Shown: piece after piece, positions 1 through 64,000 of the stretch | Position numbering within the stretch: the stretch's first letter is position 1 | Layout of the letters: every line of letters starts with the position of its first letter | Origin: Desulfatitalea tepidiphila | GTDB lineage: Bacteria; Desulfobacterota; Desulfobacteria; Desulfobacterales; Desulfosarcinaceae | Length of the DNA stretch: 64,000 nt | Direction of reading: 5' to 3' | Assembly (NCBI RefSeq): GCF_001293685.1 | Contig: NZ_BCAG01000001.1 | Coordinates: 558,001 to 622,000, forward strand | The notes under the pieces: model-generated | What the model was told of the DNA's origin: nothing | What the model saw: the letters and a program-made list of their open reading frames with translations, nothing else | The model's database searches: none | Position numbers and translations under genes: made by a program

Positions 1-250
1 CGATGCCACACGCCAAGCGGTCAGGTGCCGCTAGGAATGCACGGCGGGCGGCCCAGAAACTCGCTGCGCTCAAACAGTCTGGGCCGCTTGTCCGCCGTTT
101 GCATTCGAGCGGCACTAGGACCGCAGGCTCACGTGGCCCTGGCCATCTGCTCCACCCATGCCTGCTATGCCCGTCGCTATGCGATTTTTTTTATCAAACG
201 CCTTCTGTAATGCATATCACTTCGGAGTGAATCACATTCAGTTAGAACTG
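1..250 (-). repeat. Palindromic TIR element, copy A (5' end cut by window)
   Basis: One of five copies in this window of an element of about 300 bp. The centre is a long hairpin: the arms around 29-60 and 82-114 pair (TGCACGGCGGGCGGCCCAGA against TCTGGGCC-CCGCCG-TTTGCA), with a loop carrying CTCGCTGCGCTC. The right end, 228-250, is the terminal inverted repeat, which read inward on the minus strand is TTCTAACTGAAT followed by GTGATTCA. Same orientation as copy E and opposite to copies B, C and D. It lies upstream of sodC. Open reading frames inside it are by-products of the repeat. Confidence 0.85.
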
Positions 251-268
251 CTGACTGTCCCTCGCATC

Positions 269-296
269 TGGACAAACGCCTTTCAGTGCGTAGTCT
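269..296 (+). promoter_or_regulatory. Possible sigma-70 promoter of sodC
   Basis: TGGACA at 269-274 and TAGTCT at 291-296 are separated by 16 bp, just outside the end of repeat copy A and about 55 bp ahead of the sodC start. The -35 matches the consensus at five of six positions and the -10 is weak. This is a motif-only call. Confidence 0.3.
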
Positions 297-352
297 ATCG
301 CCATTGCCACACCCAAACGGCAACCATCTCATGAAGCAAGGAGGTTCGCCCC

Positions 353-883
353 ATGAAAAGACCCATCATCGCGGTCGCGATACTCGTGGCAGCCCTCTGG
401 GGCTGCACCAATGCCAGAGACCCCAATATGATTGACATCCATGCGTTGACGCCTGAGGGTGTCGGCGCGGTCATCGGCACCGTCAAGGTTTCTGAAACCG
501 CCTACGGCACATTGTTTACCCCGGATTTAAATGGATTGACGCCGGGACTGCACGGCTTTCACCTGCACAGCGAGGGGACCTGCGGTCCCGCTGAAAAGGA
601 CGGCCGGATGGTGCCCGGTCTGGCGGCCGGCGGCCACTATGATCCCGACGGCACCGGCAAGCATGCAGGGCCTTATGGCGACGGCCACCTGGGCGATCTG
701 CCGGCCCTCTACGTGGACGACAGCGGAAAGGCGACGCACCCGGTGCTGGCTCCGCGGATCAAACTGGCGGATCTGAGAGGGCGCGCCCTGGTCATTCATG
801 CCGGCGGCGACAATTACTCGGATCACCCCCAACCCATGGGGGGCGGCGGTGAAAGGGTGGCCTGTGGCGTCGTTCCGAAATAA
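353..883 (+). CDS. sodC: Superoxide dismutase [Cu-Zn], lipoprotein/periplasmic
   Basis: Dismutates superoxide to peroxide and oxygen outside the cytoplasm. The 176-residue product has a hydrophobic signal ending in a lipobox-like LWGC (Cys18), so it is probably a lipoprotein. The metal ligands are all visible: HLH at 70-72 and His149 for copper, bridging His95 (GGHYDP), and His104, His112 and Asp115 for zinc. Cys77 and Cys171 can form the structural disulfide. The start is set by AAGGAGG ending 7 bases before the ATG. It stands alone between a repeat and the octaheme cytochrome gene. Its presence in a probable anaerobe fits the cytochrome bd genes at 32605-38687 as part of an oxygen defence. 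Confidence 0.93.
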
Positions 884-894
884 TGCCTGTACTT

Positions 895-933
895 CCCGGG
901 TTTACTGAATCGAGTTCAGTTAGGATCCCTGCC
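895..933 (+). repeat. Solo terminal fragment of the palindromic TIR element
   Basis: This stretch closely matches the right-hand end of copy B (10392-10430): CCCGGGTTTA, TGAATCGAGTTCAGTTAGGA, then TCCCTGCC. No hairpin core is attached, so it is a decayed or recombined remnant holding one terminal inverted repeat. It lies 12 bp after the sodC stop codon. Confidence 0.7.
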
Positions 934-954
934 TTTCCGCAGTAACGCTTGAAA

Positions 955-998
955 TGTGTCGGGTTACAGGCTATGCAGGTCTAAACCCTTCCGACACA
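955..998 (+). promoter_or_regulatory. Leader hairpin upstream of octaheme cytochrome
   Basis: TGTGTCGG at 955-962 pairs perfectly with CCGACACA at 991-998. The stem can extend inward (GGTT with AACC) and outward through AACGC at 944-948 and GCGTT at 1007-1011. The ribosome binding site AGGAGG of the cytochrome gene follows at once. It could be an operator dyad or an mRNA structure controlling translation; no known riboswitch class is recognisable. Confidence 0.45.
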
Positions 999-1023
999 CA
1001 CCCACAGCGTTTCAGGAGGCCGC

Positions 1024-2526
1024 ATGCATCGTATCCTAATCCTCTGGGCAGTTGTCTTGGTATCGCTGATATCCATTGCCCCGGCCATGGGGGCGCAACC
1101 GCCGATCAGCCCTGATACCGAGGCGTGCATCGAGTGCCACCTGGTCTATCATCCCGGTATCATCGCCGATTGGCAGCGCAGCCGTCACGCCAACACCACG
1201 GTGCAGGAGGCCCTCACGGTCCAGGGATTGGCCAAAAAGGTGTCCAGCGGCCAGGTCCCTGAAGCCTTGCGCACCACGAGCGTCGGGTGTGCCGAGTGCC
1301 ATGGCATGCGGGGCGATGCTCACGCCGACACCTTCGAACACAACGGCTACGACATCCACGTCGTCGTCAGCCCGGACGACTGCGCCACCTGCCATGCCGA
1401 GGAGCGCAAGCAGTATAAAGACAACATCATGGCCATGGCCCACACCAACCTGGCGGACAACACCCTTTACAATGACCTGGAGCGGACGATCCTGGGTAAA
1501 ATGGCGGTCAAGGCCGGACGGCTGGCCATCGAACCGGCCGATGCGTCGACCCGCGCCGAAGCCTGCTACTACTGCCACGGCACCCGGCTGACCCTGGCCG
1601 GCACCGAGGTGCGCGACACCGACGTGGGCGAGCTCTCTTTCCCCATCATCACGGGCTGGCCCAACCAGGGCGTGGGCCGCATCAACCTGGACGGCAGCCG
1701 GGGCGCCTGCAGCAGTTGCCATACCCGCCATCAATTCTCCATCGAGACGGCCCGCAAACCCGACACCTGCAGCGAGTGCCACGCAGGGCCGGACGTGCCG
1801 GCCTATAAAGTGTACAAGGTCAGCAAGCACGGCAACCTGTATTCAAGCCATTCGAGCGGGTGGGATTTTAAACCGGTGCCCTGGACCGTTGGCAAGGATT
1901 TCAGTGCGCCGACCTGCGCGGCGTGCCACGTGAGCCTGGTGGTGGATGAAAACGGGGAGGTGGTCAGCGAACGCACCCACACGATGAACGATCGATTGGG
2001 ATGGCGCCTCTTCGGTTTGATTTATGCCCACCATCAGCCCAAATCGGCGGACACCGCCCCGATTCGGAACAAATCCGGGCTGCCGCTGCCCACCGACCTG
2101 GACGGCACGCCGGCCGACACATTCCTCATCGGCGCGGACGAAGTCGAGGCGCGCCGCGCGACCATGCAGCGCACTTGCCTGGCCTGTCACGGCACCACTT
2201 GGGTCAACGGCCACTTCGCCCGCCTGGACCACACCCTGGGCGTCACCAACAGCCAGGTGAGGACCGCCACCCAGCTGCTGGAGACCATCTGGCAGAAGGG
2301 ATATGCCCAAGGTCCGGCTAAAGGCGGCAGTCCGTTCGACGAGGCCATCGAGCGGCGCTGGTGCGACACTTGGCTCTTTTACGCCAATACCATCCGTTTC
2401 AACTCGGCCATGGCCGGAGGCGGCGATTACGGGGTGTTCGACGACGGGCGCTATCCGCTTTCCAGCGCCATCATGGAGATACACGACTGGCTGAAGCTGC
2501 GCGACATGGCTGAAAAAGCCAAATGA
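1024..2526 (+). CDS. Octaheme cytochrome c, hydroxylamine oxidoreductase-like
   Basis: Exported multiheme cytochrome of 500 residues with a signal peptide (residues 1-24, cleavage after AMGA). There are exactly eight CxxCH haem motifs, with first cysteines at residues 35, 89, 120, 181, 229, 249, 298 and 385. The C-terminal part (FYANTIRFNSAM, GVFDDGRYPL) resembles the HAO family. Homologues oxidise hydroxylamine or hydrazine in nitrifiers and anammox bacteria, but related enzymes in anaerobes work reductively on nitrogen oxyanions or have unknown substrates, so substrate and direction cannot be fixed here. A CAGGAGG site precedes the ATG. No partner quinol dehydrogenase is adjacent. It converges on the herA-like gene with an 18-bp gap. 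Confidence 0.85.
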   Translation: MHRILILWAVVLVSLISIAPAMGAQPPISPDTEACIECHLVYHPGIIADWQRSRHANTTVQEALTVQGLAKKVSSGQVPEALRTTSVGCAECHGMRGDAHADTFEHNGYDIHVVVSPDDCATCHAEERKQYKDNIMAMAHTNLADNTLYNDLERTILGKMAVKAGRLAIEPADASTRAEACYYCHGTRLTLAGTEVRDTDVGELSFPIITGWPNQGVGRINLDGSRGACSSCHTRHQFSIETARKPDTCSECHAGPDVPAYKVYKVSKHGNLYSSHSSGWDFKPVPWTVGKDFSAPTCAACHVSLVVDENGEVVSERTHTMNDRLGWRLFGLIYAHHQPKSADTAPIRNKSGLPLPTDLDGTPADTFLIGADEVEARRATMQRTCLACHGTTWVNGHFARLDHTLGVTNSQVRTATQLLETIWQKGYAQGPAKGGSPFDEAIERRWCDTWLFYANTIRFNSAMAGGGDYGVFDDGRYPLSSAIMEIHDWLKLRDMAEKAK

Positions 2527-2544
2527 TGCGTTGCCCGTAGCCGG

Positions 2545-4032
2545 TTATCGTCGTGATGCGCCGCCGAAAATCGCACCCAGCACGCCGCGGATGATCTGGC
2601 GACCGATCTGGCTGCCGATGGTGCGCGCCGCGCTTTTGGCCATGGCTTCACCGATGGACTGGCGGGGCCGGCCCGGCGTCTTGCGGACCGCCATCTCTTT
2701 TTCCCGGCGTCGCGCTTGGGCTTGTTCTTCGGCGGCCGCTCGGGCGGTTTCGGTGCGCACCTTCAGCATTTCGTAGGCCGATTCACGATCCACCGTCTGG
2801 TCATATTTCCCTTTCAACGGCGAGCGCCCGAACAGGGCGTTCCGCGATTCGGCGGGCAAGGGACCGATGTGCCCCTCGGGAGGCGAGATCAAGGTGCGTT
2901 CGACCGGGGTGGGGCGGCCGTTCTTGTCAAGGACCGACACCAGGGCTTCGCCGATGCCCAGCTCCGTCAGGCTCTGGGCCGTGTCGAAGGCCGGGTTGGG
3001 GCGGAAGCCGTCGGCCACGGCCTTGATGGTGCGCTGGTCCTTGGGCGTGAAAGCGCGCAGGGCGTGCTGAATCTTGAGCCCCAGCTGCCCGAGGATCGTC
3101 TCGGGCAGGTCGGTGGGATTCTGGGTGACGAAGTAAACGCCTATGCCCTTGGAGCGGATCAGCCGCACCACCTGTTCGATTTTTTCCAGCAGGGGCGCGG
3201 GCGCGTTGGCAAACAGCAGATGGGCCTCATCGAAGAAAAGCACCAGTTTGGGGACCGGCGGGTCGCCCACCTCGGGCAACTGCTCGAACAACTCGGCCAG
3301 CAGCCAGAGCAGGAATGCGCTGTAGACGCGCGGGGCCTGGTGAACCAGGCGTCCGGCATCGAAGAGGCTGATCACCCCCCGTCCCGAAAAATCGGTATGC
3401 ATCAGGTCCGGCAGCTGCAGGGCGGGTTCGCCGAAGAAATGCTCGCCCCCCTGTTCCTCGAGCACCAGCAGGCGCCGCTGGATGGCGCCTACGCTGGCCG
3501 AGGTGATATTTCCATATTCGGTTCGCAACTGGGCGCTGTTTTCCGCCATCCAGGTGAGCAGCGACCGCAGGTCCTTCAGGTCCAGCAGGAGCAGCCCCTG
3601 GTCGTCGGCCATGTCGAAGGCCGCATAGATGACACCGGTCTGGGTATCGTTGAGTTCGAGCAGGTGGCTCAACAGCAGTGGGCCCATTTCCGATGGGGTC
3701 GCCCGCACCGGGTGCCCGCTGCGGCCGTCGATATCCCAGAAGAGAGCCGGTGACAGTTGTTGGCGGTAGTCGGGCAGGGGGATGGCGGCCAGCCTCTCGT
3801 CGATTTTGGGATGGGGCCGGCCAGGAGCGGCCAGCCCCGACAGGTCGCCTTTGATATCGGCGGCCCACACGGGCACACCCATGCGGGAGAAGCCTTCGGC
3901 CAGCACCTGGAGGGTGACCGTCTTTCCGGTGCCGGTGGCGCCGGCAATCAGGCCGTGGCGGTTGCCCATGCGGCCGGGCAGTTCGATGAGCCGCCCCTGG
4001 GCGGCGCCGATGATCAAGGACGCTGGGTTCAT
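2545..4032 (-). CDS. HerA-like P-loop ATPase (DUF853 family)
   Basis: 495-residue cytoplasmic ATPase of the HerA/FtsK-like superfamily. The N-terminal half carries a Walker A motif GATGTGKT and the middle a Walker B LVLFFDEAH. Phrases such as VWAADIKGDLSGLA and LGLKIQHALRAFTPKDQR are typical of the DUF853 group, annotated as helicase HerA-like but without established function. The C-terminus is basic and glycine-rich. The start at 4032 is chosen because GGGAGGGAAGAG lies just upstream; a longer frame to 4089 adds 19 residues without a better site. It is divergent from the radical SAM unit and shows no operon partner. The family call is firm, the role is not. Confidence 0.85.
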   Translation of the reverse strand: MNPASLIIGAAQGRLIELPGRMGNRHGLIAGATGTGKTVTLQVLAEGFSRMGVPVWAADIKGDLSGLAAPGRPHPKIDERLAAIPLPDYRQQLSPALFWDIDGRSGHPVRATPSEMGPLLLSHLLELNDTQTGVIYAAFDMADDQGLLLLDLKDLRSLLTWMAENSAQLRTEYGNITSASVGAIQRRLLVLEEQGGEHFFGEPALQLPDLMHTDFSGRGVISLFDAGRLVHQAPRVYSAFLLWLLAELFEQLPEVGDPPVPKLVLFFDEAHLLFANAPAPLLEKIEQVVRLIRSKGIGVYFVTQNPTDLPETILGQLGLKIQHALRAFTPKDQRTIKAVADGFRPNPAFDTAQSLTELGIGEALVSVLDKNGRPTPVERTLISPPEGHIGPLPAESRNALFGRSPLKGKYDQTVDRESAYEMLKVRTETARAAAEEQAQARRREKEMAVRKTPGRPRQSIGEAMAKSAARTIGSQIGRQIIRGVLGAIFGGASRR

Positions 4033-4305
4033 GATGTCTCTTCCCTCCCGAGTCAAGATGGTATGATTGGCGCGCAGCGCTGGGACCAATATTCATCGCT
4101 TTGGCCGTCAAGGCAATTGAAAAATGACGGCGTGGTCCGACAATCGGGCTTTATAGGTGTCGTCAAAACATGCCCGGTTGTAACTGCCCACTCCAAGTTA
4201 AAAAAATCGAGTGGTTTCCAATCCGAGGCGTATTTGATAGATAGAACTGGATCGTAACAAAACCCGTAAAGGCGGGTGTACACGCCGTCACAATCAAAGG
4301 GGCCC

Positions 4306-5331
4306 ATGGGCTGGCAACTGTCACCACATATCGCCGATATTTTGAAAAAGGGTGCGGCCTTCGAGGGCATCCGACGCGACGAGGCGCTGGCTCTGCTGGC
4401 GCTTCCCCTGCACGGCAGAGAGACCTATGCGCTGATGCAGACGGCCGACCAGATGTCCCGCGAACGGTTCGCAAACAAGGGCGAAAACCACTTTCACATC
4501 GGTGTCAACGTAGCCCCCTGCCCGTTGAACTGCAGCTTCTGTTCACTGACCGTCAAGGCGGGCATCTTTACCCAATCCATGGAATTCAGCGAAGAGCAGT
4601 TGCTTTCATGGGCCAGGCAGGCCGGGGCGAGCGGCGCGGACGCCCTCAATCTGATGACCACCGGCAATTTCCCGTTCGAACGTCTTCTTGAGATCGGGCG
4701 GCTTCTGGGCCGCAGCGTGGCAACGCCGTTGGTGGCCAATACCCGCGATATCGACCATAAGGAGGGCGAAGCGCTCCTGGCGGCAGGTTTTGTGGGCGCC
4801 TACCATGCGGTGCGATTGGGGGAGGGGCGGGACACCCCGTTCAAACCCGAGCGCCGCATCCAGACCATCCGGGTTTTCAAAGAGGTCGGGCTGCAGTGGA
4901 TGAACTGCGTCGAACCGGTGGGGCCGGAGCACCGCCACGAGGAGATCGTGGATCTCATGCTGCTGGCCCGCACTCATGGCGCCACTTACAGCGGCATCAT
5001 GCGTCGGATCAATTTCCCGGGATCACCCATGTCGTCCCACGGCATGATCAGCGAGCTCGAGATGGCCCGAATGGTGGCCGTGTCCAGGCTGGTGATGGGC
5101 GATGGGCCCCGGGCCCACTGCACCCACGAACCCCACAGCGCCTCGCTGATCGCCGGCGCCAATCTGTTTTTCCCCGAGGTGGGGGCCAGCCCCAGGGACG
5201 GCCAGCCCGATACGGGCAAGGGGCGCGGCCAGGATTTCATGCGCTGTCACGCCTTGCAGCGCGAGATGGGCTGGAATCCCGATCTGCCTTCCAACTGTTT
5301 CGCGCCCGGCCGGCAGGCAGGTGTGAAATGA
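4306..5331 (+). CDS. Radical SAM enzyme, biotin synthase-like
   Basis: 341-residue member of the BioB/HydE/ThiH-like radical SAM group. The cluster motif CPLNCSFC (CxxxCxxC) follows an N-terminal helical region, and the downstream pattern (GADALNLMTTGNFP, MNCVEPVGPEH, FPGSPMSSHG) fits a TIM-barrel BioB-like fold. It is unlikely to be biotin synthase itself: no other bio gene is present and the neighbours form an importer. AAAGGGG six bases before the ATG at 4306 favours this start over a GTG at 4276. The stop overlaps the next gene by ATGA, so synthesis is probably coupled to the substrate-binding protein. The reaction and product are unknown. Confidence 0.8.
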   Translation: MGWQLSPHIADILKKGAAFEGIRRDEALALLALPLHGRETYALMQTADQMSRERFANKGENHFHIGVNVAPCPLNCSFCSLTVKAGIFTQSMEFSEEQLLSWARQAGASGADALNLMTTGNFPFERLLEIGRLLGRSVATPLVANTRDIDHKEGEALLAAGFVGAYHAVRLGEGRDTPFKPERRIQTIRVFKEVGLQWMNCVEPVGPEHRHEEIVDLMLLARTHGATYSGIMRRINFPGSPMSSHGMISELEMARMVAVSRLVMGDGPRAHCTHEPHSASLIAGANLFFPEVGASPRDGQPDTGKGRGQDFMRCHALQREMGWNPDLPSNCFAPGRQAGVK

Positions 5332-6263
5332 AGACCTGGCTTGCATTCCTCCTGGCCCTGCTTCTGGGAGCAGGGCCCGCAGCGGCCGATCCGCCTCTGA
5401 AGGTGGGCACCTGGAAGACGGCCCAGACCATCCAGCCTTTCTTCTACGAGCAGTTTTTAAGCGGTGAAGCCGCCGTGCAGGTGTTTCCCTTTACCAATCC
5501 GGCAGACCAGAAGACCGCCCTGCTGGCCGGCAGCCTGGACATGTGCGGCACCACGATTGCCCATGCCATTCACTCGGCGGCCCAGGGACAGCCGGTGGTG
5601 GTCGTGGCCGCCCTGTGCCATAAATGCTCGGCCCTGGTGGTGCGCAAAGCGAGCGCCATCGCGACCGCCGGCGAGCTGAAGGGCCGGAAAATCGGCTATG
5701 TCCCGGGCACCATGCACGAAATCCTCCTGCGCGAAGTCCTGACCCGCCACCGTCTGAACCCGGAACAGGACGTTCGCCTGATCCGAGTGGATTTTTTCGA
5801 CATGGGGTTGGCTTTGGCACGCGGGGGCATCGATGCTTTTCTATCCGGCGAACCGTTTCCCACACTGGCGGTCCACGAAGGGTATGGGCGCATTCTCGAT
5901 TATCCTTATTATGACGACACGGTCGGTACGATCAATGCCGGGATGCTCGTCACCCGCCAGATCCTGGAATCACACCCCGAACGGGTGCTGCAGCTGGTAC
6001 ATGCCCATGCCCGGGCCGCCGAGTTTCTCAATCGGCATCCGGACCAATGGCTGGCGCGGGCGGCCGCTTTCGGGACCGAGCCGGCGGTCCTGAAAGCGGC
6101 CGCTGCCAATATGGAGCTGGCCTGGGAGATGGACGAGGCCTTTGTCCAAAGGGCCAAAGCCTTGGGGGCCCGCATGCAGGCCCTGCGCATGATCGAGCGG
6201 CAGCCCGATTACGACCGCCTCTTCGATCTGCAGTTCGTCAAACGCGTCAAGGCCGAAAGGTGA
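5328..6263 (+). CDS. ABC importer substrate-binding protein (SsuA/THI5-like)
   Basis: 311-residue exported protein with a signal peptide (residues 1-21, ending GPAAADP) followed by an NMT1/THI5-like or SsuA-like periplasmic binding fold (LKGRKIGYVPGTMHEILLREVL, GGIDAFLSGEPFPTLAVHEGYG). This family binds sulfonates, nitrate, thiamine pyrimidine precursors or similar small molecules. An unusual CHKC sits in the region after the first lobe. The ATG overlaps the radical SAM stop codon by four bases. The context suggests import of the substrate, or a precursor, of the radical SAM enzyme, but the ligand cannot be read from sequence. Confidence 0.85.
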   Translation: MKTWLAFLLALLLGAGPAAADPPLKVGTWKTAQTIQPFFYEQFLSGEAAVQVFPFTNPADQKTALLAGSLDMCGTTIAHAIHSAAQGQPVVVVAALCHKCSALVVRKASAIATAGELKGRKIGYVPGTMHEILLREVLTRHRLNPEQDVRLIRVDFFDMGLALARGGIDAFLSGEPFPTLAVHEGYGRILDYPYYDDTVGTINAGMLVTRQILESHPERVLQLVHAHARAAEFLNRHPDQWLARAAAFGTEPAVLKAAAANMELAWEMDEAFVQRAKALGARMQALRMIERQPDYDRLFDLQFVKRVKAER

Positions 6264-6271
6264 GATCGGAC

Positions 6272-7054
6272 ATGCCGCGATTCGATCGCCTGTTGCCCTG
6301 GGTCCTGCCGTTCATGCTGATGCTGGCCTGGGTCCTGGCCGACGCGGCGCAGCTGGTGCCGGCCTACCTGCTGCCCGGACCGGCGAAGGTGCTCGAGGCC
6401 GGCGGTCACTATCTGTTTGGAAAGGCCGGCAGCGCGCCCTATGCGGGACGTTTCTGCAGCGACCTGCAGGCCAGCCTGTTGCGCGTCGGCTGCGGATTCG
6501 GTCTGGCCGTGCTGCTCGGCCTGCCCATGGGGCTGATGACCGGTCGGCTCCCGCTCTTTCAGAAGCTGGCCAGCGGCCTCATCAATGCCGTGCGTGCGGT
6601 GCCGGGGATCTGCTGGCTCCCGCTCGGCATGGTGTGGTTCGGCATCGGCCTGCACACCACGATTTTTCTGGTCGGTCTGGCCGCATTTTTCCCCATCTAT
6701 TTGAATTCGGCCGGCGGCGCCCGCCAGATCGATCCCATCCTGTACCAGTCCGGCGCCATGATGGGCGTCGGCCGTTTCCGGGGCGTTTTCGCCATCCTGC
6801 TGCCGGCCGCCATGCCGAGCATCGTCACCGGACTGCGTCTCGGCCTGGGAATCGCCTGGGCCTACCTGGTATTGGGCGAGTTGACCGGCGTGCCGGACGG
6901 GCTGGGGGCCATCATCATGGATGCGCGCATGCTCGGGCGCATCGACATGATCATCGTGGGCATCGTGATCATCGCGGCCATGGGGCGGCTGAGCGATGTG
7001 CTCTTGAAGGCCGGCATGAAACTCTGCTTCAAAAGTGCGCGGAGGCTGCCGTGA
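6272..7054 (+). CDS. ABC importer permease (SsuC/TauC-like)
   Basis: 260-residue integral membrane protein of the BinitP permease family: an N-terminal membrane segment (LLPWVLPFMLMLAWVLADA), then at least four more hydrophobic stretches. The conserved EAA-type loop is recognisable around GVGRFRGVFAILLPAAMPSIVTGLRLGLG. The ATG is 8 bp after the binding-protein stop; the longer frame upstream overlaps that gene and is not real. It forms the membrane channel with the ATPase encoded next. Confidence 0.87.
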   Translation: MPRFDRLLPWVLPFMLMLAWVLADAAQLVPAYLLPGPAKVLEAGGHYLFGKAGSAPYAGRFCSDLQASLLRVGCGFGLAVLLGLPMGLMTGRLPLFQKLASGLINAVRAVPGICWLPLGMVWFGIGLHTTIFLVGLAAFFPIYLNSAGGARQIDPILYQSGAMMGVGRFRGVFAILLPAAMPSIVTGLRLGLGIAWAYLVLGELTGVPDGLGAIIMDARMLGRIDMIIVGIVIIAAMGRLSDVLLKAGMKLCFKSARRLP

Positions 7055-7857
7055 CCCGAGGACTCAGACTCGTCGTCACACCGTCCGGAGCGTCGGCCGG
7101 GGCTGCCTTGCAGGCCGTTGACTTGAATTGCGTATTCAAAACCGGCGGCACCGCCGTCGAGGTGCTGCATAACGTGAATTTCGAGGTCAAGGAGGGGGAA
7201 CTGGTCTGCCTGCTGGGACCCAGCGGCTGTGGCAAGTCCACCCTGCTGAAGATCATCGCCGGCTTCCTGGCGCCCAGCAGTGGCAGGGTGCTGGTCCAGG
7301 GCCGGGCGGTGGTCAAACCGGGGGCCGACCGGGGTGTGGTCTTTCAGGAGGATGCGCTTTTCCCGTGGCTCACCGCGGCGGAAAACATCGCCTTCGGCTT
7401 GAAAGGCCGTCTGCCCGGTAAGGCGCTGGCCGCCGAAGTGACGCGCTACCTGGGGTTGGTGGGATTGAGCCCTTTTCGCGATTATTTGCCGCGGCAGCTC
7501 TCCGGCGGGATGAAGCAGCGCGTCGCCATGGCCAGGGTGCTGATTCTCAAGCCTCAGCTGCTCCTCATGGACGAGCCGTTCGGCGCCCTGGACGCCCAGA
7601 CGCGCGAAGAGATGCAAACGCTGCTGCTCTCCTTGTGGGCGGAGCTGGGTCATACGATCCTCTTCGTGACCCACGACATCAACGAGGCCGTTTTTCTGGC
7701 CGATCGGATTCTGGTGATGGAAAAGGGGCCGGGCCGAATATGCCGGGAGATGCGCGTTTCGCTGCCTCGTCCGCGCAGAAAGGAGGGCGAGGCGTTCCAC
7801 CGCTGGTACCGGCAGATACGATCGGAATTGAGGTCGGAGGATCAATTCTATAAATAG
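7051..7857 (+). CDS. ABC importer ATP-binding protein (SsuB/TauB-like)
   Basis: 268-residue ATPase that energises the importer. It has Walker A GPSGCGKST, a Q-loop, signature LSGGMKQR, Walker B LLLMDEPF and the switch histidine in THDINEA. Its GTG start at 7051 overlaps the permease stop (GTGA), with GGAGG ten bases upstream, so all four genes from 4306 to 7857 form one translationally coupled unit. The C-terminal RICREMRVSLPRPR tail is typical of the nitrate/sulfonate/taurine ATPase subfamily. Confidence 0.9.
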   Translation: MTRGLRLVVTPSGASAGAALQAVDLNCVFKTGGTAVEVLHNVNFEVKEGELVCLLGPSGCGKSTLLKIIAGFLAPSSGRVLVQGRAVVKPGADRGVVFQEDALFPWLTAAENIAFGLKGRLPGKALAAEVTRYLGLVGLSPFRDYLPRQLSGGMKQRVAMARVLILKPQLLLMDEPFGALDAQTREEMQTLLLSLWAELGHTILFVTHDINEAVFLADRILVMEKGPGRICREMRVSLPRPRRKEGEAFHRWYRQIRSELRSEDQFYK

Positions 7858-7893
7858 AGACGATCGTAAGTGAAGACGGGTGAATGGTAAAAA

Positions 7894-7935
7894 GGGTAGG
7901 AAAGTATGAAAGTGAGAAAGCATGAAAGTTGAGGT
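7894..7935 (+). repeat. Short AAAGTATGAAAGT low-complexity repeat
   Basis: Degenerate tandem copies of a GAAAGTATGAAAGT-type unit. A near-identical run lies at 53600-53646, also between genes, and both end in ATGAAAGTTGA. Much more A-rich than the surroundings. Function unknown. Confidence 0.5.
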
Positions 7936-8028
7936 ATTCTTTGAATTCTATTGGGGCGCTGGAAGGAGATGCGCTTGATCGAACGGAAGCCCGGCACTAT
8001 TGAATTGCCCTATTGCACCGGAGGTTGA

Positions 8029-8826
8029 ATGCCGATCTGGATTGCTGTCGTCATTTTTGGAATCATCGAAGGAATCACGGAGTTTCTGCCCATCTCTTCC
8101 ACGGCCCATCTGCTGATCGCCCAGAAATGGCTTCCGCGGCAGAGCGATCTGTTCAATATCGTCATCCAGAGCGGTGCGGTGATCGCCGTGCTGCCGCTTT
8201 TTCCCCACCGCCTGCGCCAGTTCGTCTTCGAGTGGCGGGAGCGCGAGGTTCAGCTCTACGCATTGAAGATTGCCGTGGCCTTCGCCATCACCGGTGCCGG
8301 CGGATTGCTTCTGGACAAGTACGGCTTCGAGCTGCCGGAAGAGATCGGTCCCATCGCCTGGGCGCTGGTCGTCGGCGGCATCGGGTTTCTGCTGGTCGAG
8401 GGGTGGCTTCGCGACCGTGACTTCTCTCATGCGATTACCTGGAAAATTGTCGTGCTGGTCGGTGCGGGCCAATTGATCGCGGCCGTATTCCCCGGCACCT
8501 CCAGGTCCGGTTCCACCATCCTGCTGATGCTGCTGTGCGGGTTGAGCCGGCCGGCCGCCACCGAGTTCTCCTTTCTGGTGGGCATTCCCACCATGCTGGC
8601 CGCCGGCGGCCTGAAGATCTTTCGCGCCTTGCATCAGCCCCCGCCCGGGACCGTTCCGGAAGAGTGGGGCATGGTGGCGCTGGGGTTCGTCGTATCGGCA
8701 GTGGTGTCGTTCTTGGTCGTCAAATGGCTGCTGTACTATGTTCGTTCGCACACCTTCAACCTGTTCGGCTGGTACCGCATCGCACTGGGAATTTTTCTAT
8801 TTTTGTTGCTGTTTTTAGGATATTGA
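8029..8826 (+). CDS. uppP: Undecaprenyl-diphosphatase
   Basis: 265-residue multi-pass membrane enzyme that dephosphorylates undecaprenyl diphosphate, recycling the lipid carrier for peptidoglycan and surface polysaccharide synthesis; extra copies confer bacitracin resistance. Both family motifs are present: EGITEFLPISSTAHL near the N-terminus and PGTSRSGSTI near residue 160. The length is normal. ACCGGAGG is just upstream of the ATG. It is followed after 33 bp by the Grx-TrxR gene on the same strand, with no functional link evident. Confidence 0.95.
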   Translation: MPIWIAVVIFGIIEGITEFLPISSTAHLLIAQKWLPRQSDLFNIVIQSGAVIAVLPLFPHRLRQFVFEWREREVQLYALKIAVAFAITGAGGLLLDKYGFELPEEIGPIAWALVVGGIGFLLVEGWLRDRDFSHAITWKIVVLVGAGQLIAAVFPGTSRSGSTILLMLLCGLSRPAATEFSFLVGIPTMLAAGGLKIFRALHQPPPGTVPEEWGMVALGFVVSAVVSFLVVKWLLYYVRSHTFNLFGWYRIALGIFLFLLLFLGY

Positions 8827-8859
8827 CGGCGTGCCGGATGTCACTCATGGAGGCCTTGT

Positions 8860-10101
8860 ATGACAAAGAGCGGGATTACCGTGTATGGGGCGCACTGGTG
8901 CCCCGATTGCCGTCGGAGTAAAGTCTTTCTGGGAGAACACCAGATACCCTATGATTGGGTGGATATCGAAGAAGATCCGGCCGCGCAGCAATTGGTGATC
9001 GAGCTGAACCATGGCAAGCGGATCGTGCCGACCATCGTTTTCGGCGACGGCAGTTTTCTGGCCGAGCCCAGCAACGCCCGCCTGGCGGAAAAGCTGGGAT
9101 TGAAAACGCAGGCCGAGCGAACTTACTACGACCTCATTATCATTGGCGGCGGCCCTGCAGGATTGACGGCCGCCATCTATACGGCCCGCGAAGCCATCGA
9201 TACACTGGTGATCGAGCGCGCCGCTTTCGGCGGTCAGGCGGCGGGGACGGAAAAACTCGATAATATGCCCGGTTTTCCAGAAGGGGTGGAGGGATTCGAT
9301 TTTGCCCAGCGGTTGCGCAAACAGGCCGAACGTTTCGGAGTCGAACTCCTGCAGGCCCAGGAGGTCCACGGCGTGGCGAAGAAGAACAACCTTCTGTTCG
9401 TCGCCGCCGGCGGCGGGCAGGATTATTGCGCCGAGGCGGTGTTGATTGCCACCGGAAGCCGTTACAAGCGTTTGAATGTGGAAGGAGAGTCCCAATACAT
9501 CGGCGCCGGCGTACATTTTTGCGCCACCTGCGATGGTCCGTTTTACAAGGGGCGGCATGTGGTCGTGGTCGGCGGGGGCAACAGCGCAGCCGAGGAGAGT
9601 CTGCTGTTGACCAAGTTCGCCGAGCAAGTCACCATTCTGGTGCGCGGCGAGAAATTCAAGGCCACGCGGTTTATCCAGGACAAGGTGCTCGCCCACGACC
9701 GCATCCAGGTGCGCTGGCATACGGAGGTCCGCGCCTTCAGGGGAGATCGGGGCAAACTCAACCGTCTCCTGATCGTCGACAACCAGACCCAGGCCGAGGA
9801 GGAGTTGGCGGCGGACGGGGCTTTCATTTTTATCGGGCTCTCCCCAAATACGGGCTATCTCAAAAACAGCGGCATCCGGCTTGACCCATGGGGGTTTGTC
9901 GTGACCGGCCCCTCTTTGCTCGCCGACGGGAAGCGGCCGCCCGGATTCGAAGATCGCGATCCATTTCTGTTGGAAACGAGTATTCCGGGTGTTTTTGCAG
10001 CCGGTGATGTACGCGATGCGAGCACCAAACAGGTGGTCAGTGCGGCCGGCGAAGGCGGTACCGCGGCCCTGGAAATCAGGGAGTTTCTCAAGCGGCACTG
10101 A
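8860..10101 (+). CDS. Glutaredoxin-thioredoxin reductase fusion flavoprotein
   Basis: 413-residue fusion. Residues 1-80 are a glutaredoxin-like domain with CPDC at 14-17 and a cis-proline stretch IVPTIVF. Residues 88-413 are a thioredoxin reductase-type flavoprotein: FAD motif GGGPAG at 96-101, redox pair CATC at 221-224, NAD(P) motif GGGNSAAEE, and a C-terminal AAGDVRD FAD motif. The reductase may deliver electrons directly to its own glutaredoxin domain, bypassing a soluble carrier. The thioredoxin reductase part has a long insert (residues 339-370) before the last FAD motif. The gshB-type gene at 10600 follows after repeat B, compatible with a shared thiol-redox role, though not proven. 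Confidence 0.88.
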   Translation: MTKSGITVYGAHWCPDCRRSKVFLGEHQIPYDWVDIEEDPAAQQLVIELNHGKRIVPTIVFGDGSFLAEPSNARLAEKLGLKTQAERTYYDLIIIGGGPAGLTAAIYTAREAIDTLVIERAAFGGQAAGTEKLDNMPGFPEGVEGFDFAQRLRKQAERFGVELLQAQEVHGVAKKNNLLFVAAGGGQDYCAEAVLIATGSRYKRLNVEGESQYIGAGVHFCATCDGPFYKGRHVVVVGGGNSAAEESLLLTKFAEQVTILVRGEKFKATRFIQDKVLAHDRIQVRWHTEVRAFRGDRGKLNRLLIVDNQTQAEEELAADGAFIFIGLSPNTGYLKNSGIRLDPWGFVVTGPSLLADGKRPPGFEDRDPFLLETSIPGVFAAGDVRDASTKQVVSAAGEGGTAALEIREFLKRH

Positions 10102-10125
10102 CCCGACATACGGGTCCCGGCGGAC

Positions 10126-10425
10126 AGCAATTCTAACTGAATAAGATTCACCTTGAAAGGCGCGCCTTCCAAAAGTTGTATGATAAAAATCGCTTGGCAA
10201 TGGAGATGGCAGGCGTGGGTGGGGCAGGTGGCCAGGGCCACGTGAGCCTGCGGTCTTAGGGCCGGTTGAATGCAAACGGCGGACAAGCGGCCCAGACTGT
10301 TGAGCGCAGCGAGTTTCTGGGCCGCCCGCCGTGCATTTTACTGGATCTTGACCTCTTGGCGTGTGGCATCGGCCACCTGTCCCACCCACGCCGGGTTTAA
10401 TGAATCGCGTTCATTTAGAATCCCT
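10126..10425 (+). repeat. Palindromic TIR element, copy B (complete)
   Basis: Complete copy of about 300 bp. The left end CAGCAATTCTAACTGAAT and the right end, read inward on the other strand as GGGATTCTAAATGAACGC, are inverted repeats. Between them nested arms pair: GGCGTGGGTGGGGCAGGTGGCC with GGCCACCTGTCCCACCCACG, then the TGCAAACGGCGG / CCGCCCGCCGTGCA core. The loop reads GAGCGCAGCGAG. No clear target duplication is seen. The remaining 10426-10599 before the next gene holds no gene I can support. Confidence 0.85.
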
Positions 10426-10599
10426 GCCCGGTAGAAGATTCTGTTTCCAACTTTCCTGGGCACTGATATATTTAAATATAAATTTTCGATCGCCAAGCTT
10501 TCCATATCCGTATTCTCGTAGTCAATCCATTTTCGAGCCATCGCAGTTGGACAGAGGGGGTTATACTGTCAGGGATTTTCCAACCGAAAGGAGACCCTT

Positions 10600-11613
10600 A
10601 TGAAGATCGCCTTTTTGATGGACAAGCTCGAATCGATCGACCCGAAATATGAAACCACCAGCCATTTGATGTATGAATGCAATCAGCGGGGCCACACCGT
10701 CTTTTTTTTAGAGCCCCACGACGTCTATATTCGCGCCAACGAAGTGGTGGCCCGGATGCGAAATATCACCGTGGCCCCGGATTTGCCCATGGAGACGTAC
10801 TGGGCGGCCTTGATCGAATGCCTGAAAAAAGATGAACTCATCTTCGAAACCATTACCGAGCTGGATGCCCTGTTTCTGCGCAAAGATCCGCCCCTGAACT
10901 ATCAGACCCTGGAATTCTTGGAGTCGGTCAACCGCAAGGTGTTCATGATCAACCAGACGGTGGGGCAGATTCTGGGGAACTCCAAATTGTACATCCTCAA
11001 TTTTCCGGAGATCATTCCCGAAACCCACGTATCCCGGGACCCCAAGCGCCTGGTGCGCCTCATCGAGGATTTCGGCGGGGCCATGATCATCAAGCCGCTG
11101 AGACGTTTCGGCGGAGAAGGCGTCATCAAGGTCAGCACGCGCGACCAGGAGAATCTGCACTCATTGCTCCATTACTATACCCGTTCCAATCGGCCCTATG
11201 AAGATCGTGAACCGATCATGGTGCAGGAATACCTGGAAGCCGGGAGAGAAGGAGACGTCCGCATCCTGCTGCTCAATGGCGAGATTCTGGGGGCGATGCG
11301 CCGCATCCCCAAACCGGGCGAGTTCCGTTCCAATGTGAAGGCCGGCGCCAGAGTGGTTCCCCATAAGATTTCCAGACATGAGGTGGCCATTTGTGAAGCC
11401 ATTCGGCCAAGGCTGGTGCGGGACGGTCTCTATTTCGTCGGGATCGACGTCATCGGTGACAAGCTGATCGAAGTCAATTGCGTTTCTCCGGGCGGTATTC
11501 CCCGCATCAACGCGCTCGACTCGGTCCGGCTGGAGGTGCCGGTCATCGATTTCGTGGAACAGAGGGCTCGGCTGCATGAGTTGGAAGGCCCGCCTCAAAC
11601 AATGGAATTGTGA
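10600..11613 (+). CDS. gshB: Glutathione synthetase-type ATP-grasp ligase
   Basis: 337-residue ATP-grasp enzyme of the GshB type, which joins gamma-glutamylcysteine and glycine. The N-terminal MKIAFLMDKLESIDPKYETTSHLM and the ATP-grasp core (MIIKPLRRFGGEGVIKVS, RILLLNGEILGAMRRIP, GLYFVGIDVIGDKLIEVNCVSPGG) follow E. coli GshB closely. It starts at an ATG with AAAGGAGA upstream. No gshA is in the window, so the partner enzyme or an alternative substrate remains open. Its stop codon overlaps the start of the methylase gene (TGATG), implying co-expression. Confidence 0.88.
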   Translation: MKIAFLMDKLESIDPKYETTSHLMYECNQRGHTVFFLEPHDVYIRANEVVARMRNITVAPDLPMETYWAALIECLKKDELIFETITELDALFLRKDPPLNYQTLEFLESVNRKVFMINQTVGQILGNSKLYILNFPEIIPETHVSRDPKRLVRLIEDFGGAMIIKPLRRFGGEGVIKVSTRDQENLHSLLHYYTRSNRPYEDREPIMVQEYLEAGREGDVRILLLNGEILGAMRRIPKPGEFRSNVKAGARVVPHKISRHEVAICEAIRPRLVRDGLYFVGIDVIGDKLIEVNCVSPGGIPRINALDSVRLEVPVIDFVEQRARLHELEGPPQTMEL

Positions 11614-12839
11614 TGCCAGCCCCATCGTTTTTGCTGAAAATGCCAGCCTGTATCAAAGACTTCAGGTGCCTCGGCGCCCAATGCGAGGACCACTGCTGTT
11701 ATGGCTGGGAGGTAAATGTCGATCAAAAATCTTACGAGCGGTATCGCCGCCTGGCTTCAACGGGGCTCGGCGCGCGAATTCAAAAGGCGCTCGAGCGCAA
11801 TTCCAAGGACCCTTCCGAGACCTGCTACGCGAAATTCCGGCGCAAGACCGAAACGTGCCCCTTCCTGACCCCTCAACGGCTTTGCCGGATCCATGCCGAA
11901 CTGGGCGAAGATTTTCTGCCCGACACCTGTGCTCTTTTCCCCCGGCACTTGAGGGCCAGGGCATCGTGGGTCGAAGTTTCCGCCTCCATGGCATGTCCCG
12001 AGATCGCCCGTCGCGTTTTGGCAAATCCCCAGGCCGTCGAGACGATCGATCTGCGCCTCGATCCCGCATACCGCTTGCCGCGCGGGGTGGAATCGGCGTT
12101 GCCGGGCGAAGTCGAGGCCAGCGGCTTCCTGCTGAGGGGTTTTGCCGTGGCGCTCCTGAAAGATCGCCGCCATGCCTTATGGCAACGTCTTCTGTTGCTC
12201 GGCTTCCTTTTGGAAACCGTCGGCTCCCAGCCGCCGGGCTTGAGCGGGGCGGCCATGGAATCGCTTCTGGATGGCTTTGCACGCCGGATGGCCGCCGGCG
12301 AGCTGATGGGCCTGATGGAAAGTGCGCCTGTGCTCACCGGCTTGCAGTTGCAGCTTGTCGGACGGCTGTATGACGAAGTGTTGCCGACCGTGAGGGTAAA
12401 GGCCTTCAATGCGTGTGTCGAGGCGTGTTGGGGCGGACTGGACCCCTCCGGCGCGGGGATTTTTTCACAGGATGTCGCTCGCCGCTACGATGCCGCCCAT
12501 CGCGACCGCTATCTCCCCTTTTTCGAGAATCACGGCTTCATGCTGGAAAATTTTCTGGTCCACTACCTGTGGCATCACGATTTCTGTTTTCACCGGGGGC
12601 GACGCGTGTATGACGACTATGTGACGATGGTCCTGCACTTCGCCATGCTCAAGACCTGTTTGATCGGTCTTGCGGCGCGGCCGCACGGAGAGATGAAAGG
12701 GGAAATGGTCCGCCGGCTGATGTATGCGTTGACCAAGGTGGTGGAGCCGGATGCGCGTTTCAGGGATTACGCCCTCGGGTTGCTGGCCGGGAGCGGATGT
12801 ACGGCAATGATGCACCTGGCGGTGCTGATCAAGAATTGA
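11613..12839 (+). CDS. FliB-family lysine N-methylase
   Basis: 408-residue protein of the FliB family, whose founder methylates lysines of flagellin. The family hallmark is the Cys-rich N-terminus (residues 12-27, pattern CxxxxxCxxxxC..CCYGW), which probably holds an Fe-S cluster, followed by another cysteine set at CPFLTPQRLCRIH and CALFPRH. The ATG overlaps the gshB stop as TGATG; a GTG three bases earlier is an alternative. No flagellin or flagellar gene is in this window, so the target may be elsewhere or a different protein. The gene ends against a remnant of the second repeat family. Confidence 0.8.
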   Translation: MPAPSFLLKMPACIKDFRCLGAQCEDHCCYGWEVNVDQKSYERYRRLASTGLGARIQKALERNSKDPSETCYAKFRRKTETCPFLTPQRLCRIHAELGEDFLPDTCALFPRHLRARASWVEVSASMACPEIARRVLANPQAVETIDLRLDPAYRLPRGVESALPGEVEASGFLLRGFAVALLKDRRHALWQRLLLLGFLLETVGSQPPGLSGAAMESLLDGFARRMAAGELMGLMESAPVLTGLQLQLVGRLYDEVLPTVRVKAFNACVEACWGGLDPSGAGIFSQDVARRYDAAHRDRYLPFFENHGFMLENFLVHYLWHHDFCFHRGRRVYDDYVTMVLHFAMLKTCLIGLAARPHGEMKGEMVRRLMYALTKVVEPDARFRDYALGLLAGSGCTAMMHLAVLIKN

Positions 12840-12870
12840 CGGCGCCGTCAGAAGCCCAATATCTGCGTTG
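12838..12870 (+). repeat. End fragment of the shorter TIR palindrome family
   Basis: The sequence GACGGCGCCGTCAGAAGCCC followed by AATATCTGCGTTG matches the inverted end of the element at 53671-53796. Only one end is present. It directly abuts copy C of the larger palindromic element, whose own left terminal repeat is missing, so the two repeats form a composite. Confidence 0.65.
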
Positions 12871-13130
12871 CTTGATAAAAAATCGCATGGTAGCCGTTAT
12901 GGCAGGCCCGTGTGGGGCAGGTGGCCAGGGCCACGTCAGCCAGCGGTCGTTAGTGCCTGTTGAATGCAAACGGCGGACAAGCGGCCCAGACTGTTTGACC
13001 CCGGCGCAGGCCGGGGGAGTTTCTGGGCCGCCCGCCGTGCATTTTACTGGCACTTGACCGCTTGGCGTGTGGCATCGGCCACCTGCCCCACACGGGCCGG
13101 GTCTAATGAATAGCATTCAGTTAGAATCGC
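12871..13130 (+). repeat. Palindromic TIR element, copy C (left end lost, new loop)
   Basis: Same core and orientation as copy B, but the left terminal repeat is replaced by a fragment of another repeat family. The apical loop differs from all other copies: where they carry GAGCGCAGCGAG, this one has CCCCGG-CGCAGG-CCGGGG at 12999-13016, a new GC-rich hairpin on top of a conserved stem. The right terminal repeat at 13108-13130 is intact and supplies the last codons and the stop of the convergent NifU-like gene. Confidence 0.85.
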
Positions 13131-13539
13131 TGGTCGTTTTCCAGCCGGCTTGCATGTAGTTGTCGATGGCGGCGTGCAGGGTTTCGGCGGCCAGACTGGC
13201 GCAGTGCCAGTGGTCCCGCGGCAGCTCCCCGACGGCCCGACGGATCATGGCCGCGTCTATATCCAGGATCTCCTCGGCCGTCTTGCCCCTGGCCAGGTCC
13301 ACCGCGGCCCAGACGCAGTTGAAGCTGTGGGCGCATCCGTTGGTCCACGGCGAGCCCTGCACCACGCGGTCGGCTTCGAACTTGAGGCGGATCTCCATCA
13401 CATCGCCGCAGCTCCCCACCACCCGGGCGCCGCCGTCCGGCTCGTCCACATGGGGGTTGAAGCAATAGTAAAAAACGAACCACACCAGGGTGACGATCAA
13501 CAGGATACCGACCCCAAGCACGAGGTTCCATGGGTTCAT
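13117..13539 (-). CDS. Membrane-anchored NifU-like Fe-S scaffold protein
   Basis: 140-residue protein with one N-terminal membrane segment (residues 5-27) followed by a NifU/IscU N-terminal-type domain. The three scaffold cysteine regions are visible: GSCGDVMEIRLKF, WTNGCAHSFNC and HWHCASLAAETLHAAI. It is the last gene of the molybdoenzyme-Rnf operon, 21 bp after rnfB, and may help supply or repair Fe-S clusters of RnfB or RnfC at the membrane. The membrane anchor is unusual for a scaffold. Its final residues SDSN and the TGA stop are encoded by the terminal repeat of copy C, so repeat insertion probably set the present C-terminus. Confidence 0.75.
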   Translation of the reverse strand: MNPWNLVLGVGILLIVTLVWFVFYYCFNPHVDEPDGGARVVGSCGDVMEIRLKFEADRVVQGSPWTNGCAHSFNCVWAAVDLARGKTAEEILDIDAAMIRRAVGELPRDHWHCASLAAETLHAAIDNYMQAGWKTTSDSN

Positions 13540-13560
13540 GAACGGCGGCTCACGTTAAGG

Positions 13561-14454
13561 TTACAGTGCCAGGGCTTCTTGCTCGGTGGGCTCATGGCGT
13601 TTTTCCACCTGGAACAAGGGCTGCCGGCTGTGGGGTTGAATGGCGTGCACCATGAAACAGGCCTTGATGCAGGCCTCTTCGCACTTGGGCCCATAGGCCA
13701 GGCACTTCTGGTGATCGATGCGGATCACGCCGTCGACCAGGCCCACGGCCTCGGCCGGGCAGGCCCGCACGCACGACATGCAGTGCATGCACCCCGCCGC
13801 GCAGATCTGGTGGGTGACCTTGCCGGGGTCCCGGCTGCTGCAGCGCACGATGGCGCGGGCCTTCTTGGGGACTAGGGTGATCAATCCCTTGGGGCAGGTC
13901 TTCACACACTGGCCGCATCCCACACACGTCTCTTCGTTGATCACCGGGAAATGGTTCTCGTCCATGGCAATGGCCTGGAACGGACAATTGGCGGCGCACT
14001 CGCCGAAACCGACACACCCGAATTGACAGTCCGTGGGACCGGCGAAGGCCAGATTGGCGCCCGAGCAGACGCCGTAGCCGATGTAATCGTATTTCTGGTA
14101 ATCTTTACGAATCGACCGGGCGCAATGCACTACCGCCACGAGGTCTTCGACGGCGCCCATCTGTTTTCCGGTGATGCGCGCCACGGCCTCGGCCACGGAC
14201 GCCTTTCCCGGAAAACACAAATTGGGTGGCACGTCCGGATCCGTTACCACGGCCTCAGCATACGCTTCGCACCCGGCGAAGCCGCAGCCGCCGCACTGGG
14301 CCCCGGCCAGGACCTCTTTGACCGCCTCCACCTTGGGATTGATTTCCACTGCGAATTTGTGGGCCGCCAGGGCCAACCCGATCCCGAAGAACAGACCGAT
14401 GCTGGCCAGCAGGGCGATGCCACCCAAGGCCAGTTTGATATACAAAGGATCCAT
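13561..14454 (-). CDS. rnfB: Rnf complex subunit RnfB (Fe-S electron input)
   Basis: 297-residue Fe-S subunit of the Rnf complex, which couples ferredoxin:NAD+ electron transfer to ion pumping. It has one N-terminal membrane helix (residues 8-30) and the 4Fe-4S motif CGGCGFAGCEAYAEAV...CFPG. Several ferredoxin-type clusters follow: a Cys-rich segment CQFGCVGFGECAANCP, then CVGCGQCVKTCP and CMHCMSCVRACP, plus a final CEEACIKACF. This is longer and richer in cysteines than the E. coli RsxB type, as usual in anaerobes. It is 12 bp downstream of rnfA on the minus strand. Confidence 0.93.
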   Translation of the reverse strand: MDPLYIKLALGGIALLASIGLFFGIGLALAAHKFAVEINPKVEAVKEVLAGAQCGGCGFAGCEAYAEAVVTDPDVPPNLCFPGKASVAEAVARITGKQMGAVEDLVAVVHCARSIRKDYQKYDYIGYGVCSGANLAFAGPTDCQFGCVGFGECAANCPFQAIAMDENHFPVINEETCVGCGQCVKTCPKGLITLVPKKARAIVRCSSRDPGKVTHQICAAGCMHCMSCVRACPAEAVGLVDGVIRIDHQKCLAYGPKCEEACIKACFMVHAIQPHSRQPLFQVEKRHEPTEQEALAL

Positions 14455-14466
14455 GTTGCTCCTCTT

Positions 14467-15420
14467 TCAAAAAATCGACATGCCGGAAAAGCCCATGAAC
14501 GATAGGGCGAACAGTCCGGCCACGATGAATGCGATGGGCAGCCCCCGGTATGATGTGGGGACATTGGCAAAATCGAGCCGTTCACGCACCGAGGACATCA
14601 AAAACAGGGCCAGCAGGAATCCCAGCCCGGCGCCCAGGGCCAGCATCAGGCTCTCGATCATGTTGTATTCGTTGTCGGCCAGAATGAGCGGAACGGCGAT
14701 GACGATGCAGTTGGCGATCACCAGCACCAGATAGACGCCGAAGGCCTTGAACAGGGCCGGATTGATCTTGCGAAGCACCGTGTCCACCGCCTGGACGGTA
14801 AGCGATACCAGGCCGATGAAGACGATGATCTGCAGGTAGTCCAGGCGATAGGGCTTGAGTACGAACTGGTAGAGGAACCACGACATCAGGGAAGCGAAAA
14901 CGATGACGAAGGTGAAGGTGATCCCCATGCCGACGGCCGTGCTCTTCTTCTGGGAGGTACCGAAAAAGACGCACAGGCCCAGGTACTTGGAAAAGACGAA
15001 GTTCTGGATGAGCAAGGCGCCGATCAGAATGCTGACCAGGTATCCAAAATAGGGCTTGGATACGGTGACGCTTTGGGTGCCCAGGTTGCGGCCTTCGGAG
15101 ACGATCTCCTTGGCGACGACCTGGTGGGGCTGATCCTGGTTGATGGGGTCGACCAGGGTGAGGGTCAGGCGGCTCCGATCCGGACTGAGGCGCACGCTGG
15201 CGATGTCCAGGAGGATATCGGGGTCCGGCTTTTCGTTGACCGTGAAATGGCTGGGGTCTTCCGCCCACGCCGGGTCCACCGGGCCGGCGAAGGTCAACAC
15301 GATCCGGTCCGTCTCCTCGAATTGCGCCGCCTTGATGAAATTGGGCGCCTCGCACCCGCCGATCCACAGCGTGGCGATGATCAACATGAGCATCCAGAAG
15401 GCTTTTACATCATGTTTCAT
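14467..15420 (-). CDS. rnfA: RnfA with N-terminal lipoprotein/Ig-like extension
   Basis: 317 residues. From about residue 124 it is a normal RnfA membrane subunit (FGYLVSILIGALLIQNFVFSKYLGL), six hydrophobic segments. Ahead of it lies a roughly 120-residue extension: a hydrophobic signal ending in a lipobox-like IGGC (Cys23), then a beta-rich domain (RIVLTFAGPVDPAWAEDPSH, LTLTLVDPINQ) resembling bacterial Ig-like/SbsA-type domains. Ordinary RnfA is about 190 residues with its N-terminus outside, so the extra domain would face the periplasm. The ATG at 15420 has GAGGATCG upstream and starts 1 bp after the rnfE stop. A longer frame to 15465 overlaps rnfE and is less likely. Confidence 0.85.
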   Translation of the reverse strand: MKHDVKAFWMLMLIIATLWIGGCEAPNFIKAAQFEETDRIVLTFAGPVDPAWAEDPSHFTVNEKPDPDILLDIASVRLSPDRSRLTLTLVDPINQDQPHQVVAKEIVSEGRNLGTQSVTVSKPYFGYLVSILIGALLIQNFVFSKYLGLCVFFGTSQKKSTAVGMGITFTFVIVFASLMSWFLYQFVLKPYRLDYLQIIVFIGLVSLTVQAVDTVLRKINPALFKAFGVYLVLVIANCIVIAVPLILADNEYNMIESLMLALGAGLGFLLALFLMSSVRERLDFANVPTSYRGLPIAFIVAGLFALSFMGFSGMSIF

Positions 15421-15421
15421 G

Positions 15422-16045
15422 TCACGATCCTCGCTTCGCCCGCCGGTTGTAGAGCGTTTCAACATAATTGAACATCGCCATCATGAATCCGACCAGGAAA
15501 AATCCGGCCGCCGGCAGCACGAAGAAGAGCATGGGCCGGAACCCCAATACATCGTATCCCAGGAGGGTGCCCATCCCCATCACCTCGCGCACCGCGCCCA
15601 GGGTCGCCATGCCGAACATGAAGCCGAACCCCATACCGACGCCGTCCCAGAAGGAAGCGGCCACGGTGTTGCGGCAGGCGAACACCTCCAGGCGCATGGT
15701 GATGATGGCAAAGGCCACGATCAGCCGCACGAAGATGCCCATAGCCTTGTACGCCACCGGCAGATAGGCCGCCAGGACCAGGTCGATGACGGTCACCCAG
15801 GTGGCGATGGTCAGCGTGTAGGTCGGAATGCGGATGCGCGGGTGAATGTGGTCTTTGATCAGCGCGATGGTGCAGCTCGAAAAGACCTGCACAAACAGCA
15901 CCGCCACCCCTAGCAGCAAGCCGTTGGCGACCGTCGTACTGATGCCCACGGCCGGGCACATGCTCAGGGCCAGGCGAAAAATGGGGTTTTCGTTGAGCAG
16001 GCCGTTGACGACCAGCTGCATGTTGGTTTTGGTGGTTGCAGCCAC
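15422..16045 (-). CDS. rnfE: Rnf complex subunit RnfE
   Basis: 207-residue integral membrane subunit homologous to RnfA and NqrD. The sequence shows six hydrophobic segments and the family pattern NGLLNENPIFRLALSMCPAVG near the N-terminus, plus RLEVFACRNTV and GMGFGFMFGMATLGAVREV. Together with RnfA it forms the membrane core that carries electrons through a shared Fe-S site. It sits 13 bp after rnfG and 1 bp before rnfA, within the operon. Confidence 0.93.
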   Translation of the reverse strand: MAATTKTNMQLVVNGLLNENPIFRLALSMCPAVGISTTVANGLLLGVAVLFVQVFSSCTIALIKDHIHPRIRIPTYTLTIATWVTVIDLVLAAYLPVAYKAMGIFVRLIVAFAIITMRLEVFACRNTVAASFWDGVGMGFGFMFGMATLGAVREVMGMGTLLGYDVLGFRPMLFFVLPAAGFFLVGFMMAMFNYVETLYNRRAKRGS

Positions 16046-16058
16046 GATCGGTTCCTTT

Positions 16059-16976
16059 CTAAAACAATACCTTTACATCGCCATCGGCCAGGGCCTGGTC
16101 GAGGACTTGAATGCGGTAGGCGAACTTTTTCACCATGGCCTTGACCCCGTTGGTGACGGCGGCACTGGAAATGGTGGCGCCGGTCAAGGCATGGATGTCC
16201 TGGTCCTTGTAACGCTGCCGTATGTCGGCGGTTTCGCTTTCCGAAAGGCCGCTGTTCCGCAGGCCCATGGATTTGAGATAATGCTCGTAGTCGGCCGGCA
16301 GCGGCTCCTTGATGACCGTGAGGTGCTTGAGTTTTTCGAAGGTTTTGCCCACGAACTGGTTTTTGAAATAATCCTGGGTGATCTCGCCGCCCAGGCCGGG
16401 GTCTTCCTCGTGCTCGATGACCTCCAGGCCCAGCAGCTGAAAGTCGGCGTCCAGGGCCACCATGGCCTTGATGAAGGTCTTGAACCCGGGAAACTCGCCG
16501 GGGAGCAGGTACGCCGTCCGCCGGTCGCCCAGGCAGGCGATGATCATGGTGTCGGCGAAGTCGGCCTCGGCCCCTGGATCGAGGATGCCGGCCAGGGCCT
16601 TTTTACGGTCATCGGCGGAGAGGGCCGCCTCGGGCGTGAGCGCCAGTTCGTGGCGGTCGAGAAAGTCTCCCTTCAGATCGAGTTCGACCCACACGTACCC
16701 CGGGCCGCCGCCGCTGCACCGGGCCGGGAGCATATACCCCATGCGCATCGTCTCATTATGCTTTACGATGTAACGGTGGACCTGGTGCAGTTGGAGCTCG
16801 GGCGCCGCTGGTCGCTGGGGACCGTAACCGAGCAGGCCGAGCATGGTCTGCTGCACATTGAGATGTTCGTTGTGCTGTTTGGCCTTGGCCGTAAAGATGA
16901 ATGTGGTGCCGATCACCAGGCCGGCCAACAGACAGGACAGGGTCAGGGCGATGGTGATGCGGATGATCTCTTTCAT
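16059..16976 (-). CDS. rnfG: Rnf complex subunit RnfG (covalent FMN, long form)
   Basis: 305-residue periplasmic flavoprotein subunit with one N-terminal membrane anchor (residues 6-30). The covalent FMN attachment motif is IHALTGATISS, with Thr268 the expected flavinylated residue and Asp260 as the ApbE recognition aspartate. The protein is about 100 residues longer than typical RnfG; the extra length lies in the central region (about residues 55-150) ahead of the FMN-binding domain. Its ATG overlaps the rnfD stop by four bases, and rnfE follows. Confidence 0.92.
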   Translation of the reverse strand: MKEIIRITIALTLSCLLAGLVIGTTFIFTAKAKQHNEHLNVQQTMLGLLGYGPQRPAAPELQLHQVHRYIVKHNETMRMGYMLPARCSGGGPGYVWVELDLKGDFLDRHELALTPEAALSADDRKKALAGILDPGAEADFADTMIIACLGDRRTAYLLPGEFPGFKTFIKAMVALDADFQLLGLEVIEHEEDPGLGGEITQDYFKNQFVGKTFEKLKHLTVIKEPLPADYEHYLKSMGLRNSGLSESETADIRQRYKDQDIHALTGATISSAAVTNGVKAMVKKFAYRIQVLDQALADGDVKVLF

Positions 16977-18031
16977 TGGACCGCCCCCTGGGAAAATCGT
17001 TTCGGCTTGAAGAGTTGGTCGATGGCCGGTGTCAGCGGGTTCATCAGCAAGATGGCATAGCAGACCCCTTCCGGGTAGCCGCCCTTGAGCCGGATGAGCA
17101 CGGTCAAGGCGCCGACGCCGATGCCGAAGACGATCTGTCCGGCGCGCTGATTCGGAGAGGTCACGTAGTCGGTGGCCATGAAAAACGCCCCGAGCATCAA
17201 ACCGCCGGAAAGGACCGCGATGATCGGATCGCCGGTAAACAGCCGCTCACCGCCGAAGATCCAGGTGAGCACGCCGGTCGATGCGATGACCGACACCGGG
17301 ATGTGCCACCGGATATACCCTTTGAAGATCAGGTAGAGACCCCCGAGGAGAAGCAGCAGGGCCGACGTTTCGCCGATGCAGCCGGGCATGGCGCCGAGGA
17401 AGAAGTCTTTGTAGACCGTCGCGCGGGAGCCGAACTGTTCGAGCATGGCCGCCATCCCGTAATGTTTGAGCACGTAGAGGGGCGTGGCCGAGGAGACCGC
17501 ATCCACGGCGGGGCCCGTGTGTTTGAAGATCGCCCAGTCCCGGATCGGGGAGAGCCAGGACGTGGTCATGGCCACCGGATAGGTGGCGACCAGGAAGGCT
17601 CTGCCGATCAGGGCGGGGTTGAAGATGTTGAAGCCGAGACCCCCCATGATGACCTTGGTGACGAAGATGGCCATCACCCCGCCGAACACCGGCGTCCACA
17701 AGGGAACGCCCGGGGGGATCACGTAGGCCAGCAGCACGCCGGTGATCACGGCGCTGCCGTCCTTGACGGTGACGGGGCGGCCCAGGAGCCTCTGGGCGAT
17801 CGCCTCGGTGGCCACGCAACTGATCACGCTGACCAGAGTGATGATCAGAGTCTGGAAACCAAAGACGAATATGGAGAGGAGCAGCGGCGGCATCAGGCAG
17901 GCGACCACGGTCCACATGATCCGCGATACGGTCAGATCGCTTTTCAGATGGGGCGATACCGATACCAGCAGGTGGTGCCCGTCGGCCCCGTCGCACGATT
18001 GATGGGGTATGGTAGAGTGGTGAGTTGCCAT
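16973..18031 (-). CDS. rnfD: Rnf complex subunit RnfD (covalent FMN)
   Basis: 352-residue membrane subunit of the NqrB/RnfD family, with about nine hydrophobic segments. The FMN attachment motif DAVSSATPLYVL contains Thr183, the predicted covalent flavin site. The ATG overlaps the last base of the rnfC stop codon (TAATG), and its own stop overlaps rnfG by ATGA, so the genes are tightly coupled. Confidence 0.93.
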   Translation of the reverse strand: MATHHSTIPHQSCDGADGHHLLVSVSPHLKSDLTVSRIMWTVVACLMPPLLLSIFVFGFQTLIITLVSVISCVATEAIAQRLLGRPVTVKDGSAVITGVLLAYVIPPGVPLWTPVFGGVMAIFVTKVIMGGLGFNIFNPALIGRAFLVATYPVAMTTSWLSPIRDWAIFKHTGPAVDAVSSATPLYVLKHYGMAAMLEQFGSRATVYKDFFLGAMPGCIGETSALLLLLGGLYLIFKGYIRWHIPVSVIASTGVLTWIFGGERLFTGDPIIAVLSGGLMLGAFFMATDYVTSPNQRAGQIVFGIGVGALTVLIRLKGGYPEGVCYAILLMNPLTPAIDQLFKPKRFSQGAVQ

Positions 18032-19485
18032 TATCCTGCTTTTCTTATCTGTTCGCGGGCCTCTTTGAGCTTACGGGCCTGGTTGATCTCGATGCGGGCC
18101 AGGCGGATGAACTGCACCAGGGGGCGCTTGGCCGGGCAGGCATAGGCGCAGCTGCCGCATTCGAAACAGTCATCCATCAAGCCGAAGGGTTCGGTTTCGG
18201 CGCCCCGGCCCGCCTCGACATAGATGCCGATGGTGTTGGGTTCCAGCCCCATGGGGCAGGCATCCAGGCAGAATCCGCAGCGGATGCACGGGCCGAAGGC
18301 CTGGGCGTCGACCTCCTCGTGGCTGAGGAACAGGACCCCGGGCGTCGTTTTGGTGATGGGAATGTCCAGGTCGGACACGGCAAACCCCATCATCGGGCCG
18401 CCGACCACGACCTTGCACAGGTCCGGCGTGGTGCCGCCGAGGTAATTCACGATTTCCGAAATAGGGGTACCGATTTTGACGCGCAGGTTGGCCGGTCGCG
18501 CGATGGCCCGTCCGGTGATCGTGATGACGCGTTCGGTCAGGGGTTTGCCCAACGCCACGGCATCGTAGACCATTTTGGTGGTGTAGACGTTCTGGACGAT
18601 GATGCCGATGCTCGAAGAGCGCTGGCCCGAAGGACGCACCCGGCCGGTGATGCTCTGCATGATCTGGTCGGCCGACCCCTGGGGATATTTGACCGCCAGG
18701 GGCTTGACTTCGATCCTGAAGCCGTCGTCCGCTCTGGCCCGGGCGATGGCCTCGTTCAAGGCGGCAATGGCGTCGGGCTTGTTGTTTTCCACGCCGATGG
18801 CGCAATAGGTGATGCCAAGCACCGTGAGGAGGATCCTGGCGCCTTCGACGATTTCCCGGGCATAGGTCACCATGACACGGTGGTCGCAGGTGATGTAGGG
18901 TTCGCATTCGGCGCCGTTGAGGATCAGGGTGTCGAGCCGGGTGCCGGGTTTGACATTGAGTTTCACGTCCGTGGGAAACCCTGCCCCGCCCAAGCCGACG
19001 ATGCCGGCCGCGGCGATGCGCGCCTGGATCTCCTCCCTGGAAAAGGCCCGCCAATCCACCTCGCTGTATTGGGGCGGCACCGATTCAGGGTCGGTCTGGA
19101 TGACCAGCGCCTGCGCCTTGCCCTCCTGATAGTGAAGGGCGTTTTCCACCCCCTGCACCATGCCGCCCACGCTGGCATGCAGCACGGCGCCGAGGCGGTT
19201 GCCCGTGTCGCCCACCCGGTCTCCTACGTTGACCCGCTCTTTTTTGTGCACCAGCAGGCGGAAGACCGCACCGGGATGGGATGCGGCCAACAGGAGCCCG
19301 TCGTCGATGGGCGCATCGACCCGGGGCGGCACGGAGACCTGACAGGGCGCGCCGACGTGCTGTTTTAAAAACAACGACACCTTGGATGGATCGGGCATCG
19401 TTTCGATGGGCAGCGCGCGGGTCAGGTCCTTGTTCTCCTTGGGATGGACGCCGCCCTTGGGGAAAGTCGCCAGTTGAGTTCTCAT
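18031..19485 (-). CDS. rnfC: Rnf complex subunit RnfC (NADH-binding, Fe-S)
   Basis: 484-residue peripheral subunit of the Rnf complex that binds NAD(H), FMN and 4Fe-4S clusters. The N-terminal MRTQLATFPKGGVHPKENKD is the RnfC start. The nucleotide/FMN region has GIVGLGGAGFPTDVKL and ILNGAECEPYITCDHRVM. Two C-terminal ferredoxin clusters are CIRCGFCLDACP and CFECGSCAYACP. The start at 19485 overlaps the upstream ferredoxin gene by ATGA; a longer frame to 19812 is merely that gene's shadow. The normal length and intact motifs indicate a functional subunit. Confidence 0.94.
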   Translation of the reverse strand: MRTQLATFPKGGVHPKENKDLTRALPIETMPDPSKVSLFLKQHVGAPCQVSVPPRVDAPIDDGLLLAASHPGAVFRLLVHKKERVNVGDRVGDTGNRLGAVLHASVGGMVQGVENALHYQEGKAQALVIQTDPESVPPQYSEVDWRAFSREEIQARIAAAGIVGLGGAGFPTDVKLNVKPGTRLDTLILNGAECEPYITCDHRVMVTYAREIVEGARILLTVLGITYCAIGVENNKPDAIAALNEAIARARADDGFRIEVKPLAVKYPQGSADQIMQSITGRVRPSGQRSSSIGIIVQNVYTTKMVYDAVALGKPLTERVITITGRAIARPANLRVKIGTPISEIVNYLGGTTPDLCKVVVGGPMMGFAVSDLDIPITKTTPGVLFLSHEEVDAQAFGPCIRCGFCLDACPMGLEPNTIGIYVEAGRGAETEPFGLMDDCFECGSCAYACPAKRPLVQFIRLARIEINQARKLKEAREQIRKAG

Positions 19486-20009
19486 AACCGCACCGATGTC
19501 GCTGATAGGTTTCTTTCGAGCAATCCGTGCGCGTAGGCTTCGCGCGTCTTGTCGGAGAGTTCCTCGGGCCTGCCGAACGAGAGCGCATCGGTGGGGCAGA
19601 CCGACACACAGGCCGGCTCCAGGCCCTGGTCGATGCGGTCCATGCACAGGTCGCACTTGATCGCCTTGCCCGTCTCGGAATTCCATTGGGGGATGTGCCA
19701 CGGGCAGGCCATGATGCACGCCTTGCAGCCCACGCAGAGGCTTTCGATGATATAAACGAGACCGTCCTTTTCCCTGCGGCGGATGGCCTCGGTGGGACAT
19801 GCCTCCAGGCACCAGGCCTTTTCACAGTGAAAACAGGGCACGAACACCGAACTCATTTTGGGTTTGCCGTTGACCATCTTGGGACCCAGGACCACGATTT
19901 TGCCCAGGGTCGCTTCCAGCGGAATATTTTTTTCCGATTTACAGGCAATCTCGCAGGCATGACACGCAATGCAGCGATTCGGATTGGTGGTAATGATGTA
20001 ATCACCCAT
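19482..20009 (-). CDS. Four-cluster ferredoxin subunit (DmsB/NrfC type)
   Basis: 175-residue electron-transfer subunit with four 4Fe-4S cysteine sets: CIACHACEIAC, CFHCEKAWCLEACP, CVGCKACIMACP and a CDLC...CVSVCP pair. This is the layout of the small subunit that partners molybdopterin oxidoreductases. It lies 33 bp after the molybdoenzyme gene and overlaps rnfC by ATGA. The position suggests it passes electrons between the molybdoenzyme and RnfC/RnfB, which is an inference from gene order. There is no export signal, so it is cytoplasmic. Confidence 0.9.
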   Translation of the reverse strand: MGDYIITTNPNRCIACHACEIACKSEKNIPLEATLGKIVVLGPKMVNGKPKMSSVFVPCFHCEKAWCLEACPTEAIRRREKDGLVYIIESLCVGCKACIMACPWHIPQWNSETGKAIKCDLCMDRIDQGLEPACVSVCPTDALSFGRPEELSDKTREAYAHGLLERNLSATSVRL

Positions 20010-20042
20010 GATAGTGAATTCCTCCGGGAAACGGATGGGGTT

Positions 20043-22130
20043 TTATAGTTTTTTGACCGTGATCCAAGTGTGGTCCAGCGCCGGACTGCCACCGATCCTG
20101 TCATAGAGGCGCTCCTGAAGCAGTGCATCGGCCACCCCCTTACCATAGCTGCGTTTGCTGTCGATCTCCTTGTGCCCGAATCCATGCAGCATGAAGGCCG
20201 CTTCGGGGTGAATCAGGTCGGTGACGAAGGCGCGCATTTCGCCCTTGCCCGCGCCGGAGGCGACCTCGATGCGGTCGCCGTCGGCAATCCTCAGTTCTTC
20301 GGCCCGCCGTTCATTGATCCAGAGGCGATTCTCGGGCACCAGATGGTTGAGGTAAAGGTTGTTTTGCGTCATGACGTTGGTGTGGGCCACGCAGCGGCCG
20401 CACATCAGGCGGAACGCGTCCGGTTGACGGTCGAGCGGTTGATAGGCCGGCAGCGATGGGATCCCATGGCTCTCCATCAAGTCGGAGACCACCTCGATCT
20501 TGCCGGAGGGGGTCTTGAAGTTGATGCCGTCGTTGCGATCCCACCAGATGGCCTTGTCGCTCAGGGAGACGAAACCGGTCTCGTCGAAATCCTCGATCTT
20601 GATATCCAGGTCCGCCAGCTGGTATTTCCAGATATCCTCGGCGGTGTCGTACGGGAAGTATTGGCCGACGCCCAGGCGGTCGGCCAGCTGTTTGACGATC
20701 CACCACATCGGTTTGGTATCGAACCGCGGGCGGACGCAGGCGATGCGGCGATTGATGGCCGGTTTCAACCCGGATCCCATCTGAAGGGGATCGGAACGCT
20801 CCAGGAAGAACGACTCGGGCAGAATGACATCCGCCAGGGCCGTGGTGGCACCGAAATTGACATCGCTGGCCACGATCAGGTCGAGTTTCTGCAAGGCCTT
20901 CAAGTTGGTGTTGTAATCCGGATTGGAGAGCAGCGGATCGTAGCGGAAGGCGAACAGCACCTTGATCGGATAGGGGTCTTCGTGGATCACCGCGTGGGGG
21001 AACATGAAGCCCACGCCATGGGCCGGATCGGCGATGGGGAACTTGTCCTGGCCGCAGCCGTCGAAACGGCGTTTGTCTTCCATTTCGGGAAATTTCTGGG
21101 AAGAGAAGGTCCTCAGGCCGGCTTTGTACCCCGCGTCCTTGAGCCCCTTTTTGATGAAGAGCCCCCCTTTGCTCTCGATGCTGCCCATCAGGGCGTTCAG
21201 GATCAGGATCGAGCGGCGGAAGTAGACTTCGGTGGGGTGGTGCGAGCCGCGGTATCCGTAATGGAAGACCACGGCCGGCTTGACTCTGCTCACCTCCCGG
21301 GCCAGGCTGACGATCTCCGCGGCCGGAATACCGGTCTCCTTTTCGGCCCATTCCGGGGTGTAAGGATCCACGAATCGGCTCAGTTCGTTGAAGCCCTCCA
21401 CCCAGCGTTTCACATAGGGGGCGTCGTAGAGCTTCTCTTTGATGATGACGTTCATCAGGGCGTAATTGAAGGCCAGGTCTCCACCCGGCCGGATCATTTT
21501 GTAATCGTGCGCCTTGGCCGCCGTGATCGTCACGCGTGGATCGATGTAGGTCAGTTTGGTTCCCTTCTCCAGGGCCGCCATGAAGCTGTTCATCGCCTTG
21601 ATTTCAACCGATTCGAAGACGTTGCGACCATACAGCACCACGTGTTTGGCATGGGTCCAATCGGCATTGATCTGGCCGTCGGTGTAACCGATCATCGAAC
21701 GGCAGGCCGTGTTGATGGATCCCTTGCAGACCGTGTCGTGGGTGAAGTGGTTGGGGGATCCGATGGCCTTTTGAAAGGACTTGGAGATATCGGAGATCAG
21801 GTTGGCCCGTTCGCAATACACGGCGCTCTTGGCTCCGTATGTGTCGAAAATCGCCTTGCAGCGATCGGCCGTGTAATCCAGGGCATCTTCCCAACTCACC
21901 CGTTTCCATTGACCCGAACCCCGTTCGCCTGTCCGGATCAACGGGGATTGGATCCGCTGGGTGTCGTTCAGGGCTGCCACCGCCGCCACACCCTTGGGGC
22001 AGACGCCGCCTTTCATGGCCGGTACGTGGGGGTTGCCCCGGATGCTGATCACCTGTTCGTTTTCCACCTCGACCTGGATCGGGCAACGCACAGAACACAT
22101 AAAACACAACGTGTTGATATGCTTTTTCAT
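20043..22130 (-). CDS. Molybdopterin-dependent oxidoreductase catalytic subunit
   Basis: 695-residue member of the CISM/DMSO-reductase family (Mo or W bis-MGD). The N-terminal 4Fe-4S ligands are Cys9, Cys12, Cys16 and Cys44 (CFMCSVRCP, GGVCPKG). The core motifs and C-terminal dinucleotide-binding domain (MCGRCVAHTNVMTQNN, ENRLWINERRAEELRIADGD) are present. Conserved HDTVCKG marks the active-site region, where a Cys may ligate the metal. There is no twin-arginine signal, so the enzyme is cytoplasmic. The start is fixed by AAGGAATG before the ATG at 22130; the longer frame is spurious. The substrate is unknown. As first gene of the Rnf operon it may oxidise or reduce a substrate using Rnf-linked electrons. 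Confidence 0.85.
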   Translation of the reverse strand: MKKHINTLCFMCSVRCPIQVEVENEQVISIRGNPHVPAMKGGVCPKGVAAVAALNDTQRIQSPLIRTGERGSGQWKRVSWEDALDYTADRCKAIFDTYGAKSAVYCERANLISDISKSFQKAIGSPNHFTHDTVCKGSINTACRSMIGYTDGQINADWTHAKHVVLYGRNVFESVEIKAMNSFMAALEKGTKLTYIDPRVTITAAKAHDYKMIRPGGDLAFNYALMNVIIKEKLYDAPYVKRWVEGFNELSRFVDPYTPEWAEKETGIPAAEIVSLAREVSRVKPAVVFHYGYRGSHHPTEVYFRRSILILNALMGSIESKGGLFIKKGLKDAGYKAGLRTFSSQKFPEMEDKRRFDGCGQDKFPIADPAHGVGFMFPHAVIHEDPYPIKVLFAFRYDPLLSNPDYNTNLKALQKLDLIVASDVNFGATTALADVILPESFFLERSDPLQMGSGLKPAINRRIACVRPRFDTKPMWWIVKQLADRLGVGQYFPYDTAEDIWKYQLADLDIKIEDFDETGFVSLSDKAIWWDRNDGINFKTPSGKIEVVSDLMESHGIPSLPAYQPLDRQPDAFRLMCGRCVAHTNVMTQNNLYLNHLVPENRLWINERRAEELRIADGDRIEVASGAGKGEMRAFVTDLIHPEAAFMLHGFGHKEIDSKRSYGKGVADALLQERLYDRIGGSPALDHTWITVKKL

Positions 22131-22192
22131 TGCAACATTCCTTTTCGGTTCGACATCGGCACATTCGAGCGTATTGCTGTGTCCGGCGGTTA

Positions 22193-22208
22193 AGCATTCA
22201 CCATGCCA
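22193..22208 (-). promoter_or_regulatory. Sigma-54 promoter of molybdoenzyme-rnf operon
   Basis: On the minus strand the site reads TGGCATGGTGAATGCT against the consensus TGGCACGNNNNTTGCW. The invariant GG and GC are present at exactly the right spacing, with only two mismatches. Transcription would begin near 22183, about 53 bases before the start codon at 22130. This is a sequence-only prediction. Confidence 0.6.
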
Positions 22209-22296
22209 GGGACCCGGCGGGCCGCATATTTTATTCTTTTGGTAGCATTTGTGCGTCCCTTTTGGTGGGGATGACCAGTAGCATGCGGAGGGATCA

Positions 22297-22310
22297 TTGC
22301 GTTTCCGCAA
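22297..22310. promoter_or_regulatory. Dyad, possible enhancer-binding protein site
   Basis: TTGCG-TTTC-CGCAA is a perfect 5-bp inverted repeat about 90-100 bp upstream of the predicted sigma-54 -24 element. Activators of sigma-54 bind dyads at this distance. No activator gene is adjacent. Confidence 0.4.
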
Positions 22311-22404
22311 CCAATTCACCGATATCCGGCGCAATTTTGCGACCGTGCCCTCATGCCTCGCGGTGCCGGTCCATCTGGATTGCGGGGCCGGCGGTGGAGA
22401 AGGG

Positions 22405-23949
22405 TCAGAGCACGTTATGGCCCGGGTAGGTCAACAGGGCATAAACTGTCATGGCCAGGCTGAACCATTGCAGCACCCGGCAGCCGGCGCGGCCGATGCG
22501 CCAGGGGGGCAGGAAGAACGCGGTAAAAAAACCGCTGCAGACGAACATGGGGGTCAGCAAACGGACATTGTCGGGCCGCCAGGCGGCGATCAAGGCGACG
22601 AGCATCCAATACACCAGCATGGCCAGGGCCGTTGTTTTGAGGCGGTGCGGTCCCCACCACAAGGCGTGTCCCATGGCCGGGATGACCAGCAGGAATCCCA
22701 CTGGCCCGAACCAGGTCCAGGGGTTGTCCGGTGCCCAGGTCAAGCGGTAGGCCCCGGCCGCGCCGCGCTCGCCGGCCCACGTGGCCACCGCTTGTCGATA
22801 CACCAGGTCCAGTCCATCGACCAGGCCCCACCCGAAGATCCGATGTGCGGCGGTGTCCATGGCATCGGGCAGATGAATGCTCTGGAGAAGATATCGGGCC
22901 ATGTTGGCCACGGCGCCCACGATGCCGCCGGCGTTGAAGGCCACCTCTTTTCCGGGCAATGCGCCCATCCACGGCAGGCCGTGCAGCAGGTTGTAGGAAA
23001 TGCCGACCCCCTGACTGAATATCAGTACGGCCGCCAGGCCCACCGCGATATATCCCCAATGCCCGCTGAGGGACTGGAACCACAGGCGCAGGTTGTGCCG
23101 ACGCGCGAGGACCAACAGGCTCAGCGCGAGCAGCACGGCCGGCATGAGGTAGCATAAGCGGCCGTCGGTGACCGAAAAGCAGGCGGCGGCGAGCAGCATG
23201 ATGCCATCCTCCCGATGAGGCCGCTCGACCATGCGGAAAAGGGCCAGGATGACCAGCAGGGCCGCGGCGGCCGGCAGCAACTCGCTCTGGGCGGCCAGGT
23301 TCTGATGAACGAGCCGGGGCATACTCACTATAAGCAGGGTGGCCGTGATGGCCGTTGGCGGCCAGGCATAGCGGCGGGCCAGGGCATAGGTGCCGAGGGC
23401 GATGACCAGGTAGGCAGCGGAGTTGGCCAGCGGGAGGGCCACCATGGGCTGCCAATCGGCCAGGAAGATGATGTGGTTCAGCCCCGTGGCGGCGATGGCG
23501 GGCGAGATTTGCAGCAAGGTGAAAAACGACCCGTCGAGGTGGGCCAGCGCTGGATAGAGGCCCTTGAAGGTCACCGCTCCCCTGGTGATTTCGTTCCACA
23601 CGGTGAAGGCGAACAGACACGCGCCGCCGCAGACGAATACAATGGCGGGCAGTGGGTGGAGACGTATGAAATTGGATGCGATCCGGAGCTGCTCACGCAG
23701 CAGCTTGCCGCGAAGGATCACCATTTTCGACGCCGGCATGGTCAGTATCAGCATGGCCACAAGAAGGAAGCGCTGCAGACCGAACAGCAGAAGGATCTGG
23801 GCGGTCCAACTCGAGAGCATCAGCATGGCCATGAGGCCGTAGGCGCCGGCTTCGGCCACCGTGTCGCCGCGATCGCGGAAATAGCCGAAGGCGGCCGCGG
23901 CGATGAGCAGGCTGAAGACGGTCATGGCGATATTGGCGATGACTGACAT
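22405..23949 (-). CDS. Multi-pass membrane protein, glycosyltransferase 39-like
   Basis: 514-residue integral membrane protein with about twelve hydrophobic segments. The pattern of an early loop followed by alternating helices (LNHIIFLADWQPMVALPLAN, then LVIALGTYALARRY) recalls PMT/ArnT-like GT-C enzymes, but no clear catalytic Asp pair can be assigned, so the family is tentative. The chosen ATG at 23949 lies 4 bp after the preceding gene's stop; the longer frame to 24213 overlaps that gene out of frame and is not coding. It ends a three-gene run with the Cys-rich protein and the Usp-deacetylase. Confidence 0.6.
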   Translation of the reverse strand: MSVIANIAMTVFSLLIAAAAFGYFRDRGDTVAEAGAYGLMAMLMLSSWTAQILLLFGLQRFLLVAMLILTMPASKMVILRGKLLREQLRIASNFIRLHPLPAIVFVCGGACLFAFTVWNEITRGAVTFKGLYPALAHLDGSFFTLLQISPAIAATGLNHIIFLADWQPMVALPLANSAAYLVIALGTYALARRYAWPPTAITATLLIVSMPRLVHQNLAAQSELLPAAAALLVILALFRMVERPHREDGIMLLAAACFSVTDGRLCYLMPAVLLALSLLVLARRHNLRLWFQSLSGHWGYIAVGLAAVLIFSQGVGISYNLLHGLPWMGALPGKEVAFNAGGIVGAVANMARYLLQSIHLPDAMDTAAHRIFGWGLVDGLDLVYRQAVATWAGERGAAGAYRLTWAPDNPWTWFGPVGFLLVIPAMGHALWWGPHRLKTTALAMLVYWMLVALIAAWRPDNVRLLTPMFVCSGFFTAFFLPPWRIGRAGCRVLQWFSLAMTVYALLTYPGHNVL

Positions 23950-23953
23950 CCGG

Positions 23954-24283
23954 CTATTTGCCCGCGTCCTTCTGCGCCTTGAGGTGGTCGACGATGGTCT
24001 GCATGTAGTCGCGCATGTCGATGGCCAGCCGCCGGCACTCTTCACAGTAAACCTTCCGGAACATATAGCCGTGGGCCTCGTTCTGGTGGCGGAACCATGC
24101 GATGTATGGGGTCTCCTTGCAGAACTTCTTCCCGCTGTAGGCGGCGATGGGGCAGCCGGAACAGACCAGCATGTAGAAGATGCGGCACGGCGGGCAATCG
24201 AGCACCCCGCCATCGGATCCCTTGCCTTCGATGATGCGGTTCCATTTGCGCACGGATGCTTCCATGATCGAGATCTTATCCAT
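23954..24283 (-). CDS. Small Cys-rich protein of unknown function
   Basis: 109-residue soluble protein. Seven cysteines lie at residues 30, 33, 41, 44, 55, 80 and 83, arranged as CPPC, CSGC, KKFC and CEEC, which suggests a metal or Fe-S site. Aromatic residues around PYIAWFRHQNEAHGYMFRKV separate the groups. The start at 24283 has AAGGCAGG upstream; it overlaps the end of the Usp-deacetylase gene by 8 bases, and the membrane protein follows after 4 bp, so the three are probably one transcript. I do not recognise a named family. Confidence 0.65.
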   Translation of the reverse strand: MDKISIMEASVRKWNRIIEGKGSDGGVLDCPPCRIFYMLVCSGCPIAAYSGKKFCKETPYIAWFRHQNEAHGYMFRKVYCEECRRLAIDMRDYMQTIVDHLKAQKDAGK

Positions 24284-26294
24284 GATCATCCTGCCTTTCG
24301 CGGTTGACTTCCGATTCATTCAAACAGGACCAGTAGCGTTTCATCACTTCGGTACAGCGGTAAATGCTGGGTTCGACTTTTCGTCGCTTGAACCTGGCGG
24401 CCACCTGGTTGACGTCGCAGTGCGTGCGGTCGCAAAGTTCTTCCAGGACGGCCCTGACCGAATCGGCCAGGGACTGCCGGTGATAGCCGCCTTCCAGTAC
24501 CAGGACCAGGCGGCCCTGGCAGCAGGCGTCGCTGATCTGCATGACGATGCGCGTCAGGGCCGCGAATCCCTGGGCGGTGAGCTTCATGCCGCCCAAAGGG
24601 TCTTTTTTATGGATGTCGAACCCGGCGGCCACCAGAATCAGATCCGGTTTGAAGTCATGGGCGATCGGTGCGAGCAGCCGTTTGTAAAGATGCGCGACCT
24701 CTCCATCGCCCAATCCTTTGCGCAGGGGGACATTGATGGTGTAGCCTTCTCCGCGGCCGCGTCCCACCTCCAACAGGTGACCGGTTCCAGGAAACAGCGG
24801 ATATTGGTGGGTCGAGAAGTAGAGTACCGAAGGGTCGTGTTCGAAGATATGCTGGATGCCGTTGCCGTGATGCAGGTCCCAATCCACGATGAGCACCTTG
24901 TCCATTCCCAGTTTTTCACGGGCATAGCGGGCGCCGACGGCCACGTTGTTGAACAGGCAGTACCCGTTGGCGCGGCCGGCCTCGGCATGATGGCCGGGCG
25001 GTCGCGCCAGGACAAAGGCATTGCGGATTTGCCCGGCAACGACGGCGTCGATGGCCGCAATGACGCCACCGGCGGCCATCGACGCGACCGCGAAAGAGGC
25101 GGCGCAGGCGTAGGTGTCCGGGGTCAACTGGGTATGGTCGTGTCGGGCCGTGGCCTCGATCTGGTGCACATAGGCCGCCGAGTGGACACGTATGAGGTCT
25201 TCTTCGGTTGCCGGGCGTGGCGGGATGCGTACCAGGGACAAGGCAGGCTCGAGACGGTCCAGCATTGCGTAAACGGCTTCCAGGCGGTGGTGGTTCTCCG
25301 CGTGTTCGGTTTCGCAGCGGTGCGCCAGGTAGAAGGGATCCCGGACCACGCCGGTCGGCGGTCGGGGGGCGACAGCCTCCTGGGCGGCTGCTTTCGTCAC
25401 GAACGGAACAGGGACGGTGAGCACATGACAGGGGGCCTTGCGCAACAAGATCTCGGTGGTCGAGCCGACGATCAACTTGCCGATGGCACTGTGGTGGCGC
25501 ACACCGACCACCACCAGATCGACGTTGCCGCCGCGCACCCTGTCGAGCAGCTCATCCTGGGCCGGACCGGTGGCCAGATGGGTGCTCACGGCCACCTCCG
25601 ACACGATCTCGTCCCGCGCCATGCGCTTCAGTTGTTCATCAATCTGCTGCTGGAGCTGCGATTGCACCTGGCCGTAGGGACCGGTCGCCGGATCGATCAT
25701 ATCCACATGAACAGGGGATTCGATGGCATGCAGCACTTTCACCGAGGCTCCCAGGGCGTGTGCCAGGCGGCCGCCCCAACGAATCAAGGGGAGGTGATCC
25801 GGCGACAAGTCGCAACACACCCCGATCCGGCCGATCTTGTCGGGACCGCGGCCGGCGGGTCGCAATATCAGCACGGGGCAGGTCACAAGGCGCACCAGCC
25901 GTTCGACCACGGTGCCCAGAAAGAGACGTTTCAAGCGCGTGATGCCCAGGCTGCCGGCCACGATCAGGTCAATGGGATGTCCACGGCAATAGTCGACGAC
26001 CGCTTCGACCGGATCACCGGAGACGATTGCAACTTGCATGGAAACCGTCGACGGCGGCATCAGCGCTGCGATGGCGGTTTCGCATTGGGCTCGCCGCGCC
26101 TGAAGGTCACCGCTGCGTTCGAATTCGGTGGTGGGATGGAGCGGGTCCGATGGCACGTGGATGGCATGCAACAGGCGCAGCCCGGCCCCTGTGCGCTGCG
26201 CCAGGCGGGCCGACCAGTCGATCAACGCCTTTGCGGCCGGAGAGAAATCGACCATGCAGAGGATGGAGCGGATGCTCGGGTTTGGGGCGCCCAT
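24276..26294 (-). CDS. UspA-UspA-histone deacetylase fusion protein
   Basis: 672-residue three-domain protein. Residues 1-146 and 153-297 are two universal stress protein domains, each with the ATP-binding GxxG-x9-G(S/T) pattern (GSLGITRLKRLFLGT and GVRHHSAIGKLIVGS). Residues 316-640 form an arginase-fold histone deacetylase/AcuC-type domain: His435-His436 in PPGHHAE, zinc ligands Asp473, His475 and Asp560 (DWDLHH, GFDIH), and catalytic Tyr604 (EGGYH). All catalytic residues are intact, so it should be an active zinc deacetylase of lysine or an acetylated small molecule. The Usp domains may sense ATP or stress. It is 73 bp from aroB on the same strand and overlaps the next gene. Confidence 0.88.
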   Translation of the reverse strand: MGAPNPSIRSILCMVDFSPAAKALIDWSARLAQRTGAGLRLLHAIHVPSDPLHPTTEFERSGDLQARRAQCETAIAALMPPSTVSMQVAIVSGDPVEAVVDYCRGHPIDLIVAGSLGITRLKRLFLGTVVERLVRLVTCPVLILRPAGRGPDKIGRIGVCCDLSPDHLPLIRWGGRLAHALGASVKVLHAIESPVHVDMIDPATGPYGQVQSQLQQQIDEQLKRMARDEIVSEVAVSTHLATGPAQDELLDRVRGGNVDLVVVGVRHHSAIGKLIVGSTTEILLRKAPCHVLTVPVPFVTKAAAQEAVAPRPPTGVVRDPFYLAHRCETEHAENHHRLEAVYAMLDRLEPALSLVRIPPRPATEEDLIRVHSAAYVHQIEATARHDHTQLTPDTYACAASFAVASMAAGGVIAAIDAVVAGQIRNAFVLARPPGHHAEAGRANGYCLFNNVAVGARYAREKLGMDKVLIVDWDLHHGNGIQHIFEHDPSVLYFSTHQYPLFPGTGHLLEVGRGRGEGYTINVPLRKGLGDGEVAHLYKRLLAPIAHDFKPDLILVAAGFDIHKKDPLGGMKLTAQGFAALTRIVMQISDACCQGRLVLVLEGGYHRQSLADSVRAVLEELCDRTHCDVNQVAARFKRRKVEPSIYRCTEVMKRYWSCLNESEVNRERQDDHG

Positions 26295-26367
26295 GCCGAT
26301 CCTCTATGAAAGGTTCATATGAATATATTAACTATACGCGTCGGCTCGGAAGGGTGTCAACGAAGGA

Positions 26368-27387
26368 TCAGCGCAGCCATTTTTCCAATTCATCCAGCCC
26401 CACCGTCTCCACCACCGCCTTTCCGATGGTTTCGAGCAGCACGAAGTGCAGCCGGGTCTGTTCGCGCTTTTTGTCTTTCTTCAAGGCTTCGAATACGGCC
26501 CGGCGGTCGAAATCCAGGGCCACTGGCAGGTCCAATCGCCCGAGCAGGGTCTTGATGCGTTCCAGGTGGGTCGGGGCCAGCAATCCTTTTTGAACGGAAA
26601 GTTCGGCCGCCTGGACCATGCCGGCGCTGACCGCCGCGCCATGGGAGATGCCCAGGGTCTTTTCAAAAGCGTGGCCGAGGGTGTGGCCGAAGTTGAGTTT
26701 GCGGCGCTCGCCCGCCTCGCGCTCGTCCTGGTTGACCACGGCGGCCTTGATGCGTACCGAGCCGTCCACCAGGTGCAACAGGGTGGGGTGGTCCATGCGG
26801 GCGATGGCGTCGCAGTGGGACTCGATGAAATCGAAATAGGCGGCGTCGGCGATGCAGCCGTGCTTGACGATTTCGGCCAGGCCGCAGGCGATCTCTTCGG
26901 GCGGCAGGGTGTCGAGCAGGGCGATGTCGGCCAGGACGAATTCGGGTTGGTTGAAGACGCCCACCATGTTTTTGTAGCCCTTGAAGTTGACGCCGTTTTT
27001 GCCGCCCACGGTGGCGTCCACCTGGGCCAGCAGGCTGGTGGGCACGAAGCCGAAGCGCAGTCCGCGCATGTAGGTCGAGGCGGCGAAACCGGTCACGTCC
27101 CCCACGATGCCGCCGCCGATGCCCACGATGAAGCTGCTGCGGTCGGCTTCCGCATCGATGAGCCGTTCATAGATCATAGCGAGGGTGTCCAGGGTCTTGT
27201 GCTGCTCCCCGCAGCCGATGGTGATGACGTCGCCTCGGGGGAAACGCTTGCCGTAGAGGGCGCCGACCGTTTCGTCGGTAATGATGATGGTGCGGCCATC
27301 GGGCAGGTAGTTTGCCAGGTTGTCAAACGTTTCGCCGACCAGCACCCGTGAGCGTCCGCTTTGCCCTTGGATCAGGATTTCGTGCAT
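26368..27387 (-). CDS. aroB: 3-dehydroquinate synthase
   Basis: 339-residue enzyme for step 2 of the shikimate pathway, converting DAHP to 3-dehydroquinate with NAD and a metal. Family motifs are present: GIGGGIVGDVTGFAAS, LAQVDATVGGKNGVN, the metal ligand region CGLAEIVKHG, and NFGHTLGHAFE. The start is 3 bp after the aroF stop codon, so it is co-translated with aroF and shares its attenuator. Normal length, no damage. Confidence 0.95.
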   Translation of the reverse strand: MHEILIQGQSGRSRVLVGETFDNLANYLPDGRTIIITDETVGALYGKRFPRGDVITIGCGEQHKTLDTLAMIYERLIDAEADRSSFIVGIGGGIVGDVTGFAASTYMRGLRFGFVPTSLLAQVDATVGGKNGVNFKGYKNMVGVFNQPEFVLADIALLDTLPPEEIACGLAEIVKHGCIADAAYFDFIESHCDAIARMDHPTLLHLVDGSVRIKAAVVNQDEREAGERRKLNFGHTLGHAFEKTLGISHGAAVSAGMVQAAELSVQKGLLAPTHLERIKTLLGRLDLPVALDFDRRAVFEALKKDKKREQTRLHFVLLETIGKAVVETVGLDELEKWLR

Positions 27388-27390
27388 GGA

Positions 27391-28401
<1,011 letters not shown>

Positions 28402-28448
28402 GAATCTTCCTCCTTCACCTTGCCGGACCCATGGCATCCTCCCACTTC

Positions 28449-28484
28449 AAAAAAAAAGACCGTGGGCGGTTCGTGCCCACGGTC
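28449..28484 (-). terminator. Intrinsic terminator of the aroF leader (attenuator 3:4 hairpin)
   Basis: On the minus strand a perfect 10-bp stem, GACCGTGGGC / GCCCACGGTC, with a 7-base loop is followed directly by nine U. It lies between the leader peptide stop and aroF, so it can end transcription before aroF. Its left arm GTGGGCA can instead pair with TGCCCAC inside the leader peptide coding sequence (28524-28530), forming an antiterminator. Confidence 0.85.
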
Positions 28485-28515
28485 CGGAAATCTGAGTTGT
28501 CGGGATCGACACCGG

Positions 28516-28599
28516 TCAACCGGTGGGCAAAGTGCGCCACAGCGCAAAGCGCCACCAATTTCCCCCGATCCGACCGTTTGCTTTTTTCCCGAATGCCAT
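28516..28599 (-). CDS. Trp-rich leader peptide of aroF-aroB attenuator
   Basis: 27-codon open frame beginning 15 bases after the predicted transcription start, with GAGG seven bases before its ATG. The peptide reads MAFGKKANGRIGG, NWWRFALW, RTLPTG. Three Trp codons include a tandem UGGUGG (28552-28557) plus two Phe codons, far above chance in 27 codons. The tandem Trp codons (GGUGG) can pair with CCACC near the stop codon, which in turn pairs with the left arm of the terminator: the 1:2, 2:3, 3:4 layout of trp attenuators. Ribosome stalling at Trp codons would favour the antiterminator; reaching the stop would mask segment 2 and allow termination. Confidence 0.8.
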   Translation of the reverse strand: MAFGKKANGRIGGNWWRFALWRTLPTG

Positions 28600-28621
28600 T
28601 GTTTACCTCGAATTGAAAGGG

Positions 28622-28650
28622 ATAAGAGCACTGTGTCCGATTTTTGTCAA
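28622..28650 (-). promoter_or_regulatory. Sigma-70 promoter of aroF leader
   Basis: On the minus strand TTGACA (28645-28650) and TCTTAT (28622-28627) are separated by exactly 17 bp. The predicted start near 28614 places the leader peptide ATG 15 bases into the transcript. Confidence 0.7.
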
Positions 28651-28781
28651 GTTTTTCCACGATCGGACGATAATATTTGGATGGTCACGTTTTTGTCCAT
28701 CTTGAGAACGCTATGTTTGCGCCTTGGGCGCTCTATGTTATTTAACCCATTTTTTGTTCCACATGAAAAGGAGTTGATAAA

Positions 28782-29240
28782 ATGCATTGTAATTTCAATG
28801 GAAAAATCAAATCGTGGTGCATCGCGGCGGTCATCGGGCTAATGGTTTTGTCGGCGGGCAGCGCCCTGGCCGATAGAAACGCGGTGGTTCGAATCACCAG
28901 TCCGGTGTATGATAGCAATCATGCGGTCGGAGATAATATCTATCTGACATGCAGTGTCAAAGATTCTGCCGGCGCCGATGTGAGCGGACTGGAGCTGATC
29001 TGGATTTCGAACCTGGATGGACGCATCGGTACGGGAAGGAGCGTGACCACGAACAAATTGAGCACGGGGATTCACCTCATCACACTCAATGCCACCAATG
29101 GCGCCGGCGCGGCCGTCGGATCGGACGCCATTAAAATCAAGGTGAGTTATGTCAACAAAAACCAGGATACCGAATCAACCGGAGTCGTCGACATCGACAA
29201 CACCGGCGGGGAAGGATACGTCGTCAACCCCATGTTCTAG
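28782..29240 (+). CDS. Secreted Ig-like domain protein
   Basis: 152-residue protein with a signal peptide (residues 1-30, SAGSALADR) and then one beta-sandwich Ig-like domain of about 95 residues (VVRITSPVYDSNHAVGDNIY, SGLELIWISNLDGRIGTG, HLITLNATNGAGAAVGSD). Such domains are common in surface and cell-envelope proteins and suggest binding or a structural role; nothing identifies a partner. The ATG follows AAGGAG by seven bases. It is divergent from aroF. The C-terminal tail (residues 125-152) is Asp/Asn-rich without structure. Confidence 0.75.
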   Translation: MHCNFNGKIKSWCIAAVIGLMVLSAGSALADRNAVVRITSPVYDSNHAVGDNIYLTCSVKDSAGADVSGLELIWISNLDGRIGTGRSVTTNKLSTGIHLITLNATNGAGAAVGSDAIKIKVSYVNKNQDTESTGVVDIDNTGGEGYVVNPMF

Positions 29241-29301
29241 CCGCTCTGAAACCGACGGGGCGGCGGCGTGCGGTGTTCAGGACAGGCCGAACGGTTGCCG
29301 T

Positions 29302-29802
29302 GTGACCATCGACCAGCTTCACGCGCTGCCCCTGTACCATCGCCAGACCATTCCCGACGATTACATGGACGCCATGGGCCACATGAATGTGCGCTGGTAC
29401 ATGGCCCTGTTCGACGAGGCTACCTGGGGGCTTTTCGATGACGTGGGGCTGACCGCCGCCTACTTCAAGGCCCACCAGGCCGGCGGATTCGCCCTGCGGC
29501 AGTTCATCAACTACTGGAGCGAGGTGCACGCCGGCCAGACCGTGGCCGTGCACACCCGGCTTCTGGGAAGATCGGCCAAGCGCTTCCACTTCATGCACTT
29601 CATCATCAATGAGACCACCTGTCAGGCGGCCGCCAGCCTGGAGTCCCTGGGCACCCATGCCGATCTGCGGCAACGCAAATCCTCACCCTTGCCGCCGGCC
29701 ATCGCCGAGCGGCTCGACGCCCACCTGGCAAGAAACCAGCGGCTTGACTGGCAGGCCCCGGTGTGCGGCGCCATCACCCTTTTGCCCGACCCGGCCATAT
29801 AG
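29302..29802 (+). CDS. Acyl-CoA thioesterase, 4HBT hotdog family
   Basis: 166-residue single-domain hotdog thioesterase of the 4-hydroxybenzoyl-CoA thioesterase family. The N-terminal catalytic region DDYMDAMGHMNVRWYMALFDEA contains the conserved Asp and GHMN. It should hydrolyse an acyl-CoA to free acid. A GTG at 29302 is the most likely start; the frame also stays open back to 29149, but that part overlaps the upstream gene and is not conserved-looking. The exact start is therefore uncertain. LysE follows 31 bp downstream. Confidence 0.78.
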   Translation: MTIDQLHALPLYHRQTIPDDYMDAMGHMNVRWYMALFDEATWGLFDDVGLTAAYFKAHQAGGFALRQFINYWSEVHAGQTVAVHTRLLGRSAKRFHFMHFIINETTCQAAASLESLGTHADLRQRKSSPLPPAIAERLDAHLARNQRLDWQAPVCGAITLLPDPAI

Positions 29803-29833
29803 CCGATTCCATCGACGAGGGCGGGACACACGC

Positions 29834-30442
29834 ATGTTGAACGAGCTGACCATGGGGATGTTGCTGGGACTGTCCGCCGGTCTGTCGCCGGGCCCCCTGC
29901 TGGCGCTCGTCATGACCGAAACCCTGGCCCACGGCACGCGGGCCGGTCTGCGGGTGGCCCTGGCCCCGCTGGTCACCGATGCACCGATCATCCTGGTGAC
30001 CGTCTTCATCCTGGCCAGGCTGAGCGAATTTCGACCCCTGCTGGGCATCGTCTCCCTCGCAGGGGGGCTGTTCGTCTGCTACCTGGGCGTCAGCCATCTG
30101 CGTGTGCATCCGGCATCCGTCGATCTGCATGACGCCCGACCGCTTTCGCTGTTCAAGGGCATCGTGGTCAATTTTCTCAGCCCCCACCCCTATCTGTTCT
30201 GGCTGGGCGTCGGCGCCCCGACCATCACACGCGCCATGGCCAAAGGCCCGATCGCGCCCCTGGCCTTCATCGTCGGTTTTTATCTCCTGCTGGTGGGTTC
30301 CAAGGTGGCCTTGGCCGTCGCCTTGGGCAAATCGGGCGCCTTCCTGACGGGCCGGTGGTACCTCGGCATCATGCGATTGCTCGGCGGGCTGCTGATCATC
30401 CTGGGCATCCTGCTGTTCAGGGAAGGGTTGCGGTTGTTGTAG
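29834..30442 (+). CDS. LysE-family amino acid exporter
   Basis: 202-residue membrane protein with six hydrophobic segments. The N-terminal LLGLSAGLSPGPLLALVMTE is the LysE/RhtB signature, and the loop SPHPYLFWLGVGAPTI matches the second conserved region. The family exports amino acids such as lysine, arginine, homoserine or threonine; the substrate here is not predictable. GAGGGCGG lies ahead of the ATG. The frame upstream to 29609 overlaps the thioesterase and is not used. Confidence 0.85.
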   Translation: MLNELTMGMLLGLSAGLSPGPLLALVMTETLAHGTRAGLRVALAPLVTDAPIILVTVFILARLSEFRPLLGIVSLAGGLFVCYLGVSHLRVHPASVDLHDARPLSLFKGIVVNFLSPHPYLFWLGVGAPTITRAMAKGPIAPLAFIVGFYLLLVGSKVALAVALGKSGAFLTGRWYLGIMRLLGGLLIILGILLFREGLRLL

Positions 30443-30761
30443 ATTCGAATGGAGGGTGCGGGGGCCGCATTATGTGTTATGTTATTTTTTCCGGCTTGAT
30501 TATTGAAAACGATTTCTAAAAATGGACTGAATCGCGACAAGCCGCTGAACCGGCCTTGAAGGTCTCAGTCCTCGCTCGGCGCCTGGATGACGCTATGACC
30601 ATCCGCCGGTCCCACCGCTTGACGAAGTACAGGGGTATGATGAGAAAAAGCGTCTTTTCGATAGACACATAGTTCGTATTCCGAGGATTAAATTTTTCGC
30701 GCAATGCAGATTTCGGGCAAATTGGTCATTTGTGGATAGGCACTATTTAAGAGGGGAGCGT
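30443..30761. other. Intergenic region, no gene seen
   Basis: 319 bp between lysE and ftsH. I see no convincing reading frame with a ribosome binding site, no strong hairpin and no repeat family member. The ftsH promoter must lie here but no box pair stands out. Confidence 0.6.
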
Positions 30762-32552
30762 ATGGAAAACAAGACCAAGTTCAACATCTGGTACATCCTG
30801 ATGGCGGTGTGGGGCATTTTGCTGCTGCAGAACCTGATTTTTTCCCAGTTTCGGCCCAAGGTGATTCCGTACAGCGAGTTCATGCAAGCGGTGATGGAAG
30901 ACAAGGTGATCGAAATCGCCATCGCCAAGGACCGCATCCATGGGAAGATGAAAGACGAGGAGGGGGGCGAAATCCTTTTTACCACCGTGCGTGTGGATAC
31001 GGATCTTTCCGATGCGTTGACCGAGCACAACGTGAAGTTTTCAGGAGAGGTGGAAAACACGCTTTTTAAAACGATCCTGTCGTGGGTTCTGCCGGTGCTG
31101 CTCTTTTTCGGGGTCTGGTACTTCCTGATGCAGCGCATGCAGGCCGGCCAGGTGGGCATGATGCAGTTCGGCAAGAACAAGGCCAAGATCATCGGCGAAA
31201 AGGACATCGAGACGCGTTTCGATGATGTGGCCGGTGCCGACGAGGCCAAGGAAGAGCTGCAGGAGATCGTCAGCTTTCTGAAACAGCCCCAGGACTATGT
31301 GGCCATCGGCGGCCAGATGCCCCGGGGGGTTCTGCTGGTGGGACCGCCGGGTACCGGTAAAACCCTGATCGCCCGGGCCGTGGCCGGTGAGGCGGGGGTC
31401 CCCTTCTTTTCCATCAGCGGTTCGGAATTTGTGGAGATGTTCGTAGGCATGGGCGCCGCGAGGGTGCGGGATCTGTTCGTACAGGCGCGCGAGAAGGCGC
31501 CGTGCATCATCTTCATCGACGAACTGGACGCCCTCGGCAAGGCGCGCGGCGCCGGCATGATGGGCGGCCACGACGAGCGCGAGCAGACGCTCAATCAGCT
31601 CCTGGTGGAGATGGACGGCTTCGACCCCAGCAACGGCATCATCATCATGTCGGCCACCAACCGGCCCGAGGTGCTCGACCCGGCCCTGCTCCGATCCGGC
31701 CGCTTCGACCGCCAGGTGCTCATCGACCGACCGGACATCAACGGCCGCCTGGCCATTTTGAAGATCCACGCCAAGCGGATCAAGCTGGCCGAGGATGTGG
31801 ATCTGTCGGTGATCGCGCAGAAGACCCCAGGTTTTTCAGGGGCAGATCTCGCTAATGCCCTTAACGAGGCGGCCTTGCTGGCGGTGCGCAAGAAGAAGCA
31901 GACCGTGGGGATCGAGGAGTTGGACGAGGCCGTGGACCGCATCATCGGCGGCCTGGAGAAGAAAAACCGGGTGATCAATCCCAAGGAGAAAAAGATCGTG
32001 GCCTATCACGAGGTGGGGCATGCCCTGACCGCCGTGCTCACCCCGGGCACCGACCCAGTGCACAAAATTTCCATCATACCGCGGGGATTGGCCGCGCTGG
32101 GGTACACCCAGCAGCGGCCCACCGAGGACCGCTACCTGATGAGCTACGAGGAGCTGCTGTCCAAGATCGATGTGTTGCTCGGCGGGCGCGTGGCCGAAAA
32201 GATCATGTTCAACAGCGCCACCACCGGGGCGGGCAACGATTTGATGCGCGCCACGGATATCGCCCGCGCCATGGTAGCCGAATATGGCATGGGCGAAACC
32301 CTGGGGTTGTCGACCTATCCCCGGCAGCGCACACCGGTTTTCCTGCAGACCGACCAACCTTTTGGCGGCGCCCGCGAGTACAGCGAGGCCACGGCGGCCA
32401 GACTGGACGAGGAGATCAAGGCGCTTCTCGATCAACGGGAGCAGCATGTGCGGGATATGCTCACCGATCACAAGGAGGCGCTGATACGGATCGCCGAGCG
32501 TCTTTTGGAAAAAGAGGTGATCTATGAGGATGAGTTCAAGAGTTTGATCTAA
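30762..32552 (+). CDS. ftsH: ATP-dependent zinc metalloprotease FtsH
   Basis: 596-residue inner-membrane AAA+ protease that degrades misassembled and regulatory proteins. Two N-terminal membrane segments (residues 7-25 and about 106-124) flank a periplasmic domain. The AAA domain has Walker A GPPGTGKT and Walker [10 protein letters not shown], the second region of homology [19 protein letters not shown], and the protease domain the zinc motif HEVGH. GAGGGG precedes the ATG at 30762. It lacks the long C-terminal tail of some homologues but is otherwise complete. It converges with cydB across a strong terminator. Confidence 0.95.
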
Positions 32553-32565
32553 ACGGCAAACGACA

Positions 32566-32598
32566 CTCACAAGGCGGGCCGGGCGCCCGCCCTGTGAG
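32566..32598. terminator. Bidirectional hairpin between ftsH and cydB
   Basis: CTCACA-A-GGCGGGC, loop CGGGC, GCCCGCC-C-TGTGAG forms a 13-bp stem with one mismatch, in the 52-bp gap between two convergent genes. There is no long U run on either side, so efficiency may rely on the very stable stem. Confidence 0.65.
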
Positions 32599-32604
32599 CG
32601 TATG

Positions 32605-33621
32605 CTAGTACATCATGTCTTCGGTGCGGATCTTGTCTTTGAACAGCTGATAGGACCAGATCTGATACGCCAGTACCAGGGGCACGAAAAACAATGCCAC
32701 GAAGAGCATGATTTTCAGGGTCAGCGGGCTGGACGAGGCGTTGTGGGCGGTCAGACTGTAGGCCGGATCGATGCTCGACGGGAACAGGTTGGGGAAGAGC
32801 CCGACCACGCCGAAAAAGGTGCAGCCGATGATGGTCACGGCCGATGCGACCCAGGCCTTGAAGATCTCTTTTCTGGACAGGAAGACCTTGGCCCCGAAGA
32901 GACCGGCCACGGCCAGAAGGACGATGACGAAGAGCACGGGATGGGCCAGGTAGTTGTCATAGAGCCCGGTGGCGAATTTGGTGGCGATCAGAAAGACCAC
33001 AGCGACCACCAGCAGGACCGGCCAGATGCCGTTGGCCGTTTTAACGGCCCGGTCGTGAATGGGGCCCTGACTGCGAACGGAGAGCCAAAGGGATCCGTGC
33101 TGCAGGAAGAGCAGTAAAAAGAGCAGGCCGCCCAGCAGGCCATAGGGGTTGAGAAGGGTCAGCAGGGTGCCCTGGTAGACCCCTTCCTGATCGAACGGTA
33201 TGCCCCGGAAGATGTTGGCAAAGGCTACCCCGAAAAGAATGGCGGGCAGCACGCTGCCGACAAAAATGCAGGTGTCCCATATCTTCGTCCATTTGGGGTC
33301 GTCGATCTTGTGCCGGAATTCGAACGACACACCCCGGATGATCAAGGCGAAGAGAATAAGCATCAAGGCGGTGTAAAGCGACGAAAACATGACTGCGTAG
33401 ACCAGCGGAAATGCGGCGAAGGTGACGCCGCCGGCGGTCAGCAGCCACACCTGATTCCCATCCCAAACCGGCCCCATGGCGTTGATCATGGTGCGCTTGT
33501 CCGCGTCGCTCTTGCCCAGGAAGGGATAGAGCGATCCGATCCCCAGGTCGAATCCGTCCGTAATGAAGTAGATCGCCCAGAGCAACCCCCAAAGCAAAAA
33601 CCATATGTTCTGTAGTGCCAT
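32605..33621 (-). CDS. cydB: Cytochrome bd oxidase subunit II
   Basis: 338-residue membrane subunit of cytochrome bd quinol oxidase, with eight to nine hydrophobic segments. The N-terminal IWFLLWGLLWAIYFITDGFD and GPVWDGNQVWLLTAGG are family signatures. With CydA it reduces oxygen to water at high affinity, giving an anaerobe a means to scavenge oxygen. AGGAG precedes the ATG. It is 88 bp downstream of cydA on the minus strand. Confidence 0.95.
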   Translation of the reverse strand: MALQNIWFLLWGLLWAIYFITDGFDLGIGSLYPFLGKSDADKRTMINAMGPVWDGNQVWLLTAGGVTFAAFPLVYAVMFSSLYTALMLILFALIIRGVSFEFRHKIDDPKWTKIWDTCIFVGSVLPAILFGVAFANIFRGIPFDQEGVYQGTLLTLLNPYGLLGGLLFLLLFLQHGSLWLSVRSQGPIHDRAVKTANGIWPVLLVVAVVFLIATKFATGLYDNYLAHPVLFVIVLLAVAGLFGAKVFLSRKEIFKAWVASAVTIIGCTFFGVVGLFPNLFPSSIDPAYSLTAHNASSSPLTLKIMLFVALFFVPLVLAYQIWSYQLFKDKIRTEDMMY

Positions 33622-33709
33622 CTTTATCTCCTGGTTCGTTATGCTTCAATCAATGGATTTTTCAGCGGATTTTTTAACTGTAGGCGCGATCGAAGTCCGT
33701 CCGCTGGAA

Positions 33710-35062
33710 TCAGGCCGTCTTCAGCGGCTGTCCGATCGCTCCGTGCCCATTATCGTCGCCGTCCATATCAGGCCCCTGGATGGCCTTGCGGGCGATCAGG
33801 TAAAAGCCGGCCAGGCCCAGCAGGCCATACACGATGATAAAGGCGGCCAGGCTGATGCCCACCTGGGAGGCGGCGATGGGCGAATCGGCCTCCGCCGTTT
33901 TCATCAGCCCGTACACGATCCAGGGCTGCCGCCCGATTTCGGTGACCAGCCATCCCAGTTGAATGGCCAGGTAGGGTAGCGGGATCGCCGCGACCATGAT
34001 CTTGAGGTAGAGGGGGGTGTTCACCAGTTTGTCTTTGAGAAACAGGCCGGCGATGGAGAGCAGGATGAAAACCGTGCCCAGACCCACCATGCCCTTGAAG
34101 GCGAAGGATGTGATCAGCACCGGCGGGTGTTCTTCCTTGGGAAAATCGTTGAGTCCTTTGATTTCTGCGTTGAAATCGTGTTTGACCAGCAGGCTCAGCG
34201 CGCCGGGGATGGGGCCGATTTCGATGGTGTTGCGTCCGTTTTCTTCATCGGGCCAGGCAAACAGGTAAACCGGTGCCGCCTTCTGGGTTTCCCACAGCGA
34301 TTCCATGGCCGCCAGCTTGGCGGGCTGCTTTTCCCCCACCACCACGCCGTTGAGATCTCCCATGATGAAAACCACCAGGGAGAAGACGACGGCAAAGCCC
34401 AAGCCGGTCTTGAACGAGCGGTTGAAGAAGTCCACGTTATTCTTCTTGAGCAGGTGGTAAGCGCTGATCCCCATGATGAAAAAGGCGCCCAGCACCATGG
34501 CCGAGCTGATGGTATGGATGATTTTGACGACGGCAAACTTCTGGGTCACCACCGCCGCGAAATCGGTGAGCTCCGCTCGGCCTTCGCGAATGGTGTAGCC
34601 GACCGGGCTCTGCATCCAGGCATTGGCCACCAGGATCCATACGGCGGACAGGTGGGAACCCAGCGCCACCAGCCACATCACCGCGGCATGGGCCTTTTTG
34701 GAGAGTTTGTTCCAGCCGAAGATCCATACGCCGATGAGGGTCGATTCGAGAAAAAAGGATGCGGTCGCCTCTATGGCCAGCAGGGAGCCGAAGATATCGC
34801 CTACATAAGCGCTGTAGCGCGACCAGTTGGTGCCGAACTGGAATTCCAGCGTGATGCCCGTGACCACACCCACGGCAAAGTTGATGAGAAACAGCTTGGC
34901 CCAGAACTTGGTCATGTCCAGGTAGGTCTTGTCTCCGGTGCGGATGTACTTGGTTTCCATGTAGGCCACGATGATCGACAGCCCCAGGGTCAGGGGCACG
35001 AAGAGAAAGTGGAACATGGTCGTGGCCGCGAACTGAAATCTAGACAGCAATAGTGCATCCAT
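33710..35062 (-). CDS. cydA: Cytochrome bd oxidase subunit I
   Basis: 450-residue haem-bearing subunit of the bd oxidase. His in FQFAATTMFHFLFVPLTLG is the haem b595/d axial ligand region, and EIGRQPWIVYGLM is the GRP-type signature near the quinol site. It is shorter than the 520-residue E. coli CydA, consistent with a short quinol (Q) loop. The start at 35062 has AAGGATC upstream; the longer frame to 35128 is not used. It lies 99 bp after cydC. Confidence 0.94.
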   Translation of the reverse strand: MDALLLSRFQFAATTMFHFLFVPLTLGLSIIVAYMETKYIRTGDKTYLDMTKFWAKLFLINFAVGVVTGITLEFQFGTNWSRYSAYVGDIFGSLLAIEATASFFLESTLIGVWIFGWNKLSKKAHAAVMWLVALGSHLSAVWILVANAWMQSPVGYTIREGRAELTDFAAVVTQKFAVVKIIHTISSAMVLGAFFIMGISAYHLLKKNNVDFFNRSFKTGLGFAVVFSLVVFIMGDLNGVVVGEKQPAKLAAMESLWETQKAAPVYLFAWPDEENGRNTIEIGPIPGALSLLVKHDFNAEIKGLNDFPKEEHPPVLITSFAFKGMVGLGTVFILLSIAGLFLKDKLVNTPLYLKIMVAAIPLPYLAIQLGWLVTEIGRQPWIVYGLMKTAEADSPIAASQVGISLAAFIIVYGLLGLAGFYLIARKAIQGPDMDGDDNGHGAIGQPLKTA

Positions 35063-35161
35063 AACTGATCCTTTTTCTTTTATAGGCTTGATTGGGGGGT
35101 CTTTCGCCTGCAGGGCACGGAGCGGCATCGAACCGTCCGATCATCATTCCGAAAAAGCATG

Positions 35162-36910
35162 CTACGATAAAACGCCCCCGGATATCAAGTCCCGATAGCG
35201 TTGATGCTGAGTATAAAGGGTCTGGTGCTCGCCCTCGGCCGTCACCCGGCCGCCATCGAGAAACACCACGCGATCCAACAGGGCCGCTTCGGACGGGCGG
35301 TGGGTGATCCACAGGAGGGTCTTGCCGTTGCTTCGCTTCAGGATGGAGGTCGTCAGTATCCGGGCCGTGCGGGGATCGAGGCCTTCGGTGGGTTCGTCCA
35401 GAACCCATATCGGCGCATCGCTCAGGAAGGCCCGTGCCACGGCCAGGCGTCTGGCCTGTCCGCCGGACAGGCGGCGGCCGGTCTCGCCCAGCCATGTCTC
35501 CAGGCCGTCGGGCAACTCGGCCAGGAGTTGCATCAGGCCGGCCGCGGCCAGGGCATCACGCAATTGCGCCTGAGAGGCTTCGGGATTGGACAGCCGTAGA
35601 TTGTCGGCCAGGGTGGCATTGAAGATATGGGCCTGCTGGGAGATGATGCACACCCAGCGCCGCAAATCCGTTTCGCTGAAGGTCCGCAGCTCGCGGCCGC
35701 CGATCAGGATGCGGCCCTCGTCAGGGTCCTGGAACCGGGCCAACAGGTGGGCCAGGGTGCTTTTGCCCGCGCCAGAGGCACCGAGAACCGCCACCCGTCG
35801 GCCGGACGCCACACGCAGGTCGAACCGGTCGAGGACCGGTGGCGCCCCCGCGGCATAGGCGAAGTGGACACGATCAAAGGCCAGGTCGAATCCGTCCGGC
35901 GGTGATTCGCTCACGGGTGGAAAATCGACCGGTGCAGCGGCATCGGTGATGTCGACCAGGCGCCTGGCCGCCTCCCGGGTGCGCGACAGGTGGAGAAAGG
36001 CGTTGGGCAACGGCCAGAAGGCATCGAATGACGCCAGAAAGGCCAGCATGGCCAGGGCCAATCGAGCCCCATCGAGCCTCCCGTCGGCGCAGCGGCCCGC
36101 TCCGACATAGAGCACCAGGGCCGCGCCGAGACCGGAAAACAGGACGAGCATCGCCGTGCATGCCCCGTTCAGGGCGTTCATGCGGCCCTGGACCGCCTGT
36201 AAAGCCCGGTCGTCTTGCCGGATCGCTTCGAGGTGATGGCCGTCGGCGCCGTAGATCCATATTTCCGCCAGGCCCTGGAGATAGGCCACGGTGCGGGTTC
36301 GCAGCACGACGCTGGCGCGGGAGAGGGCCTCGCCCGCCTTTCGTCCCAGGCGTGCGCTGCCAACGGGCAGAAGGGCGTTCAGGACCCAAACGGCCGCCGC
36401 GGCCAAGGCCACGCCGGGGTCCAGTCGCCAGAGGAACAGGCCGAGCAGCGCGGTCGCCGTGGCCGCGACGGCGGTCGGCGAGAGGACGCGCAGGTAGAGA
36501 TTGTCCAGGGTATCGATGTCCTCCACCGCGCGACCGAGGATGTCGCCGCTGGGGTAGCGGAAGAGAACAGCCGGCACCAGGGGTTCGATGCGCCTGAAAA
36601 ACCAGTCTCTGAGGCTTTCCAGAATGCGGAAGGTGGCGTCGTGGCTGAAGATCCGCTCCCCATAACGCGCCAGAGTTCGTACGAAGGCGAAGAGCCGCAC
36701 GCCAACGCTGGGCAAAAAGAAGTTGAACTGCGCGGCGCCGGCAGCGGTCAGGCCGGCCACCGCGGCGGCCGTCAGGAACCACCCGGCCAGGGCCAGCAGG
36801 CCGACCGCGGCCAGCACCGCCAGCCACCCCAGCAGGCTGCCCAGGGCCATGGGACCTTTGTGGCATTGTAAACCGCGCATCAGAGGCCGCCATTCACGGG
36901 GCAAGATCAT
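35162..36910 (-). CDS. cydC: ABC transporter CydC for cytochrome bd assembly
   Basis: 582-residue fused membrane-plus-ATPase half-transporter. N-terminal membrane domain with about six helices, then Walker A GASGAGKST, signature LSGGQARR and Walker B IWVLDEPTEG. CydDC exports glutathione and cysteine or handles haem, and is needed for cytochrome bd maturation. Its start overlaps the end of cydD by 17 bases, so the heterodimer partners are translated together. Confidence 0.92.
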   Translation of the reverse strand: MILPREWRPLMRGLQCHKGPMALGSLLGWLAVLAAVGLLALAGWFLTAAAVAGLTAAGAAQFNFFLPSVGVRLFAFVRTLARYGERIFSHDATFRILESLRDWFFRRIEPLVPAVLFRYPSGDILGRAVEDIDTLDNLYLRVLSPTAVAATATALLGLFLWRLDPGVALAAAAVWVLNALLPVGSARLGRKAGEALSRASVVLRTRTVAYLQGLAEIWIYGADGHHLEAIRQDDRALQAVQGRMNALNGACTAMLVLFSGLGAALVLYVGAGRCADGRLDGARLALAMLAFLASFDAFWPLPNAFLHLSRTREAARRLVDITDAAAPVDFPPVSESPPDGFDLAFDRVHFAYAAGAPPVLDRFDLRVASGRRVAVLGASGAGKSTLAHLLARFQDPDEGRILIGGRELRTFSETDLRRWVCIISQQAHIFNATLADNLRLSNPEASQAQLRDALAAAGLMQLLAELPDGLETWLGETGRRLSGGQARRLAVARAFLSDAPIWVLDEPTEGLDPRTARILTTSILKRSNGKTLLWITHRPSEAALLDRVVFLDGGRVTAEGEHQTLYTQHQRYRDLISGGVLS

Positions 36911-38687
36911 CGGTGCCTCCTTGTATTCGGTTGACCAGGCGGTAGAAGACGCCCCGTTCGGCCATCAGCGCTGCGTAGGTGTCGCACGCCACGATCCGGC
37001 CGTCGGCCATGACCGCGATGCGATCCATTCCGGCCAACGCGGCCAGCCGATGGGTCGCCATCAGCACGGTGCGGCCACGGGGCAGACGTTCCAGGGCGGC
37101 CATGATCATCCCGGCGCTGGTCGGGTCCAGACCGGCGGTGGGTTCGTCGAGCACCAGGATCGGCGCCGCTTTCAACCAGGCCCGGGCCAGGGCCACGCGT
37201 TGGGCCTGGCCGCGGGAAAGACCGTAGCCACCTTCGCCGACCCGCGTTTCGAGGCCCTCCGGCAGGCGATCGGCAAATTCCAGCACACCGGTCGCCCGTG
37301 CGGCGGCCTGGACATCAGCGTCATCGGCTCCCTTGCGGCCCATGAGGATGTTCTCCCGGATGGTGCCGAAAAACAGGACCGGATGCTGACCGACCCATGA
37401 AAAGGCGTCCTGCCGCCGTTCCGGGGCCAGATCAAACAACGGTACCCCGTTGGCCGATATTCGGCCTTGCCCGGGATGCACGAATCCCAACATGGCGTTG
37501 AGCAGCGACGTTTTTCCGGCACCGCTTTCACCCACCAGCGCGATGCGCTGGCCGGCCGGAATGTCGAGACTGATGTCGAAAAGGACCTCACGAGCCGCAT
37601 TGGGGTAGCGCATGCAGAGGTTTTCGATGCGCAGGTCGATGCGGTCGCCGGGGATGGCGCATCGTGAGGTCGCCGCTTCGGGCAGGGGGGTGTCGAGGAT
37701 TTTTAGGATCTCTTCGGCGGCGCCGGCGGCTTGGGCGCGGGTGTGGTAGTGGACGCCCAACTCCCGCAGGGGGTGGTAGAACTCCGGGGCCAGCAGCAGG
37801 ATGAAGAGCCCCCCGTATAGCGTCAGGGGGCGGTCCCAGGCACCGAAATCGTAATACCCCAGGAAGCTCATGCCGAGATAGACAGCCACCAGGGCGATGG
37901 CGATGGAACTGAAGAACTCGAGCACGGCCGACGACAAAAATGCCACGCGCAGCACGCGCATGGTCTGCACCCGATAGGTGCCGGCCGTTTCGGCCACCCG
38001 GTCGGCCTCGGCATGGGCCCGGTCGAAGAGTTTGAGGGTCGGCAATCCCTGCAGGGCATCCAGAAAATGGGCGCTGAGGCGGGCCAGGGCGGTGAAGTAA
38101 CGCTGGCTGATGCTTCTGGCGCCCATGCCGATGAGCACCATGAAAAACGGAATCAGCGGCGCGGTGACCAGCAACAGGCCGCCGGCCGCCCAGCTGACGG
38201 GAAAGACAAATGCCAGGATGGCCACCGGTACGGCCACGGCCAGGGCCAGCTGGGGCAAGTAGTGGGCGAAAAAGCCGTGCAGCCCCTCGATCTGCTCCAT
38301 GACCGCACTGGTCAGCGCGCCGCCGGCGTGACCGGCGGCATGCACAGGACCGAGGCGGGTGATGTGATCGACCAGCGCCATGCGCACCTGGCCGCGCACC
38401 TGGGCCCCGGCCCGAAAACCGGCTTTTTCCCGGCCCCAGACCAGCGCGGCCTTGACGATGGCGGCCGCTATCAGCACGGAGAAATCGAACAGCAACGCTT
38501 CCCTCGGCCTGCCGTCGATGGCCACGGCGTGAACGATGCGCGCCAGGCACCCGGCCTGGATGATCAACACCATGCCGGCGGCCGCCCCCAATCCGATGGA
38601 GACGGTGATCCAGGGCATGGCGGGTCTGGCCCGCGTTAGAAGCCAGCGCAGCCCCTGGTGGGAGATGACATCGCTGTCGGACGGCAT
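36894..38687 (-). CDS. cydD: ABC transporter CydD for cytochrome bd assembly
   Basis: 597-residue half-transporter with an N-terminal membrane domain and a C-terminal ATPase (Walker A GESGAGKTS, signature LSRGQAQR, Walker B ILVLDEPTAG). It forms a heterodimer with CydC. It is the first gene of a cydD-cydC-cydA-cydB operon. The ATG at 38687 has only a weak purine-rich site upstream. The promoter candidate lies at 38741-38768. Confidence 0.92.
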   Translation of the reverse strand: MPSDSDVISHQGLRWLLTRARPAMPWITVSIGLGAAAGMVLIIQAGCLARIVHAVAIDGRPREALLFDFSVLIAAAIVKAALVWGREKAGFRAGAQVRGQVRMALVDHITRLGPVHAAGHAGGALTSAVMEQIEGLHGFFAHYLPQLALAVAVPVAILAFVFPVSWAAGGLLLVTAPLIPFFMVLIGMGARSISQRYFTALARLSAHFLDALQGLPTLKLFDRAHAEADRVAETAGTYRVQTMRVLRVAFLSSAVLEFFSSIAIALVAVYLGMSFLGYYDFGAWDRPLTLYGGLFILLLAPEFYHPLRELGVHYHTRAQAAGAAEEILKILDTPLPEAATSRCAIPGDRIDLRIENLCMRYPNAAREVLFDISLDIPAGQRIALVGESGAGKTSLLNAMLGFVHPGQGRISANGVPLFDLAPERRQDAFSWVGQHPVLFFGTIRENILMGRKGADDADVQAAARATGVLEFADRLPEGLETRVGEGGYGLSRGQAQRVALARAWLKAAPILVLDEPTAGLDPTSAGMIMAALERLPRGRTVLMATHRLAALAGMDRIAVMADGRIVACDTYAALMAERGVFYRLVNRIQGGTDDLAP

Positions 38688-38740
38688 ATCAGGCGGTCAC
38701 TTTCCTCTCGGCGTTGCAGACGGGGGTTCAAGGCAGGAGG

Positions 38741-38768
38741 ATCATACATGAGCCTCGTAGATTTTCAA
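38741..38768 (-). promoter_or_regulatory. Sigma-70 promoter of cydDCAB
   Basis: On the minus strand TTGAAA (38763-38768) and TATGAT (38741-38746) are 16 bp apart, within the divergent gap between cydD and the Fe-S protein gene. Both boxes match the consensus well. Confidence 0.6.
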
Positions 38769-38847
38769 GTATTCGAACCCCCCTTGCTATCTGCGATCCG
38801 CATCATGTATTCTGAACCATTCAATACAACGCGCAACAGGAGCGGAC

Positions 38848-39966
38848 ATGATTACCAAAGCGGATGTGATCGCCAGGGCCATGGAACAGGGTTTCGATGA
38901 CGTCGGGTTCACTTCGGCCGAGCCGTTCGACGCCCATCGGACCTTTCTGGAGCAGCACCAGAAAGAGTACGGATGGGTCGAGACAAGCGGCTTAGGGTTG
39001 CTCCAGGGAACTGATCCCAAGAGCACCCTGCCCGGGGCCGAGACGATCATCGTATTGATGGAGGCCTACTACAAGATGGCCAATCCGACCTTTCTGGAGG
39101 CCCATTTCGGGCGCTGTTATCTGGACGACGACCGGGTCACCAAAGACGGTCTGGCCCTGCGGATCAAGGCTTTTCGGGGTTATCTGCGGGACCACGGCAT
39201 CCAATCCAAAGTGCCCTTCAACCTGCCCCACCGCATGGCCGCGGCCCGGGCGGGCATGGGTACCTTCGGCAAGAACTGTCTGCTTTTTTCAAGAAAAGCC
39301 GCCCGCCGGAGTTCGTGGGTGCTGCCCATCACCGTGGTGGTGGATCGCCGGTTCGAGCCGGACACGCCCTCCATCCGCAAGGGGTGCCCCGACTGGTGCC
39401 GGAACGCGTGCATCGCCGCCTGCCCCACCCGGGCCCTGAAAGGCGATGGGACCATCGATCCGCTGCGGTGCATCTCCTATTTGAGTTACTACGGCGAGGG
39501 TTTGACGCCGTTGGAATGGCGAGAACCCATGGGTCTTTACGTTTACGGGTGCGACCGCTGCCAGAATGTCTGCCCCCGCAATGCGGCCTGGCTGGCCGAG
39601 GAGTTGCCCCCCAATCCCAGGGTGGCGGCCAAGGCCGATTATTTGCGCCTGGAGCGGCTGCTGCGCATGGACAAGACCTGGTTTAAAACCCATATCTGGC
39701 CGCACATGTTTTACATGCCCGCTGATCAAATCTGGCGCTGGCAGATGAATGCGGCGCGGGCCATGGGCAATACCCACGACGAACGCTACATCGACGACCT
39801 GGCCGATGCGGGCCGCCGCAATCCGGACGAACGGGTGCGCGCCATGGCGGCCTGGGCCCTGGGGCGCATCGGCGGCGTCCGGGCTCGCGCGAAGCTGGCC
39901 GAACTCGAGCGCCTGTCCGAAGGGATCGTGCTGGAAGAGGTGACGGCGGCGATTCAAGCCGCCTGA
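38848..39966 (+). CDS. QueG-like 4Fe-4S protein with HEAT-like C-terminus
   Basis: 372 residues related to epoxyqueuosine reductase (QueG) and other cobalamin-linked Fe-S reductases. The N-terminal domain has FDDVGFTSAEPF and PFNLPHRMAAARAGMGTFGKN. The two-cluster domain follows: CPDWCRNACIAACP, CISYLSYYGEG and YGCDRCQNVCPRN. The C-terminus (about residues 300-372) is a HEAT-like repeat pair (RVRAMAAWALGRIGG). The first cluster has C-x3-C-x3-C-x3-C spacing instead of the QueG C-x2-C-x2-C-x3-C, so a role outside queuosine synthesis is possible. CAGGAG precedes the ATG. It converges on cheR. Confidence 0.72.
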   Translation: MITKADVIARAMEQGFDDVGFTSAEPFDAHRTFLEQHQKEYGWVETSGLGLLQGTDPKSTLPGAETIIVLMEAYYKMANPTFLEAHFGRCYLDDDRVTKDGLALRIKAFRGYLRDHGIQSKVPFNLPHRMAAARAGMGTFGKNCLLFSRKAARRSSWVLPITVVVDRRFEPDTPSIRKGCPDWCRNACIAACPTRALKGDGTIDPLRCISYLSYYGEGLTPLEWREPMGLYVYGCDRCQNVCPRNAAWLAEELPPNPRVAAKADYLRLERLLRMDKTWFKTHIWPHMFYMPADQIWRWQMNAARAMGNTHDERYIDDLADAGRRNPDERVRAMAAWALGRIGGVRARAKLAELERLSEGIVLEEVTAAIQAA

Positions 39967-39993
39967 TAAGCGCGGATCTCGTGCATCGTCTTG

Positions 39994-40860
39994 CTACAGC
40001 TTTCGATACACCGTCGTGGCGATCTGCCGCAGCGGCAGGTTGAAGCCGTTGAGGGTCTCCGAGTGTCCCATGAAGAGATAGCCGCCCGGCTTGAGGCATC
40101 GGCATAACCGCGCGAGCACGGCCTCCTGGGTGGGGCGGTCGAAGTAAATGATCACATTGCGGCAGAAGATGATGTCCATCTCCGCGGTGCGGCCGTAGTC
40201 GGCGTCCATCAGGTTGAGCCGCTGGAATTTCACCCGGCCGCGCAAATCCGGGATGATGCGCACGCGGGGCCGCCCGCGGTCTTTGCTGCGCAGCAGGTAT
40301 TTTTTCTTCAGGGCCATGGGGACTGGTTCGACTTCGCGCTCTTCGTAGATGGCCTGGCGGCCCGTTTCCAGTACCCGGGTGGAGATGTCGGTGGCCAGAA
40401 TCTGGTAGGCGAAGCCCTGCACTTGCCCGGCATATTCACTGAGCACCATGGTCAGGGTGTAGGCTTCGGCGCCGGTGGAACAGCCCGCACTCCACAATTT
40501 CAGGGGCCGGCGCAGCCCGGCACCGGTCTGGTTCAGCAGGTCGGGCAAGGTGGTTTCCGTCAGCACCTGGAAATGGCGCGGCTCGCGGAAAAAGTCGGTT
40601 TTGTTGGTGGTCACCGCGTCGAGCAGGTGGTGCAATTCCCGGTCACGCCCCTCGTCGCTGAATACATAGTCATGGTAGGCCTCGAAACTGTCCAGGCGCA
40701 GCCGGCGCAGCCGTTTCTGCAGCCGGGACTGGAGCATGGTGCGCTTGGAGGGCGGCATCTTGATACCCAGTTCGGCCGTGATGAACCGGCTCAGGGCGTC
40801 GAACAGTTGAGGGGTCAACAGGGTGCCTCTCGACGTGCGGGCGGCGATGTCGGCGGTCAT
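39994..40860 (-). CDS. cheR: Chemotaxis methyltransferase CheR
   Basis: 288-residue SAM-dependent enzyme that methylates glutamates of chemoreceptors. The N-terminal helical region is followed by the methyltransferase core: TTNKTDFFREPRHF, LKLWSAGCSTGAEAYTLTM, and DIIFCRNVIIYFDRPTQEAV. A CAGGAGAGG site fixes the ATG at 40860. It is the last gene of an 11-gene chemosensory operon and lies 14 bp after cheY. Confidence 0.92.
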   Translation of the reverse strand: MTADIAARTSRGTLLTPQLFDALSRFITAELGIKMPPSKRTMLQSRLQKRLRRLRLDSFEAYHDYVFSDEGRDRELHHLLDAVTTNKTDFFREPRHFQVLTETTLPDLLNQTGAGLRRPLKLWSAGCSTGAEAYTLTMVLSEYAGQVQGFAYQILATDISTRVLETGRQAIYEEREVEPVPMALKKKYLLRSKDRGRPRVRIIPDLRGRVKFQRLNLMDADYGRTAEMDIIFCRNVIIYFDRPTQEAVLARLCRCLKPGGYLFMGHSETLNGFNLPLRQIATTVYRKL

Positions 40861-40874
40861 GGGGCCTCTCCTGA

Positions 40875-41240
40875 TTAGCCGAGCACCTTTTTCACCACGG
40901 CCAGCAGCTGGTCGGGTTTGAAGGGTTTGACGATCCATCCGGTGGCGCCGGCGGCCTTGGCCTCGTTCTTCTTTTCCGCCTGTGACTCGGTGGTCAGAAA
41001 GACGATGGGCATGAATTTGCACTCGGGTTTGGCGCGCAGGGCCTTGATCAGTTCAAGGCCGTTCATGTTGGGCATATTCAGGTCCGTGATCACCATCTGC
41101 ACACCGGCGCCGTTGAGCTTGTTCAAGGCATCGCGCCCGTCCTGGGCTTCGCTGACCTCGTAACCGGCCCCCTTGAGGGTGAACGAGACCATCTGGCGTA
41201 CGCTGGCCGAGTCGTCCACAGTCATGATTTTTTTACTCAT
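40875..41240 (-). CDS. cheY: Response regulator CheY
   Basis: 121-residue single receiver domain. Acidic pocket Asp-Asp in MTVDDSASVR, phosphorylated Asp in MVITDLNMPNMNG, conserved Thr in IVFLTTES and Lys in WIVKPFKP are all present. AAGGAGG lies upstream of the ATG at 41240; the longer frame is unsupported. It is the likely output regulator of the adjacent CheA. Confidence 0.92.
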   Translation of the reverse strand: MSKKIMTVDDSASVRQMVSFTLKGAGYEVSEAQDGRDALNKLNGAGVQMVITDLNMPNMNGLELIKALRAKPECKFMPIVFLTTESQAEKKNEAKAAGATGWIVKPFKPDQLLAVVKKVLG

Positions 41241-41307
41241 TTTCTGATTGCCTCCTTGTGTCGTGCCACCCACGGACGGTTGCTGATGAATAACGGATAG
41301 ACGGTAT

Positions 41308-42827
<1,520 letters not shown>

Positions 42828-42839
42828 CGTCGATTCCTT

Positions 42840-43370
42840 TCACGCCTCTATTGTGTCGGCCACCATCGCGGGTATGAGTCGTTTCAGCCACACTTCGCCG
42901 CTGGCGGTATCGAACAGGATTTTGCGGCCCGTGGCGCCGCCCACATCCGCGACCTTGAGCCTGAAGGCCAGACGCTGGAGCGACGACAGGGCGGCCTGCA
43001 CATTGAGCCGGCCGACGCTCGGCGGCTGGATCCGCCGGTTCCCTCGTCCCATCATGGCCGCCCCGCCGAAAAGCTTCACCTCGACCTGCCCCGGGCGCAC
43101 GCCGCAGTCGGCCATCCAGCGTCCCATGGCGTCGATGGCACAAGTTGCGTAACGGCCCATGGCCTCGCAACCCGTCGTGCACCCCGTCGACCGCGGGCAT
43201 TGGGGCTGCAACACATGGCATATGGCCGCCAGGCCGGAGGCGCGATGGTAAAAGGTCACCGACACGCAAGAGCCCAGAACCGTGGTCACCACCACCGGCC
43301 GTTCCGTGCAGTAAATTTCGCCCGGCTTCAGGTAGTGCTGCGGCCGATCGGCATGATGGGGCAGGGGCAT
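42840..43370 (-). CDS. cheD: Chemoreceptor glutamine deamidase CheD
   Basis: 176-residue CheD, which deamidates receptor glutamines and can tune CheA activity. The catalytic Cys is in VTTVLGSCVSVTFYH, the His in LAAICHVLQP, and the Thr region follows (KLFGGAAMMG). The ATG at 43370 has no strong ribosome site, but the cheA stop is only 13 bp upstream, suggesting translational coupling. Confidence 0.88.
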   Translation of the reverse strand: MPLPHHADRPQHYLKPGEIYCTERPVVVTTVLGSCVSVTFYHRASGLAAICHVLQPQCPRSTGCTTGCEAMGRYATCAIDAMGRWMADCGVRPGQVEVKLFGGAAMMGRGNRRIQPPSVGRLNVQAALSSLQRLAFRLKVADVGGATGRKILFDTASGEVWLKRLIPAMVADTIEA

Positions 43371-43383
43371 GACGATCGGTCCG

Positions 43384-45492
43384 TTAAGCCGCCACGGCTT
43401 CGTCGTCCAACTCGTGCAGCAGCTTCTGCACATCGAGGATCAACGCCACGCTGCCGTCGCCCAGGATGGTGGCACCCGAGATCTCCTGCACATCCTTGTA
43501 GAGCGTGTTCATGGTCTTGATGACGATCTGGTGTTCACCGATCACCCGATCCACCACGATGCCCACCTGCTGGCCATCGAGCTGGTTGATCACCACCTGC
43601 TCGATGGCCGGCGGCGCTCCTTCGATGCCGAAACGTTCGCGCAATGGAATGTACGGCACGATCTGGCCGCGGATGTTGAGAATGTTGCGGCCATGGGCGT
43701 CGGCCACATGCTTGCGGGTCAGCTCCACGCAAGACTCGATGGCCGCCAGGGGCAGGACGAATTTTTCATCGCCCAGTTCCACCAGCAGGCCGTCGATGAT
43801 GGCCAGGGTCAGGGGCAGCTTGAGGGTGATGGTGGTGCCCCGGCCCTTGCGGCTGGTGATATCGATGCTGCCGCGCAGCGCCTCGAGGCTGCGCTTGACC
43901 ACGTCCATGCCCACGCCTCGACCGGAAACGCTGGTCACGGCGCCGGCGGTGGAAAAGCCGGGCAGGAAGATCATCTGCAGCAGTTCCTTATCGCTCTTCT
44001 CGGCTTCCGGGGAAAGAAGCCCCTTTTCGATCGCCTTGCGCCGGATCTGCTGGGGATCGATGCCCGCCCCGTCGTCATGGATGTGGATCAGCACATTGGC
44101 CCCGGAGTGCTCGGCATGGATGCGGATGGCGCCCTGTTCGGGCTTGCCGGCCGCGCCGCGCTTTTCAGGGGTTTCGATGCCATGGTCGATGCTGTTGCGC
44201 AGGAGATGCACCAGCGGGTCGTTTAGCTGCTCGATGACCGTCTTGTCCAGCTCGGTCTCCCCCCCTTCGGTGTGCAGCTGGATGCGTTTGCCCAGCTCGC
44301 CGGAAAGATCGCGCACCAGGCGGCGCAGCTTGGCAAACGCCGTCTCGATGGGCAGCATGCGCACGCTCAACACATGGTCGCGCAGTTCTGCGGTCAGCCG
44401 TTCGACCACCTCGGTGATGGCCAGCAGCTCGGGGTCGCGGTCGGCCGTCGCTTTCTGGCTCAGCCGGGCCTGGACGGTCACCAACTCGCCCACCAGGTTG
44501 ACCAGGGCGTCGAGTTTTTCGGCGGCGACCCGCACGCTGCCGGACGATGATTGCTGTTCTCGCCGTTGACGGGTTTCCTGGACAAAGGCCTGTTCCGCCA
44601 AGGCGGCGCCCACCTGTTCTGGGCTGACCGTCTGGGATTCCACCAGGAGTTCTCCAAGCCGTTTCTGGCGATGCAGGGCGGTTTCCACTGCCTCGGGGGC
44701 CACATCGCCCCGAGCCACCAGGATTTCACCCAGGCGCGGAGATGGCCCGGATTCGCTCTCCGGCTCGTCGATCGGTTCGATCGCCAAGTCGCATGCGTCT
44801 TCGGCGAAGATGAAGACATCCTTTATCGCGTCGATCCCCCGCTCTGTGGTCAACAGGATCTCCCAATGCAGATAACAGCTTTCCGGGTCGAAAAGAGCCG
44901 GTTCGGGCACTCGGTCTGTGTACCCGATGACGCGGCAGGAGCCCAGGCCGGCCAGCTCATCTATCAGGGCCAACGGATTCGTACCGTTGCGGAACAGGTC
45001 GGCATAAGGGGTGAACTGGATGCGAAACATCTGCTCAGGGACCGGTGTCGGCGATGCCGGTGCGGATGGCGCCGGGTTGGAAAGGGGCTCGGTGTCGCCG
45101 GGCACCGATGCGTCGTCCGGGTTCAACAGGGCGCGAAAGCCGGCCAGGATACCGGCGCCTTTGTCGGAGTCGTCGGCCTCGGCTTCAGCGCCGCCGTCCA
45201 GCAAACCCTTGATGTGGTCCCTTGCCAGCAGGGCCAGGTTGACGAGATGGGTGGTGACCGGGATGCGGCCGTCGCGTACCCGGTCGAACACGGTTTCCAC
45301 GTCGTGGGTGAAGGCGGCGATCTCGTCAAAGCCGAACATGGCGCCCGATCCTTTGATGGTGTGCATGGCGCGAAAGACGCGGTCCACCAGGGCCGTGTCG
45401 TCGGGGGATTGCTCCAGCTCGAGCAGCGAGGTCTCCAATTCGGCCAGCAGTTCGTAGGCTTCGATCTTATACGCTTCGCGTTGGGTATCCAT
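43384..45492 (-). CDS. cheA: Chemotaxis histidine kinase CheA
   Basis: 702-residue kinase. P1 domain has the phosphorylated His44 in HTIKGSG. Residues 155-245 resemble a P2-like substrate-docking region. At 253-301 two tandem GspE/MshE N-terminal-like units (LGEILVARG, LGELLVESQ) precede the dimerisation domain. The ATPase domain has the N-box HLLRNSIDHG and G-boxes DDGAGIDP and GRGVGMDVVK; a CheW-like domain ends the protein. It phosphorylates CheY and CheB. The tandem units in the linker are not part of standard CheA. Confidence 0.93.
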   Translation of the reverse strand: MDTQREAYKIEAYELLAELETSLLELEQSPDDTALVDRVFRAMHTIKGSGAMFGFDEIAAFTHDVETVFDRVRDGRIPVTTHLVNLALLARDHIKGLLDGGAEAEADDSDKGAGILAGFRALLNPDDASVPGDTEPLSNPAPSAPASPTPVPEQMFRIQFTPYADLFRNGTNPLALIDELAGLGSCRVIGYTDRVPEPALFDPESCYLHWEILLTTERGIDAIKDVFIFAEDACDLAIEPIDEPESESGPSPRLGEILVARGDVAPEAVETALHRQKRLGELLVESQTVSPEQVGAALAEQAFVQETRQRREQQSSSGSVRVAAEKLDALVNLVGELVTVQARLSQKATADRDPELLAITEVVERLTAELRDHVLSVRMLPIETAFAKLRRLVRDLSGELGKRIQLHTEGGETELDKTVIEQLNDPLVHLLRNSIDHGIETPEKRGAAGKPEQGAIRIHAEHSGANVLIHIHDDGAGIDPQQIRRKAIEKGLLSPEAEKSDKELLQMIFLPGFSTAGAVTSVSGRGVGMDVVKRSLEALRGSIDITSRKGRGTTITLKLPLTLAIIDGLLVELGDEKFVLPLAAIESCVELTRKHVADAHGRNILNIRGQIVPYIPLRERFGIEGAPPAIEQVVINQLDGQQVGIVVDRVIGEHQIVIKTMNTLYKDVQEISGATILGDGSVALILDVQKLLHELDDEAVAA

Positions 45493-45495
45493 GGG

Positions 45496-45810
45496 CTATG
45501 TCTCTTGGGCTGAGTTTGCAAAAAGTTCCAAAACAAGGCCGGCTCGCACCAGGGCCGCCGTGACCGCGGGCGATGGCGGGCCGAGGGTGATTGCCGCATC
45601 CGGTGAGCCGGCGGCGCGCGCGATCTGGCAAATGATCTGGAGGCCGGCCCCGTCGCAGCTCTCCACCTCGCTCAAGTCGACGGTCAGTGGATCTGGCGAC
45701 GACAGCAGGGGCAACAGGGTGCGCCACGTGTCGGCGGCTTCCCAGATGCTCAGGGCGCCGCGGACAGACACCGTGCGGCCATGGTCAAGGGTTTGGCTTT
45801 CTATGGGCAT
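45496..45810 (-). CDS. STAS-domain protein
   Basis: 104-residue single STAS domain like anti-sigma factor antagonists (VRGALSIWEAADTWRTLLPL, LTVDLSEVESCDGAGLQII). The Ser/Thr of the phosphorylation loop is represented by SCDGAG. It sits between the soluble receptor-like gene and cheA, 3 bp before the latter. The ATG at 45810 follows GAAGGGA. A partner-binding role in the signalling array is plausible but unproven. Confidence 0.8.
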   Translation of the reverse strand: MPIESQTLDHGRTVSVRGALSIWEAADTWRTLLPLLSSPDPLTVDLSEVESCDGAGLQIICQIARAAGSPDAAITLGPPSPAVTAALVRAGLVLELFANSAQET

Positions 45811-45826
45811 GGCATTTCCCTTCTCG

Positions 45827-47845
45827 TCAAAACAATTCCACGTTGTCATCAAACATCTCGGGTTCCGCGGCCGCAGCGTCGGTCCCGGGGGATCGATCCA
45901 ACCCTTCCGGCGCAGGGTCACGCTCCGGGTCGGGATGACCCAGGTGGGCTTCGCGTTCACGATCCATGGTGTAACGGGCCATGATGCGCCGCTCTTCGGC
46001 CTGCCAGTCGTCCGGAGCGGCTTCGGCAAAAGGCTGCAGCCTGTGTTGAACCTCCGCAAGGCGCGACAGTTGCGTCCGGCCGCCATCGGCCAGGGTGTCG
46101 AAAAACCCGAGATGCGTCTGACCCTCTGCGATGCGCCGCTCCAATCGCTGCCCCATTGCCAAGACCTGCCGGGACTCGGTTTTGAAGGTGGCGCAGGCGA
46201 TGGAAAAGCCTTCGATGCCCCGGCGCAACAGCGCACCGGCGCCGTCGGCCCCTCCCCGATCGTCCCCGGCGCTGTCCATGGATTTGGAGGCTTCGGCGAT
46301 GCGCGCCATGATATCGGTGACCTCACCGACGGTGGTATTGGACTGCTCGGCCAGCACTTTCATTTCGTTGACGATGGCGGCGATGGCGCGTCCTGCGTCT
46401 CCCAGGCGGGAGGAGCGGATGACCGCATTGAGGGCCTTGAGGCGGATGTCGAAATTGATGTCGCGCACCTGGTCGATATGGGTGTTCATACGGGCCACGG
46501 TCCGGCCGGTCTCTTTGCGGGCCTCGCCCAGACGGCGGATCTGCGCCATGCCTTCGTCGAAGAGGCCGGTGAGCCGCTCCAGTTCCTGGGTCAGCACCGT
46601 CACCGGATGGCGGGCACGGCTGCCTGCGACCGGGTAGGCCGCATCGATCTCCAGGGTGTCCAGGGCTTCGGCGCGGGTGACAGCCCCTACCGCCGTTTGC
46701 AAGGCACCCAGTGCCGACCGGCTCTCTTCCCGCACCGCCGCCACATCCTCGCAGATGGTTTGTACCTGGGCCATCTGCAGACGAACGATGCCGTAGACGC
46801 GGCCAAGCATGGCCTGCATGGAGGTCTGCGGCAGCGAAACGCCGGGCGTTCCGTTCAGGATCTGTTCGGCCTCGTCCAGTGCCTCATGGATGTGCGCCGC
46901 GCGTTGGGAGATGTTGTCGTGAATCTGAACACCGACGACCAGGCGGCCCACCTGCTGGTCGATCTGCCGGGATTGTTCGCTGATACGGTCCAGGGCGTCC
47001 ATGGTCAGGTTCATGAAACAGGCCACCTGATCCAGAGCTCTGCGGACCGATGTCTGGGCATCGGCCATGAGGGTTTCCAGGTGGGCCATGCGCGCGCCGA
47101 TATCGGCGTGCACGGTATCAAGGACCCGTTGGGCGGTTTGAGTGTCCTCACCGATATGGCCCACCGCGCTGTAAACCGTGCGCGACAGTTGCGCGATCTC
47201 TTCGGCCAGGGCTTGAAATGCCTCGGTCGCCGCCTGACTGCGGGCGCTTTCGATGCTGATGGCCAGACCGACCATTTTGAGGTTTTTGGCCACTACCTTG
47301 AACTGCTGGTTCTGAAGATGCAGCGCGGCCAAATCGGCATGAATCCGCTGCAATCCGTCCAGATCGGCGGCCAGCTGCAGCCGGCGGGTCTTGACCTCAT
47401 CGATGGCCCCGGCGGCATGGTTCTCGATGGCTCTGAGAGCACCCCGGATCGAAGCATTCTGCTCCTCGCCCAGCATCGCCACGATGGTTTGGGCCAGCTG
47501 CCGTGCCTCGGCCTGGATGGTCTGCAGCCGGCCGCCCAGGTCGAGAAAATCATTTTCGGTTTGGCCGCACAGTCCGGTGAGCCTTTTGCCGCTGCGTTGA
47601 AGCGCATCCATCAAGGATTGGGTGTCGGACCAAGGCGCCGGCGGCGCATGGTCTTCTTCTCTCTTTTCAAGAAGACGGGGAGTCGCCTCGCACGCTGCTT
47701 CGAGCGGTGATGGGACGGGCCGGTCTGGACCTGCCGTGAGTTGCGGGACCATCCGACGGATCCGTTCGATCCCACGCCGCATCAGCGACGATCGCGTCAG
47801 AAATCGCAAGGCGGACGTCAATGCGGTCCATCCCATCAGTGCCAC
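45827..47845 (-). CDS. Soluble MCP-like signalling protein
   Basis: 672-residue, largely coiled-coil protein with no clear membrane helix. Two stretches resemble the hairpin tip of methyl-accepting chemotaxis proteins: LAISIESARSQAATEAFQAL and NAVIRSSRLGDAGRAIAAIV followed by EMKVLAEQSNTTVGE. The tips are divergent (typical tips read [13 protein letters not shown]). It may be a cytoplasmic receptor or an adaptor of the CheA array. I prefer a GTG at 47845, behind AGGAGGA; an ATG at 47899 overlapping the upstream stop (ATGA) would add 18 residues. Confidence 0.7.
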   Translation of the reverse strand: MALMGWTALTSALRFLTRSSLMRRGIERIRRMVPQLTAGPDRPVPSPLEAACEATPRLLEKREEDHAPPAPWSDTQSLMDALQRSGKRLTGLCGQTENDFLDLGGRLQTIQAEARQLAQTIVAMLGEEQNASIRGALRAIENHAAGAIDEVKTRRLQLAADLDGLQRIHADLAALHLQNQQFKVVAKNLKMVGLAISIESARSQAATEAFQALAEEIAQLSRTVYSAVGHIGEDTQTAQRVLDTVHADIGARMAHLETLMADAQTSVRRALDQVACFMNLTMDALDRISEQSRQIDQQVGRLVVGVQIHDNISQRAAHIHEALDEAEQILNGTPGVSLPQTSMQAMLGRVYGIVRLQMAQVQTICEDVAAVREESRSALGALQTAVGAVTRAEALDTLEIDAAYPVAGSRARHPVTVLTQELERLTGLFDEGMAQIRRLGEARKETGRTVARMNTHIDQVRDINFDIRLKALNAVIRSSRLGDAGRAIAAIVNEMKVLAEQSNTTVGEVTDIMARIAEASKSMDSAGDDRGGADGAGALLRRGIEGFSIACATFKTESRQVLAMGQRLERRIAEGQTHLGFFDTLADGGRTQLSRLAEVQHRLQPFAEAAPDDWQAEERRIMARYTMDREREAHLGHPDPERDPAPEGLDRSPGTDAAAAEPEMFDDNVELF

Positions 47846-47895
47846 GGTTTTCTCCTCCTGCGGTTCGCCGGTCGGTCGAGATGTTGAGTCAAACA

Positions 47896-48786
47896 TCATC
47901 GGTCGTTTCCAAGCCGGATGTGCTGATTTTTGCGTTGACCGGCGATCTGCAATTGCACCGTGACGCCCTGGGGCCTTGGATAGATGCGACATTCCACGAT
48001 GCCTGTCAATCGTTCGCTGTCCACCCTGATGTCGAAGGCGCACCTCTTCCCGAGCGTTGCCGTTTGGGCCGCTTTTTCTTCCAACCCCGTTCCCTCCGCC
48101 CAGGGAAAGGCGTCGTGGAAGGCGCTGTTGATCGGGTCGGGGCACTCTGGTGCCAACCACTCCCGGGCCGCGCGGTTGATGTAGCTGATGCGTCCGGCAC
48201 CGTCGAGAGAGACGAAGCCGTCGTTCACACTGTCCAGAATGAACAGCATGTCCCGGTTCGTTTGCAGCAGCACCTTTTCCACGCGGCGCCGGTAGTCGAT
48301 TTCCTGCTCCAGCCGCTGGTTGGCCTGTTTGAGTTCTGCCGTACGCCGGGCCACCTTATGCTCCAGCTCCTCGTGGGCCCGCTTGAGCGCTTCTTCCTGT
48401 TCGGCCAGCTGTTTTTGGATTTCCCGATCGTTGACCACCCGCTGCACCACTTCGGGAAGGACCTCCAGCAGGCCGCTGGATTTGGTCAGATAGTCCTTGG
48501 CCCCCTCTTTCAGGATCTGGGCGGCCAACCGTTCGTCTCCGCGACCGGTGATCATCACCACCGAAACCTCTTTGTCGATCTGACGCAGGCGGTGGTAAAG
48601 CGCCAGGCCGGTGGTGTCCGGCAGATCGTAGTCGAGCAGGATCACATCGAAGTGTTGCGCCTGAAACTGTTCAAGGGCCGTCTTGCCGTTGCAGGCAAAT
48701 TCTACCGTGTGTCCCGATGCCCAGAGCGAGTGGGCCTGGGCGTTGGCAGCCGGCTGACTGTCTTCGACGATGAGCACGTTGGCCAT
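47896..48786 (-). CDS. Response regulator with coiled coil and PAS domain
   Basis: 296 residues. Residues 1-120 form a receiver domain (VLIVEDSQPAA, phospho-Asp in VILLDYDLPDTTG, Lys in DYLTKSSG). A coiled coil follows (about 122-170), then a PAS-like domain (ILDSVNDGFVSLDGAGRISY) to the C-terminus. No kinase or DNA-binding domain follows, so it probably relays or scaffolds signals in the chemosensory cluster. Confidence 0.83.
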   Translation of the reverse strand: MANVLIVEDSQPAANAQAHSLWASGHTVEFACNGKTALEQFQAQHFDVILLDYDLPDTTGLALYHRLRQIDKEVSVVMITGRGDERLAAQILKEGAKDYLTKSSGLLEVLPEVVQRVVNDREIQKQLAEQEEALKRAHEELEHKVARRTAELKQANQRLEQEIDYRRRVEKVLLQTNRDMLFILDSVNDGFVSLDGAGRISYINRAAREWLAPECPDPINSAFHDAFPWAEGTGLEEKAAQTATLGKRCAFDIRVDSERLTGIVECRIYPRPQGVTVQLQIAGQRKNQHIRLGNDR

Positions 48787-48849
48787 AGGTCATGATCCAT
48801 TGGTGCCGATAAAGGTTCAGGGAGGGGGGTGGCCCCTCCCTTTTGATGG

Positions 48850-49356
48850 TTATGCGGCCTGCTGGGCATCGGTGCCGTGGGGTTGAACCATGGACAGCTC
48901 GTCCACGGAGAAGATGCGGTCCACGTCCAGGATGATGATGAACTCATCATCATGTTTGCCGATGCCCCTGATAAATTCGGTGTTCCATTTGGCGCCGATC
49001 TTGGGGGCCGCCTCGATCTGGCTGGCCTCCATCTCCATCACGTTATGCACCGCGTCGGCCAATGCGCCGATGACGGTGATTTCACCCTCAAGCGAGATCT
49101 CCATCACCACGATACGGGTGTCCAAGGTACGTTCGATCTTTTTCATGCCGAATTTGAGACTCAGGTCCACCACCGGTACCACGCTGCCGCGCACATTGAT
49201 GACGCCGCGCATGAAGGCCGGCGAGCGGGGAACCTTGGTGATGGTGGTGACATCCAGGATTTCGCGCACCTGGGAGACATCCAGGGCAAACATCTCTTCG
49301 CCCAGGCGAAAGGTCAGATACTGGTGCAGCGATAGGTTGTCCGTATGTTCCGTCAT
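48850..49356 (-). CDS. cheW: Chemotaxis coupling protein CheW
   Basis: 168-residue adaptor that links receptors to CheA. One CheW domain: YLTFRLGEEMFALDVSQVRE, AFMRGVINVRGSVVPVVDLS, and EFIRGIGKHDDEFIIILDVD. It lies 18 bp after the receptor gene. The C-terminal Gln/Ala tail is disordered. Confidence 0.93.
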   Translation of the reverse strand: MTEHTDNLSLHQYLTFRLGEEMFALDVSQVREILDVTTITKVPRSPAFMRGVINVRGSVVPVVDLSLKFGMKKIERTLDTRIVVMEISLEGEITVIGALADAVHNVMEMEASQIEAAPKIGAKWNTEFIRGIGKHDDEFIIILDVDRIFSVDELSMVQPHGTDAQQAA

Positions 49357-49374
49357 CGTGTCCTCCTTTCGCGT

Positions 49375-51429
49375 TTAGTAGCGCTCGAACTCGGCGTCGC
49401 GATCGTCACCGCCGCCCATCTCCAGGTCGATGCCACCGTCCGCGGAGACCGGATGAAAGGCTGCCCGGGCGTGGCCGTTGCCGTTGCCGGCAGCGGGTTT
49501 GGCGGCTGCGGGATGAAAGTGGTGGGCGATATCCGCCTTGGGGGTCTTGCGCGGCGCACTGGGGGCCTTGGTCCGCTTGGCCGATGATACTCCCTGGGTG
49601 TCGATCTTGAAAAACGCCACGGCATCCTGCAGCCGTTCGGCCTGGCTGGAAAGCTCCTCTGCGGTCGAAGCCATCTCCTCGGAGGCCGAAGCGTTTTGCT
49701 GGATCACCTGGTCGAGCTGCTGGATGGCCTTGTTGACCTGATCGGCGCCGCTGTTCTGCTCGTTGCTGGCCGCGCTGATCTCCTGGACCAGTTCGGCCGT
49801 CTTTTGAATGTCCGGCACGATGCGGCCCAGCATTTCACCGGCCTTTTCGGCCACCTCCACGCTGGAACTCGACAGGCTGCTGATCTCGCCGGCCGCGGTC
49901 TGGCTGCGTTCGGCCAGTTTACGTACCTCCGAGGCCACCACGGCGAACCCCTTGCCGTGCTCGCCGGCCCGCGCCGCCTCGATGGCCGCGTTGAGGGCCA
50001 GCAGGTCGGTCTGCCGCGCGATCTCTTCGATGATCGAGATCTTCTGGGCGATCTCCTTCATGGCCGCCACGGTGCGGGACACGGCCTGGCCGCCGTTTTC
50101 GGCATCTTCGGCCGCCTTGAGCGCGATCTTTTCGGTCTGGGTGGCGTTGTCGGCATTCTGCTTGATGTTGGCCGCCATTTGCTCCATTGAGGAAGAGGCT
50201 TCTTCGGCCGATGCGGCCTGCTCGGTGGCCCCCTGGCTCATCTCTTCGCTGCTCGAGCTCAGCTCCTGGCTGCCCGAGGCCACGTTGTCGGCCGCGGACT
50301 GCACGTCGGCCACGATATTACGCAGTTTTTCCACCATATTCTTCATGGCGGTGAGCAGTTGGCCGGTTTCGTCCTTGCTGTCGATGTCGATCTTCACCGT
50401 GAGATCCCCTTTGCTCAACTGATCGGAGATTCCCACGGCCTTGATGATGGGCGCGGTGATGGTCCGGGCGCCCAGCAGAATGACGACCGCGACGACCATA
50501 CTCGTGACGATGGCAATGAGCAGGGTCGCATTACGAATGGCGTTGGAAGCGGCCAGAAACTCGCTTTCGTCCTGGGTGGCGCAGATGGACCAGCCGGCGA
50601 TGGCGACCGGCGCAAAGCCTGCGATCTTGTCGATCCCTTTAAAACGATACGATTCCACACCGGTCTGGCCGGCGAGCATCCTGTCGTTGATGCTCTTCAT
50701 TTCCCCAATCGTGGTGACATCCAGCTTGAGGATGTTTTCGGCCTTGGGATGGGCCAGAATCATGCCGGCCTCATTGATCATGTAACCATATCCGGTTTGA
50801 CCGATCTTACGGTTGGCGATCAGGTCCGTCAGATATTCCGCCTTGACCGCGATGCCCAACAGACCGAGGAACTGCCTGCGGTCGCCCTGGATGGGAGCGC
50901 AGATGGTCAGCACCGGTTTGCCCGTGGCCTTGGAGACCACCATTTTGCCGATGATGGTCTTGCCGGCCGACTTGGTTTCCACAAAGAAGTCCTGGGTGGA
51001 GATGTCGATATCCTGATAGCGGTTCCCGTTGTCGAGAATGCCGTTATACACTTGGCCCTTGGCGTCGGCGATGAAGATCCCCTGGTAGGTGTTCCCCATT
51101 TCCGAGAATTGTCGGGCCAGAGCGTTGAACACATCCTCGATACGGTGCTGGGAACCTGCAATGCCATTGGACGCCACCGCTTCGGCCATTTCCCGGATTC
51201 TTTGCTGAGAGGCCATGGATGCCGCTTTGCTCATTTCGCTCTCCAGGATATTCGTGGTCATTCGCGCCAGGTCCGAGGCAATGCCCTGGGCCTGCTCCAT
51301 GGATTGCTTTTGCAGCGCGTTGCCGGCTTTTTGAAAGGCGATGAAGCCGACCACAAAGACGGGTACCAGCACTAAAATGAGACCGCCGATGATCAGCTTC
51401 GATGAAATGGTTTTGAGATTGATTTTCAT
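49375..51429 (-). CDS. Methyl-accepting chemotaxis protein with dCache sensor
   Basis: 684-residue transmembrane receptor. A first membrane helix (residues 13-31) and a second (about 302-323) enclose a roughly 270-residue double-Cache-like sensor ([20 protein letters not shown]). HAMP follows, then the signalling domain with the perfect tip region [20 protein letters not shown]. The C-terminus ends EFERY, fitting the aromatic-x-x-aromatic pentapeptide that tethers CheR/CheB. It is the first gene of the che operon; AGGAGG lies upstream of the ATG. Confidence 0.92.
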
Positions 51430-51650
51430 TGAACGCTTTCCTCCTGGATAAGTTGATCCCCTTTAAGATCCAAAAAATGATGCCAAACGATCAAAAGCTT
51501 TTTGATTTCCATGGGCAAAAAACCATTATGCGGAGTCCTGCAGCCGCCGGTGAAATCATTTTAGGGTAGTATCGTCATGCACAGAGCGCACTTAACGATG
51601 AATTATGTGGGGTAAAATGGGGGGCGAATCCACCCGGTCCTTCATACCCG
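51430..51650. other. Upstream region of the che operon
   Basis: About 220 bp between the receptor gene start and repeat copy D. A/T-rich patches are present but no confident sigma-70, sigma-28 or sigma-54 box pair and no gene. Confidence 0.5.
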
Positions 51651-51953
51651 GCAATTCTAAATGAATGTGATTCACAATTGCGGGTATGTTTCCAAGGTGT
51701 TGTTTAATAAAACAATTCGCATGGTAACAGGCATGGCAGGCCCGGGTGGGTCAGGTGGCCAGGGCCACGTACGCCTGCGGTCAATAGAGCCGGTTGAATG
51801 CAAACGGCGGACAAGCGGCCCAGACTGTTTGAGCGCAGCGAGTTTCTGGGCCGCCCGCCGTGCATGTTACCGGCACTTGACCGCTTGGCGTGTGGCATCG
51901 GCCACCTGTCCCACCCGGGCCGGGTTTAATGAATCGCGTTCGGTTGGAATCGC
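51651..51953 (+). repeat. Palindromic TIR element, copy D (complete)
   Basis: Complete copy of about 303 bp in the orientation of B and C. The left end GCAATTCTAAATGAATGTGA and the right end (TGAATCGCGTTCGGTTGGAAT, slightly degenerate) are inverted repeats, with the same nested hairpin core between 51790 and 51880. Its right end is 13 bp from the stop codon of the convergent radical SAM gene. Confidence 0.87.
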
Positions 51954-51966
51954 CGCGTCAGACCGC

Positions 51967-53574
51967 CTATGGCAGGGCGGGCGCGGAAAGGGTTGGGCAA
52001 TGGCGGTTGTGGGTCCAGAACCAGTGCAGGCCTTCCGGTGCCTGCTGGTATTTCAAGAAGCCGCGCTCGTAGTAATTTTTAATGGTCCGGGCCACCAGGG
52101 CTGCGTCCATGCCGGTGGTGCGGGTCACATGGGCCGCCAGGGGGGCCGTGGGATCGGTCGTGTCCACGGGCAAGGTGTCGCTTTCACTGATAATGTCTTC
52201 GGACAGGATGGCGTAGGCCAGCTTCATCCGGTAGAAGCCCTCGAAGGTGAAAAATTCCTCGTCCGAACAGGTGCCTTGGCGGTAGCGGGCCTCCACCGTG
52301 TCTCGTTGCTCGATCTGCTTGCGGTAGGCGTCGGCCACGAAGGCGTCCATCTGCTCGGGCGTCAGGGCGGCGGTGCGCACGATGGCCTGGTTGGCGTCGT
52401 ACAGGCGCCATTCGTCGGTGAGGATCTCCAGATCGTATTGCTCGACGTTATCCCGGATCGTGGTGCCGGGAAAGGGGGAGAGGAAATGAAAGCCGTATTC
52501 GATGCCCAGGGTTTCGGCGAACCGACGGGTCTCTTCCAGCGTGGCCAGGGTCTCGCCGGGCAGTCCCACCATGAACGAGGCGTGGGTACGCAGGCCGGCC
52601 GCCTTGCTCCACGCCACGGCCTGGCGGGCCTGGGCCAGGGTAATGCCCTTTTTGACCCGCTTGAGCATCTCGGCATTGCCCGACTCGATGCCGAAGCTGA
52701 TGCTGTAGCAACCGGCCGATCGCATATCCTGGAGCAGCTCCGGATCCACCGTGTTGACCCGGGCGAAGACGCTCCAGATGAAGTCGAGGTTGCGCCGCCG
52801 GATCTCCGCGCAAAGGGCATGCACCCGTTTCCGGTTGGCGGTGAACAGGTCGTCGGCCACATTGATGATGGTCATTCCTTCGGCCAGCAACCCTTCGATT
52901 TCGTCCACCACCCGGGCGGGATCTCTGAAGCGGGGTTTGTGGCCCACCATGCGCCGGCCCAGGCAGAAGATGCAGGCGTTGGGGCAACCCCGGCTGCTAA
53001 TGATGCTCACCGGAAATCCCAGGGCCTCGTAGCGGGACATGGGCAGCAGATGCCGGGCAGGCAGCGGCAGGGCATCCAGGTCGGCGATCAGGGGGCGGGC
53101 CGGGGTTCGCAGCACCTCGTCGTCCTGACGAAAGGCGATGCCCTCGATGGTCGGCCACGCAGTGGGGGATTGGATCGCTGGGATCAGATCGTGCAGGGTC
53201 TGCTCGGCCTCGCCGATGACGATCAGGTCGAGCTGCGGATAGCGCCGCAGGGTGTTTTCCACGTCGAAGCTGACGTGCGGACCGCCCATCATGGTGATGG
53301 CCTGCGGCAAGTGGGCCTTGGCGTCCTGAATGATACCGATGGCCTGGGGAAAGTTCATGGTAACAGAGGTGGCGCCCACCACATCGGGCCGGAATGCGTC
53401 CAGTGCCGCCCTCAATTTTTCAGGGGTGTACTTGCTGACGATATAATCGAAGATTCTCACCTCGGCACCGGCCGCTTCGCAGGCGGCGGCCACATAGCAG
53501 AGTCCCAGGGGAGGTGACGGCGCCTCTTCGAGGGGATAGGGCGGGGCGATCAGTGCGATTTTCAATTTTTTCAT
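51967..53574 (-). CDS. B12-binding radical SAM protein
   Basis: 535-residue protein of the cobalamin-binding radical SAM group (Pfam-like B12-binding plus radical SAM). The N-terminal Rossmann-like cobalamin domain has APPYPLEEAPSPPLGLCYVA and DVVGATSVTMNFP; the cluster motif CPNACIFC follows near residue 210, and the C-terminal 180 residues are helical. Relatives act as methyltransferases or in cell-envelope lipid synthesis; the substrate here is not evident. The start at 53574 (MKKLKIALIAPP) matches the usual fold start; an ATG at 53592 adds six residues and neither has a good ribosome site. Confidence 0.8.
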   Translation of the reverse strand: MKKLKIALIAPPYPLEEAPSPPLGLCYVAAACEAAGAEVRIFDYIVSKYTPEKLRAALDAFRPDVVGATSVTMNFPQAIGIIQDAKAHLPQAITMMGGPHVSFDVENTLRRYPQLDLIVIGEAEQTLHDLIPAIQSPTAWPTIEGIAFRQDDEVLRTPARPLIADLDALPLPARHLLPMSRYEALGFPVSIISSRGCPNACIFCLGRRMVGHKPRFRDPARVVDEIEGLLAEGMTIINVADDLFTANRKRVHALCAEIRRRNLDFIWSVFARVNTVDPELLQDMRSAGCYSISFGIESGNAEMLKRVKKGITLAQARQAVAWSKAAGLRTHASFMVGLPGETLATLEETRRFAETLGIEYGFHFLSPFPGTTIRDNVEQYDLEILTDEWRLYDANQAIVRTAALTPEQMDAFVADAYRKQIEQRDTVEARYRQGTCSDEEFFTFEGFYRMKLAYAILSEDIISESDTLPVDTTDPTAPLAAHVTRTTGMDAALVARTIKNYYERGFLKYQQAPEGLHWFWTHNRHCPTLSAPALP

Positions 53575-53599
53575 GGAGGGGGTGGATATCATGATGGTT

Positions 53600-53646
53600 A
53601 AGAAGTTTAAAGTTTAAAGTAAAAAGTATGAAAGTATGAAAGTTGA
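53600..53646 (+). repeat. AAAGTTTAAAGT / TATGAAAGT repeat run
   Basis: Tandem degenerate 7-mers (AAGTTTA, AAGTATGA type) ending in ATGAAAGTTGA, the same ending as the run at 7894-7935. Located in the gap upstream of the radical SAM gene. Confidence 0.5.
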
Positions 53647-53670
53647 TGCCTATGTAAAAAGTCGCTGCCG

Positions 53671-53796
53671 GACGGCGCCGTAAAAAGTTCAAGATCAAGG
53701 CGTGCGAAATTCCGTGTCCTGAGGCGTACTTGTCGTACGCCGCAAGGACGACGGGATGAGCACAACGCAGATATTGGGCTTTTTACGGTGGCGTCA
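53671..53796. repeat. Short TIR-bounded palindrome, second family
   Basis: About 126 bp. The left end GACGGCGCCGTAAAAAGTTC and the right end, read inward as GACGCCACCGTAAAAAGCCC, are inverted repeats. The centre has nested stems GTCCT/AGGAC and GGCGTAC/GTACGCC. A fragment of one end recurs at 12838-12870. It lies just after the stop of the acyl-CoA ligase gene. Confidence 0.75.
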
Positions 53797-53799
53797 AAG

Positions 53800-55320
53800 T
53801 TAAGGCGTTCTGTCGATCATTTTCCTCAGCTCCTTGCGCAGGATCTTGCCCACCAGGCTTTTGGGCAGGGCCTGGAGGAAAACCACCTCCTTGGGGGATT
53901 TGAAGCGCTTGAGTTTGCCTTGGCAATAGTCGATGATCTCCCCGGCGGTGGCGCTTTTGCCGGGAGCCAGGACCACGAAGGCCTTGATATTTTCTCCGTA
54001 GACCTCGTCGGGCATGCCCACCACGGCCGCTTCGTTCACGCTGGGGTGGCTGTAGAGCACCTCTTCGATCTCCCGGGGCGCGATGTTTTCGCCGCCCTTG
54101 ATGATCAAGTCCTTTTTGCGTTCGGTGATGAAGAAATAGCCGTCCTCGTCCTGGTATCCCACGTCGCCGGTATAGAGCCAGCCGTCCTTGATTACTTTCG
54201 CGGTCTCCTCGGGCTTGTTCCAGTAGCCCTTCATGATCTGGGGCCCGGCGATGAGGATCTCGCCCTGTTGACCGGGCGGCAGGTCATTGCCCTGGTCGTC
54301 GACCACCTTCATCCGGGTGCCCTTCATGGGCAGGCCGATGGAGCCGACCTTTTTGACGCCGTTGAAGGGGTTGGCGGAATTGTTGGCGCCGGCCTCGGTC
54401 AGCCCCCAGCCCTCGGTGATTTCGGCCCCGAAGGTCTCCTTGAAACGCTGCCAGGTGTCCAGGGTCAGCGGCGCTGAGCCCGAAATCCAGTACTTCATGG
54501 AGCTCAAATCGTATTTTTTCGGATTGGGGTGCATGAGCATGTAGACGTACAGGGTGGGCACGGCCGCCATGATGTCGGCCTCGTACTTTTCGATGGCGGC
54601 GAAGATGGCATCGATGTCGATGGCTGGCAGGACGACCGTTTTCCCGCCGCCCACGATGTGGCCGTAATTCAGACTGGCGATGCCGTAGGAGTGGCACAGG
54701 GGCAGCACGTTGATGCTGGTCAGGCCCGACGGCAGCCCCACGGTGCCGTTCTGCATCACGGCATTGATGTAGAGACTGTGGTGGGTGTGCATGACGCCCT
54801 TGGGCATGCCCGTGGTGCCGGCCGTGTAGATCAGGGCGGCCAGATCGTCGTCGACGGTGGGTTCCATTTCGATGGTATCGCTGTTTTGTTCGATCAGGTC
54901 ATGGAACGAGAGGGTGCCGGCCGGCGCGTCGCGCTCGGTCAGGATGACGTGTCGCACCTCGGGCGCCGTCTTGCGGCACGCCTCGATTTTTGGCAGGAAG
55001 ACCTTGCTGCTGATGACCGCTTTGGCGCCGGTGTCCTTATAGATATAGGCGGTTTCCGCATCGCCGACCATAAAGTTGATCGGGACGATGACGGCCCCCA
55101 CGATATAGACGGCCTGGAAGCTCAGGTAGACCTCCGGGCAGTTGGGCATCTGGATGATGACCCGGTCGCCTTTGCCGATGCCTATTTTTTTCAATGCATT
55201 TGCGAGCTTGCGGGCCATTTGGCGCATCTGGACGTTGGTGTATTCCCGGTCGTTGAAGATGACCGCGACGTGTTCTCCAAAGCGCTCGATTTCCTTTTGG
55301 GGCAGCTCTGCAAGGTTCAT
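53800..55320 (-). CDS. Long-chain acyl-CoA synthetase-like AMP ligase
   Basis: 506-residue AMP-forming ligase that activates a carboxylic acid to acyl-CoA. The P-loop-like motif is YTAGTTGMPKGVMHTH; further motifs GWGLTEAG, GWLYTGDVGYQDEDGYFFI and the C-terminal catalytic Lys region SLVGKILRKELR are intact. GGGAGGA precedes the ATG at 55320; the longer frame overlaps the SDR gene. With the SDR and the CoA-transferase it forms a three-gene run for acid activation and turnover; the acid itself cannot be named. Confidence 0.87.
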   Translation of the reverse strand: MNLAELPQKEIERFGEHVAVIFNDREYTNVQMRQMARKLANALKKIGIGKGDRVIIQMPNCPEVYLSFQAVYIVGAVIVPINFMVGDAETAYIYKDTGAKAVISSKVFLPKIEACRKTAPEVRHVILTERDAPAGTLSFHDLIEQNSDTIEMEPTVDDDLAALIYTAGTTGMPKGVMHTHHSLYINAVMQNGTVGLPSGLTSINVLPLCHSYGIASLNYGHIVGGGKTVVLPAIDIDAIFAAIEKYEADIMAAVPTLYVYMLMHPNPKKYDLSSMKYWISGSAPLTLDTWQRFKETFGAEITEGWGLTEAGANNSANPFNGVKKVGSIGLPMKGTRMKVVDDQGNDLPPGQQGEILIAGPQIMKGYWNKPEETAKVIKDGWLYTGDVGYQDEDGYFFITERKKDLIIKGGENIAPREIEEVLYSHPSVNEAAVVGMPDEVYGENIKAFVVLAPGKSATAGEIIDYCQGKLKRFKSPKEVVFLQALPKSLVGKILRKELRKMIDRTP

Positions 55321-55364
55321 CCTGCGTCCTCCCTTCGGTTCAGTTGGGTGATGAAGATTTCTTT

Positions 55365-56129
55365 CTATGTCGCCGAATAGCCGCCATCGATGGTCACCAC
55401 CGTGCCGGTGATGAACTTGGCGCAGTCCGAGGCGAGGAAGGCCACCAGGCGGGCGACATCCTCGGGATCGCCGGGCGGTGGGTCGCTGGGCATCAGGTCC
55501 TGCCAGCGGTCGGCATCTTTGAACTTGGCCTGGGCCACGCTGCGCAACAGCGCCTCCAGCCGTTGGGTCTTGATCAGGCCCGGATTGATGGCCACCACCC
55601 GGATGCCGTCGCGCAGGCTTTTCCCCCCCATCGCAGTGGTGAAGGCCATGAGGGCCGCGTTTCCGGTGCCGCCGGCGATATAGTCGGGCAGGGGCCGCTG
55701 GCCGGCCGCACCGATCACATTGACGATGACGCCCTTGCCGCGGGCGCGCATCCGGTCGTAGACCGCCCGGGTCAGATTGATGTAGCCGAACACCTTCAGG
55801 TCCCAGGCCTCTCGCCATTGCGCTTCGTCGATTTGCCAGAGATTGCCCCGGGGGATGGCGCCGGCGTTGTTGACCAGTATGTCGATATCCTTGCACGCGG
55901 CCGCCAGCTTGCGAGCGTGGTCCCCGATGCTCAGGTCCACGGGATGGAGGGTCACGGACACGCGATGTTTCGATTCGATCTTCTTCTGGGTCTCGCGCAA
56001 CTGCGTTTCATCCCTCGCGGCCAGATGCAGGTTGCAGCCTTCGGCGGAGAGTGTTTCGGCCGTCGCCCGGCCGATGCCCTTGGAGCCGCCGGTGATCAGA
56101 ACGGATTTTCCTTTCAAACCTAAGTCCAT
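55365..56129 (-). CDS. Short-chain dehydrogenase/reductase
   Basis: 254-residue Rossmann-fold enzyme. NAD(P) motif TGGSKGIG, NNAG motif VNNAGAIP and substrate loop INPGLIKT are normal. At the active site the Tyr is present (LPDYIAGG) but the Lys four residues later, standard YxxxK, is replaced by Gly (YIAGG). This may indicate a subfamily with altered chemistry or loss of activity. It sits 44 bp before the ligase and 44 bp after the CoA-transferase gene. Confidence 0.82.
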   Translation of the reverse strand: MDLGLKGKSVLITGGSKGIGRATAETLSAEGCNLHLAARDETQLRETQKKIESKHRVSVTLHPVDLSIGDHARKLAAACKDIDILVNNAGAIPRGNLWQIDEAQWREAWDLKVFGYINLTRAVYDRMRARGKGVIVNVIGAAGQRPLPDYIAGGTGNAALMAFTTAMGGKSLRDGIRVVAINPGLIKTQRLEALLRSVAQAKFKDADRWQDLMPSDPPPGDPEDVARLVAFLASDCAKFITGTVVTIDGGYSAT

Positions 56130-56173
56130 GGGGCCTCCTGGTATGGATCGACTGTTTCCCTATCGTACCGGAT

Positions 56174-58051
56174 TTAATCATTGTTCTTGGTCGTATGTTT
56201 GAAGGTCATGGTGAGGGCATAGACCCCGTCGAGCAATCGGGCCTGCATCTGCACATCCCCTTTTTCAAACACCTTGAGCATGGACTTGTTGGAAGCCAGC
56301 ACGTCGGCGGTCAAGCCCTGCAGCCCGTTCTGCATGGCATGCTGGGCCAGCATGCGGTAGAGAAAGGTGGCGATGCCCAGGCCCTGGTACGTTTCATCTA
56401 CGACAAAGGCCACATCGCCATAGGGTCGGCGGTCGTGCTTGACATAGCGTCCCTCGCAGATCAGCTTCTCCTGGCCTGGTTCGCCCACCAGGCCGACGAT
56501 GGAGAGCGTGTCGCGGTAATCCACGTTGACATAATCCTGCATCTCGGTGTGCGGCATGGTTTTGAGCGGCGCGAAGTAGCGGTAGTAGATGGCCTCGTCG
56601 GAAAAACGGTAGAACAGCCGCCGCATCTGCTCTTCGTCCGAGGGTTTGATGGCCCGGAAACGGACATTGACCCCGTTCTTAAAGGTGTGCCGGGTGGCCA
56701 CGTCCTGGGGATACAGATGCGCGCTGTCCGCCAGGAAGATCTGGTCCTGGTAGAGGATGCGGGCCTTTTTGGCCTCTTCGACCAGGGCCGGCCGGTCTTC
56801 GGGGTGAGCGATTTCGATCATGGCCTGGGCCCGTTCGCGCAAGGTGCGGCCGCGCAAGTGGGCCGTGCCGTACTCCGTGGCGATGATGTCCATGGATTCG
56901 GGTTGATTGATCAGGTTGGGCAGGTCTTCCACCGAAAGACGGACATTGGGCTTTCCCTTGCGGTTGCGGCTCGGCAGGGCCACGATGGTGTAACCGCCCC
57001 TGGAGATCTCCGCGCCGTTGAAGAAATCCGCCATCTGGCCGGGCCCGGCGGTCACGCCGCCCTTGCCCACGATCATGGCCGCCCGTCCGGCCAGGTCCAC
57101 CCGCCGGCCTGGTATGATCAGCACGAAGCGGTCGTTGCGGCCGATATCGGCCGGGTTGAACACCCGGTCCACGCTTTGGAATTCCACCAGGGGGTTGCGA
57201 TCCAGCCAGCGCATCAGCTGGGTGCTGCCCAGGGCGAATCCGGCCAGGGATCGGCCCCGGAACGCTCCCTTGCGACGGTTGCTGACCGCCCCGCTTTTCA
57301 CCAACTCCATCAGCGAATCGGTGAACGAAGGGGTATGGATGCCCAGGTCCCGTCGATCGGCCAGGTGTTTGGGCAGGGCTTCGAAAAGCGGGCCGATGCT
57401 CCAGGCCAGGCAAGTCCCGTCTTCGATGACCGATGCCACGCTGGCCGCCACCCGGTCGAAGATCTCCTCCTGGGGCCAGCGGTCGAAATAGATCGGCGGC
57501 TCGGTGGATTGCACCAGCAGATCGAACTCCCCGATGGGGATGAAGGTGTCGCCATATGTAAACGGTACCTGGTCGTTGATTTCACCGACCACCAGCTCGG
57601 CCTGCTCCATGGCCCAGCGGGCCACATCGACCCCCAAGCCGAGGCTGCAGTAGCCTTCCTCGTTGGGCGGCGTGATCTGTATGAAGGCCACATCGATGGG
57701 GATCTGGCCGGAACGGATCAGTCGGGGAATGGTGGAGAAGCGGGATGGGATCAGGTCTACATGTCCGGCGGTGATGGCTTCGGAAGCCACCCAACCGGAA
57801 AAGAAGGTGCGCAGGCGGTACTTTTGCGACTGCAGGGCCTCCAGGGAGATGGCGTCGCCGAAGCTGACCAGTTGGATCAGGGTCAGGTCCTGCAGGTTGT
57901 AGGCTTTTGAGGCCATCAGGTGCTTGACCAGGGTGCGCGGTTCGCCCGTGCCGGTGCCGAGAAACAGGTTCATACCCGGTTCGATGCGTCCCAGGGCGAC
58001 ATCCGGCGCCACCACCCGTTTCTGCCAGTTGCTATTCCTCATATCTGTCAT
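56174..58051 (-). CDS. Acetyl-CoA hydrolase/CoA-transferase fused to GNAT
   Basis: 625 residues. Residues 1 to about 440 are an acetyl-CoA hydrolase/CoA-transferase family protein (4-hydroxybutyrate CoA-transferase-like: VDVAFIQITPPNEEGYCSLG, EISRGGYTIVALPSR, IATEYGTAHLRGRTLRERA). Residues 470-620 are a GNAT acetyltransferase-type domain (FRAIKPSDEEQMRRLFYRFS, VVDETYQGLGIATFLYRML). This two-domain layout is known in several bacteria. It probably moves CoA between acids, with the GNAT part possibly acetylating a protein in response to acetyl-CoA. First gene of the three-gene run. Confidence 0.87.
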   Translation of the reverse strand: MTDMRNSNWQKRVVAPDVALGRIEPGMNLFLGTGTGEPRTLVKHLMASKAYNLQDLTLIQLVSFGDAISLEALQSQKYRLRTFFSGWVASEAITAGHVDLIPSRFSTIPRLIRSGQIPIDVAFIQITPPNEEGYCSLGLGVDVARWAMEQAELVVGEINDQVPFTYGDTFIPIGEFDLLVQSTEPPIYFDRWPQEEIFDRVAASVASVIEDGTCLAWSIGPLFEALPKHLADRRDLGIHTPSFTDSLMELVKSGAVSNRRKGAFRGRSLAGFALGSTQLMRWLDRNPLVEFQSVDRVFNPADIGRNDRFVLIIPGRRVDLAGRAAMIVGKGGVTAGPGQMADFFNGAEISRGGYTIVALPSRNRKGKPNVRLSVEDLPNLINQPESMDIIATEYGTAHLRGRTLRERAQAMIEIAHPEDRPALVEEAKKARILYQDQIFLADSAHLYPQDVATRHTFKNGVNVRFRAIKPSDEEQMRRLFYRFSDEAIYYRYFAPLKTMPHTEMQDYVNVDYRDTLSIVGLVGEPGQEKLICEGRYVKHDRRPYGDVAFVVDETYQGLGIATFLYRMLAQHAMQNGLQGLTADVLASNKSMLKVFEKGDVQMQARLLDGVYALTMTFKHTTKNND

Positions 58052-58190
58052 CGCGTTACGATCCTGTATTCGCTATCCGTTTCTATCGGGGCGCCGCCGC
58101 TGCCGTCGGACCCGGTCGGCCTTTTCGACCGTTGCCTGTTCAACGTAGCATGGGCCCATATGAACGGCAAGCCTCCCTGACGTCGTCCAG

Positions 58191-58494
58191 GGATTCTAAC
58201 TGAATGCTGTTCATTGAACCCGGCGTGGGTGGAACAGGTGGCCGATGCCACACGCCAAGCGGTCAAGTGCCGGTAAAATGCACGGCGGGCAGCCCAGAAA
58301 CTCGCTGCGCTCAAACAGTCTGGGCCGCTTGTCCGCCGTTTGCATTTAACCGGCACTAGGACCGCAGGCGTATGTGGCCCTGGCCGCCTGCCCCACCCAC
58401 GCCTGCCATCTCCGTTGCCATGCGAGTCTTTATTATCAAACGCCTCCCGTAATGCATGCCCTTCAAGGTGAATCACAGCCAGGTAGAATTGCTG
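58191..58494 (-). repeat. Palindromic TIR element, copy E (complete)
   Basis: Complete 304-bp copy in the orientation of copy A. Terminal repeats GGATTCTAACTGAATGCTGT and its inward partner (CAGCAATTCTACCTGGCT) bound it. Pairing arms: GGCGTGGGTGGAACAGGTGG with CCGCCTGCCCCACCCACGCC; AGTGCCGGTAAAATGCACGG with CCGTTTGCATTTAACCGGCA; GGGCAGCCCAGA with TCTGGGCC. The loop is CTCGCTGCGCTC. The 684-bp gap between the CoA-transferase and RND genes holds this repeat, the hairpin at 58669 and no gene. Confidence 0.88.
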
Positions 58495-58668
58495 GCCGTC
58501 GTGGGTCGGGTTTTATTTTATCCTAAATGTGGTTTTCCTGAGGTGTTCAAGTTTCCATCCGGGCGGGGATAGACCCTGCCCTTACGCCGCCGGGTTATGG
58601 CAACGGTCTGTAAGACCCTTCAAGCCCCGTAGAGGTTTCCCGCCTGGATGATTCACCCGATCTCGTAG

Positions 58669-58689
58669 GGGCGGGCTTTACGCCCGCCC
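58669..58689. terminator. GC-rich hairpin downstream of RND pump gene
   Basis: GGGCGGGC, loop TTTAC, GCCCGCCC: an 8-bp perfect stem 47 bp after the RND stop codon. There is no U tract, so it may be a terminator relying on the stem or a dispersed hairpin element. Confidence 0.4.
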
Positions 58690-58735
58690 ACAGCATCCGC
58701 TGAAGTTGATAATATCGATTCTGTGTTGTGAACGA

Positions 58736-61700
58736 TCAGCGCTGCTCGACGTAGGGAGCCCCGTACCACCGTTTGAACCGGGTGTGCCACCGGCTGAGCC
58801 GGGCCTGCGTGGTTTCGATGAGGGCATACAGGGAGGGGACCACCACCAGGGTGAGCAGGGTGGAAATCAGGAGGCCGAAGATCACCACGATGGACATGGT
58901 GCGCCACCACTGGGTCGATTCGCTCGTCCAGGAGATGGCCATGGCATGGAAGTCGTAACTCACGCCGGTGACCATGGGGATCAGACCCAGGATGGTGGTG
59001 ATGGCGGTCAGGGCCACCGGTCGCAGGCGGGTGGCGCCGGCCGCCACGACGGCCTCGTCGAGGGCCATGCCGCGGGCGCGCAGCTTGTTGGTGTAGTCGA
59101 TCAGGACGATGGCGTTGTTGACCACCACCCCGGCCAGGGAGATGATGCCCACCCCGGACATGATGATGCCGAAGGGCGACTTGATCAGGTAGAGGCCGAG
59201 AAAGGCGCCGCCCAGGGAGAGCAGGACCGAGGTCAGGATGATCAACGGTTGCGCCACCGAGTTGAACAGGGTCACCAGGATCAGGAAGATGAGGAAGAGG
59301 GCGATCGTGAAGGCCCGCGAGAGAAACGCCTCGGACTCCTGCTGGAATTCGTTTTCGCCGGTAAACTTCAACCGGTAGCCGGGCGGCAGGGAGAATTGTG
59401 CGAGCATCTCCTCGGCCTGGGCGCGTGCTACGGCCCCGGGAATGCGGGATTCGTCCACATTGGCTTTGACGGTGACCACGCGTTCGTGGTTGATGCGCAC
59501 GATGTCGCCCAGGCTGCCGCCGTATTCGATGCGGGCCAGGGTGGTCAGGGGCACGATCTGGCCCGAGGGCGTGGGGATCATCAGCTTGTGCAGGATGTCG
59601 GTGACCCGGCGGTCGGCATCGTTGAGGGCGACGGTGACGTCGTAATCTTCGTCGCCTTCATAGTAAGTCGTGATGTCCAGGCCGTTGTATGCGGTCTTGA
59701 GGGCGGCGCCGATGGTGCCGGTGGTCAGGCCCATGATGGCGGCCCGCTGGCGGTCGATGCGCACGAGGACCGAGGGCAGTCCGGCCACATAGTCGTCGCG
59801 CACATCGTAGACATGGGGCAGCTTGGCCACGATGTCGCGCACCTGTTCGGCGATGGCCCCCAACTGGGCGAAGCTGTCGCCGGAGATTTCGATGTTGATG
59901 GGCGCGCCCGTGGGCGGCCCCTCCTCCTGTTCGTCGACGGTCAGGCGGGCGCCGGCGATGCCGGCCACCCTGCGGCGAAGCGCTTCCACGTCGGCGGCCG
60001 TGGGTGTCCGGCGCTCCTGGAAGTCCACGAATTGAACGCCGATGTGGTTGGGAAGGTTGCTGTCAAAGGAGAATCCGCTGCCCCCCTGGACCGCCTTGGT
60101 ATAGACATGCTCGATGTTGTTCAAGTCGCCCGGTGCGGCGTAGCGTTCGCCGGTGGCCTTGACGTGCTCCTGGGGCCGGTAGGCCGCGGCGTAGCGTTCG
60201 GGCGTCACCGTCGTGCCGCCGCCGCCGGCCCCCAACAGGGCCATTTCGGTCTCCTTGAGAATGCGGTCCACGTAATCCAAGTCGGCCCCTTCGGGAGGAT
60301 CGACATTGATATAGACGCTCTTGGGGTCGATGGCCGGGAAGAATTCCACCGGCCGCTCCAGACCGATGGCCAGCATCCAGACCTGGATCAGGACCACCAG
60401 CAGGGCGAAGGAGATGCCCAATACGGCCGGCTTGTGGGCCAGGGCGCCGCGCAGCAGCCGGGAGTAGGCGGAGAGAATCGGCCCGTCGATGACCACCGGA
60501 GATTCGCCGTCGGCTTCCGGGGATACGGTGGCACGCACTTTGTCTTCCATCGTCCGCCCATTTTTCAGCTGCATGAAAAAGGCCGCCAGGGCCGGATTGA
60601 TCACCAGGGCCACGAACAGGCTGGAAAAGAGGGTCACGATCAGGGTGATGGGCAAAAATTTCATGAACTCGCCCATCAGTCCGGGCCAGAAGATCATGGG
60701 GAAAAAGGCCGCCAGGGTGGTCATGGTGGCCCCGATGACCGGCCAGGCCACTTCGCTGGTGGCCCGCATGGCGGCCTGGATGCGCGGCACCCCTTGTTCC
60801 ATGAAGCGGTAGATGTTCTCCACCACGACGATGGCGTTGTCGACCAGCATGCCCAGGGCCAGGGTCAGGGAAAAGAGCACCACCATGTTGAGGGTGATGC
60901 CCAGGGCGCTTAAAATGATGAACGACAGCAGCATGGAGAAGGGAATCGCCAGGCAGACCAGCACGGCGTTGCGCAGTCCCAGGGCGAAGAGCAGCACCAC
61001 CACCACCAGCAGCAGGCCCGAGATGATGTTGTTCTCCAGGTCGGCCACCATGGCGCGGATCTCCTCGGCCCGGTCCATCAGCTTGGTGATGCGCGTGTCG
61101 GCCGGCCAGCCCTGCCGGACGCGTTCGATGGTCTCGTCGATCTGATCGGTGATGGCGATGATGTTCTCGCCCACCCGCTTCTTGACCGCGATATTGACCG
61201 CATCCACGCCGTCGAGGCGCGAGCGGCTGGTTTCATCCTTGGCGCCGTCCAATACCGTGGCCACATCCTTGAGGTAGACCGGCCGACCCTGGTGAGTGGC
61301 CACGATGAGCCCCAGGATTTCGTCCGGGTTCTCGAATTCGCCCGGTACGCGCAGTTGGTAGCGCCCCTGGCCCAGGGTGATGGCGCCGCCCGAGGTGTTC
61401 TGGTTTTCGCTGGGCACCACCTGCTGGAAGGCGGTGATGGGAATGCGGTAGTAGGCGAGTTTGTCGGTGTCCACCTCGATGCGGATCTCCCGCTCCTGGC
61501 CCCCGGACACCTCGGCTTCCAAGACGCCGGGGATCGCTTCGATGTCGTCCTTGAGATCGTCGGCGATCTTCTTCAGACAGCGCGGGCCGCAGGTCCCCGA
61601 GAGGGAGAAGACGATGATGGGCAGCTCCGAGAAGTTCACTTCGAAGACCGACGGATCGCTCTCCAGGTCCGTGGGCAGGTCGATCATGGCCTCGTCCACC

Positions 61701-62032
61701 TTGTCCTTGACCCTGGGCAGCACGTCGTCGATGTCCGTGCCCGGTATGAACTCGATGTCGATCTGGGAGAGTCCTTCGGCGCTGACCGATTTGACCTTCT
61801 TGACGCGGTCCAGCCCCTTGAGCTTCTTTTCGATCTTGATGGTGATGCCGGTTTCGATGTCGGCCGCCGACACGCCGCGGTAGTCGGTCTGCACGAAGAC
61901 GTGCGGGATGGTGATGTCCGGCGAACTCTCCCGGGGCAGGGAGAGGTAGCTGCTCGTGCCCAGGATGACGATGATCAGGGTGAACACCACCACACTGATC
62001 CGGTTTTTGACGGCGGCATCCGATACGATCAT
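58736..62032 (-). CDS. RND efflux transporter (AcrB/MexB-like)
   Basis: 1098-residue inner-membrane proton-driven pump. Twelve hydrophobic segments, two large periplasmic loops. The family motif GMLVDNAIVVVENIYR in the fourth helix carries the proton-relay Asp; the second half repeats it with GVVVNNAIVLIDYTNKLR. The start ATG overlaps the stop of the fusion protein gene by four bases. The substrate is unknown; the group often exports hydrophobic compounds. Complete length, no frameshift. Confidence 0.92.
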   Translation of the reverse strand: MIVSDAAVKNRISVVVFTLIIVILGTSSYLSLPRESSPDITIPHVFVQTDYRGVSAADIETGITIKIEKKLKGLDRVKKVKSVSAEGLSQIDIEFIPGTDIDDVLPRVKDKVDEAMIDLPTDLESDPSVFEVNFSELPIIVFSLSGTCGPRCLKKIADDLKDDIEAIPGVLEAEVSGGQEREIRIEVDTDKLAYYRIPITAFQQVVPSENQNTSGGAITLGQGRYQLRVPGEFENPDEILGLIVATHQGRPVYLKDVATVLDGAKDETSRSRLDGVDAVNIAVKKRVGENIIAITDQIDETIERVRQGWPADTRITKLMDRAEEIRAMVADLENNIISGLLLVVVVLLFALGLRNAVLVCLAIPFSMLLSFIILSALGITLNMVVLFSLTLALGMLVDNAIVVVENIYRFMEQGVPRIQAAMRATSEVAWPVIGATMTTLAAFFPMIFWPGLMGEFMKFLPITLIVTLFSSLFVALVINPALAAFFMQLKNGRTMEDKVRATVSPEADGESPVVIDGPILSAYSRLLRGALAHKPAVLGISFALLVVLIQVWMLAIGLERPVEFFPAIDPKSVYINVDPPEGADLDYVDRILKETEMALLGAGGGGTTVTPERYAAAYRPQEHVKATGERYAAPGDLNNIEHVYTKAVQGGSGFSFDSNLPNHIGVQFVDFQERRTPTAADVEALRRRVAGIAGARLTVDEQEEGPPTGAPINIEISGDSFAQLGAIAEQVRDIVAKLPHVYDVRDDYVAGLPSVLVRIDRQRAAIMGLTTGTIGAALKTAYNGLDITTYYEGDEDYDVTVALNDADRRVTDILHKLMIPTPSGQIVPLTTLARIEYGGSLGDIVRINHERVVTVKANVDESRIPGAVARAQAEEMLAQFSLPPGYRLKFTGENEFQQESEAFLSRAFTIALFLIFLILVTLFNSVAQPLIILTSVLLSLGGAFLGLYLIKSPFGIIMSGVGIISLAGVVVNNAIVLIDYTNKLRARGMALDEAVVAAGATRLRPVALTAITTILGLIPMVTGVSYDFHAMAISWTSESTQWWRTMSIVVIFGLLISTLLTLVVVPSLYALIETTQARLSRWHTRFKRWYGAPYVEQR

Positions 62033-63183
62033 GGGATCAGCTCCTCCATGGCATGCACCGTGCGGGTGACCTGCAGCGGGTCGCCCTCCTCGATGCTGCG
62101 CTGGCCGACTACCACCACCTGGTCGCCGGCGGCGATGCCGCTGGTGATCTGGACATGCCAACCATCCTGGATTCCCGTAGTGACCGGTTGCAGCCGGGCC
62201 GCCCCGTCTTTGAACAGGAAGAGCGCGTCCGTTCCGTTGCGTTGGATCAGGGAGTAGAGCGGTACGGCCAGGCCATCGGGCACCTCGCGCTTGACGACCA
62301 CCACCCGGGTGAACATGTCCGGCAGAATTTCGGCGTCCGGATTGGACACGGCGATCTCCAGATTGTAGAGGCGCGCGAAGTCGTCCGACGTCTTCTGCAG
62401 GTAGTGGCGGGTGCCCTCGAATCGCTTACCCCCCAATGCCTCGACGATGACCGTAAAACGCTCCAGGCGGCGGACGGCATCCACATCCGACTCGGGGATG
62501 CCCACCTCGACCTTGACCCGGTCGATGTCCAGGATCTGGGCCACCGGGTTGCCCACATCCATGAACTGACCGGATTCCACATGGACCCGGTCGACCACGC
62601 CGTTCATGGGGGCACGGATGGTGCAGCGCTCCAATGCCAGTGCCGCATTGTCCATGGCGGCCTTGCTGGTACGGACGTTGGCCACGATGTCATCGAGCTG
62701 AGCCTGGGTGGCCACCCGTTCGTTGAACAATCGCCGCAATCGGGTTTCGGTGACCACGGCCAACTCGTGGGCCGCCTTGGCGGATTCATACGCGTTGACG
62801 TAATCGCGCCTATCGATGACGGCCAGGAGATCCCCCTTTTTCACCCGGTCGCCTTCCGCGATCGCCTTGTCGACGATTTTGCCTTTCACCTCGGCCACGA
62901 CGGTCAAAGAGATCCAGGGGTTGACGTGACCGGGCAAGGTCAGCTTCTCCTGAAGCAGACGGGGCAGCACTTCCAAGGTTACGACATTGGTGATTGCACG
63001 CTCCTGGTGCAGCTCCGAACGCTTTTTCTCGTCAATGATCTCGCCTTCAGAGCGGATCTTGCCGCCGAGCATGGCGATGATGCCGACCAGAAGCGCCACC
63101 ACCAGGGTCGGGAGTGCTTTGATGAGACGATGCCGCCAGGTCGGCCGGGGAGGTCCGGGCGGGTGGTTATCGATGGAATCCAT
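62029..63183 (-). CDS. RND periplasmic adaptor (membrane fusion protein)
   Basis: 384-residue membrane fusion protein of the RND system. One N-terminal membrane anchor (residues 25-45) then barrel-sandwich (TVVAEVKGKIVDKAIAEGDR, IRAPMNGVVDRVHVESGQFM), alpha-hairpin (VTETRLRRLFNERVATQAQL) and beta-barrel domains. It links the pump to an outer membrane channel, which is not in this window. It is translationally coupled to the pump gene and 54 bp after the TetR gene. Confidence 0.92.
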   Translation of the reverse strand: MDSIDNHPPGPPRPTWRHRLIKALPTLVVALLVGIIAMLGGKIRSEGEIIDEKKRSELHQERAITNVVTLEVLPRLLQEKLTLPGHVNPWISLTVVAEVKGKIVDKAIAEGDRVKKGDLLAVIDRRDYVNAYESAKAAHELAVVTETRLRRLFNERVATQAQLDDIVANVRTSKAAMDNAALALERCTIRAPMNGVVDRVHVESGQFMDVGNPVAQILDIDRVKVEVGIPESDVDAVRRLERFTVIVEALGGKRFEGTRHYLQKTSDDFARLYNLEIAVSNPDAEILPDMFTRVVVVKREVPDGLAVPLYSLIQRNGTDALFLFKDGAARLQPVTTGIQDGWHVQITSGIAAGDQVVVVGQRSIEEGDPLQVTRTVHAMEELIP

Positions 63184-63237
63184 GATCGGTGTTAAGGCTC
63201 CGTGGCCCCGCCGAGCGGGGAAAATTGTTGGATTGAG

Positions 63238-63864
63238 TCAATTTTTGCCCATCAATGGAGCGGCCTGTGTCAATACGAGGTCTATTTGGGCGCGCAGATC
63301 GATCTGGTCGCCTGCCACCCTGTTGTGGATGACCAGTCCATCCAGCCAGGCCATGAAATTGATGGCGATTCTTTCGGAATAAGAGGCGATTTCAGGCCGC
63401 AGCCGGCCGCTGGAGACGCCTTCGAGCAGGACGTTGACGATGGTTCGGATCTGGCGCTGGTATAAACTCAGAATCAGATGGGGTCGATCGAAAAAAGCGC
63501 CGTTTTCCAGCAAAGCTTGGGAAACCACTTCATAAAACAGTTTGGACTTCAGGTCGGTTTGCTCCGGCCCGTGACCCTGTATGTACAATGCCGCGATGCG
63601 TTGTAACCGTTCGATCGGGTCGTCGGTTTCCCGGCCGATGGCGTCTAGATCCGAAAACCATTGCTCCGCCCCTTCCGTGACGGCTGCCAGGAAGAGTTCC
63701 TTTTTGTTCCGATAGTATTCGTAAACGGTGCTCTTGCCGATGCCGGCTTCGGTGGAGATCTCCTCGATGCTGGCGGCGGCATAGCCTTTTCTGGCAAACA
63801 GCTGCAGGGCGGCCAGGGCGATCTCCCTGGCGCGGGTGCTTCTTCGGATGGTGGTGACATCCAT
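63238..63864 (-). CDS. TetR-family transcriptional repressor
   Basis: 208-residue regulator. Helix-turn-helix at residues 24-53 (KGYAAASIEEISTEAGIGKS TVYEYYRNK region), with a helical ligand-binding C-terminal half. As first gene of the same-strand run it probably represses its own promoter and the RND pump, with efflux substrates as inducers; this is inferred from context. The start follows AAGGAGAG by nine bases. Confidence 0.9.
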   Translation of the reverse strand: MDVTTIRRSTRAREIALAALQLFARKGYAAASIEEISTEAGIGKSTVYEYYRNKKELFLAAVTEGAEQWFSDLDAIGRETDDPIERLQRIAALYIQGHGPEQTDLKSKLFYEVVSQALLENGAFFDRPHLILSLYQRQIRTIVNVLLEGVSSGRLRPEIASYSERIAINFMAWLDGLVIHNRVAGDQIDLRAQIDLVLTQAAPLMGKN

Positions 63865-63910
63865 CGGTTTTTTTCTCTCCTTTGGTCTTCTCCGAATCCA
63901 GAGTCGGGAA

Positions 63911-63939
63911 AACTAACCCGATTCAAAAGGGTTGTCAAT
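63911..63939 (-). promoter_or_regulatory. Sigma-70 promoter with possible TetR operator
   Basis: On the minus strand TTGACA (63934-63939) and TAGTTT (63911-63916) are 17 bp apart. The spacer holds an inverted repeat AACCC...GGGTT (63916-63920 and 63930-63934), well placed for a repressor to block RNA polymerase. 63940-64000 shows no gene. Confidence 0.55.
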
Positions 63940-64000
63940 ATTTAAATTGGACTAAAAAACAAATAGATGCGGTATTTATGGGATGCAGTCAATTCATTAT

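Follow-up and report, generated by a model that had tools for sequence, protein, structure and literature searches.

The closest described relatives of the element analysed here are the leaders of trp operons. The E. coli trp leader (trpL; Rfam RF00513) shares with it a short open reading frame (ORF) containing tandem Trp codons, alternative antiterminator and terminator structures, and an intrinsic terminator before the operon, and the trp leaders of Corynebacterium and Streptomyces, as presented in the available part of PMC1262725, have the same architecture. Those leaders control trp genes, whereas the leader described here, which scores below the RF00513 cut-off, would control genes for DAHP synthase and 3-dehydroquinate synthase.

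Leaders have also been described upstream of DAHP synthase genes. The AroR leader of the aroF operon of C. glutamicum contains Phe-Tyr-Phe and is associated with enhancement under Phe limitation (Neshat 2014, as cited in the accessible part of PMC11802643); like the leader proposed here, it places a DAHP synthase gene under ribosome-mediated attenuation; it relies on Phe and Tyr residues, however, and occurs in another phylum. The uORFC-13-1 motif, for which the accessible sections of PMC8632094 give 24 representatives from Acholeplasma and environmental sequences only, likewise combines a predicted uORF with a terminator before aroF, but its codons are for Phe. Attenuation by Tyr has been hypothesised for E. 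coli aroF (PMC8632094 and PMC2659441, both in their available parts). For Shewanella, PMC2659441 lists, among predicted RNA elements, an attenuator of aroF that senses Tyr-tRNA and mentions "possible transcription termination" for aroH, which encodes the Trp-sensitive DAHP synthase; the portion of that paper at hand, which concerns gammaproteobacteria, gives no Trp-codon leader for aroH. Merino's database, as represented in the accessible Table 7 of PMC1173090, contains putative attenuators near tyrA and before aromatic operons, including one before aroA'>aroB'>aroQ-pheA>aroF>tyrA>[trp operon] in Desulfovibrio vulgaris and others at the aroAIbeta operons of Thermus and Enterococcus. These have in common with our locus a predicted terminator/antiterminator before an aromatic operon, and they differ in that the available part of the source names no leader peptide or sensed amino acid, shows other gene orders, and covers tyrA operons only. 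Transcription of a DAHP synthase isozyme that is regulated specifically by tryptophan is itself known from the action of TrpR on E. coli aroH (available part of PMC5343134), and the comparative study reported there found TrpR and TyrR to be conserved among gammaproteobacteria but missing from other classes. In the literature surveyed, which excluded key older comparative papers and most subscription papers, we found no DAHP synthase gene with a Trp leader.

A Trp-rich leader precedes aroF and aroB

The DNA analysed (the window) is a stretch of 64,000 nucleotides from Desulfatitalea tepidiphila (contig NZ_BCAG01000001.1, positions 558,001 to 622,000), and positions are counted from its first letter unless a genome and contig are given. 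The features of the leader and of the genes that it precedes are collected in Table 1. The start of aroF is the ATG at 28401 (MLIVMD, preceded by the Shine-Dalgarno sequence AAGGAGG), which is conserved in relatives, and the ATG at 28437 was rejected on that ground. aroB lies directly downstream of aroF in 22 of the 47 distinct loci with enough flanking sequence (54 loci given), and therefore aroF is the constant target. A further minus-strand gene (24276-26294) starts ~74 nt after aroB and is possibly part of the same operon; its product contains, according to Pfam, two universal stress protein stretches and, after them, a histone deacetylase-like domain. Upstream of the leader, the minus-strand entries in the ORF list of the window are all mechanical (one of them, 81 codons long, overlaps the leader), the plus strand has a divergent ORF (28782-29240), and no likely minus-strand gene was seen there. 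The product of the divergent ORF (152 aa) looks signal-like at its N-terminus by eye and matched nothing in Pfam.

Table 1. Positions of the aroF leader, the genes it precedes and related leaders. Positions are those of the window unless a genome (G) and contig (C) are given; L numbers denote loci.
Feature	Position	Strand	Evidence or remark
-35 hexamer TTGACA	28645..28650	(-)	sequence; TTGACA upstream of 70/80 relatives' leaders tested
-10-like hexamer TCTTAT, spacer 17 nt	28622..28627	(-)	sequence; same place in genus members by eye
Shine-Dalgarno-like GAGGT of leader ORF	28605..28609	(-)	sequence; GAGGT shared by several genus relatives' leaders, by eye
Leader peptide ORF MAFGKKANGRIGGNWWRFALWRTLPTG, 27 codons + TGA	28516..28599	(-)	translation; Trp-rich ORFs at same place in relatives
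Tandem regulatory Trp codons 15-16 (TGGTGG)	28552..28557	(-)	within strand 1 (28558-28552); sequence and folding
Third Trp codon (codon 21)	28537..28539	(-)	sequence; stall there without antiterminator in folding model
Strand 2 UGCCCACCGGU	28519..28529	(-)	folding; covariation with strand 3
Strand 3 GGACCGUGGGCA, terminator 5' arm and antiterminator 3' arm	28474..28485	(-)	folding; partner-swap test
Strand 4, terminator 3' arm	28458..28468	(-)	terminator scan and folding
U9 tract	28449..28457	(-)	sequence
aroF, DAHP synthase with N-terminal ferredoxin-like domain	27391..28401	(-)	NCBIfam TIGR01361 and NF006421 above cut-off; Pfam PF00793, PF18152
aroB, 3-dehydroquinate synthase	26368..27387	(-)	NCBIfam TIGR01357 above cut-off; 3 nt after aroF
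trpE operon with Trp leader and terminator (L118)	G000:C1:622467-622494		just beyond the window's right end
Second DAHP synthase upstream (L002)	G000:C5:61932-65927		upstream of ORF at 1513; Phe-rich leader and terminator
Divergent aroF/trpE loci	L012, L023, L126, L128/L259, L132/L271, L138, L140, L145, L150, L178		
Phe-leader loci	L002, L028, L032, L225-L232, L235, L239-L241		

A preliminary description of this DNA, made from its letters, had proposed a promoter, a ribosome-binding site, a 27-codon peptide with tandem Trp codons and a third Trp, and a U9 terminator before aroF. The promoter can be read directly from the sequence (TTGACA-17 bp-TCTTAT). It was absent from a promoter scan of the window because TCTTAT lacks A at position 2, and the scan gave two other minus-strand sites further upstream (28960 and 28699). 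The leader promoter is position-conserved: an exact TTGACA lies 30-190 nt before the first Trp codon in 70 of 80 leaders, compared with 85 of 1600 shuffles (the leaders were 80 of the 81 found in the order, as described below, the remaining one being too short). The ribosome site (GAGGT) and the peptide were also confirmed in the sequence, with the ATG at 28599, the TGA at 28518-28516 and Trp at codons 15, 16 and 21. The terminator stands before aroF as proposed, but its stem (28485-28457, with U9 at 28457-28449), which was picked up independently by a terminator scan, has 11 pairs rather than 10. Strand 2, which codes for the C-terminal LPTG of the peptide and abuts the stop codon, can take either strand 1 or strand 3 as its partner.

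E. coli aroH uses a DNA-binding repressor, TrpR, whereas the TrpR family (PF01371) was found in 0 of the 11 genomes of the Desulfatitalea genus (2 of 14 control genomes matched), and TRAP (PF02081) was found in none of the same 11, the Bacillus subtilis control matching. No Rfam family reached its gathering cut-off anywhere in the window, and so no T-box leader or other riboswitch was recognised at that threshold. The RF00513 Trp_leader model aligned over all of its length (positions 1-100 of 100), at the correct place and on the correct strand, with 19.3 bits against a cut-off of 41 (E 0.27); at E <=10 the matches in the leader region were SdsR_RyeB, SraC_RyeA, suhB, Trp_leader, ffh and sX14, none of which reached its cut-off.

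The leader recurs across the order and beyond

Relatives of aroF were collected in a search of the family Desulfosarcinaceae, where 29 of 30 genomes matched at E 0.001, and in a search of the order Desulfobacterales, where 164 of 241 genomes matched at E 1e-60. The order set comprised 124 regions upstream of orthologues, from which 4 shorter than 300 nt were dropped to leave 120; partial matches at contig ends (e.g. L027 and L029) and more distant paralogues lie outside it. We scored a leader wherever an ORF 10-60 codons long contained WW or WxW and was followed by a hairpin-T terminator. Such a combination was present in 81 of the 120 aroF upstream regions and in 11 of 1200 dinucleotide shuffles; these shuffle controls cover the Trp leaders of the order, and the Phe leaders, trpE leaders and phylum set discussed below were counted without shuffles. 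Among the other 39 regions, L005-L007, L158, L182 and L219 still have Trp-rich ORFs, and some, including L009 from the same genus, have no recognisable leader. Within the genus, an aroF orthologue was found in 9 of 11 genomes and a Trp leader in 8 of those 9, although the tandem arrangement of the Trp codons is not strictly kept, as L005, L006 and L007 have spaced Trp codons only.

A phylum-wide sample of 297 genomes contained 156 with an aroF match at E 1e-100, and 60 upstream regions were taken from outside the order. The same combination of ORF and terminator was found in 18 of the 58 that could be placed; two of these (L291 and L336) look chance-like by eye, and the remaining 16 belong to families f96, f143, f129, f112 and f99. 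Leaders were also inspected among the 80 named loci, a survey that left out L049-L112 except L051. Clustered Trp codons are present in L033, L035, L036, L039 and L040 (the last from Syntrophobacteraceae) and spaced ones in L051, and a Trp leader was not recognised in L034, L037, L041 or L042-L048; L038 is cut too short to judge. In L036, L039, L040, L129 and L130, two tandem terminators lie between the Trp leader and aroF. The alignment of related leaders that had been suggested as a check thus bears out the proposal, since Trp clusters and alternative stems are kept in leaders from across the order and also in several families that lie outside it but within the phylum.

Strands 2 and 3 covary

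Covariation was assessed by a swap test, in which the pairing energy of each strand 2 with its own strand 3 was compared with its energy with all other strand 3s after removal of row and column means. Dereplication by 6-mer overlap reduced 76 leaders to 48 representatives, and then to 46 after L022 and L135 were dropped as mis-assigned; the terminator hairpins first assigned in L015, L022 and L135 in the 76-leader test were, by eye, the wrong hairpins. For the 46 leaders, the own-partner gain for 2:3 was 1.71 kcal/mol, a value reached in 0 of 20000 permutations, which leave some shared ancestry in; it had been 2.19 kcal/mol before L022 and L135 were dropped and strand 2 was limited to the stop-codon region. 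Decoy pairings of the same 46 leaders were null (2:4, 8446 of 20000; 2:reversed-3, 9196 of 20000). The own-partner gain for 3:4 was 7.39 kcal/mol (0 of 20000; 48 representatives, with L022 and L135 included), and that for 1:2 was weak (0.74 kcal/mol; 409 of 20000).

The covariation can be followed in individual leaders: in the window, strand 3 GGACCGTGGGCAC pairs with strand 2 TTGCCCACCGGTTG, and the corresponding partners are GGCTGCAGGC and ACCTGTAGCA for L211 and CAAGGCTGCACC and CGTGCAGCCTTT for L223. Measured against shuffled versions of strand 2, the signal of a single leader is modest, with a mean z of -1.64 for 2:3 (49 of 76 leaders below -1 and 23 below -2) and of -0.75 for 1:2 (31 of 76 below -1 and 8 below -2). 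Among the nine closest leaders, 92.9% of cells were paired for 3:4 and 81.1% for 2:3, compared with at most 53.5% and 52.2%, respectively, in slid versions of the alignment; this alignment contains no pair changed on both sides and is therefore uninformative on covariation. Across the order, then, the swap test supports the covarying 2:3 and 3:4 stems expected from the preliminary description.

Similar residues recur at the C-termini of the peptides of relatives (LPTG, MPAG, CACRIP and GCADRF, by eye). Together with the richness of the peptide in Trp, this recurrence would suit an arrest of the TnaC type, in which the leader would sense free tryptophan through the nascent peptide in the ribosome and not through codon starvation. 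The C-terminal codons, however, make up strand 2, whose pairing with strand 3 can explain the likeness: LPTG, MPAG and GCADRF recur while the remainder of the peptide differs between families (by eye), as can be expected if strand 2 encodes the last residues. Arrest of this kind would moreover bring about read-through on Trp excess, which is the wrong sign for a biosynthetic gene, and we consider it very improbable.

In a folding model, the alternative folds depend on where the ribosome stands

The three helices proposed for the leader RNA all form in the window sequence, although each is larger than described. The pairing of UGCCCAC with GUGGGCA exists within a helix of 10 pairs around a bulged C (UGCCCA-C-CGGU with ACCG-UGGGCA; -18.2 kcal/mol), and that of GGUGG with CCACC extends further, to 11 pairs in the fold (-14.0 kcal/mol for the isolated pieces); the terminator has an energy of -22.3 kcal/mol. 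The claim that the terminator and the 2:3 helix share one arm holds in the folding, strand 3 serving as both the 5' arm of the terminator and the 3' arm of the antiterminator.

In stepwise folding with no ribosome, 1:2 forms first and 3:4 follows. The ribosome was modelled as covering 15 nt from the A site. When the A site is occupied by Trp15 or Trp16, 2:3 appears once strand 3 emerges, and while strand 4 is partly out, the model gives 10 pairs of 2:3 and zero of 3:4. When it is occupied by Trp21, half of strand 2 is covered, the terminator wins and the antiterminator was not obtained; with the ribosome at the stop codon, 3:4 alone forms. Under a 15-nt footprint, therefore, the geometry of an attenuator holds for codons 15 and 16 and for the stop codon, and fails for codon 21. 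When the complete leader is folded at equilibrium, the terminator is preferred at every ribosome position tried, including Trp15/16. Since the terminator is the equilibrium fold of the full leader, antitermination and read-through must be kinetic. Kinetic read-through is the usual view of trp attenuation too.

These findings are consistent with the following model. When Trp-tRNA is ample, the ribosome would reach the stop codon and cover strand 2, leaving strands 3 and 4 to make the terminator, so that transcription would stop before aroF. Under a shortage of Trp-tRNA, the ribosome would stall at codons 15/16 over strand 1, strand 2 would take the emerging strand 3, and RNA polymerase would read through. 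Were the leader not translated, 1:2 and 3:4 would form and transcription would end.

One genome carries tryptophan and phenylalanine leaders

The trpE gene of the same genome (C1:622658) lies outside the window, past its right end, ~36 kb from aroF; it is on the opposite strand and divergent from aroF. The trpE operon has a similar Trp leader of its own (WWWRW), ending ...NIRGWWWRWCLCACGALPTD, and the terminator arm of this leader is much like that of aroF. In the whole genome (5.6-Mb assembly), the pattern GACCGTGGGCN{2,14}CACGGTC occurs in the aroF and trpE leaders only. An earlier statement that the attenuator sits on aroF-aroB rather than on trp genes is thus right about its position, but the trp operon of this genome is similarly equipped. 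A Trp-cluster ORF was found in 37 of 40 trpE upstream regions (10 from the genus and 30 from the order; a terminator was not required and no shuffle control was made).

In at least 10 genomes, counting those noticed and not as a systematic survey, aroF and trpE lie next to each other in divergent orientation, and elsewhere they lie on different contigs or far apart. The arrangement follows from coordinates in G029, G033, G049, G059, G096, G103 and G135, where the genes are ~0.6-0.9 kb apart by match ends, and from loci holding both genes in G025 (L023), G130 (L138) and G237 (L126). Two Trp attenuators can therefore stand back to back: Trp-cluster ORFs are clear on both sides in L012, L023, L126 and L128, the one on the trpE side is weak in L138 and L140, and in L132 the trpE side alone shows one. 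In L040 and G091 (L265), aroF lies immediately upstream of trpE and on the same strand; in L040 the Trp leader heads the aroF-trpE pair, as it would in a common aroF-trpE operon. In L248 (G163), the gene divergent to trpE encodes a DAHP synthase that is fused to a long C-terminal part and is not the aroF orthologue.

The second DAHP synthase of the genome is 51% identical and is fused to prephenate dehydratase and an ACT domain. Upstream of it is a Phe-rich leader, FFSGCFFFSFR (FFSGCFFFSFRSIHP type), and a Phe leader with a terminator was present in all 15 placeable upstream regions of the 23 tried (no shuffle control). Judged by sequence, then, the genome holds a set of three putative amino-acid leaders, with Trp codons before aroF, Trp codons before trpE, and Phe codons before the second DAHP synthase.

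The Phe leader also bears on whether the aroF leader might be a general sensor of translation speed, in which any slowing of the leader ribosome, and not tryptophan specifically, would relieve termination. Any stall over strand 1 would indeed free strand 2, and the spaced Trp codons of L005-L007 would be compatible with such a sensor. Trp clusters nevertheless recur across families just upstream of strand 2 (Trp alone was scored), and the presence of Phe in place of Trp in the leader of the paralogous DAHP synthase argues for amino-acid specificity; a general speed sensor thus has very little chance of being the right explanation.

Discussion

The aroF leader is real, and its interpretation as an attenuator is very probably right. 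In all likelihood it is a classical ribosome-mediated transcription attenuator that senses charged tRNA-Trp and controls aroF and aroB, its logic of alternative 2:3 and 3:4 pairing being supported by homologous leaders, by 2:3 covariation and by stepwise folding. The analysis shows the parts of the leader, their conservation, the covariation of 2:3 and of 3:4, and the folding logic; translation of the leader, stalling, the response to tryptophan and actual read-through are inferred. That the terminator is constitutive or insulating, with the Trp-rich ORF incidental, has next to no probability: its great stability (-22.3 kcal/mol) and its place as the equilibrium fold of the complete leader at all ribosome positions tried would fit a constitutive terminator, but Trp-cluster ORFs with terminators occur far above shuffles, strand 2 covaries with the terminator arm, and no likely minus-strand gene was seen just upstream.

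The mechanism of this attenuator is classical, of the trp leader type. What look new are the genes that it targets, how widely it occurs in Desulfobacterota, and the arrangement with two isozymes. There is about an even chance that these Desulfobacterota divide the first step of aromatic synthesis between two DAHP synthases with an amino-acid-specific attenuator each, aroF(-aroB) having a Trp leader and the prephenate dehydratase fusion a Phe leader, so that RNA alone does the job of TrpR and TyrR in E. coli, and that the aroF leader is a sister of the trp leader, once back to back with it between divergent aroF and trpE. Such an arrangement predicts that the two DAHP synthases would respond to Trp and to Phe separately. 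The dozens of diverged leaders with compensatory changes are a natural set for testing models of attenuation, and across a large bacterial group, a textbook device of the trp operon very probably sits on the first enzyme of the shared aromatic pathway.
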